The notes beneath the pieces were generated by a model, which did no database searches, had not been told where the DNA came from, and saw nothing but the letters and a program-made list of their open reading frames with translations. Source: Bacteroidales bacterium (GTDB lineage: Bacteria > Bacteroidota > Bacteroidia > Bacteroidales > JAQUTK01). From it: DNA of 32,199 nt. Made by a program: the position numbers and the translations under genes. Below are positions 1 through 32,199 of this stretch, in pieces. The stretch spans positions 1-32,199 of the forward strand of contig JAQUTK010000009.1 of NCBI GenBank assembly GCA_028709785.1, given 5' to 3'. Numbering within the stretch: the first letter of the stretch is position 1; the number at the start of each line of letters is the position of its first letter.

Positions 1-134
1 TTGTGAACTGTATTTCATGTTACGCCTATTTTGACCATAAAGATAACTGTTTCTTGAGATATTTGAAAGAAATAATAGAACTATTTATCTAAATATCAGT
101 TCATTACTCGAATTCAGTGAACCCTATTTAGGAA
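1..134. repeat. Left arm of a diverged long inverted repeat
   Basis: The reverse complement of this segment aligns almost end to end with 1777-1911 (134 versus 135 bases). The best-conserved block is the outer ~52 bases, where only a few positions differ, for example around the shared stretch GTTATCTTTATGGTCAAAA. The inner block shares CTAAATAGGGTTC. Identity falls in the middle. The two arms face each other around the decayed genes between them. Whether they are transposon ends or two copies of a gene remnant is not decided by the sequence; in the right arm one frame is open for more than 30 codons. Confidence 0.7.
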
Positions 135-235
135 TTGCGGATTAGGTGTAAACCGCATTTAGGATTAACGAAAATAATGTAAAGTCAATTTAGTAATTAA
201 ACACGAAAGTGTAAACCCATTTCAGGAAAGGACAA
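117..235. repeat. Four direct repeats with 31-bp period
   Basis: The core ATTTAGGA or a near match begins at 126, 157, 188 and 219, exactly 31 bases apart each time. Each core is preceded by a GTGTAAACC-like stretch (GTGAACCC, GTGTAAACCGC, TGTAAAGTCA, GTGTAAACCC). The units are imperfect copies of about 18 conserved bases followed by an A-rich remainder. Three helical turns between copies suits a row of protein binding sites lying on one face of the DNA, as at transposon ends or iteron-type operators. No protein that would bind them can be named. Confidence 0.75.
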
Positions 236-306
236 AATGCTTAAAGATGTGGATAATTCCCGAAAAAACATACGGAAAACTCCGGAAAGATATACGGATG
301 AAACAG

Positions 307-350
307 AAAAGTTTTCTAATAGTTTTTGGCAAAACTATTAGAAAACTTTT
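307..350. repeat. Perfect 20-bp-arm hairpin
   Basis: Arm 307-326 (AAAAGTTTTCTAATAGTTTT) is the exact reverse complement of 331-350, with a four-base TGGC loop. It lies about 110 bases beyond the 3' end of the VirE-N/DUF3987 pseudogene and just inside the 31-bp repeats. The stem is AT-rich and has no long T tract after it, so a simple intrinsic terminator is not a perfect fit. A structured element end or a transcript-end hairpin of the former gene is equally possible. Confidence 0.8.
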
Positions 351-426
351 GAGGGCTTCGGGACCTTTTTTGAGTGCTTTTTAGAGCGGATTTCAGCCTT
401 TTTCAAGGGCGTTTCTTTTTCATTTA

Positions 427-449
427 CTGCAAACTACTGCAAACTGCAA
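427..449. repeat. Short CTGCAA direct repeats
   Basis: CTGCAA occurs three times within 23 bases (427-432, 437-442, 444-449), immediately 3' of the pseudogene stop. The reverse-complement word TTGCAG occurs three times inside the pseudogene (1065-1087). Apart from the 31-bp repeats, the hairpin and these words, I see no coding sequence in 1-461. Confidence 0.5.
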
Positions 450-461
450 ATTATGCGCGCG

Positions 462-1500
462 TCAGAGCTTTTTATAGAGTTCCGGATCGATCTTTTCGAT
501 CGTAATTCCTTCTGCTTTCTTGAGGTAATTGTAAATAGTCAGATTATTGATATTCAATTGTCTACAAGAATTAAATCTTTATGTAGAGTAAAGGATTCCG
601 GTAGTCTTTCGAGCATCGTTTGCATAGGTTTGGGCAGGCGAATTGGCAACATGCGAGTGCAATTATCTGCGAGGGAAGTGCTAGGCAAAAAGTTATGTTT
701 GATGCAACAACAAGTGATCTCCATGGCGATGTTATAATCCATCTCTTAGCAGATAATGATCGACTGTTTTTTTGTCTTCTGCCTTGCGCAGAGCGGCAAG
801 ATTCATGGCCAGACGAAGTGTTATCAGTCCGTGACGTTTGACGGTTACTTTAGGCAAACAGGCACTCAACGCAACCATTGTACTAAGAAGCATGACATCG
901 CTCAGACGTTTGTTTTTACAGTGGCGAATGGCTCGATCCAATCGCACGGGCAAGTTGTCGTAAACGAACGATTCAATGAAGGGAGTATTATTGATAAGAT
1001 CATAAAAATCAGTAAGTTTCTCCACATCCGAACGTTCTTCAACCCCCTCCAAGTTGCGCATATATTGCAGTGTTGCAGTATTTGCAGTAGTTTGGCTTTC
1101 CGGAGGCATAATTTGTGAAGACAAAAAGGTGCGGTTTCCCTTAAAAGCGACACATTACGGCTGCCGGGAGCAATGCTGTTGTACTTGAGAAACTGTTCGA
1201 GCAACGCATTCAATTCGGTGTGCTGTGAAGGTACAGAGAAAAGCAGCGAGTCCTCCTTATAATAAGCGTTGGGATCATACGACACAAAGCTGAGGTGCGA
1301 GTAATCCTTGCAGGCAGGATCGCTTTTGATGCCGAGCAGCTTTTCGTAGTAATCCGATACCGCCAGAAAGGCGACAAGGTGTTCTTCTTCGCCGCCATCG
1401 GTGATTACCAGTACCGGGATACCGCCCGAAATGGTTTTCCAGCAAGCAATAGTATATTTACACTCGCGACAGAGCTTCAAAAATGTCTCCAACAGTTTGG
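462..1500 (-). pseudogene. Shattered VirE-N (BT4734-like)/DUF3987 gene
   Basis: The remains of a mobile-element-type primase/helicase-like protein are spread over three frames. The 5' part (1492 down to about 1130) encodes a BT4734/VirE-N-like stretch with YTIACWKTISG and LLGIKSDPACKDYSHLSFVSYDP. A frameshift at a five-base A/T run near 1124-1131 leads into the start of DUF3987 (NTPFIESFVYDNLPVRLDRA, ALSACLPKV). Near 840-855 this jumps directly to the C-terminal part (LITLRLAMNLAALRK), so the middle with the expected Walker A region is missing. Further frameshifts occur near 742 and near 555 before the last stretch, LNINNLTIYNYLKKAEGI, and a stop at 462. The N-terminus is cut off at about 1492-1500, where a foreign fragment begins. 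Family assignment is from memory of the motifs; non-functionality is clear. Confidence 0.75.
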
Positions 1501-1770
1501 AATGTACGTGATCAAAATCAAGATTCTATTTATGAGTATTTGGTTTCTAATCTTCATTTTCCAGAACCGGAAATTTCTGATATGCTTAGAAGCAAAGTAG
1601 TATATGCCGTTTCTTGTTTTGATAAATTTATTCATGACGTTGCTAAACAAAGTATGGTCGACATTTTTATGGATAATAGACCTATTACAAATTCATACAG
1701 TAATTTTTTAATTTCTCTCAATCAACTACAGGCAATAAGAATTGCTGGAAGTATGTCACCTCACTTTTGA
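1483..1770 (+). pseudogene. Truncated HEPN-like protein fragment
   Basis: A 95-codon open frame begins MSPTVWNVRDQNQDSIYEYL and continues with LRSKVVYAVSCFDKFIHDVA, then RPITNSYSNF. The pattern resembles the first half of HEPN-domain (RiboL-PSP-HEPN-like) proteins that occur near defence genes. It stops at 1770, six bases before the right arm of the long inverted repeat. Its first codons overlap the broken N-terminus of the opposite-strand pseudogene, so both genes were joined by a deletion or insertion. The RX4-6H motif expected of a catalytic HEPN domain is not evident, so this is probably a remnant. It could still be translated as a small protein; the family call is tentative. Confidence 0.5.
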
Positions 1771-1776
1771 GTTTAA

Positions 1777-1911
1777 TTACTAAATAGGGTTCGCTGAGTT
1801 CTATGAGTTACTTGATCTTTATATAAATAGTTTTTACAATTCTTACATAATAGATCAAGAAACTGTTATCTTTATGGTCAAAAGAGTCGTAACATGAAAT
1901 ATCGTTCACAA
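1777..1911. repeat. Right arm of the diverged long inverted repeat
   Basis: This matches the reverse complement of 1-134 along its whole length. On the + strand one frame is open from about 1788 to a TGA near 1893 and reads like a protein C-terminus (EFYELLDLYINSFYN, then DQETVIFMVKRVVT). The left arm keeps QETVIFMVKIGVT at the same place but has stops upstream. The arms may therefore be two decayed copies of the 3' end of one gene rather than non-coding transposon termini. From 1912 to 2026 I see nothing else recognisable. Confidence 0.65.
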
Positions 1912-2026
1912 GGAAAGCAGCTCTGGCTTGATATCTTCTCTGGTATATTGGAGCAATTACTTGATCAGACAAATGGATTCGTGGTAATCCAATGAAAAGA
2001 AAAGTTGAAAATACAAACAAAACTAA

Positions 2027-3022
2027 ATGAAAAAAGAGGGTACAATATCTTACAAGGTTATTTTATTAATTACATTGCTTGGGCTATTCACTTCTTGCAA
2101 TAAAAGTGACTCTCTGGAAGCAATTGAAGAATCGAATTATGCTGATTCCTATTATTGGGCTTTATTACCTACTTCAATAGAAAAAGATGTGGATGTCTTT
2201 TTTGTCTATCCATCTGTGTTTAGAGGTACAGAAGAAATGAATATGGATATTACAAATGATAGTTTAAGGTCGCGCGTTCTTGCTATTATACCTCAACAAG
2301 CAGCTGTTTTTAACAACAATTGCAATATTTATGTGCCCTATTACCGACAAATGACATTTGATGGATTGTTTTTGAGTGATAAAGAAAGGACTCGATATTA
2401 CTCCATTGGCTTGGCTGATGTTGAAGAAGCATTTGATTATTATATAAAAAATATGAACAATGGACGGCCTTTTATTTTAGCAGGACATAGCCAAGGGTCG
2501 CAGGTGTTGATTCAATTAATGAAAGACAAATTATATAAAGCTGAATTAAGGAACAAACTTGTTGCAGCTTATATCATTGGATACTCTGTTACTGACGATG
2601 ACCTTGCTCAATGTGAATGGCTAAAAATTGCAGAATCAGCTGATGATATTGGAACAATTATTACCTATAATACACAATCGGAATTTGCCACAGGTTCTCT
2701 GATTTTGTTGCCTCATACACATTGTGTAAACCCACTTAACTGGAAAAACACTTCTGAATATGCTCCTAAAGAAATGAATTTAGGTGCTGTTTTTTTTAAT
2801 GATAATGGAGAAATTGATACTACAATAAATCAATTTACTGATGCATGGATTGACCATAATGGTGCTTTGGTGGCTGGTACTGCTGATGTTGATATCTACA
2901 CGGCTCCATCTTCTCCTGTAGGAGTATATCACAAATATGACTATAGTTTTTTCTTCAACAATCTAATCGAAAATGTGGGTGTTCGAATCAACGCCTTTAA
3001 ACGAAAATCAGAAGTCCGGTAA
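2027..3022 (+). CDS. DUF3089 alpha/beta-hydrolase-like lipoprotein
   Basis: A 331-residue exported protein. Residues 1-24 form a lipoprotein signal ending LFTSC, with Cys24 as the expected lipidated residue, so it should sit in the outer or inner membrane facing the periplasm or surface. The DUF3089 pattern is visible: DVFFVYPSV near 56-64, YVPYYRQMT near 102-110 and the nucleophile elbow GHSQGS with Ser155. These features place it in the alpha/beta-hydrolase superfamily; the substrate is unknown. The base composition is more AT-rich than the housekeeping genes to its right, and it adjoins the decayed island, which hints at acquired DNA. Its last codons and stop lie inside the left arm of a 23-bp inverted repeat, so the present C-terminus (KRKSEVR) may not be the ancestral one. 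Confidence 0.8.
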   Translation: MKKEGTISYKVILLITLLGLFTSCNKSDSLEAIEESNYADSYYWALLPTSIEKDVDVFFVYPSVFRGTEEMNMDITNDSLRSRVLAIIPQQAAVFNNNCNIYVPYYRQMTFDGLFLSDKERTRYYSIGLADVEEAFDYYIKNMNNGRPFILAGHSQGSQVLIQLMKDKLYKAELRNKLVAAYIIGYSVTDDDLAQCEWLKIAESADDIGTIITYNTQSEFATGSLILLPHTHCVNPLNWKNTSEYAPKEMNLGAVFFNDNGEIDTTINQFTDAWIDHNGALVAGTADVDIYTAPSSPVGVYHKYDYSFFFNNLIENVGVRINAFKRKSEVR

Positions 3023-3084
3023 CTATCAAATAGAACTATGCCGTTAAAGCAATATAGTCCAATTTGATAGTTACCGGACTTCTG
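3009..3084. repeat. 23-bp perfect inverted repeat spanning a stop codon
   Basis: Arm 3009-3031 (starting CAGAAGTCCGGTAACT) is the exact reverse complement of 3062-3084, with a 30-base spacer. The spacer partly extends the stem (ACTAT 3035-3039 against ATAGT 3054-3058). The TAA stop of the DUF3089 gene is at 3020-3022, inside the left arm. No T tract follows. Possible roles are a transcript-end hairpin between the convergent neighbours, or the footprint of a small mobile element. Confidence 0.8.
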
Positions 3085-3161
3085 TCAAGAGACATGTATA
3101 AAGGATATTTCTGTGTCTTCAATAATAGGTCCTTTTTTCTATCCTACTGATTGCTGCTCTT

Positions 3162-4082
3162 TTATTCCCCCTCCAGTTTATTTCTGTTGACTGTAGTCAG
3201 CGCCTCCGGGTTGACATACTTATTCAGACTGCACGCTGGTATAGTTTTCAATCCTTCGATAGCGGCGATGCAGTCTAAGATCGCACCATTATATAAGGTG
3301 TGTACAGCATCGGCGAAATAGGGGGCGGTTGCTTCCTTCCCCATTGCTTCATACTTGCGGGCAATGATGTCGTTCATGTCGAAATAAAAGACCCCTTCCT
3401 GTTCGGCAACTTGTTTGGTCCACAGTCCATAGGTGCTGTCGCAACGGTTCATCCGGTCGCCTGTCCATCTGTTGCCCGGGGTGTGGGAGAGGGCTATGAC
3501 GATTGCGCCTTTTGCTTTTGCTTCACGGATATACTGACGCATGTAATGACCGAAAGTATAAACAGTCTCTTCTTTACCAGTAGCTTCCATGACTACCGTC
3601 TGCGACTCTTCACCAATCCCCTTCAGAGAAGCGCGGGCACGACCTGTGTTCAGCGGTCCGCCATCGTTGTGCCCAAACTGTAGCATCAGATAATCGCCTT
3701 TTCTAATACCGGAGAGCACATTTGCCCACAAGCCCTGCGTAATAAAAGTGCGACTGCTTCGTCCTCCAAGGGCATGGTTTTCCACAGAGATCTGATTGTC
3801 GAAGAAGAACTTTCCGAAGAAGGTACCCCATCCCCACATCTTGCCTTCACCCGTACCAGTACCATTTTTCATGGTTGAGTCACCAATGAGAAACAGTACC
3901 GGAGCAGATTCACTTTTGCGCGTTTTGCCGGCTTTAAACTGATCCGGTCGTTTGGTTGGATCGGCGATTGCATGATTGGCAGCATTGCCGCCGGGACCTT
4001 CTTTGTCATCTTTTACCTGTGCATGAAGAGGGATAATCCCCATAAGCAGCAATACGATGATTGCACTGAAAATTCTTTTCAT
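3162..4082 (-). CDS. Rhamnogalacturonan acetylesterase, CE12-like SGNH hydrolase
   Basis: A 306-residue protein with a signal peptide (1-21, ending LHAQ) that removes acetyl groups from rhamnogalacturonan I or related pectin. The SGNH blocks are all present: block I GDST with nucleophile Ser69, block II GGRSSRTF (Gly107), block III GHND with Asn139, and block V DAVH with Asp258 and His261. The length suits CE12. It begins 12 bases after the stop of the PL11-type lyase on the same strand and is surely co-transcribed, so lyase and esterase would act on the same polymer. Substrate is inferred from family and neighbour. Confidence 0.88.
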   Translation of the reverse strand: MKRIFSAIIVLLLMGIIPLHAQVKDDKEGPGGNAANHAIADPTKRPDQFKAGKTRKSESAPVLFLIGDSTMKNGTGTGEGKMWGWGTFFGKFFFDNQISVENHALGGRSSRTFITQGLWANVLSGIRKGDYLMLQFGHNDGGPLNTGRARASLKGIGEESQTVVMEATGKEETVYTFGHYMRQYIREAKAKGAIVIALSHTPGNRWTGDRMNRCDSTYGLWTKQVAEQEGVFYFDMNDIIARKYEAMGKEATAPYFADAVHTLYNGAILDCIAAIEGLKTIPACSLNKYVNPEALTTVNRNKLEGE

Positions 4083-4094
4083 GATCTTCTGTTT

Positions 4095-5942
4095 TTATTT
4101 GTTTTTGATTTTAGTTCCTCTGAACGATCCTTTTAGATCTGCTCCAAAATAGAATCCGACCTGAGTTGGCTGGTTATAGGCAACATTCTGATTGGCGATG
4201 CTGATCCGGTACACGGGATCTTCCAGAAATGTATGAAAACGATATGGAGTGGCAATGGTTGTCACATACACTCTCAGTTCGCTGTTGTCCCTTGTACGCC
4301 AAATCACTTCTTCCCGCCAGTCGCCGATGATGTCGCACGCCAGACAAGGATTGGATTTGCTGCCGTTGTTGGAAGAGCACTCTTCTGCTTTCAGAACAGG
4401 AAGACAAGTGCCGGTGGTCCAATCATATTTGGAAATAGTGGTTTGGTCGAGCATTTCGCGAAGCAGATCACCGTCCCACCAGACGGCCATATTGGTAGGA
4501 AGACGGTTGGGTCTGGCATTCAATACCTCGCCTTTATACGTACGGATTCCTCCAGATGCGGAAGACCACATCTCTAACCCCTTATTGGTCGGATCGATGT
4601 CTGCCGCCATGGCACGCCCCACATCGATCGGACTTTTTATCTGAAAGAGTACCTTTCCGGTTTTTGCATCTGTCAACGCCGAACCGTCGCCGCTGTCTTC
4701 GTAACTTTTCCATAGCTGGAGTTTCTTGCCCGGAACAAATGCAGTCAAATGCATGGCGTCACCATGTCCCATGCCGGTGGTGTAAAGTCCCTTGCCGGTG
4801 TTGTCTATTGCGCAAGAACCGTAAATTATTTCATCGCATCCATCTCCATCCACATCGCCGACAGAGAGATTGTGGTTGCCTTGTCCGGCATATTTCTCGT
4901 TCCCTTCTTTGTTGGAGTCAAAGACCCACCGCGGTGAAAGTTTGCCGTCGCGCCAGTCCCAGGCCGCAAGTACGCTACGTGTATAATAGCCACGGCACAT
5001 GACGACACTTGGCTGCTTCCCGTCCAGATAGGCGACACACGATAGAAAACGGTCAGAGCGGTTGGCAACCGGATCACCCCAGGATTCCACCTCACCCCGA
5101 TGCGGAATATAGTCCGTTGACTGCATTGCCTCGCCCGTCAGACCGTTAAATACAGTCAGGTATTCCTTTCCGGTGAGTATCCGACCCGTCTCCTCTCTGT
5201 TGTCCACAGTGGCATCGCCGATCACATTTCCTTTGCCATCTATCGTGCCATCAGCGGTACGCATCACCACTTCCGCACGGTTGTCGCCATCAAGATCAAA
5301 AACGACAAACTGTTCGTAATGCGCTCCGGCACGGATATTATGTCCGATATTGATACGCCATAACTTTTCACCTGTCAGACGGTAGCAGTCATACAGCGTT
5401 GCTCCTGTATAACCGTTATGCGAGTTATCACGAGCATTGGTCGGTTCCCATTTCAGGATAATCTCGTAGCGACCATCTCCATCCACATCTCCCATACTGG
5501 CATCATTGGCTGAATAACTGTAAGGCTCACCCCGCAGAGTAGTACCACCTTCGGGAATATCCAGCGGGATAGACAGGTATCCTGACGGAGCAAGAGCCGG
5601 TAGCGTCCATTGAGACGATTCATCTGTAACTTCAACGCCATTCATCACAGGTGTAACGGTATAGGTAAGCGATTGAGTAGAAGCGACAGCATCTTTAAAG
5701 AAGGTTGATTCTTTCAGAGGTGCGCTGTTGAGTAAGGTTCCGTTGCGATAAAGATTGAAAGCACTTTTTTTCGAATCAGAAGATAGATAACGCCAGGATA
5801 CGCACACCGTGTCTGCATCTTGTCGCACAGCAACCACTCCGCGATCCGTTTTTTCTCTTTTTAATTTGGAAAAGTTATAATGAGGCTGTGCATACGTACC
5901 TATGGCCACTATGAGACAACTTAATACAAAAATCCTGTTCAT
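4095..5942 (-). CDS. Rhamnogalacturonan lyase, PL11-like
   Basis: A 615-residue exported enzyme (signal peptide about 1-18, ending TYAQ) predicted to cleave the rhamnogalacturonan-I backbone by beta-elimination. An N-terminal fibronectin-like region (about 30-115) precedes a beta-propeller with calcium-binding-like repeats: GDVDGDGRYEI, FDLDGDNRAEV and GDVDGDGCDEI. Other family-like stretches are TGMGHGDAMHLTAF and CDIIGDWREEVIWR. The size is normal for the YesW/YesX group. It is the first gene of a two-gene (-) unit with the CE12-like esterase. No SusC/SusD pair, sensor or transporter accompanies it here, unlike a full polysaccharide utilisation locus. A TATCTTTG element on the - strand (5969-5976) is a good -7 box about 27 bases upstream of the start. 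Confidence 0.9.
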   Translation of the reverse strand: MNRIFVLSCLIVAIGTYAQPHYNFSKLKREKTDRGVVAVRQDADTVCVSWRYLSSDSKKSAFNLYRNGTLLNSAPLKESTFFKDAVASTQSLTYTVTPVMNGVEVTDESSQWTLPALAPSGYLSIPLDIPEGGTTLRGEPYSYSANDASMGDVDGDGRYEIILKWEPTNARDNSHNGYTGATLYDCYRLTGEKLWRINIGHNIRAGAHYEQFVVFDLDGDNRAEVVMRTADGTIDGKGNVIGDATVDNREETGRILTGKEYLTVFNGLTGEAMQSTDYIPHRGEVESWGDPVANRSDRFLSCVAYLDGKQPSVVMCRGYYTRSVLAAWDWRDGKLSPRWVFDSNKEGNEKYAGQGNHNLSVGDVDGDGCDEIIYGSCAIDNTGKGLYTTGMGHGDAMHLTAFVPGKKLQLWKSYEDSGDGSALTDAKTGKVLFQIKSPIDVGRAMAADIDPTNKGLEMWSSASGGIRTYKGEVLNARPNRLPTNMAVWWDGDLLREMLDQTTISKYDWTTGTCLPVLKAEECSSNNGSKSNPCLACDIIGDWREEVIWRTRDNSELRVYVTTIATPYRFHTFLEDPVYRISIANQNVAYNQPTQVGFYFGADLKGSFRGTKIKNK

Positions 5943-5968
5943 GTTCTAATATTTAATCAGTTAGACAG

Positions 5969-5976
5969 CAAAGATA
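5969..5976 (-). promoter_or_regulatory. Bacteroidales -7 promoter element for the PL11-CE12 unit
   Basis: CAAAGATA on the + strand reads TATCTTTG on the - strand, an exact TAnnTTTG match. The expected start of transcription is about 20 bases before the lyase ATG at 5942. The upstream -33 TTTG is not perfect (TTTC at roughly the right distance). Confidence 0.5.
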
Positions 5977-6070
5977 GAAGAAACTAATCAGTATGAAAAT
6001 GGAAACAGCGGGAAAGTTACATCTTTTAGAAATTTCCACAACGAAAAAGAGCTGCCGAAAGAAAAAAGTG

Positions 6071-6078
6071 TAACTTTG
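6071..6078 (+). promoter_or_regulatory. Bacteroidales -7 promoter element for serC
   Basis: TAACTTTG matches TAnnTTTG exactly, 47 bases upstream of the serC ATG at 6126. No clear -33 TTTG is present at 19-21 bases. It lies divergent to the PL11 promoter, with about 95 bases between the two boxes. Confidence 0.5.
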
Positions 6079-6125
6079 TGGTCTGATTGATTTCAAGAGT
6101 ATTTATCAACATATTTTTTTTACAA

Positions 6126-7193
6126 ATGAAGAAACATAATTTTAACGCGGGGCCTTCTATCTTGCCTCAGATTGCGATCGAGAACACAGCAAAAGCTGTC
6201 ATTGATTTTAATGGTTCAGGTTTGTCCATCATGGAAATCAGTCACCGATCGAAGGATTTCGAGCCGGTTATCAACGAAGCCGTTGAGTTGTTTAAGGAAT
6301 TATTGGAGATACCGGCAGGTTACTCCGTACTTTTCTTAGGTGGAGGCGCGAGTCTGCAGTTCTGTATGGTTCCCTTTAACTTCCTTGAAAAGAAAGCTGC
6401 ATATTTAAATACAGGAACATGGGCGAGTAAAGCGTTGAAAGAAGCTAAATTGTTTGGCGAAGCTGTTGAAGTCGCTTCATCTAAACCTGCAAACTTTAAT
6501 TACATTCCGAAAGATTATTCAATCCCGACTGATGCTGATTATTTTCATGTAACAACGAACAATACCATTTTCGGTACGGAACTTCACACAGACATCGATT
6601 CTCCTGTTCCTTTGATTGCCGATATGTCATCAGATATTTTCTCTCGCCCTGTTGATGTTTCTAAATATGCGATGATTTATGGTGGTGCTCAAAAGAACCT
6701 GGCTCCTGCGGGCGTTACTTTTGTGATTGTCAAAGATGAATTGCTGGGCAAAGTATCGCGTGCAATCCCTACTATGTTGGATTACCGTACGCATATCAAA
6801 GATGGTTCTATGTTTAACACTCCTCCTGTATTGCCTATTTTCACCGCTCTCGAGACATTGCGTTGGTTGAAATCACTCGGTGGACTGAAAGAAATGCAGA
6901 AGAGAAATCAGGCGAAAGCAGACTTGCTCTACGGTGAGATTGACCGCAACAAATTGTTCAAGGGAACTGCGGCTGTGGAAGATCGCTCACTCATGAATAT
7001 CTGTTTTGTGATGAACGAACAATATCAAGAACTGGAATCTGAATTCCAGGCATTTGCTTCTTCCAAAGGTATGGTAGGTCTGAAAGGACACCGTTCAGTA
7101 GGTGGATTCCGTGCCTCTTGCTACAATGCTCTTCCGATCGAAAGCGTTCAAGCTTTGGTTGATTGCATGAAAGAATTCGAACAGAAATATTAA
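6126..7193 (+). CDS. serC: Phosphoserine aminotransferase
   Basis: A 355-residue PLP enzyme that converts 3-phosphohydroxypyruvate and glutamate to O-phosphoserine; it also serves pyridoxal phosphate synthesis in many bacteria. The class-V aminotransferase pattern is clear: N-terminal [21 protein letters not shown] (72-79), and the PLP lysine Lys190 in YGGAQKN. I chose ATG 6126 because the protein family starts at [10 protein letters not shown]; the open frame extends to a TTG at 6087, but those residues ([13 protein letters not shown]) are not family-like. SerA follows after 22 bases on the same strand. Confidence 0.96.
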
Positions 7194-7215
7194 TCAGGTA
7201 TTTAACTCTTAGGAA

Positions 7216-8133
7216 ATGAAAGTATTAGTTGCAACCGATAAACCTTTTGCAAAAGTAGCGGTAGATGGTATTCGCAGTACTATCGAAAAAGCCGGCTTTA
7301 CATTGGCTTTGTTGGAGAAATATACAGAAAAGAAGCAATTGCTGGATGCGGTTGCTGATGCTGACGCGATAATCGTGCGTAGCGATATTATTGATGCAGA
7401 AGTGATCGAAGCTGCCAAACAGCTGAAGATCGTGGTACGTGCAGGAGCAGGGTTTGACAATATCGACCTGGATGCTGCTACAAAGAATAAGGTGTGTGTG
7501 ATGAATACCCCGGGACAAAACTCCAATGCTGTTGCCGAATTGGCACTTGGTATGATGGTGTACGCTTTCCGTAACTTCTATAACGGTACTTCCGGTGCAG
7601 AGTTGATGGGTAAGAAACTGGGTATTCACGCTTTTGGTAATGTAGGCCGCAATGTGGCACGTATTGCTAAAGGATTTGGTATGGAAGTATATGCATTTGA
7701 CGCATATTGTCCGGCGGAAGCTATTGCTTCGGCTGGTGTTACTCCGGTAAACTCTGCTGAAGAGTTGTATACAACCTGTCAGATCATTTCACTTCATATT
7801 CCTGCTACGGCTGAAACAAAGAAGTCGATCAATTACGATCTTCTCAATAAGATGCCTAAGAATGCGCTGTTGGTTAACACTGCTCGCAAGGAAGTTATTG
7901 ACGAAGAGCAAATGCTTCAGTTGATGAAAGACCGTGCTGACTTCAAGTATGTGACAGATATCGAACCTTCCATGAAAGAGGCTTTTGCTGCTTTTGAAGG
8001 ACGCTATTTCGCCACACCAAAAAAGATGGGTGCACAAACTTCCGAAGCGAATATCAACGCGGGTCTGGCTGCTGCCGAGCAGATCGTTGACTTTATAGTG
8101 AATGGTAATACCCGGTTCAAAGTAAATAATTAA
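7216..8133 (+). CDS. serA: D-3-phosphoglycerate dehydrogenase, short form without ACT domain
   Basis: A 305-residue NAD-dependent 2-hydroxyacid dehydrogenase for the first step of serine synthesis. Visible are RAGAGFDNID (75-84), a Rossmann turn HAFGNVGR (138-145) and the catalytic arginine Arg224 in LVNTAR. The usual catalytic-histidine segment TPHIGAST is replaced by TPKKMGAQTSEA (267-278), so a lysine (Lys269) stands where His is expected. This substitution and the lack of a C-terminal ACT regulatory domain match the Entamoeba/Bacteroides type of the enzyme as I recall it from the literature. Feedback inhibition by serine through an ACT domain is therefore not possible. The context serC-serA-DUF1015 supports the assignment. 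Confidence 0.94.
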   Translation: MKVLVATDKPFAKVAVDGIRSTIEKAGFTLALLEKYTEKKQLLDAVADADAIIVRSDIIDAEVIEAAKQLKIVVRAGAGFDNIDLDAATKNKVCVMNTPGQNSNAVAELALGMMVYAFRNFYNGTSGAELMGKKLGIHAFGNVGRNVARIAKGFGMEVYAFDAYCPAEAIASAGVTPVNSAEELYTTCQIISLHIPATAETKKSINYDLLNKMPKNALLVNTARKEVIDEEQMLQLMKDRADFKYVTDIEPSMKEAFAAFEGRYFATPKKMGAQTSEANINAGLAAAEQIVDFIVNGNTRFKVNN

Positions 8134-8152
8134 TTGACAATGTAATACAAGA

Positions 8153-8190
8153 CGGTGCGGATAATCAGAATGCTTGTCCGCACTGTTTGT
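8153..8190 (+). terminator. Possible hairpin terminator after serA
   Basis: CGGTGCGGA (8153-8161) pairs with TCCGCACTG (8177-8185), giving nine pairs with one G-U, followed by TTTGTTTT. It lies between serA and the DUF1015 gene, so it may partly separate or attenuate their expression. Confidence 0.55.
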
Positions 8191-8213
8191 TTTACTACGT
8201 AAAATGAAAAGAT

Positions 8214-9461
8214 ATGGCAGTAATAAAACCTTTTAAAGGAATCCGTCCTCCGCAAGCGTTAGTCGAACAGGTTGCTTCAAGGCCTTATGATGTGTTGAGC
8301 TCGGAAGAGGCCCGCGCTGAAGCGATGGGCAATGAGAAATCATTGTATCATATCATCAAACCGGAAATAGATTTTCCTGTTGGCACGGACGAGCATGATG
8401 AGAAAGTCTATAGCAAGGCAGTTGAGAACTTCAGAAAGTTTAGAGAAAACGGTTGGCTGTTGCAAGATGAAGAAGAGCATTATTATGTGTATGCTCAAAC
8501 GATGAATGGCAAGACGCAATTCGGTTTGGTAGTATGTGCCTCTGTGGCTGATTACATGAATGGTGTTATTAAAAAGCATGAACTGACCCGCCGTGACAAA
8601 GAGGAAGACCGCATGAAACATGTACGTGTCAATAATGCAAACATCGAACCGGTATTCTTTGCTTATCCCGACAATCAAGAGATTAACAAGATAGTAGCTT
8701 CCTATACTGCCGGCAAACCGGTATATGAGTTTGTCGCTCCGGGTGATGGCTTTGGTCATCAGTTCTGGTTGATAACAGGAAAAGAAGATATTGCCCGCAT
8801 CACCGAACTCTTTGCAGCCATGCCTGCCATGTATATAGCGGATGGACACCATCGTTCGGCAGCTGCCGCTTTGGTAGGGGCAGAGAAAGCCCGTCTGAAT
8901 CCGAATCATATCGGTAATGAAGAATACAACTTCTTTATGGCTGTTTGTTTCCCGGCTTCTCAGCTGACAATCATCGATTACAATCGCGTGGTTAAAGATC
9001 TCAATGGTCTGACTGCTTCTCAACTTATCGATGCTTTAAAGAAGAACTTTGTGGTAGAGAAGAAAGGAACGGAAATCTACAAACCGGTGGCTTTGCATAA
9101 CTTTGCTCTCTACCTGGAAGGTGAATGGTACAGTCTGACAGCAAAAACCGGTACATACAACGACAACGACCCGATCGGTGTGCTGGATGTGACTATCTCT
9201 TCCAATCTGATACTGGATGAGATCCTGGGTATCAAAGACCTGCGCTCTGACAAACGGATTGACTTCGTAGGAGGTATCCGCGGACTGGGCGAACTCTCCA
9301 AACGGGTGGATAGTGGCGAGATGAAAGTAGCTCTTGCGCTTTATCCTGTTTCTATGACTCAGCTGATGAATATTGCTGACTCAGGTAATATCATGCCTCC
9401 AAAGACAACCTGGTTTGAACCGAAACTTCGTTCCGGACTTGTCATCCATGAATTGGTATAA
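8214..9461 (+). CDS. DUF1015 protein linked to serine synthesis
   Basis: A 415-residue soluble protein of the DUF1015 family. Family features include N-terminal IKPFKGIRPP and RPYDVLSSEEARA (23-35), KKHELTRRDKEEDRMKH (120-136) and a central YIADGHHRSAAAAL (207-220). The DGHHR box resembles the active-site box of ParB/sulfiredoxin-fold nucleotide enzymes, a fold that includes the archaeal serine kinase SerK. Its place directly after serC and serA suggests a role with phosphoserine or serine. That role is inference; no enzymatic activity is established by the sequence. A possible terminator hairpin separates it from serA, yet the 80-base gap and common strand still suggest one cluster. No serB is visible in the window. 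Confidence 0.85.
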   Translation: MAVIKPFKGIRPPQALVEQVASRPYDVLSSEEARAEAMGNEKSLYHIIKPEIDFPVGTDEHDEKVYSKAVENFRKFRENGWLLQDEEEHYYVYAQTMNGKTQFGLVVCASVADYMNGVIKKHELTRRDKEEDRMKHVRVNNANIEPVFFAYPDNQEINKIVASYTAGKPVYEFVAPGDGFGHQFWLITGKEDIARITELFAAMPAMYIADGHHRSAAAALVGAEKARLNPNHIGNEEYNFFMAVCFPASQLTIIDYNRVVKDLNGLTASQLIDALKKNFVVEKKGTEIYKPVALHNFALYLEGEWYSLTAKTGTYNDNDPIGVLDVTISSNLILDEILGIKDLRSDKRIDFVGGIRGLGELSKRVDSGEMKVALALYPVSMTQLMNIADSGNIMPPKTTWFEPKLRSGLVIHELV

Positions 9462-9485
9462 AATATACGAAACGTTTTAACTTAG

Positions 9486-9517
9486 ACGCAGGTTTCTTTG
9501 AAGCCTGCGTTTTTTTT
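9486..9517 (+). terminator. Intrinsic terminator after the DUF1015 gene
   Basis: ACGCAGGTTTC (9486-9496) pairs with GAAGCCTGCGT (9500-9510), eleven pairs with one wobble and a three-base loop, followed by a run of eight T. This is a strong rho-independent terminator 25 bases after the DUF1015 stop. Confidence 0.9.
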
Positions 9518-9518
9518 G

Positions 9519-9526
9519 TATTTTTG
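9519..9526 (+). promoter_or_regulatory. Bacteroidales -7 element abutting the yigZ start
   Basis: TATTTTTG is an exact TAnnTTTG match that ends only four bases before the ATG at 9531. A TTTG at 9497-9500, inside the terminator hairpin, lies 18 bases upstream, one short of the usual 19-21 spacing. If used, transcription would begin at or near the start codon, giving a leaderless or near-leaderless mRNA. Confidence 0.45.
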
Positions 9527-9530
9527 CACC

Positions 9531-10142
9531 ATGGAGCTGGATGATACATACAAGACGCTGCAAGAAGTCAGCGAGGCTATCTATACGGAGAAGCGAAGTA
9601 AGTTTCTGGCTTTTGCAATGCCGGTTGAGACAGTGGAAGAGGTGAAAGAACTCGTGGCTCAGTACGCCAAAAAGTATTACGATGCGCGTCATGTGTGCTA
9701 TGCGTATATGCTTGGTCACGAACGAAAGGAGTTTCGTGCCAATGACAATGGAGAACCTTCTGGTACAGCCGGCAGACCGATACTTGGAGCTATCAATTCG
9801 CACGAACTGACCAATGTGTTGATTGTTGTGATCCGCTATTTCGGGGGCATCAAATTGGGAACCGGTGGTTTGGTTGTCGCATATAAAGAGGCTGCGCAAG
9901 CCGCCATTGAAAGTGGTGTGATTATGGAGAAACTGGTGGAGGAAGATGTTCGTGTTGTTTTTGAATATCCGTATCTCAATCAGATCATGCGGATTGTCAA
10001 GGAAGAGAATCCGACTGTTGTTTCCCAAACATTCGACAATGATTGTGAGATGGTATTGCGGATACGGAAAAGTGAAATGGAAAAGCTTCGTAACCGTTTA
10101 CTGAAAGTGGATTCCGCACGAATCCCGGAGGCTGATAATTGA
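9531..10142 (+). CDS. yigZ: YigZ/IMPACT family protein
   Basis: A 203-residue member of the UPF0029/IMPACT family. The N-terminal IMPACT domain has the hallmark stretches SKFLAFA, DARHVCYAYMLG and NGEPSGTAGRPIL, followed by VVIRYFGGIKLGTGGLVVAY; a C-terminal DUF1949 ferredoxin-like domain ends the protein. Bacterial members are poorly characterised, with suggested links to translation or to a small-molecule ligand. I chose ATG 9531; the open frame reaches a TTG at 9498 but those codons lie in the upstream terminator. It ends convergent to the NhaC-like gene, with 51 bases between and no clear hairpin. Confidence 0.88.
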   Translation: MELDDTYKTLQEVSEAIYTEKRSKFLAFAMPVETVEEVKELVAQYAKKYYDARHVCYAYMLGHERKEFRANDNGEPSGTAGRPILGAINSHELTNVLIVVIRYFGGIKLGTGGLVVAYKEAAQAAIESGVIMEKLVEEDVRVVFEYPYLNQIMRIVKEENPTVVSQTFDNDCEMVLRIRKSEMEKLRNRLLKVDSARIPEADN

Positions 10143-10193
10143 TAGACTCATTACTCATTATACCTTTCCAGGCGTGCAACTGGCTGTCTTGCT

Positions 10194-11492
10194 TCAGGAA
10201 TATTTCTTCGGAAACCGGAACAGGATGGCCAGTACTGCGCAGATACCCATCAGAAAGGGATAATACAGATAGCTGATGATAGAGATGGGAGAGATGGCGG
10301 CCAATCCGGAAGCCATGAGTACCTGCGCTCCATAAGGAATGATTCCCTGCACAAAACAAGAGAAGGTATCCAGGATGCTTGCGGACTTGCGGCTATCAAC
10401 TCCATATTTTGTTGAGATGTCTTTGGTGAGCGAGCCTGTTGTGATAATCGCGATGGTATTGTTGGCTGTGCAGAGGTTGGCAATACTTACCAGAGAAGCG
10501 ATAGTCAACTCGGCACCTCTTTTGGAATGGATGTGTCGGATCAGTTTGTGGATGATATAGTCAATACCTCCATTGTAGCGCACCATCTCCAGCATCCCTC
10601 CGGCCATAAGGGTTATGATAATCAGTTCGCCCATTCCGATAATACCTGTTCCCATCGATGCAAACCAGCCAATGACACCAAAGCTTCCGGTCAGGAGACC
10701 GATAATCCCCGTACTGAAGATACCCAGCATGAGCACGGTCATCACATTCACACCTATCAGAGCAGTGATTAGTACCAGCAGATAAGGCAGTACTTTGATC
10801 CATTCGATTGTTTGCGGCTCTTGCGTCACATGAACGGAAAACCCCTGAAAGAGATAGATAAGCAGAGCGATCACAGCTGGTGGAAGGACAATCATACTAT
10901 TCACTTTAAACTTATCTTTCATCGAACAATCCTGTGTTCGGGTAGCGGCGATAGTCGTGTCGGAGATAAAAGAAAGATTGTCACCGAAGAAAGATCCTCC
11001 GACTACGATGGCAACCATCAGAGGAATTACAATTCCCGCTTTATCAGCAATACCGATTGCAACGGGTGTCAGAGCCACGATGGTGCCTACGGATGTTCCG
11101 ATGGAGAGTGAGATAAAACAAGCTGCCAGAAATATTCCGGCCATCAACAGTTTGCCCGGCAACAATTGAATTGCCAGATTGACTGTTGCCTCAATGGACC
11201 CCATCTCTTTGGCCGAATGAGCAAAAGCACCGGCAAGAATAAAGATCCAGATCATCAATAAGATATTACTGTTTGCCGCACCTTTCGAAAAGATGGAGAT
11301 CCGTTCTTCCATGTTGACTCCCTTTGTAATTAATACCGCATAGATAGATGAAAGCATGAAGGCTACAGTAAGGGGGACTTTGTAAAAGTCTCTGGCGATT
11401 ATTGATGTTCCCAAATATACACAGATGAAAAGCAGAAGTGGAGTGAGAGCCAAAAAACCCTTTACTTCTTTATGTGTTTGTTTTATTGCCAT
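10194..11492 (-). CDS. Na+/H+ antiporter, NhaC family
   Basis: A 432-residue inner-membrane protein with about eleven hydrophobic segments. Typical NhaC-superfamily stretches are present: SIGTSVGTIVALTPVAIGIA, GGSFFGDNLSFISDTTIAAT and TANNTIAIITTGSLTKDIS. These Asp/Asn/Thr-rich breaks in membrane helices form the ion path in the family. It probably exchanges Na+ for H+; some relatives take organic acids or amino acids instead, so substrate is not certain. It starts 31 bases after the TamB-like gene on the same strand and may be co-transcribed with it. Confidence 0.85.
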   Translation of the reverse strand: MAIKQTHKEVKGFLALTPLLLFICVYLGTSIIARDFYKVPLTVAFMLSSIYAVLITKGVNMEERISIFSKGAANSNILLMIWIFILAGAFAHSAKEMGSIEATVNLAIQLLPGKLLMAGIFLAACFISLSIGTSVGTIVALTPVAIGIADKAGIVIPLMVAIVVGGSFFGDNLSFISDTTIAATRTQDCSMKDKFKVNSMIVLPPAVIALLIYLFQGFSVHVTQEPQTIEWIKVLPYLLVLITALIGVNVMTVLMLGIFSTGIIGLLTGSFGVIGWFASMGTGIIGMGELIIITLMAGGMLEMVRYNGGIDYIIHKLIRHIHSKRGAELTIASLVSIANLCTANNTIAIITTGSLTKDISTKYGVDSRKSASILDTFSCFVQGIIPYGAQVLMASGLAAISPISIISYLYYPFLMGICAVLAILFRFPKKYS

Positions 11493-11523
11493 AGTAAACA
11501 GCGTTATCCGGTTGAAAGGGTAT

Positions 11524-14500
11524 TTACTTTTCTTTTTTCTTCAGGAAACGTAAGAAGTCGAGCCATGAGTTGAAGTCTCTTTTATACACGATACCAAGTC
11601 CTTGGGTATTCTGACCACTTTTCAGATAATACTTCTCATTCGCCTTGTTGTACGCTTTGAGTCTGAAGTTTCCTGTACGGGTCAGTTTGTATTCAAAGTC
11701 AAAGTCACCCACAAAAGAAGAGTTGTTGAGCACATTGTCGCGATATCCAAAGTTGCCATTGAAAAGAAGGCGGTTGTTGAGCAGCTGACTGGAAAGAGCT
11801 AATTGCATATCTACATCTGTAAAATTCACGTCCGAAGTACGTAAGTTTGCTCCCACATTCCAGTTGTTAGCCATGACACCCGACAGTGCGGTATTGAGTA
11901 GCCCAGATATGGTGGAAGAAGCCCCACTGACCAGTTCGTTACTTTTTTGGGTCGCACTCAGATAGTCTGGCGTGTAAAACTTATTAAACACCAATAAATA
12001 CAACATCTGTCGGTTCATCATATCTTCACTGCTGATAATATTCTGTACCCGACGTTGTACGTCTTCATCAGCGTTAGGCAGCTCCACATCAAAAGATATA
12101 TTGGGCTGTTGAAGATAACCGTTAATGTTTAAGAGACAGTTTACCCGCGTTGTACTTGATGTTTCCGTAAGAAAACTGTCATCCAGGTCACCCAGATACG
12201 CATTCAGGGAGTAATATGCCGAGATACCAAGATCAGCTGCCATTGGTGAACCGTTAAAAGAAACAGAGCTGCCTTCTTTTAAGCGAAAACGTTTCTCTGT
12301 TGCTCCAAGAAATGAATAGTTATAGAGTCCATAGTCGATGGTGTATTTGCCGAATAGTTTTGGTTCGCTGTCCGTGTTCTTGTATTCAATTCTGATATTT
12401 CCTGTTCCGTTGCTTTGAATAATGTCATTTGTTTCTTCATCCATAATCACATCCATGGTTATGTCGGGAGTTGCGTTGATTTGCATCACAACATTGATCT
12501 CGGTTTTGGAATCATCTTCATTTGTTGTTGGGGATACATTGTTCCACAGAAACTTCTCTTCCCGAATATTGGGGGATTTGTTGATGAAGTTGATAAATGA
12601 GTATTCGGATGCTTCCCCTGAATTGTCCAGCGAAAGATTAAACGTTGATTCGTTTGTCGTCATATCCACATATACATCCAATAATCCGGGCGAACCATTC
12701 AGTGTAACAGATCCGGTACCACGCACTTTTCCCCAGAATGGAAGATCTGCTGTACGATGAGTGTCATAGACAAGCATATTTTCAGCACGGACATTGAGAC
12801 TGTAATTCATGTTTTTGAAATGAGTGTGAGCCAAATAGCCGTTTATTAATGCTTGATGGCCGTCAAGATCGTAGGCTCTGATATTTCTAAACGAAAGACG
12901 TTGAGGAGTAAGCGTCAGACTGTCGTTAAACGAATAAGCGGTGTTCAGAAGGCGTATTCCTATTCTTCCTTCATTTATCATTGCTTTCCCTTCGACATTG
13001 AGTGCACTGAAACGACCAAATAGTCTTGCGTTTCCGGTAACTCTTCCGGATAGTTCTGAGAAGATAGATTCAGTGAAGGGATAGAGAAATCCGGCTTTCA
13101 AACGATTGGTTTTAAAAGAGATATCAATTGAATCGCGGGTAGGAAAGATGTGTCCAAGTACGTATGATTGAGTGGAGTCATGAATAATTCCATCCAGTAA
13201 GATTCCCTGTATACTGTCGTTCCATGACCCTTTGATATCTAAGTCCCCTACCGGAAAGTTGTTGAAAGCAAAGGCCTTAATCTTTAGATTGGCGTTCATC
13301 TTTGGTTTGGCGAATGCTTCACTGATGGTGGCCTCTCCGGTTGCATGACCTCCAAATCCCAATTTCCCTAAGTTGAAAATCGCAAAGATATATCCGAGAT
13401 TCATGTCTTTTAATTCCAGTTTCAAGGAATCTTCCGGAAGATTGGAAAGGTCTCCGTTTATTCGTACAAACTGATCTTCCTTGTGGACAGAAAATCTCGA
13501 CACATTCACTTTATTCTTACTGATCGCTATTTGCGCGGGATCAACAATCCAGAGCGTATCATTCATTATCATCTCGGTAGGGAGAATAGAGATAAAAATA
13601 TCAGGTTGTGTTGCACCAAAGCTCTTTTCTTTTACTTCCGCGTTAAACTTAATATCACCACTATAGGTCTTTTCTGAAGAATTGCCCCAAAGAAGGCGGA
13701 CACCCAGATTGTCTTTTTGTGAGCGTGTGCTCAGATAGAAATTAGTAAATATTCCCTTCTTGTTTTTTGATGCCGCGCGAACTTCAACCTGAAGCTGATC
13801 CTTGTCCAGATTTCTCGCCGTGACAGATGCATCAGAGAACTCCTTTTTGTTTATCAATAGGGAAGGAGAATAGAGATTGAGTGAAATACTGTTTTCTGTG
13901 TCGTTGTACTTTCCATTCAGTTCACCCGGTTTCAAAATGGTGACCGGTAAATTAAAAATGGAAGTGAGTTCTTCTGTGTTGTTCAGGTTGAACTGAAATT
14001 CGAAAGAGTTTTGTTCGGCGCATTTTACAGGCATTTGAAGTGCCGGGTAGTAATGTGAAAGGGTGTTTTCCAGACTGGCTTTCAGTGAACCGAAAGAGTA
14101 CTCCCCCTGGATCATTCCGTCCAGATATTTAGAATGAATGGCGATCTTCGAATTTCGGTTTTCCCGCTGCGAATTAATCACCAGGGAATCCATCTTGAAT
14201 TTTTCTGTCCCTTTCTGATAATTGATGTTCATTACCCGAAGCAGACCATCCATGTTGTCAGCGGTGTTGCCCGTAAAGTTTGAATGAATATAGAAAGAGA
14301 GATGCTCTTCTTTTTCGCTTTTTGTCAGATTTAAGGGATTCAAATCCAATTGATCCAGCCAGGCATCAAAGAAAAAACGATGTGGCTGTGCCTGAAGATC
14401 TACTGTGCCGTTCAGGTAGAACTGGACATGGGGATCAACGAGACGAAACAATCCATCAAAGCCTTTTCCATCCAGAAAACCTTCAAAAAACATTTCTCTG

Positions 14501-15936
14501 TAGATGTACTTGTTGTATTCAAAATCATTTACCATAGCAGATACTTTTCCGGAAGGGGTTTTTCCCTCTTGCTGATCCAGATTGAAGTTTATTTGCAGAG
14601 TGGCTGTTCCGAAAGGGTTTTCCGGAAGCTTCAGTTTATTCAGTTGTAGCTTTTGAGCACTCACCCTGCCCGAATATTGCATACTATTACCTTGCTTGGG
14701 ACGCTTGATAGCAAGATCAGTCTGAATGGTTCCAATATTGGAGTGTAGTTTCCCATATGCCACTATTTCCGGTAAATAGCCGGATATAGTTCCTTCGAAG
14801 TTAAGATTCCCCATTCCATCCATCCAGGTGGGCAATACTGTGATAGAATTAGTCACACTTCGTACTATCTTTCGAAGGTTCTCTACATTTACTTCGCATT
14901 TATCCAGTTGGCCATACAAATGCCTTTTGTCGTTGTCCGGAGCTGAAAGAAGGCTACCGTTTCCTGAAAGATTCACTCCGTTATCCATATTTATCCGAAC
15001 GTATTTAAAATGGATATTGTTGAGAGTACCCTGAATTCCTGCCTCCCAGATCAGTTTTTCGTTTATTTCGGAGAATGCGGGAACAAAGGCGGTGAGGTCT
15101 TTCAAATTGACTGAGGAGGAGAGATTGCAGGCGAACTTCGTTTTTGCCGGCTTTTTAATAAATGCATCAATGGAGTCGTATTCCGTAGTCAGTGTATCAA
15201 CGGTTAAGTAACTATCAGGCAGTTTCATGTTAAAATTATCAACATGCAATTTTTGGGAGTTTGCCTTTATCTTGAAAGTCAATTGATCTAAGGTGAATCC
15301 GGATTGTTCTTCAAAAGAGAGACGGTTACATTGGATATTCAACGAATCGGCCTGAAGCACTCGCATCGAAAAGGAGGAGTACAGATTGTTTATCTCCAGG
15401 TGATGGGTATTGAACTTGCCGGGCGTCTTCTCTTCCGACACGATATCATAAGTGATCTTTCCTCTTCGCAACAACACAGATTTGAAAGCTAGATTCAACT
15501 TCTTTGGTTGGGCTGATTTATCTTTACTCTTGAAACGATCAATGAGGTATTGGATATTCAGAGGGGCGCTGAGTGAATCTTTAGAAAGACGGATGTCAAA
15601 GCCAAAAATCCGGATGGATTTGAAAGACAACTCCTTTTTGAATAATGGAAGCAATTCGACACCAACTGAGATTCGGTTTGCGACAAGCAGTGTATCATCT
15701 TTGGGGTCTTGAATAGTGACCCCCGAAAGTGTTAGCTTATCGAACAACTCAAAATTGACTTTCTCAATGGTAGAAGGAGAATCCAGTATCTCAGATAGAT
15801 ATACAGCCACACGGGGTGCAATCTTTTGCTGAACTGCATCCAAAGAGAGGGTGATCTTCAGGCTGATGTATATCAGGATCAAGAAGAACGTCAGAATCCA
15901 AAAGGTTATTTTTACTTTTCTGATAAGCGTATTCAG
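11524..15936 (-). CDS. tamB: TamB-like translocation/assembly module protein (DUF490)
   Basis: A very long (about 1,470 residues) inner-membrane-anchored periplasmic protein, thought to bridge to the outer membrane and help in lipid transport or outer-membrane protein assembly. One N-terminal membrane anchor is followed by long repetitive beta-strand sequence and a C-terminal DUF490/TamB region (about the last 400 residues, ending LKTRTGNFRL-like strands, a short linker and a lysine-rich tail). Start choice is unusual. The first TTG (15882) would cut the anchor to ILIYISLKITL, while the frame extends to a CTG at 15936, immediately after an in-frame TAA, giving NTLIRKVKITFWILTFF with the basic residues an anchor needs. 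No ATG or GTG exists in this extension. I prefer CTG 15936 but TTG 15882 is possible. TamA is not nearby. Confidence 0.85.
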   Translation of the reverse strand: MNTLIRKVKITFWILTFFLILIYISLKITLSLDAVQQKIAPRVAVYLSEILDSPSTIEKVNFELFDKLTLSGVTIQDPKDDTLLVANRISVGVELLPLFKKELSFKSIRIFGFDIRLSKDSLSAPLNIQYLIDRFKSKDKSAQPKKLNLAFKSVLLRRGKITYDIVSEEKTPGKFNTHHLEINNLYSSFSMRVLQADSLNIQCNRLSFEEQSGFTLDQLTFKIKANSQKLHVDNFNMKLPDSYLTVDTLTTEYDSIDAFIKKPAKTKFACNLSSSVNLKDLTAFVPAFSEINEKLIWEAGIQGTLNNIHFKYVRINMDNGVNLSGNGSLLSAPDNDKRHLYGQLDKCEVNVENLRKIVRSVTNSITVLPTWMDGMGNLNFEGTISGYLPEIVAYGKLHSNIGTIQTDLAIKRPKQGNSMQYSGRVSAQKLQLNKLKLPENPFGTATLQINFNLDQQEGKTPSGKVSAMVNDFEYNKYIYREMFFEGFLDGKGFDGLFRLVDPHVQFYLNGTVDLQAQPHRFFFDAWLDQLDLNPLNLTKSEKEEHLSFYIHSNFTGNTADNMDGLLRVMNINYQKGTEKFKMDSLVINSQRENRNSKIAIHSKYLDGMIQGEYSFGSLKASLENTLSHYYPALQMPVKCAEQNSFEFQFNLNNTEELTSIFNLPVTILKPGELNGKYNDTENSISLNLYSPSLLINKKEFSDASVTARNLDKDQLQVEVRAASKNKKGIFTNFYLSTRSQKDNLGVRLLWGNSSEKTYSGDIKFNAEVKEKSFGATQPDIFISILPTEMIMNDTLWIVDPAQIAISKNKVNVSRFSVHKEDQFVRINGDLSNLPEDSLKLELKDMNLGYIFAIFNLGKLGFGGHATGEATISEAFAKPKMNANLKIKAFAFNNFPVGDLDIKGSWNDSIQGILLDGIIHDSTQSYVLGHIFPTRDSIDISFKTNRLKAGFLYPFTESIFSELSGRVTGNARLFGRFSALNVEGKAMINEGRIGIRLLNTAYSFNDSLTLTPQRLSFRNIRAYDLDGHQALINGYLAHTHFKNMNYSLNVRAENMLVYDTHRTADLPFWGKVRGTGSVTLNGSPGLLDVYVDMTTNESTFNLSLDNSGEASEYSFINFINKSPNIREEKFLWNNVSPTTNEDDSKTEINVVMQINATPDITMDVIMDEETNDIIQSNGTGNIRIEYKNTDSEPKLFGKYTIDYGLYNYSFLGATEKRFRLKEGSSVSFNGSPMAADLGISAYYSLNAYLGDLDDSFLTETSSTTRVNCLLNINGYLQQPNISFDVELPNADEDVQRRVQNIISSEDMMNRQMLYLLVFNKFYTPDYLSATQKSNELVSGASSTISGLLNTALSGVMANNWNVGANLRTSDVNFTDVDMQLALSSQLLNNRLLFNGNFGYRDNVLNNSSFVGDFDFEYKLTRTGNFRLKAYNKANEKYYLKSGQNTQGLGIVYKRDFNSWLDFLRFLKKKEK

Positions 15937-15949
15937 TTAATAATCCGAA

Positions 15950-15957
15950 CAAAAGTA
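15950..15957 (-). promoter_or_regulatory. Bacteroidales -7 element for the TamB-like gene
   Basis: CAAAAGTA on the + strand reads TACTTTTG on the - strand, an exact TAnnTTTG match. Transcription would begin near 15944, only about eight bases before the CTG at 15936 and about 62 before the TTG at 15882. It is divergent from the promoter of the esterase operon. Confidence 0.5.
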
Positions 15958-16001
15958 GCTAATTTTGTTGGAAGAGGAGGTAATGGGATTACAAAAAATA
16001 C

Positions 16002-16009
16002 TAACTTTG
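16002..16009 (+). promoter_or_regulatory. Bacteroidales -7 element for the esterase-uxaBA operon
   Basis: TAACTTTG matches TAnnTTTG exactly, 30 bases before the ATG at 16040. A clear -33 TTTG at the standard spacing is absent, which would suit dependence on an activator. Confidence 0.5.
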
Positions 16010-16039
16010 CAGAAGCAAAACCATAAACTGACCACAAAA

Positions 16040-16867
16040 ATGAATAAGTCACTAAAATTGGCAGTATTATTGCTGTTTACATCTTCTATTACGCTAATGG
16101 CACAGAATAACCTCCGTGAAATATGGCCCGGCAAAGTGCCGGGTGAAACGAAAGCAAAAGCAGCAGCGGTATTCAATCCAGAGTCTGCGGATGGTGTCAC
16201 GCGAATCACTGAAGTTACAAATCCGGGATATGTAAAAATCGTTCCAACTGTTGCCTCGAATAATCAGGCAGTGGTGGTCTGTCCGGGAGGAGGATATTCT
16301 ATATTGTCATGGATAAAAGAAGGTACTGATATTGGTGAGTGGCTCGCCGGACAGGGATTTACCGCCTATGTGTTGCAATACCGTGTGCCCGGTAAGAAAG
16401 AAGGAGCTTTGCAGGATGCACAACGGATGATTCGTTTGGTGCGTGCTGATAAGTTTGATAAAGTGGGTATCATGGGCTTTTCGGCCGGAGCCAGTCTGTC
16501 GGAGCGTGCTTCCACTCGTTTTACAGAGAAACTGTACGATGCGGTTGATAAAGCGGATTCACTTTCTTGTCGTCCCGATTTTACACTCCTGATTTATCCG
16601 GCATATATGGATGAGGGAGCAAACAAAACATTGACACCCGAGCTGACTGTTACTTCCGATACACCTCCTGCATTTATTTTCCAGACTGCGGATGATCCAT
16701 ATGGTAACAGCGCTTTGGTCATTGCCGGAGCTTTGCGAAATAAAAAAGTACCTGTCGAACTTCATTTTCTTCCTGAAGGTGGGCATGGGTATGGTCTTCG
16801 TAAAGATATTAGAGCGGGTATTGAATGGCCTAAGCTCGCTGAACAATGGCTGAAAAATCATAAATAA
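16040..16867 (+). CDS. Exported alpha/beta-hydrolase, probable carbohydrate esterase
   Basis: A 275-residue protein with a signal peptide (1-21, ending LMAQ) and an alpha/beta-hydrolase fold. The oxyanion-loop stretch VVVCPGGGYS (78-87), nucleophile elbow GFSAG with Ser148, Asp219 in QTADDPYGNS and His249 in GGHGYG form a complete triad. This pattern is shared by acetyl-xylan-esterase-like and pectin-related esterases of Bacteroides. I chose ATG 16040 because the signal peptide begins there; the open frame extends to a TTG at 15965, which lies upstream of the probable promoter. It is the first gene of a unit continuing with uxaB (25 bases later), so its ester substrate is plausibly a uronate-rich pectin fragment. 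Substrate is inference. Confidence 0.85.
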   Translation: MNKSLKLAVLLLFTSSITLMAQNNLREIWPGKVPGETKAKAAAVFNPESADGVTRITEVTNPGYVKIVPTVASNNQAVVVCPGGGYSILSWIKEGTDIGEWLAGQGFTAYVLQYRVPGKKEGALQDAQRMIRLVRADKFDKVGIMGFSAGASLSERASTRFTEKLYDAVDKADSLSCRPDFTLLIYPAYMDEGANKTLTPELTVTSDTPPAFIFQTADDPYGNSALVIAGALRNKKVPVELHFLPEGGHGYGLRKDIRAGIEWPKLAEQWLKNHK

Positions 16868-16892
16868 GACTTGATTCAAAAACAAATTCATA

Positions 16893-18329
16893 ATGGAACG
16901 ATTAACTAGACGTTTATTTGAGACTCCGGTATATCCGGAACGTATTTTACAGATCGGAGAAGGTAATTTTCTTCGCGCTTTTGTCTGCTGGATGGTGCAG
17001 GAGATGAATGAGAAAGCGAATTTTAATAGCAGTATAGTTGTGACTCAACCCCTTTCACAGGGAATGGTGCCTCAGTTGAATGAACAAGACGGATTGTATA
17101 CCCTCGTACTGAAAGGTCTAGATAAGGGAAAACCGGTTCGTATCGTGAAACGAATTGAATCTATCTCCAGAGGCATCAATCCATTTGAACTGAATGATGA
17201 GTTTATGCAATTGGCAGGTAGTAAAGAGTTACGTTTTGTCGTTTCTAATACAACAGAGGCCGGTATTGCTTTTGATCCTGAAGCAAAAGAGACGGAGTGT
17301 CCGCCTCAAAACTTCCCGGCACGGATGACCAAGTTCTTGTACCATCGTTTTGAAGCATTTAACGGAGCGGCAGACAAAGGACTGATTTTTATCCCTTGCG
17401 AATTGATCGAACAGAATGGTGATCATCTGAAAGAGCATATGTTGCATTATGCGCAACTATGGCAGTATCCCTCTGCTTTTGTAGAGTGGATGAACAGTGC
17501 TTGTGCATTTGCCAATACCCTGGTTGATCGTATCGTACCGGGTTATCCGAGAGACACTATCGCAGAGATTACGAAAGAGGTGCAGTATGAAGATAAAATG
17601 GTGGTCGAAGGTGAAATATTCCATTTGTGGGTGATTGAGGCACCGGCTTGGGTAGAGCAGGAGCTTCCTACTTCCAAAGCAGGTCTCAATGTGCTGTTCG
17701 TTCCTTCTATCAAACCTTACCGTGATCGCAAGGTTACTTTACTGAACGGACCTCATACCGTGTTATCGCCGGTGGCTTATCTGTCCGGACTCAATACGGT
17801 GCGTGAAGCTTGTGAAGATGCGGTAGTGGGTAAGTATGTACGTAAGGCAATGTACGACGAACTGATTCCAACGCTTGATCTCTCCAAAGAGGAATTGACA
17901 GCTTTTGCTGATAGTGTTATGGAACGTTTTCGTAACCCGTATGTCAATCATTTGGTAACAAGCATCATGCTTAACTCATTTCCAAAGTTTAAGACACGTG
18001 ATCTTCCTGCTCTCAAGAAATATCTGGACCGAAAAGGTCAGCTGCCTGATGCATTGGTATTTGGTTTGGCAGCAATCATTTCCTATTACAAAGGAGGAAA
18101 GCGGGGAGAAGATATCATTACGTTGAATGATGATCAGAAGATTCTGGATTTGCTTGCTCAGTTGTGGCAGACCAATGATCCTTCTGCAATAGCCGAAGGT
18201 GTGCTTGGTGCTTCCTTTATATGGGCGGAAGACTTGAATAAGATCGCCGGACTGAAAGAGAAACTGAGCGGGTATCTGACTCTTATCACTCAAAAAGGAA
18301 TGAGTGGTGCATTGCAAACGATTGTCTAA
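16893..18329 (+). CDS. uxaB: Tagaturonate reductase (altronate oxidoreductase)
   Basis: A 478-residue NAD-dependent enzyme of the polyol-specific long-chain dehydrogenase family. It reduces D-tagaturonate to D-altronate, the second step of galacturonate breakdown after UxaC. Family features are the N-terminal QIGEGNFLRAFVCWM, SNTTEAGIAF and the catalytic KVTLLNGPHTVLSP with the spaced Lys, Asn and His. Length is normal. UxaA, the next enzyme, starts 12 bases downstream, giving a strong pathway pairing. A uxaC gene and a transporter are not seen in the window. Confidence 0.95.
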   Translation: MERLTRRLFETPVYPERILQIGEGNFLRAFVCWMVQEMNEKANFNSSIVVTQPLSQGMVPQLNEQDGLYTLVLKGLDKGKPVRIVKRIESISRGINPFELNDEFMQLAGSKELRFVVSNTTEAGIAFDPEAKETECPPQNFPARMTKFLYHRFEAFNGAADKGLIFIPCELIEQNGDHLKEHMLHYAQLWQYPSAFVEWMNSACAFANTLVDRIVPGYPRDTIAEITKEVQYEDKMVVEGEIFHLWVIEAPAWVEQELPTSKAGLNVLFVPSIKPYRDRKVTLLNGPHTVLSPVAYLSGLNTVREACEDAVVGKYVRKAMYDELIPTLDLSKEELTAFADSVMERFRNPYVNHLVTSIMLNSFPKFKTRDLPALKKYLDRKGQLPDALVFGLAAIISYYKGGKRGEDIITLNDDQKILDLLAQLWQTNDPSAIAEGVLGASFIWAEDLNKIAGLKEKLSGYLTLITQKGMSGALQTIV

Positions 18330-18341
18330 ATAATAGATTCA

Positions 18342-19835
18342 ATGAATAAAGCTTTATATATACTGATTCATCCCTCCGACAATGTTGCTGTTGTGCTGGA
18401 AAGAGTCGGCAAGGGAGAGGTGTTGACTTTGGGTACTCAAAAAGTGACCATACGTGAAGAGATTCCTGCCGGCCATAAGGTTGCTATAGCGAGGATTGCT
18501 TCCGGAAACAATGTGATTAAATATGGCTATCCTATCGGACATGCCGTTGTTGATATTGAAGCCGGTGACTGGGTGAACGAGAAACGTATAAAAACCAATC
18601 TTAGCGGAGTGGAGAACTATACCTATTCTCCGTCACTTTCTGCACCTAATATACCGCAGCGCAATCTGACATTTAATGGCTACCGTCGTAAAAACGGTCT
18701 GGCAGGTACCCGCAACGAGATATGGATTGTGCCGACTGTAGGTTGCGTTAATGGTATTGCATCCCAGTTGGCAGAAACCCTGCGCAATGAGACTGGTCTG
18801 AAAGGTGTAGATGCAATTGTTGCTTTCCCACATAGTTATGGCTGTTCGCAGTTGGGAGAAGATCATGAGAATACCCGAAAGATCCTCCGCGATATGGTCT
18901 TGCATCCGAATGCGGGAGGAGTGTTGGTCGTTGGTCTGGGATGTGAAAACAATCAGCTGAGTGCATTTAAAACCTTTTTGGGCGAGTATGAACCGGAACG
19001 GGTACGTTTTATGGAGTGCCAGAAGGTGGGTGATGAATATGAAGAAGGAATGAAACTTCTTCGTGAATTATACGAACAGGCTGTGACCTGCCAGCGCGAA
19101 CCTATTCCGTTGTCCGAACTGAAAGTCGGACTTAAATGTGGTGGCTCTGACGGATTCTCAGGTATCACTGCCAATCCCCTTTTAGGTGTCTTTTCTGATT
19201 TTCTGACCTCACAAGGCGGAACTACCGTATTGACAGAAGTACCGGAAATGTTTGGTGCCGAAACGATCTTGATGAACCGATGTGTGACTCCCGTTCTTTT
19301 TGATCAGACAGTTCGCCTGATCAATGGTTTTAAGGAGTACTATGAGGCCAACAATCAGCCGGTCTATGAAAACCCATCTCCCGGCAATAAAGCCGGAGGA
19401 ATATCCACGTTGGAAGAAAAATCGTTGGGATGTACACAAAAAAGCGGGCAGTCTCCGGTGTGTGGAGTGGTAGCGTATGGTGATCTGATTCGGGAGAAAG
19501 GTCTGAATTTGTTGAGCGCACCCGGCAATGATTTGGTTGCTGCAACGGCGTTGGCTTCTTCAGGCTGTCAGTTAATTCTGTTTACGACAGGAAGAGGAAC
19601 ACCTTTCGGATGTTATGTACCTACTATCAAAATTTCAACGAACTCTGCCTTGTATCAAAGCAAACCCGGATGGATTGATTTTAACGCCGGAATATTGCTT
19701 GAAGGAAAGACGATGGAAGAGACGAATGAACTCTTCATTGACTATATCATTCGCGTAGCTTCAGGAGAAAAGGTACGCATGGAAAAGAATGGTTATCATG
19801 AGTTTGCTATTTTCAAGAGCGGTGTAACCCTTTAA
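18342..19835 (+). CDS. uxaA: Altronate dehydratase
   Basis: A 497-residue UxaA-family lyase that dehydrates D-altronate to 2-keto-3-deoxygluconate. The small N-terminal SAF domain (about 1-95, with IHPSDNVAVVL and GHKVAIARIASG) is followed by the large catalytic region, with NGYRRKNGLAGTRNEIWIVP, LKCGGSDGFSGITANP and the late FTTGRGTPFG. Conserved cysteines in PTVGCVNG, HSYGCSQLG and GLGCENN probably bind the metal. It is the third gene of the esterase-uxaB-uxaA unit and is followed after 21 bases by an antiporter on the same strand. Confidence 0.95.
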   Translation: MNKALYILIHPSDNVAVVLERVGKGEVLTLGTQKVTIREEIPAGHKVAIARIASGNNVIKYGYPIGHAVVDIEAGDWVNEKRIKTNLSGVENYTYSPSLSAPNIPQRNLTFNGYRRKNGLAGTRNEIWIVPTVGCVNGIASQLAETLRNETGLKGVDAIVAFPHSYGCSQLGEDHENTRKILRDMVLHPNAGGVLVVGLGCENNQLSAFKTFLGEYEPERVRFMECQKVGDEYEEGMKLLRELYEQAVTCQREPIPLSELKVGLKCGGSDGFSGITANPLLGVFSDFLTSQGGTTVLTEVPEMFGAETILMNRCVTPVLFDQTVRLINGFKEYYEANNQPVYENPSPGNKAGGISTLEEKSLGCTQKSGQSPVCGVVAYGDLIREKGLNLLSAPGNDLVAATALASSGCQLILFTTGRGTPFGCYVPTIKISTNSALYQSKPGWIDFNAGILLEGKTMEETNELFIDYIIRVASGEKVRMEKNGYHEFAIFKSGVTL

Positions 19836-19856
19836 ATATAGTAAAGAAATTTAGAC

Positions 19857-21362
19857 ATGGATTTAGTACCCGGAAATATCATTTTAATAGGTTCTATGTT
19901 GTTGTTTCTAAGCGTAATAGCCGGGAAAGCCGGTTATCGCTTTGGAGTACCAGCCTTGTTGCTATTTCTGGGACTAGGTATGCTTTTTGGTACGGATGGC
20001 ATCTTGGGCCTTCAGTTTAATAATCCGAAGATTGCTCAGTTTATTGGTACGCTGGCCCTGACTATCATTTTGTTTTCAGGTGGTATGGATACCAAGAAAA
20101 AGGAGGTTCGTCCCATTATGGCTCCGGGTATTGTTTTAGCTACATTAGGCGTTGTTTGCACGACAGTTATCACCGGGTATTTTATTTATTATCTTACAAA
20201 TTTCTTCGGAAAAGACCATATCGCTTTCTCACTTATGGAGTCGATGTTGCTGGCAGCAACGATGTCATCTACAGATTCTGCGTCCGTGTTTTCCATTCTC
20301 AGATCGCGTGGACTGGGACTTAAGGAGAATCTTCGTCCGATGCTCGAACTTGAGAGTGGAAGCAATGATCCTATGGCCTATCTCTTGACACTTCTTTTTA
20401 TTCAAATTATTCAGATTGGAGATGCGAGTTTTGCGGAATCTGCTAAGATATTGCTTATTCAATTAAGTTTGGGAACTTTGTTAGGCTATCTGATTGGTCG
20501 GCTGGCGGTCTATGTAATCAATCACATCAATGTATCATATACCTCTTTCTACTCACTTCTGATGATGGCTTTTGCCTTCTTTACCTTCTCTTTCACCGAT
20601 TTCTTTCATGGTAATGGCTATCTGGCAGTATATATTGCGGGATTTATTGTCGGCAACAACAAACTTGTGCACAAGAGAACAATGGCTACTTTTTTTGATG
20701 GTCTAACCTGGCTTTCTCAGATTGTGATGTTCCTTACACTCGGACTACTGGTCAATCCCAAAGAACTGATCTCAATTGCAGGGATAGGAATGCTGGTCGC
20801 TTTCTTTATGATCATCGTAGCCCGTCCGTTCAGCGTATTCTTTTGTTTGCTCCCTTTCCGAAAGTTCAGCACCAGTGCGAGATGCTATATCTCATGGGTA
20901 GGATTGCGTGGAGCAGTACCTATCATTTTTGCTACCTATCCGTGGATTGAAGGGATAAATCATGCACATGAGATGTTTAATATTGTCTTTTTCATTACGC
21001 TTGTTTCCTTGCTTGTCCAGGGGATGACAGTGGGGCCGATGGCACGCTGGCTGGGTGTTTCCAAACCACCTGAGAAAGAGAAAGAATTTGATTTGGTCTT
21101 GCCTGATGAAATAAAAAGTGCTATGTCGGAGGTCGAAGTTAATCCTGTGACATTGGAAAATGGTAACAGGATGATGGACCTTACCTTGCCGGCAAATACC
21201 CTTGTGGCAATGGTTAAGCGAAGCGGACTCTATTTTGTGCCCACGGGAAAGACTCTTTTGAAAGAAGGAGATAAACTTTTGATTATTTCTGACAATGACG
21301 AAGAATTGAAAGAAGCTTTTGCCAATCTGGGTATTAAGAAATACTCCATAGAGAAGAATTAG
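19857..21362 (+). CDS. Potassium/proton antiporter, CPA1/NhaP2 type
   Basis: A 501-residue inner-membrane antiporter. About twelve hydrophobic segments form the CPA1 exchanger domain, including LFSGGMDTKKKEVRP and the ATMSSTDSASVFSILRS and LELESGSNDPMAYLLTL stretches, whose Asp residues carry ions in the family. The C-terminus (about 420-495) is a soluble TrkA-C/RCK-C-type domain ending LLKEGDKLLIISDNDEELKEAF. It probably expels K+ or Na+ in exchange for H+. It lies 21 bases after uxaA and is likely read through from that operon, although a link between cation exchange and uronate metabolism is only inference. Confidence 0.88.
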   Translation: MDLVPGNIILIGSMLLFLSVIAGKAGYRFGVPALLLFLGLGMLFGTDGILGLQFNNPKIAQFIGTLALTIILFSGGMDTKKKEVRPIMAPGIVLATLGVVCTTVITGYFIYYLTNFFGKDHIAFSLMESMLLAATMSSTDSASVFSILRSRGLGLKENLRPMLELESGSNDPMAYLLTLLFIQIIQIGDASFAESAKILLIQLSLGTLLGYLIGRLAVYVINHINVSYTSFYSLLMMAFAFFTFSFTDFFHGNGYLAVYIAGFIVGNNKLVHKRTMATFFDGLTWLSQIVMFLTLGLLVNPKELISIAGIGMLVAFFMIIVARPFSVFFCLLPFRKFSTSARCYISWVGLRGAVPIIFATYPWIEGINHAHEMFNIVFFITLVSLLVQGMTVGPMARWLGVSKPPEKEKEFDLVLPDEIKSAMSEVEVNPVTLENGNRMMDLTLPANTLVAMVKRSGLYFVPTGKTLLKEGDKLLIISDNDEELKEAFANLGIKKYSIEKN

Positions 21363-21406
21363 TACACCTTCAGACTTTTACATGCTATTGTTATTTCTCC
21401 TTTTTC

Positions 21407-21437
21407 TTTGTGATGAAGAAGAAAAAGTTTACATTTG
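21407..21437 (+). promoter_or_regulatory. Complete Bacteroidales promoter of the acyl-CoA synthetase gene
   Basis: TTTG at 21407-21410 and TACATTTG at 21430-21437 are separated by exactly 19 bases, the classical -33/-7 arrangement of the Bacteroides primary sigma factor. Transcription should begin near 21444, about ten bases before the ATG at 21453. The best-matching promoter in the window. Confidence 0.75.
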
Positions 21438-21452
21438 AGCAAAATAATCATC

Positions 21453-23111
21453 ATGGAAAAGGATTTTATAGCCTATATAGAGGAGAGTATCAAGGCTCAT
21501 TGGGATCTGGATGCTCTCACCGACTACAAGGGAGCTACTTTACAATATAAAGATGTAGCGCGAAAAATAGAGAAGATACACCTGATCTTTGAAAAGAGCG
21601 GAATTAGTAAAGGAGATAAAATTGCGATTTGTGGAAGAAACTGTTCGCATTGGGGAGTCACCTTTCTTGCCGTTTTAACTTATGGAGCTGTAGCGGTACC
21701 CATTCTGCACGAATTTAAAGCGGATAATATTCATAACTTCGTCAATCATTCCGAATCCAAGTTGCTTTTTGTCGGTGATATGGTCTGGGAGAACTTGAAT
21801 GAAGCTTCCATGCCCAACGTCAAAGGTATCATTCTGATGAATGACTTTTCGGTTTTGATTTCTCATACGAAGAAGCTCAACGAAGTACGCGATCATCTGA
21901 ATGAGATGTTTGGTGCAAAGTTTCCGAAAAACTTCCGTCCGGAGCATGTGAAATATGTACATAGTAAGCCTGGAGATCTGGCTATCATCAATTACACTTC
22001 CGGTACTACCAGTACATCCAAAGGAGTGATGTTGCCCTATCTGAGTCTGTGGTCCAATATTACTTTTGCGCGTGATGTCCTGCGTCTTGATTCGGGACAA
22101 AAGGTGATTTCCATCCTTCCGATGGCACACATGTACGGACTGGCTTTTGAGTTTCTGTTTGAGTTTACTTGTGGCTGTCATGTCTATTTCCTGACCCGGA
22201 TGCCAAGTCCGAAGATCATCTTCCAGGCTTTTGCGGAGATAAAACCCAACCTGATCATTGCTGTTCCACTTATCATTGAAAAGGTTATTAAAAAGAATGT
22301 GCTTCCCAAATTGGAAACGCCGACCATGAAACTTCTTTTGCGCTTACCATATATCAGCGACAGGATTAAAGCAAAAGTCCGTAACAGTGTAGTTGAGGCT
22401 TTTGGTGGTAATTTTGTGCAAGTGGTCATTGGTGGTGCTGCATTAAATCCGGAAGTGGAGAGCTTTCTTCGTTCCATTGAATTCCCCTTTACCGTAGGGT
22501 ATGGGATGACAGAATGCGGACCAATTATTGGCTATACCTTCTGGAAAGAGTACAAACCCGGCTCTTGTGGCAAACCTGTTCATCGGATGGAAGTGAAGGT
22601 CTTGTCTACTGATCCTGCCAATATCGCGGGAGAAATTATTGTTAGGGGAGATAATCTGATGTCCGGATATTATAAAAATAAGGATCTGACTACTCAGGCC
22701 ATTGACTCAAAGGGATGGCTTCATACCGGTGATATGGGTGTAATCGATGAAGATGGTAATATAACGATCAAAGGGCGTTGTAAGAATATGCTTCTAAGTA
22801 GTTCCGGACAGAATATATATCCTGAAGAGATTGAAGAAAAATTAAACAATCTTCCCTATGTTTCTGAATCGCTCGTAGTTGAACAAGGAGATAAACTCGT
22901 CGGACTTGTTTATCCTGATTTTGAAGATGCATTTGCTCACGGACTATCTAACGAAGCCATTGAAAAGGTTATGGAAGAGAATCGGATCGCTCTGAATCAG
23001 ATGCTTCCTGCTTACTCACAGCTTTCAAAGATGAAAATCTTTCCTGAGGAATTTGAGAAAACTCCCAAGCGAAGTATCAAACGGTTTTTATATCAGGAAG
23101 CAGGTAAATAA
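21453..23111 (+). CDS. AMP-forming acyl-CoA synthetase
   Basis: A 552-residue ANL-superfamily enzyme, probably a long- or medium-chain fatty acid-CoA ligase. The adenylate motifs are clear: the P-loop-like YTSGTTSTSKG (181-191), VGYGMTECGP, GWLHTGDMG and, near the end, KGRCKNMLLSSSGQNIYPEEIEE with the hinge region; the catalytic lysine is expected in TPKRSIKRF. I chose ATG 21453; the frame extends to a TTG at 21435 that lies inside the -7 box. It has its own promoter and is followed by a terminator, so it is a single-gene unit. The exact acid substrate cannot be read from sequence. Confidence 0.87.
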   Translation: MEKDFIAYIEESIKAHWDLDALTDYKGATLQYKDVARKIEKIHLIFEKSGISKGDKIAICGRNCSHWGVTFLAVLTYGAVAVPILHEFKADNIHNFVNHSESKLLFVGDMVWENLNEASMPNVKGIILMNDFSVLISHTKKLNEVRDHLNEMFGAKFPKNFRPEHVKYVHSKPGDLAIINYTSGTTSTSKGVMLPYLSLWSNITFARDVLRLDSGQKVISILPMAHMYGLAFEFLFEFTCGCHVYFLTRMPSPKIIFQAFAEIKPNLIIAVPLIIEKVIKKNVLPKLETPTMKLLLRLPYISDRIKAKVRNSVVEAFGGNFVQVVIGGAALNPEVESFLRSIEFPFTVGYGMTECGPIIGYTFWKEYKPGSCGKPVHRMEVKVLSTDPANIAGEIIVRGDNLMSGYYKNKDLTTQAIDSKGWLHTGDMGVIDEDGNITIKGRCKNMLLSSSGQNIYPEEIEEKLNNLPYVSESLVVEQGDKLVGLVYPDFEDAFAHGLSNEAIEKVMEENRIALNQMLPAYSQLSKMKIFPEEFEKTPKRSIKRFLYQEAGK

Positions 23112-23116
23112 ATTAC

Positions 23117-23148
23117 AGGGGGATGCAGTAATGGCTTCCCCTTTTTTC
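23117..23148 (+). terminator. Intrinsic terminator after the acyl-CoA synthetase gene
   Basis: AGGGGGA (23117-23123) pairs with TTCCCCT (23136-23142), followed by a run of six T from 23142. It ends the synthetase transcript before the tpx promoter. Confidence 0.7.
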
Positions 23149-23205
23149 TTTCTGACTTTCTCTTCTTTTTTTTCTAAAGTGAAGTATAATCTCGTAGTAA
23201 AAAAG

Positions 23206-23213
23206 TATATTTG
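23206..23213 (+). promoter_or_regulatory. Bacteroidales -7 element for tpx
   Basis: TATATTTG is an exact TAnnTTTG match, with expected transcription start about 18 bases before the ATG at 23238. No -33 TTTG is seen at the standard spacing, so an activator such as a peroxide sensor could be involved; no operator can be named. Confidence 0.5.
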
Positions 23214-23237
23214 CGAAACAACTAAATATAAATTTTT

Positions 23238-23738
23238 ATGGGAATACAAACAGCATTTAAAGGAACTCCTGTTAATGTGGCAGGTACCTTTGTACAGGTC
23301 GGAACGAAAGCACCTGATTTTCGGTTGATCACAAAAGGGCTGGGTGAATATACCCTGGCCTCTGCAGAAGGAAAGAGTATTGTCCTGAATATTTTCCCGA
23401 GCATTGATACCGGCGTATGTGCCACTTCGGTTCGTACATTTAATAAATTGGCGGCAGGAATGCCCAATACTGTTGTATTGGCAATTTCGCGTGACCTTCC
23501 TTTTGCTCAGGGGCGATTCTGTGGTGCCGAAGGAATAGATAACGTAATAACATTGTCTGATTTCCGTAATTTGGGCTTTGTCCAGGCATATGGCGTACTG
23601 CTGGAGGATGGCCCTCTTGCCGGACTTCTTGCCCGTTGTGTCGTTGTAATCAATCCGCAAGGAAAGGTTGTCTATACAGAAATGGTTCCGGAAATCACAC
23701 AAGAGCCCAATTACGAAGCTGCCTTGAAGGCTTTGTAA
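23238..23738 (+). CDS. tpx: Thiol peroxidase
   Basis: A 166-residue peroxiredoxin of the Tpx subfamily that reduces hydrogen and organic peroxides with electrons from thioredoxin. Peroxidatic Cys61 in DTGVCATS and resolving Cys95 in GRFCGAEG fall at the same numbers as in E. coli Tpx. The N-terminal [12 protein letters not shown] stretch and full length are typical. It has its own promoter and ends before a bidirectional terminator shared with the convergent gene to its right. Confidence 0.96.
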
Positions 23739-23751
23739 TTGAAATGATAGA

Positions 23752-23794
23752 AAAAAGAAAGGGTGAAGCCATCAGAGCTTCACCCTTTCTTTTT
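23752..23794. terminator. Bidirectional terminator between tpx and the convergent gene
   Basis: An 18-base arm (23752-23769) is the exact reverse complement of 23777-23794, with a seven-base loop. The GC-rich core GGGTGAAGC is flanked by A-rich and T-rich ends, so it reads as a terminator in both directions. It lies 13 bases after tpx and 10 bases before the stop of the gene at 23805. Confidence 0.93.
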
Positions 23795-23804
23795 CATCTT
23801 TGTC

Positions 23805-25262
23805 TTAGAAGTTTACCTTACAGGTTTTATTATTTGCAAGTTCGATATTTACATAAGAGAAGCTATTGCCCAGTATGTCTTTAGCTATTGTTGCTTTTTG
23901 TTTCTTGCCATTGACCAGTACCGACTCCTGTTTTCCGGCAAAGGAGGCGCGCCAAACAATCTTCTCACCGGTATTGTTGGTGAACTCCGTTGCTTTCTTG
24001 CCTTCGTGTCTCACAGAAATATATCCTTTGAATACGGGGACATTTTCGATAGCAGCAAAGCCTTCCTCGATGTGTGATTGAGTGATTATTTGTTTCTTTT
24101 GTGCGGATGGCTGAATACCCATGGCACCACCAACTACTCCTTCTACAACTCCAAATGAGACTTCCGGATAATCCGCACGTTTCATACGAGGCAGTTGTGT
24201 AAGAAACGTATAGGCTTCTTTTTCATATCCGTAGCGATAAAAAAGAGCAGGAAAAGAGGAAATGTTTTCTACATTCCATTCTTGCTTCAAAATGTCGGAT
24301 ACTGTTGCACGAATGCGTTTAGGATTTTCCGTGACATTAAACCAGAGAATAAACGGAGCACCTTCTCCCCGGTGAAATTTCTTGTCCTCCGTCCATAATG
24401 TCTGGTAGTATGCGTTTGTCTCATCCCACCAGGTATCTTCCAGAATCTGCCGATACTGAAGAGCGATTTTCTTATCTCTCTGAGCAATTGCTTTATCCCC
24501 GTTGAGAGTTGCTATCTCGGAATGTGCGATATGTCCGGCATAGAGTGTCGATATTAAATCAGCACTGGCAGTCAGACCGCCCATATTTTCCACATAGGAT
24601 GCCAGTCCCCGCGATGTGTGGAAGTTTTTGTTCGCTTTTGCTTCTTTAGGAACATTCATGTACCGGGGACGGTTCATAATATTCTCAGGTTCCAGTTTCC
24701 AGCTCTTCACGTACTCATTCAATGACTTGTCGTAAAAATTAGTAAAGCACGGATCATTGATATAATCAGTATCGCCTGTCCATTCGTACATTTTCAGACA
24801 AGCTTGCATGACATCAAAGTTTGCGTTCAGATTGTACCAGAAGTTCTGATCATTGGTGTAATCAACGGGAGCTGGTTTGTTAGATCGGTTAATTTCCCAA
24901 TAGGAACACCAATCTTTAGCTTCAGAAATATTTTCAGCAAACCGGGTAAGCATATTCTTATTATGCTTGGTTAAGCCTATAATTTGTGCTCCAACAGTCT
25001 GATGCGAAACATCGCGCATACAAAACGCTTCGCGTTGGGGGAGGGCCGCTTCATACCAATAGCCAACCGGATCAGAGTTGTCATGGCTGTAAGACAATGC
25101 CATTTTTTTTGCCCAGTTATAGGATTCTTCCAGTAGTTTGTCTGAAGAGGAGAACACTGCCGTCTTTTCGGGAGTGATGGTTGGAATAGCCATTTGATTT
25201 GCTATTGAGTAACTGTTTGTCATGCATAGCGCTACCAGACTAATTAAAATTGTTTTTCTCAT
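23805..25262 (-). CDS. Exported six-hairpin glycosidase-like protein, family uncertain
   Basis: A 485-residue protein with a signal peptide (about 1-22, ending SIAN). The body looks like an (alpha/alpha)6 barrel: a run of helices with GYWYEAALPQREAFCMRDVSHQ (67-88), a repeated aromatic/acidic pattern (NFWYNLNANFDVMQACLKMYEW), ILEDTWWDETNAYY and GVVEGVVGGAMGIQPSA; the last 80 residues form a beta-rich tail. Such folds occur in several glycoside hydrolase and lyase families, and acidic residues in the first stretch could be catalytic, but I cannot assign a CAZy family. It follows acr3 after 133 bases on the same strand. Nothing ties it to arsenic, and it is probably an unrelated neighbour with its own promoter (a weak TATTTTCG lies near 25305). 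Confidence 0.65.
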   Translation of the reverse strand: MRKTILISLVALCMTNSYSIANQMAIPTITPEKTAVFSSSDKLLEESYNWAKKMALSYSHDNSDPVGYWYEAALPQREAFCMRDVSHQTVGAQIIGLTKHNKNMLTRFAENISEAKDWCSYWEINRSNKPAPVDYTNDQNFWYNLNANFDVMQACLKMYEWTGDTDYINDPCFTNFYDKSLNEYVKSWKLEPENIMNRPRYMNVPKEAKANKNFHTSRGLASYVENMGGLTASADLISTLYAGHIAHSEIATLNGDKAIAQRDKKIALQYRQILEDTWWDETNAYYQTLWTEDKKFHRGEGAPFILWFNVTENPKRIRATVSDILKQEWNVENISSFPALFYRYGYEKEAYTFLTQLPRMKRADYPEVSFGVVEGVVGGAMGIQPSAQKKQIITQSHIEEGFAAIENVPVFKGYISVRHEGKKATEFTNNTGEKIVWRASFAGKQESVLVNGKKQKATIAKDILGNSFSYVNIELANNKTCKVNF

Positions 25263-25395
25263 TCTTGAATTGATATTAGTTTACCAGTTGTTCTGTTCCG
25301 AAAATAGATTTTCATTTCAGAAGCCAATAGTAGTGAGAATTGATTGATTGTGCAATACTATTACCGTAATTATTGATCAAGAAGGCTAATTCTTA

Positions 25396-26466
25396 TCAGA
25401 CATTTACAAACCACTTTTTCTTAAACCAGAACGCGACATTTACTAAGCCGATCATAATCGGAACTTCAGCCAATGGTCCGATGACAGCTGCAAACGCTTC
25501 TCCTGAGTTGATACCGAAGATCGCGATGGCCACAGCAATGGCTAATTCAAAGTTATTGCTGGCAGCTGTAAATGAGAGAGTTGTGCATTGCTCGTAACTG
25601 GCACCCGCTTTCTTGCTTATGTAAAATGAAGCTACAAACATGATCAGAAAGTAAACAAGCAATGGAATCGCTATTAAAACCACGGCTGAGGGAATAGATA
25701 CGATGTATTCACCCTTAAGTGAGAACATGACAATGATTGTAAAAAGTAAGGCTATCAAAGTCAGCGGAGATATTTTGGGAACAAATATATCGTGATACCA
25801 TTCTTTGCTTTTCATCCGAATCAAAATGAATCGCGTCAGAAAACCTCCGATAAAAGGAATTCCGAGATAGATAAAAACGCTTTCAGCAATTTGTCCGATG
25901 GTAATTGCTTCAACTGCATCATTGGTTGGAATGCCAAACCATCCGGGAGCAATGGATATGAAGAAATACGCATATACCGAATAGAAAAGCACCTGAAAGA
26001 TGCTGTTGAAAGCGACAAGTCCGGCAGCATATTGAGTATCTCCTTTTGCCAGATCGTTCCATACAATCACCATAGCAATACAGCGAGCCAGTCCAATCAT
26101 GATAATACCATACACATACGGCAGATTGGAATTGTTATCACCGGGAAAAAACTTGAACAACAGTACAGCAAGAAAAAACATTAATACAGGACCAATAATC
26201 CAGTTTTGAACAAGTGACAATCCAAGAACTTTCCAGTTTTTGAACACATCACCCAGTTCTTCAAATCTCACTTTTGCAAATGGAGGATACATCATAACAA
26301 TTAATCCAATAGCAAGAGGAATATTGGTAGTCCCCGATGACATACTATCCCAGAAATGGGCAACTGAAGGAAACATCCATCCTGAAAATACGCCGATAAA
26401 CATCGCGAGGAATATCCAGAGAGTCAGATAACGGTCGAGGAAGCTTAATCTTTTCTTTGAGCTCAT
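25396..26466 (-). CDS. acr3: Arsenite efflux permease, Acr3 family
   Basis: A 356-residue, about ten-helix inner-membrane carrier that expels arsenite. The Acr3 signatures are present: [51 protein letters not shown] with the conserved Cys129, and [13 protein letters not shown] with the conserved Glu (about 334). The position of Cys129 corresponds to the cysteine shown to be needed in characterised Acr3 proteins. It is the last arsenic gene of the minus-strand cluster, 50 bases after the ProC-like gene; a small palindrome (AAGTAC-TCA-GTACTT) occupies 26498-26512 of the gap. No ArsR is visible in the window; it may lie past the right edge. Confidence 0.94.
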
Positions 26467-26516
26467 AGTTTCTTCATTATGTTGTGATTAGAAATAAAAG
26501 TACTCAGTACTTGTGC

Positions 26517-27290
26517 TTATGGTTTGATTTTGTTGAAGATAGCCGTCAGATATTCATCGTAATACCCTTTAATTGTCTCTTCAACAGTTCCCAGTGGTTT
26601 TACAGGAACTAAATCAGTCACTTCTTCGTATGTCAATCCGGACTTAAAAAGAGTTTCTGTTGTTCCCCAGAGCATATCCGTAATGGTTGATTGAGCTTCC
26701 TGTTCATTCATGCCATAACTGATTGCCAGTTCCTTGAGCTTTTGCAATTGGAAAAAGAAGTACGTGTGTCCCATCGCACTGATCACGGCATACGCCTCAA
26801 TCTTTGCTTCATCCACTTCCGGTGTAGAACCAAGCGTTTTCATCAGTTCCAGAATCACGTTTCTGGAAGTGTCTTTCATCGAAGGAGAGAAAGTAATCGG
26901 ATTGATACCTTTGTTTACAATCGTTGAAGCGCTGGGATTCATCCGTGCCAGATTGTCAAAGCCACCCAAGGCAAGAGACATTTTCTCAATCGTATGCTTT
27001 GGCGCCAACGAAATCAGTATTGTATTTTCAGGAAGGGCCTCTTTGATCTTTGTCAGCGTATCCATCAAGACAGGAGGATGGACAGCAATAAAAACAACAT
27101 GACTCTCAGATACAACTTTCAGATTGTCTGTCGTAATCGTAATCTTTGGATGTTTTTGTTTTAAAGCATTCAACACATCCTGATTGATGTCAGATACAGA
27201 TACATTCTCTAATGAGATTCCACTGTTCTCAAATGCATGGAGGAATATGTTTGTAATTCTTCCTCCGCCAATAAAACCAATTGTTTTCAT
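26517..27290 (-). CDS. ProC-superfamily NAD(P)-binding dehydrogenase of unknown role
   Basis: A 257-residue protein beginning KTIGFIGGGRITN, a Rossmann dinucleotide-binding turn as in pyrroline-5-carboxylate reductases, followed by VVFIAVHPPVLMDTL, LARMNPSAS and a helical C-terminal half. The ProC signature near the C-terminus (a GGTT-type segment) is absent; instead the sequence reads VPVKPLGTVEETIKGYYD. It is therefore unlikely to make proline and may use another imine, keto or cofactor substrate. I chose ATG 27290; an open frame continues upstream to 27377, but it overlaps the ArsP-like gene. It sits between the ArsP-like permease (28 bases) and acr3 (50 bases), so it is part of the arsenic unit; its part in it is unknown. 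Confidence 0.75.
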   Translation of the reverse strand: MKTIGFIGGGRITNIFLHAFENSGISLENVSVSDINQDVLNALKQKHPKITITTDNLKVVSESHVVFIAVHPPVLMDTLTKIKEALPENTILISLAPKHTIEKMSLALGGFDNLARMNPSASTIVNKGINPITFSPSMKDTSRNVILELMKTLGSTPEVDEAKIEAYAVISAMGHTYFFFQLQKLKELAISYGMNEQEAQSTITDMLWGTTETLFKSGLTYEEVTDLVPVKPLGTVEETIKGYYDEYLTAIFNKIKP

Positions 27291-27318
27291 CTTCTTAAAA
27301 TTTAGTGTTTTCGTAAAT

Positions 27319-28287
27319 CTATAAAAGGAAATTGAACAGATATCCGGAGATAATAATGAATAGGGTAATAGTACCAAAGAAAAGACCGATAAGTTTCCAT
27401 GTCATCACCTTCTTTAGCAAGGTAGCTTCCGGAAGTGAAAGTCCCACTACACCGATCATAAAAGCCAACGCGGTGCCGATAGGAACGCCTTTTGCCACAA
27501 ACACTTCGATGACAGGCACAATACCTGCCGCATTTGCATACATCGGAACGGCAAGCAGAACGGAAAGAGGGACGGCATACCAGTTGTCTTTCGACATATA
27601 ATGTTCAAAGAATCCTTCCGGCACATATCCATGCATTGCCGCACCAATAGCAATACCAATGATGACATACAGCAACACACCCCTCACAATCCCCCAAGCT
27701 TCTCTTACGATGGAAGGAAACCGCTTCCGGAAAGGTGTCTTCTCCTCTTCCCACTCCGCAGACTCCACATTGGCATTTATCTGAATTTGTTTGACCCAAT
27801 CACTCAGATAGGGTTCCAGTTTCATCTTTCCCAATAAATAGCCACCAATAATTCCAAGCGAGATTCCGGTGACTACATATACCATCGTTATCTTCACGCC
27901 AAATGTACCCAAAAACATAGCTACAGCCACTTCATTGACCAAAGGGGAGGTAATAAGATACGAGAAAGTGACACCCAGTGGAATTCCTCCCTTTACAAAG
28001 CCGATGAACAGCGGAATAGAGGAACAGGAACAAAACGGTGTAATTGCTCCAAACAGAGAGGCAAAGAAATATTGAAACCCATACATTTTATGTGTTGTCA
28101 GATAATTACGTAATCTCTCAATAGGAAAATATGCATTGACAATCCCCATCAGTACACTGATGAAAAACAGCAAGATAAGGATCTTGGTTGTATCGTAAAA
28201 GAAAAAATTCACAGCCATTCCAAGATGACTTGTTGCATCCAGTCCGAAGACACCATATACCAGCCAGTCGGCAAAACCTTGTATCAT
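27319..28287 (-). CDS. ArsP-like permease (PF03773)
   Basis: A 322-residue inner-membrane permease. The signature ITPFCSCSSIPLFIGFVKGG carries Cys86 and Cys88, followed by FSYLITSPLVNEVAVAMF; this is the ArsP pattern. About eight to ten hydrophobic segments surround a hydrophilic loop at about 160-190. In Campylobacter ArsP expels trivalent organoarsenicals such as methylarsenite and reduced roxarsone; other PF03773 members move other metals, so substrate is inference. It lies between arsC (70-base gap with a hairpin) and the ProC-like gene. The presence of both Acr3 and this permease suggests handling of both inorganic and organic arsenic. Confidence 0.82.
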   Translation of the reverse strand: MIQGFADWLVYGVFGLDATSHLGMAVNFFFYDTTKILILLFFISVLMGIVNAYFPIERLRNYLTTHKMYGFQYFFASLFGAITPFCSCSSIPLFIGFVKGGIPLGVTFSYLITSPLVNEVAVAMFLGTFGVKITMVYVVTGISLGIIGGYLLGKMKLEPYLSDWVKQIQINANVESAEWEEEKTPFRKRFPSIVREAWGIVRGVLLYVIIGIAIGAAMHGYVPEGFFEHYMSKDNWYAVPLSVLLAVPMYANAAGIVPVIEVFVAKGVPIGTALAFMIGVVGLSLPEATLLKKVMTWKLIGLFFGTITLFIIISGYLFNFLL

Positions 28288-28309
28288 ACTTACTTTTTTT
28301 TAATTAGTT

Positions 28310-28353
28310 ACTGTCACAATCGCTTTCAGCGATTTCTCTTTGCGTGCGACAGT
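28310..28353. promoter_or_regulatory. Nested inverted repeats between arsC and the ArsP-like gene
   Basis: AATCGCT (28318-28324) and AGCGATT (28328-28334) form a perfect seven-pair hairpin with a TTC loop. An outer pair, ACTGTC (28310-28315) and GACAGT (28348-28353), encloses it. It could be an attenuator, an mRNA-processing hairpin or an operator within the unit. No T tract of terminator type follows on the minus strand except a short A/T-rich stretch. Confidence 0.5.
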
Positions 28354-28357
28354 TTAT

Positions 28358-28774
28358 TTATAAATATTCTTCAACAAACTCTTTGGAATACTGCTTTACC
28401 ATCTCCCGAACACGTCGAAACTCGGCTGTAATTTCTTCTTCCGATCCTTGAGCTTTGGCAGGATCCGGAAAGTTCTGATGCAACCTGACTGCTTTGGTAG
28501 GGAAGAAGGGACAACGTTCCCGGGCATTGTCGCAGACAGTTATCACATAATTAAAAGCGATAGTCCGGTATTCATCTATATGATTGGACGTATGAGTGGA
28601 GATGTCGATCCCATCTTCTTTCATTGTAGCAATGGCACGTGGATTTACACCATGTACTTCTATTCCGGCACTATAAACATCCGCTTTCTCTCCGGCAAAA
28701 TGGCGCAGATATCCCTCTGCTATCTGGCTTCTGCAACTGTTCCCTGTACAGAGAACCAAAATATTCTTCTTCAT
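28358..28774 (-). CDS. arsC: Arsenate reductase, thioredoxin-coupled low-molecular-weight phosphatase type
   Basis: A 138-residue cytoplasmic enzyme reducing arsenate to arsenite. The phosphatase-like P-loop CTGNSCRS holds Cys9, Cys14 and Arg15; the second pair of the relay is Cys81 and Cys88 in VCDNARERCP, and the general-acid Asp104 lies in FPDPAKA. These correspond, shifted by one, to Cys10, Cys82 and Cys89 of the Staphylococcus plasmid pI258 ArsC. Length is as expected. It follows the HgcB-like gene after 53 bases on the same strand, and its product, arsenite, is the substrate of Acr3 downstream. Confidence 0.95.
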   Translation of the reverse strand: MKKNILVLCTGNSCRSQIAEGYLRHFAGEKADVYSAGIEVHGVNPRAIATMKEDGIDISTHTSNHIDEYRTIAFNYVITVCDNARERCPFFPTKAVRLHQNFPDPAKAQGSEEEITAEFRRVREMVKQYSKEFVEEYL

Positions 28775-28827
28775 CTCAGTTTGTATTTAAATGTTCTTTG
28801 ATAAGCATTCATTCGTCAGTAAAAAGT

Positions 28828-29130
28828 TCAACAACAATTCTTTTGACTTTCTCCTCCGCAATCACAGGAAGGCTCCGTTCCTCTTAGAAAGCCATTGATG
28901 ATAGCTACAGCACAACCGGTACCCGTCTTTACAGTGATTGCTCCAGTCCGGCAATTGTTTGAACAAGCGCCACATTCCATACAATCATCAAGGTCTGTAA
29001 TCCGGGCTTTGCCCTGTTTGATTTCGAATACTGCATGGGGACAAGCCTTGGTACACATGCCACATCCTGTACATAAATCAGGATCAAGCTTTAATGTGGC
29101 CACCTGTTTTAAATAGTGCATTGTTTTCAT
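28828..29130 (-). CDS. hgcB: HgcB-like ferredoxin
   Basis: A 100-residue 2[4Fe-4S] protein. Two complete CX2CX2CX3C motifs are present: Cys20/23/26/30 (CTGCGMCTKACP) and Cys50/53/56/60 (CMECGACSNNC). Beyond these it has the extra cysteines expected of HgcB but not of ordinary ferredoxins: Cys73 in TGTGCAVAI and a terminal Cys99-Cys100, plus Cys89 and Cys91. HgcB supplies electrons to, and passes mercury towards, HgcA in mercury methylators. The gene starts one base after the stop of the HgcA-like gene. A second Met (codon 4) is also a possible start. The symbol is given for family resemblance; whether the substrate is mercury is not known. Confidence 0.8.
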   Translation of the reverse strand: MKTMHYLKQVATLKLDPDLCTGCGMCTKACPHAVFEIKQGKARITDLDDCMECGACSNNCRTGAITVKTGTGCAVAIINGFLRGTEPSCDCGGESQKNCC

Positions 29131-29131
29131 A

Positions 29132-30157
29132 TCAGGCTAATTTAGATAGGATGAATAGGATGGTTCCCACAACGATGAATGCGATCTGAAATGGAACAGC
29201 CCATTTCATCTCTTTTCTGACGCCCGACAAAGAAGTGTAGGTAGATGATCCGGTAAAATTCATCGCCATAAATGAAGCAATGCTAATACCTATTAATCCC
29301 ATGCTTACTCCATCCAGAATGGGAACTTTAAATAGCCGGTTGATCACCAGTGTTATTGAGAGTCCCCAAAAGGCACCTTTCAAGGCAAATGCACGAAAGG
29401 GTATCCAAGGCAAAAACAGCGGAGTGATGACTATACCTGCGATATATCCGCCCAATATTGTTATCAAAGGAAACAGATGCGAATCCATCATTTTACCAAA
29501 CAGAAAGCCGGTGCGATCCAGACCGGAAAGAAAAAAGAACAAGCCAATCAGAATCAGTAATTTGTATTTCTCATAGAGAAAATCAACCGGAATCAATTTG
29601 GCCCTCTCTTTCATTGGAAAAGTAACTTTTCTCATAGCCGGTGTTGCTTTGTATCCCGCTTCTATATAGGGCTTTATATCTCTTGCTTCCACCGGACCGA
29701 ACAGAGCATTGAATCCCGTTTGCTCTTTTACTTTGTGAGCTGCGACTCCACTTGCCGAAAGTTGTGGCAAAATGATTCTGCGATGTTGCACCCTGTGTTC
29801 CAGAGAAGTCTCTTTAAGGCTTTTCACCACACTGTCAGTGCTAAAATTTCCTTTTGCGGCAGAGCACCATACATTGACACCTTTAGTATCCACAACCAGA
29901 ATCCAGACATTCAGGGAATCCAGATTACTTCTCAATACGTCAAAGCTCAATTTATAATTTGCAGAAACAAGCACATCCGATTGACTGTCCGGATTGCCAA
30001 CTTTATACAGACCCGGTTTCACTCTGTAATTATTTCTTCCAACTCCTATTCGCATTTTTAATGCACCGATCCGATCAGCCCAAGTTAATCTGGACGAAAC
30101 AGAAGTCACGTTGAGTGAAAGCGGTTTTAAAGCTTGAGAATTGAAGTTTGTTGTCAT
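29132..30157 (-). CDS. hgcA: HgcA-like membrane corrinoid protein
   Basis: A 341-residue protein. The N-terminal half (about 25-190) resembles the corrinoid-binding domain of HgcA: YRVKPGLYKVGNP (44-56), VLVSANYKLSFDVLR (62-76), the cap-helix motif GVNVWCSAAK with Cys98, and HRRIILPQLSASGVAAHKVK (125-144). The canonical motif is N(V/I)WCA(A/G)GK; here A and G are replaced by S and A, while Cys98, the expected lower cobalt ligand, and Lys102 are kept. The C-terminal half has about five membrane helices (starting near 198) and the stretch MNFTGSSTYTSLSGV (299-313). Length matches HgcA. It pairs with an HgcB-like gene one base downstream, between a putative outer-membrane barrel and arsC. It could be a true mercury-methylation protein or a paralogue with another acceptor such as arsenic. 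Confidence 0.8.
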   Translation of the reverse strand: MTTNFNSQALKPLSLNVTSVSSRLTWADRIGALKMRIGVGRNNYRVKPGLYKVGNPDSQSDVLVSANYKLSFDVLRSNLDSLNVWILVVDTKGVNVWCSAAKGNFSTDSVVKSLKETSLEHRVQHRRIILPQLSASGVAAHKVKEQTGFNALFGPVEARDIKPYIEAGYKATPAMRKVTFPMKERAKLIPVDFLYEKYKLLILIGLFFFLSGLDRTGFLFGKMMDSHLFPLITILGGYIAGIVITPLFLPWIPFRAFALKGAFWGLSITLVINRLFKVPILDGVSMGLIGISIASFMAMNFTGSSTYTSLSGVRKEMKWAVPFQIAFIVVGTILFILSKLA

Positions 30158-30232
30158 TTTCTTTCTCGGTTTTTACAGAAGTTCATCTCTGTGTGTTTGT
30201 TATATCAAACCATTCCAAAACAGGCGTAGCAT

Positions 30233-31294
30233 TTAAATTTTATATTCGAAGTTTAAGGAGAGAGAGTTACTATTGTTGCTGCTTTTCTCCCCAATCCATT
30301 TTTTATAGGAGAGAGCCACCGAAACGCCTTTTACAGGAGAGTAATGAATACCACTAAGGAATGCCTGACCATTTGAATTAACATTCCACTTGTTTCTATC
30401 GTTCCCTTTATTGGAAGAAAGATGATCATAACGGCCATACAGTTCCCATCTTGTTGCTAGTTCTATTGCTCCGAAAACAGAGGTTCCATATAAATCCTGA
30501 TTCTTTATCATATTATGATTAAAATGATAATTATACTCTACTCCAATCCGATACTTTGAACTTTCTTTATAACCAATAAAAAGAGAAACTAACTGTTGCG
30601 GACTCTTTCCGATTGCTCTGTCTGATTCAAGATGATCGTAATAGATACGTCCAACAACTCCTTGCAAGGGCTTTATATCTGTGCCAACGGCATATTTTAC
30701 GTTACTGCCCGTATCCTGATTATTCCGGAATCCTTCTCCATTAGTCAATGCTACATCCATACTCAACCAATTATACGGTGAATAGAAAGCGATAGCCCCC
30801 AAATCGCCACTCGGCGTTTTAAAATACAGATCTTGAAAGGTTTCTTGAATATACCTGAACCCCCAAAACTTTTCTTGAGTGATATAGTGGTTTTGAAGTA
30901 TTCCACCTGCTTGAATCATCAGATTGTCGGATGGTCTGTACTCAAGATACGAAAACTTCAGTCCGGTGCTATAATAACTCCCCTGAGTATAATCATAATT
31001 TGTATTCATAGCTGTACCGAGAGAATCAGCAACTTGCAAATTTCCAAATACTGACGGTCTCCCAATATCCAGAACCACAACTCCGTGCCATTTGGAAGAA
31101 AAGCTATGTTTGTACCCTATATGAGCTCGGTTTATATACATACCGTAATTTGTTTTAGCTTTCGACTGTTCAAAGATTGTACGATTAATCACCTGAATAA
31201 TCACCTGATCAGCTCCTTCTTGCTGTAATATATCATTTGCATGCATGAATAGAGTCAAAATGCAGAAAGATAGAAAGAATAGAATTCTTTTCAT
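30233..31294 (-). CDS. Outer-membrane beta-barrel (porin-like) protein
   Basis: A 353-residue protein with a signal peptide (about 1-19, ending FMHAN). The mature part shows alternating amphipathic strands rich in Tyr, Trp and Gly: YGMYINRAHIGYKHSF near the start, LKFSYLEYRPSDNLMIQAGG, RIGVEYNYHFNHN, and a terminal strand LSLNFEYKI, as expected of a barrel of about 14-16 strands. It resembles phosphate-selective or general porins, though I cannot assign a family. It lies between the arsG-like gene (42 bases) and the HgcA-like gene (75 bases), so it is probably expressed with arsenic resistance and could let an arsenic compound or corrinoid-linked substrate cross the outer membrane; this is inference. 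Confidence 0.75.
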   Translation of the reverse strand: MKRILFFLSFCILTLFMHANDILQQEGADQVIIQVINRTIFEQSKAKTNYGMYINRAHIGYKHSFSSKWHGVVVLDIGRPSVFGNLQVADSLGTAMNTNYDYTQGSYYSTGLKFSYLEYRPSDNLMIQAGGILQNHYITQEKFWGFRYIQETFQDLYFKTPSGDLGAIAFYSPYNWLSMDVALTNGEGFRNNQDTGSNVKYAVGTDIKPLQGVVGRIYYDHLESDRAIGKSPQQLVSLFIGYKESSKYRIGVEYNYHFNHNMIKNQDLYGTSVFGAIELATRWELYGRYDHLSSNKGNDRNKWNVNSNGQAFLSGIHYSPVKGVSVALSYKKWIGEKSSNNSNSLSLNFEYKI

Positions 31295-31336
31295 TTAAGT
31301 TCTAATAATCTACTGTAAATAATGCACGAAGGTTCC

Positions 31337-32044
31337 TTACAAATAAAAGACAAAGCCATAATAAATACCCACTGCTATAAAAAGGAGTGCAACCACAAGG
31401 TTCAGCCATTTTTGAAACACCTTCATCCGGTTGTAAAAAGTAGCCAGACCTGATATGCTGTATGCCAATATCCAGGCAACAATAATTACCGGTAATCCCG
31501 TGGCTACAGCAAAGATTACAGGCAATAAAGCTCCGCCACTTTCAGCAGCTGCCATAGGAATCAACATCCCAAAATAAAGCAGACCACTGGAGGGACAAAA
31601 AGCCAAAGCAAACAATATACCGAGCAATAATGCTCCAAGGCTCCCTTTGTACCTGCTGGATTCTCCACCAGTAGTAAATCCCAGTTTAGGCAGATTTAAC
31701 TTATCACCGAAGAGCATAAACAAGCCGATAAGAATCAGAGCGGGAGCAATCAGTATCTCACCATAGCTACTAATCGCTTTTTGAATCGCATACACGCTTG
31801 CTCCTTGCCGAATAATTGGGATCAAAATAATACCGATTCCCGCATAGGTAATCACCCGCCCCAGCGTATATAAGATCCCATTCATAAAGATCCGGTGCCT
31901 GCTTTCAATATGCTTGCTGATAAATCCAATCGCCGTCATATTGGTAGCGAGCGGACAGGGGCTCAGAGCGGTGAGCAATCCCAACAAGAAAGCTGTGATG
32001 ATCGGCACGTTGCTGTTGTCCAAAAGTGACTGTAAGAACTCCAT
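31337..32044 (-). CDS. ArsG-like CcdA/DsbD-type membrane protein
   Basis: A 235-residue inner-membrane protein with about six hydrophobic segments. It has the two membrane-embedded cysteines of the CcdA/DsbD family, Cys30 in ALSPCPLATN and Cys150 in ALAFCPSSG, each next to proline, which in that family carry reducing power across the membrane. Members in Bacteroides arsenic operons are annotated as ArsG, a proposed aromatic-arsenical or arsenite efflux component. The neighbouring gene, six bases upstream, has the C-terminus of an ArsF-like protein, which supports the ArsG name over a cytochrome-biogenesis role. Whether it moves electrons or an arsenical cannot be told from sequence. Confidence 0.8.
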   Translation of the reverse strand: MEFLQSLLDNSNVPIITAFLLGLLTALSPCPLATNMTAIGFISKHIESRHRIFMNGILYTLGRVITYAGIGIILIPIIRQGASVYAIQKAISSYGEILIAPALILIGLFMLFGDKLNLPKLGFTTGGESSRYKGSLGALLLGILFALAFCPSSGLLYFGMLIPMAAAESGGALLPVIFAVATGLPVIIVAWILAYSISGLATFYNRMKVFQKWLNLVVALLFIAVGIYYGFVFYL

Positions 32045-32050
32045 AGAGCA

Positions 32051-32199
32051 CTATTTTAAAAGATCCTCAAGTTGCTTTTTTATTCCTGACTTAAAGAGAT
32101 CAGGTGTGTTCTTTGCATATCCAAAGCCAAACTTTGTGAGATTATTCCTGCTCTCTTTGCCATTCTTCCATGTATTGAGAAACAGCGATGAAAAAGTAA
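32051..32199 (-). CDS. ArsF-like protein, C-terminal part only
   Basis: The last 48 codons of a gene that begins beyond the right edge. The frame reads LFLNTWKNGKESRNNLTKFG and then YAKNTPDLFKSGIKKQLEDL before a stop at 32051. This resembles the end of ArsF-family (thioredoxin-like) proteins that precede ArsG in Bacteroides arsenic operons. The arsG-like ATG begins six bases downstream, so they are co-transcribed. It was not in the usual ORF length range because the window cuts it. The remainder and any arsR, arsD or arsA are expected to the right. Confidence 0.6.
   Translation of the reverse strand, partial: TFSSLFLNTWKNGKESRNNLTKFGFGYAKNTPDLFKSGIKKQLEDLLK

Follow-up and report, generated by a model that had tools for sequence, protein, structure and literature searches.

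Gene content of the locus

The window, that is, the whole stretch of 32,199 nucleotides that was analyzed, encodes on its minus strand a corrinoid protein of 341 amino acids (hgcA, 29132-30157), followed after a single base by a ferredoxin of 100 amino acids (hgcB, 28828-29130). The two genes lie within a cluster of 11 genes in the order arsR-arsE-arsF-arsG-porin-like-hgcA-hgcB-arsC-ArsP-family permease-proC-like-acr3, all on the minus strand, headed by arsR, and separated by gaps of −59 to +86 bases. Defined by arsR, arsC, and an arsenite exporter on one strand, this is an ars operon, with arsC scoring just under its equivalog cut-off. This ars context of hgcAB is absent from the initial annotation of the stretch.

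The pair stands just upstream of arsC (28358-28774), which encodes a protein of the thioredoxin-type arsenate reductase family with Cys9, Cys14, Cys81, and Cys88, scoring above the cut-off of PF01451 and, at 158.5 bits, just under that of TIGR02691 (174.3). Between arsC and acr3, we find an ArsP_1-family permease (27319-28287; PF03773, 216 bits, cut-off 32), a possible exporter of a methylated product, whose nearest NCBIfam models, SaoE and SO_0444, are both under cut-off, and a ProC-like NADP-dependent oxidoreductase (26517-27377; PF03807 and PF14748 above cut-off, TIGR00112 below). The arsenite efflux transporter gene acr3 (25396-26466; TIGR00832, 433 bits, cut-off 282.8) ends the cluster. 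A ProC-like gene recurs near ars genes in L011, L012, L018, L024, L031, L138, L145, and L146.

On the other side of the pair, the gene next to hgcA (30233-31294) encodes a putative outer-membrane porin-like protein, named by eye, which gave no Pfam or NCBIfam match and of which L002, a second genome of the genus, has a copy with 91% identity next to its hgcA. It is preceded by arsG (31337-32044), encoding an ArsG-family organoarsenical efflux permease (NF040495, 273.6 bits, cut-off 200), and by the 3' part of arsF (32051-32199), which runs on beyond the window. On L089, where arsF was read further, arsF, arsE, and arsR occupy positions 1052-1528, 1525-1773, and 1860-2240 of the minus strand, with NF040494, TIGR00412, and NF033788 above cut-off, and promoter-like matches there show no excess (6, against a shuffle mean of 7.3). 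No ArsM above the model cut-off was found in the host genome (G000) or its genus mate (G001).

With respect to the host (3.55 Mb in 70 contigs, 99.8% complete), the gut-type Bacteroides of the initial annotation has to be replaced by a member of the Bacteroidales outside Bacteroides: the 60 genomes drawn as relatives include one genus mate and no further family member, and the best named matches of an antiporter encoded in the window are from Coprobacter tertius (67% identity) and a Parabacteroides (66%). A search for a 16S rRNA for taxonomy found none, and nothing in the data examined shows a gut habitat. The presence of MetH in the genome supports the use of corrinoids by the host. In addition, the window holds a pectin-use set (3162-5942 and 16893-19835) with a rhamnogalacturonan lyase (family 11 type), a GDSL esterase, a tagaturonate reductase, and an altronate dehydratase.

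Identity of the HgcA and HgcB proteins

The hgcA product scores 402.3 bits (E = 1.4e-120) against the NCBIfam model NF040863 (HgcA_corrinoid; cut-off 275) and the hgcB product 119.4 bits (E = 4.4e-35) against NF040864 (HgcB_ferredoxin; cut-off 99), which places both proteins above the cut-offs of the curated NCBI models. Two related models score below their cut-offs on HgcA, namely, the HgcAB_like fusion model (202 bits, cut-off 285) and the CFeSP model; a CFeSP identity is set aside at 88 of 306 bits. A deep HgcA paralogue is likewise set aside by the model scores together with the nesting of the window's HgcA in a 15-row HgcA clade (SH-aLRT 100). As the tree was built without CFeSP, a fusion outgroup, or named confirmed methylators, the exclusion of a fusion paralogue and of CFeSP rests on the model scores.

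The structure model of HgcA consists of a CFeSP-like corrinoid domain and a C-terminal membrane domain and superposes on CFeSP and on the published HgcAB model 9a0b; a PDB sequence search returned CFeSP only. Predicted helices at 197-210, 228-247, 257-275, 280-299, and 310-340 make the modeled C-terminal part compatible with about five membrane helices. Cys98, the sole cysteine of the protein, sits in an N-x-W-C context within the modeled cap helix at the corrinoid site (96-102; protein-only model), which is intact.

HgcB carries two 4Fe-4S motifs (Cys20/23/26/30 and Cys50/53/56/60) and, beyond these, Cys73 and the tail cysteines Cys89, 91, 99, and 100. We also considered an arsenic-specific change of HgcB and rejected it, since loci that have ars neighbors and loci that have none show similar numbers of tail cysteines: a count of five was obtained for 49 of 55 loci with such neighbors and for 26 of 34 without, with 5 of the 94 loci giving no count. 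In two Chloroflexota MAGs (L056 and L080), the HgcB open frame is lengthened at its C-terminal end by a cysteine-rich stretch of well over 100 residues.

Judged by their sequences, the two proteins are confirmed as a genuine HgcA-HgcB pair. The gross features first noted for it (both lengths, Cys98, the cysteine sets, the one-base gap, and about five helices) were all recovered, and of the proposal of an HgcAB-like pair in Bacteroides, the HgcAB part is supported by models and fold, and the host part is not. The HgcA and HgcB of Pseudodesulfovibrio mercurii ND132 have the same architecture, with a single cap-helix cysteine and the ferredoxin cysteine set (PMC7305189 and PMC10349881, cited, as are the other articles below, from excerpts); the window's pair differs from them in its cap motif, NVWCSAAK, and in being embedded in an ars cluster. 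Against the HgcA of 9a0b, the window's protein shows 39% identity over 324 residues. With the CFeSP gamma subunit (2ycl and 4c1n) it shares the corrinoid-binding domain (1.4 to 1.5 Å over 125 to 129 residues), but there is no match over the membrane domain, and CFeSP gamma is described as being without the cap cysteine (PMC7305189).

A genus-specific cap motif

As stated in the initial annotation, the cap motif around Cys98 reads NVWCSAAK rather than NVWCAAGK, i.e., Ala99 is replaced by Ser and Gly101 by Ala. Among the 120 closest protein clusters, 112 have NVWCAAGK, 4 NVWCSAGK, 2 NVWCASGK, and 2 NVWCSAAK, the last two being the window's genome and L002. Across 94 deduplicated hgcA loci, the counts are 83 for NVWCAAGK, 7 for NVWCSAGK, 2 for NVWCSAAK, and 1 each for NVWCAASK and NVWCAGGK. 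Among the sequences examined, SAAK is thus confined to the window's genus, and within the 15-row clade the members other than the window and L002 read NVWCAAGK or, in L007, NVWCSAGK. From this placement, NVWCSAAK is a recent change within one genus, nested among ordinary HgcA. The suggestion that the pair could be a paralogue with a new use of the HgcA fold is therefore not borne out as to a separate lineage; the idea of another use survives through the ars context. In the same clade, 14 of 15 rows have arsC or acr3 nearby, and the fifteenth, L002, has arsR-arsE-arsF-arsG upstream, with its sequence ending 178 bases past hgcA.

The two replacements raise the question of a decayed or altered HgcA in which methyl transfer has been changed or lost. 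Such an account can point to Gly101, which is at least 90% conserved over 71 aligned sequences and is Ala here, and to the restriction of SAAK to one genus among the sequences examined. Against it, N95, V96, W97, C98, and K102 are invariant in the 71 sequences, and both genomes of the genus have a full hgcA frame that keeps every alignment-invariant column, Cys98 included, with hgcA of L002 88% identical to that of the window and followed by an hgcB (90% identical over the part present on the contig). Furthermore, Ser99 recurs in other HgcA proteins (7 of 94), and the modeled cap helix is intact. We consider decay highly improbable.

The motif has a practical consequence for surveys. Two of them discard sequences without a strict cap string (PMC10349881 and PMC7438021), McDaniel et al. 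2020 (PMC7438021) requiring G(I/V)NVWCAAGK, and the window's NVWCSAAK does not fit the literature filter for predicted mercury methylators, N(V/I)WCA(A/G)GK, either, so the pair would be missed by both surveys and is not classed here as a predicted methylator by that convention. More generally, a strict filter loses family members, since 11 of the 94 loci are without NVWCAAGK.

hgcAB and arsM interchange between arsC and acr3

For the wider gene context, the best 80 of 249 encoding stretches in named genomes were used and, besides the window's own, 20 of the order's 22 further hgcA genomes were read at length; 94 of 101 loci were kept after 7 duplicates were dropped. The context of arsM was read in 60 of 105 genomes (11 whose family also has hgcA, the 9 highest scoring, and the next 40 by score), and 20 acr3 loci, chosen by score from genomes with neither hgcA nor arsM (G067 left out), served as a control. 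We defined a slot as a pair of arsC and acr3 genes on one strand, at most 6 kb apart, with arsC as the upstream member.

A slot is present in 39 of the 94 hgcA loci, and in 34 of these 39, hgcA lies between arsC and acr3 (32 with hgcB, 1 with hgcB and arsM, and 1 with a truncated hgcA alone). It is likewise present in 41 of 60 arsM loci, with arsM inside in 36 of the 41. The 13 slots among the 20 control loci comprise 10 in which arsC and acr3 are adjacent, 1 with a broken arsM, and 2 with unrelated genes, indicating that, where neither arsM nor hgcAB is present, this position is mostly empty. Under tighter spacing (arsC at most 400 bases upstream and acr3 close downstream), 26 of the 94 hgcA loci and 28 of the 60 arsM loci remain. 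The window itself departs from the slot arrangement, its hgcAB preceding arsC and only the permease and ProC-like genes standing between arsC and acr3, which speaks against a simple exchange with arsM there. The parallel is seen most directly in the 20 + 20 loci read first, where L135 reads arsR-arsE-arsF-arsG-arsP-arsC-hgcA-hgcB-acr3 and L155 reads arsR-arsE-arsF-arsG-arsP-arsC-arsM-acr3.

In two genera, one species has the hgcA cluster and another the arsM cluster: L116 versus L136 and L137 (g136) and L117 versus L138 (g137). The best matches in the set of arsC, arsG, arsF, and arsE from L116 are those of L136 (59 to 81% identity), and its arsR ranks L136 third; its acr3, fragmented as a frame, matches those of L136 and L137 at 87% identity along 127 residues. 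In g137, acr3 of L038 (the L117 locus) groups with L138 and one other row (SH-aLRT 93). This grouping comes from a quick acr3 tree, with SH-aLRT support only, of 87 rows (45 hgcA linked and 42 arsM linked), which leaves out loci without an acr3 frame of more than 250 residues within 4 kb, L116 among them. Over the whole tree, the labels change 21 times, with at least 7 changes forced by starred branches, compared to about 29 changes for shuffled labels, so that hgcA-linked and arsM-linked acr3 genes are also partly clustered.

The simplest account of two systems interchanging in a mostly empty position is that both serve one purpose, arsenic methylation, and reach it through different chemistry. 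We therefore tentatively read HgcAB in the ars cluster as a corrinoid-dependent arsenite-methylating step that does the job of ArsM in related clusters, at a probability a little short of even; the job of ArsM there is taken to be arsenite methylation. ArsM is an S-adenosylmethionine (SAM)-dependent methylase of another family than HgcA. The Bacteroidales ArsM clusters (e.g., arsR-arsC-arsM-acr3) share arsR, arsE, arsF, arsG, arsP, arsC, and acr3 with the hgcAB cluster, as the same neighbors in the same order; they differ in having ArsM, to which the window's HgcA gave no match in the profile search.

Several loci hold altered copies. In L212 (around 5076-7000; G152), a broken arsM lies between arsC and acr3, and another species of that genus has hgcAB beside acr3; the remnant may be a step in the exchange. 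In L118 (G168), the hgcA frame between arsC and acr3 is truncated to 152 amino acids, with no ferredoxin motif in the 11-kb stretch, and in L119 (G008), hgcA is shortened to 271 amino acids and followed by an odd ferredoxin motif. In G802, hgcA is split into two pieces and is not above cut-off, and in G047 the 1.5 kb read after hgcA contain no ferredoxin motif. In two MAGs of the Bacteroidales (L040:444-1862 and L042:7513-8808), hgcAB is immediately preceded by an arsC-arsM fusion that unites arsenate reductase and arsenite methylase in a single frame.

The co-occurrence of both systems bears on the reading that, within the arsenic cluster, HgcAB and ArsM differ in their step or substrate, with HgcAB carrying out, e.g., a second methylation or acting on antimony. 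The arsC-arsM fusions next to hgcAB in L040 and L042, and the presence of both systems in the L024 cluster, would be expected from such a division of labor, and ArsE, ArsF, and ArsG point to the handling of organoarsenicals. Yet arsM was found in the stretch read around hgcA at only 4 of 94 loci, in one of them 7.5 kb away, and we judge this reading improbable.

hgcA and arsM across genomes

In a sample of 393 genomes from the order, HgcA is above cut-off in 23 and ArsM in 105, with no genome having both. The absence of ArsM from all 23 hgcA genomes, versus its presence in 105 of the 370 others, gives a Fisher one-sided P of 6e-4 (family stratified, P = 0.003) and is weaker without the truncated hgcA genomes G008 and G168 (P = 0.001; family stratified, P = 0.033). 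This zero depends on the ArsM cut-off, since in 12 of the 23 a shorter ArsM-like protein scores below it (G000 has none). With respect to the exporter, acr3 (E ≤ 0.001) is found in 20 of the 23 hgcA genomes and in 213 of the 370 others.

In those 12 genomes, such shorter proteins give the highest-scoring ArsM matches under the cut-off. In L197 (2112-2756) and L198 (2577-3221), a 214-amino-acid ArsM-like methyltransferase stands beside a protein resembling a radical SAM enzyme by eye, and the L197 copy scores 196.5 bits against the ArsM model (cut-off 263). A link to the methyltransferase CpaM, considered for the shorter protein of one hgcA genome, was rejected (53 bits versus 180, and below every cut-off listed).

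As a strict rule, the mutual exclusion of hgcA and arsM applied to this first sample but broke down in wider sets. Among 50 named hgcA genomes, which overlap in part with the 23 of the order, 6 have ArsM, and in L024, L040, and L042 both are in one cluster. Family f42 has ArsM in 2 of 7 hgcA genomes and in 8 of 16 others (one-sided P = 0.31), and the other 28 named hgcA genomes show no avoidance (7 of 28). When the extra f42 genomes are added to the order sample, ArsM is found in 2 of 28 versus 112 of 383 (one-sided P = 0.006). A replicate across the phylum was uninformative, with HgcA in 2 of 345 genomes, one of them the window's own. Exclusion of arsM by hgcA is a tendency and not strict.

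These distributions must be weighed against an ordinary mercury-methylating HgcAB without any action on arsenic, whose ars neighbors and regulation would be shared because more than one toxic metal is handled by ArsR-type regulators and thiol-seeking exporters. The activity that has been demonstrated for the family is mercury methylation (PMC7305189), and the window's pair passes both family models. Moreover, at 37 of the 94 HgcA loci, some of which are on short contigs, neither arsC nor acr3 is seen within 6.5 kb, and some genomes carry both hgcAB and arsM. What mercury methylation leaves unexplained is the alternation of hgcAB with arsM in a mostly empty position, with its at least seven forced changes, and the rarer arsM in hgcA genomes of the order. 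We regard it as a serious possibility that nevertheless stays well below even. On the HgcA tree, ars-linked and unlinked proteins are mixed (20 changes, 14 of them forced), so the ars-linked ones form no separate protein family.

Proposed function and implications

The ars context of the window's pair and of many ordinary HgcA genes makes arsenic a likely substrate. If HgcAB methylates arsenite, ArsR would release the operon upon arsenite and ArsC would reduce arsenate. HgcB would feed electrons to the corrinoid of HgcA and would present arsenite on Cys73, Cys89/91, and Cys99/100, and the methyl-cobalt bound by Cys98 would pass its methyl group to the thiol-bound As(III), yielding methylarsenite. 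This product would be exported by the ArsP-family permease or ArsG, with Acr3 exporting unmethylated arsenite. Hg(II), which is thiol bound too, would be a side substrate methylated at the same center, and the pair might thus methylate mercury only on the side. The further-reaching proposal, that the native job of HgcAB as such is corrinoid (vitamin B12-type) arsenite methylation, swapping with ArsM, and that methylmercury is an accidental by-product, we hold to be somewhat unlikely.

The link between ars genes and hgcAB is already in print. Regions of hgcAB flanked by acr3 and arsC were described in PMC7438021, with the same link to acr3, arsC, arsR, and sometimes arsM; the excerpts of that article do not report hgcAB and arsM trading places, and we found no report of the interchange in the open-license literature, preprints excluded. 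In addition, control of hgcAB in P. mercurii by an ArsR that responds to arsenic is cited in PMC10349881, and according to a 2025 study of marine MAGs, nearly all MAGs with hgcA have arsenic resistance genes, arsM included (PMC12953829). Anoxic ArsM is described as producing methylarsenite, whose export is ascribed to ArsP and which inhibits competitors (PMC11653729). HgcAB would fit this scheme, and As(III) could be bound by the five cysteines that HgcB has beyond its clusters.

What makes microbes retain hgcAB is a standing question, and PMC10349881 calls for evidence as to what mercury methylation natively does; the alternation with arsM inside ars operons lets this be tested directly, on a substrate that can be named. 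If arsenite methylation by HgcAB is true, surveys of arsenic methylation based on arsM only would miss a system, and arsenic exposure would be a driver of the gene pair behind methylmercury.
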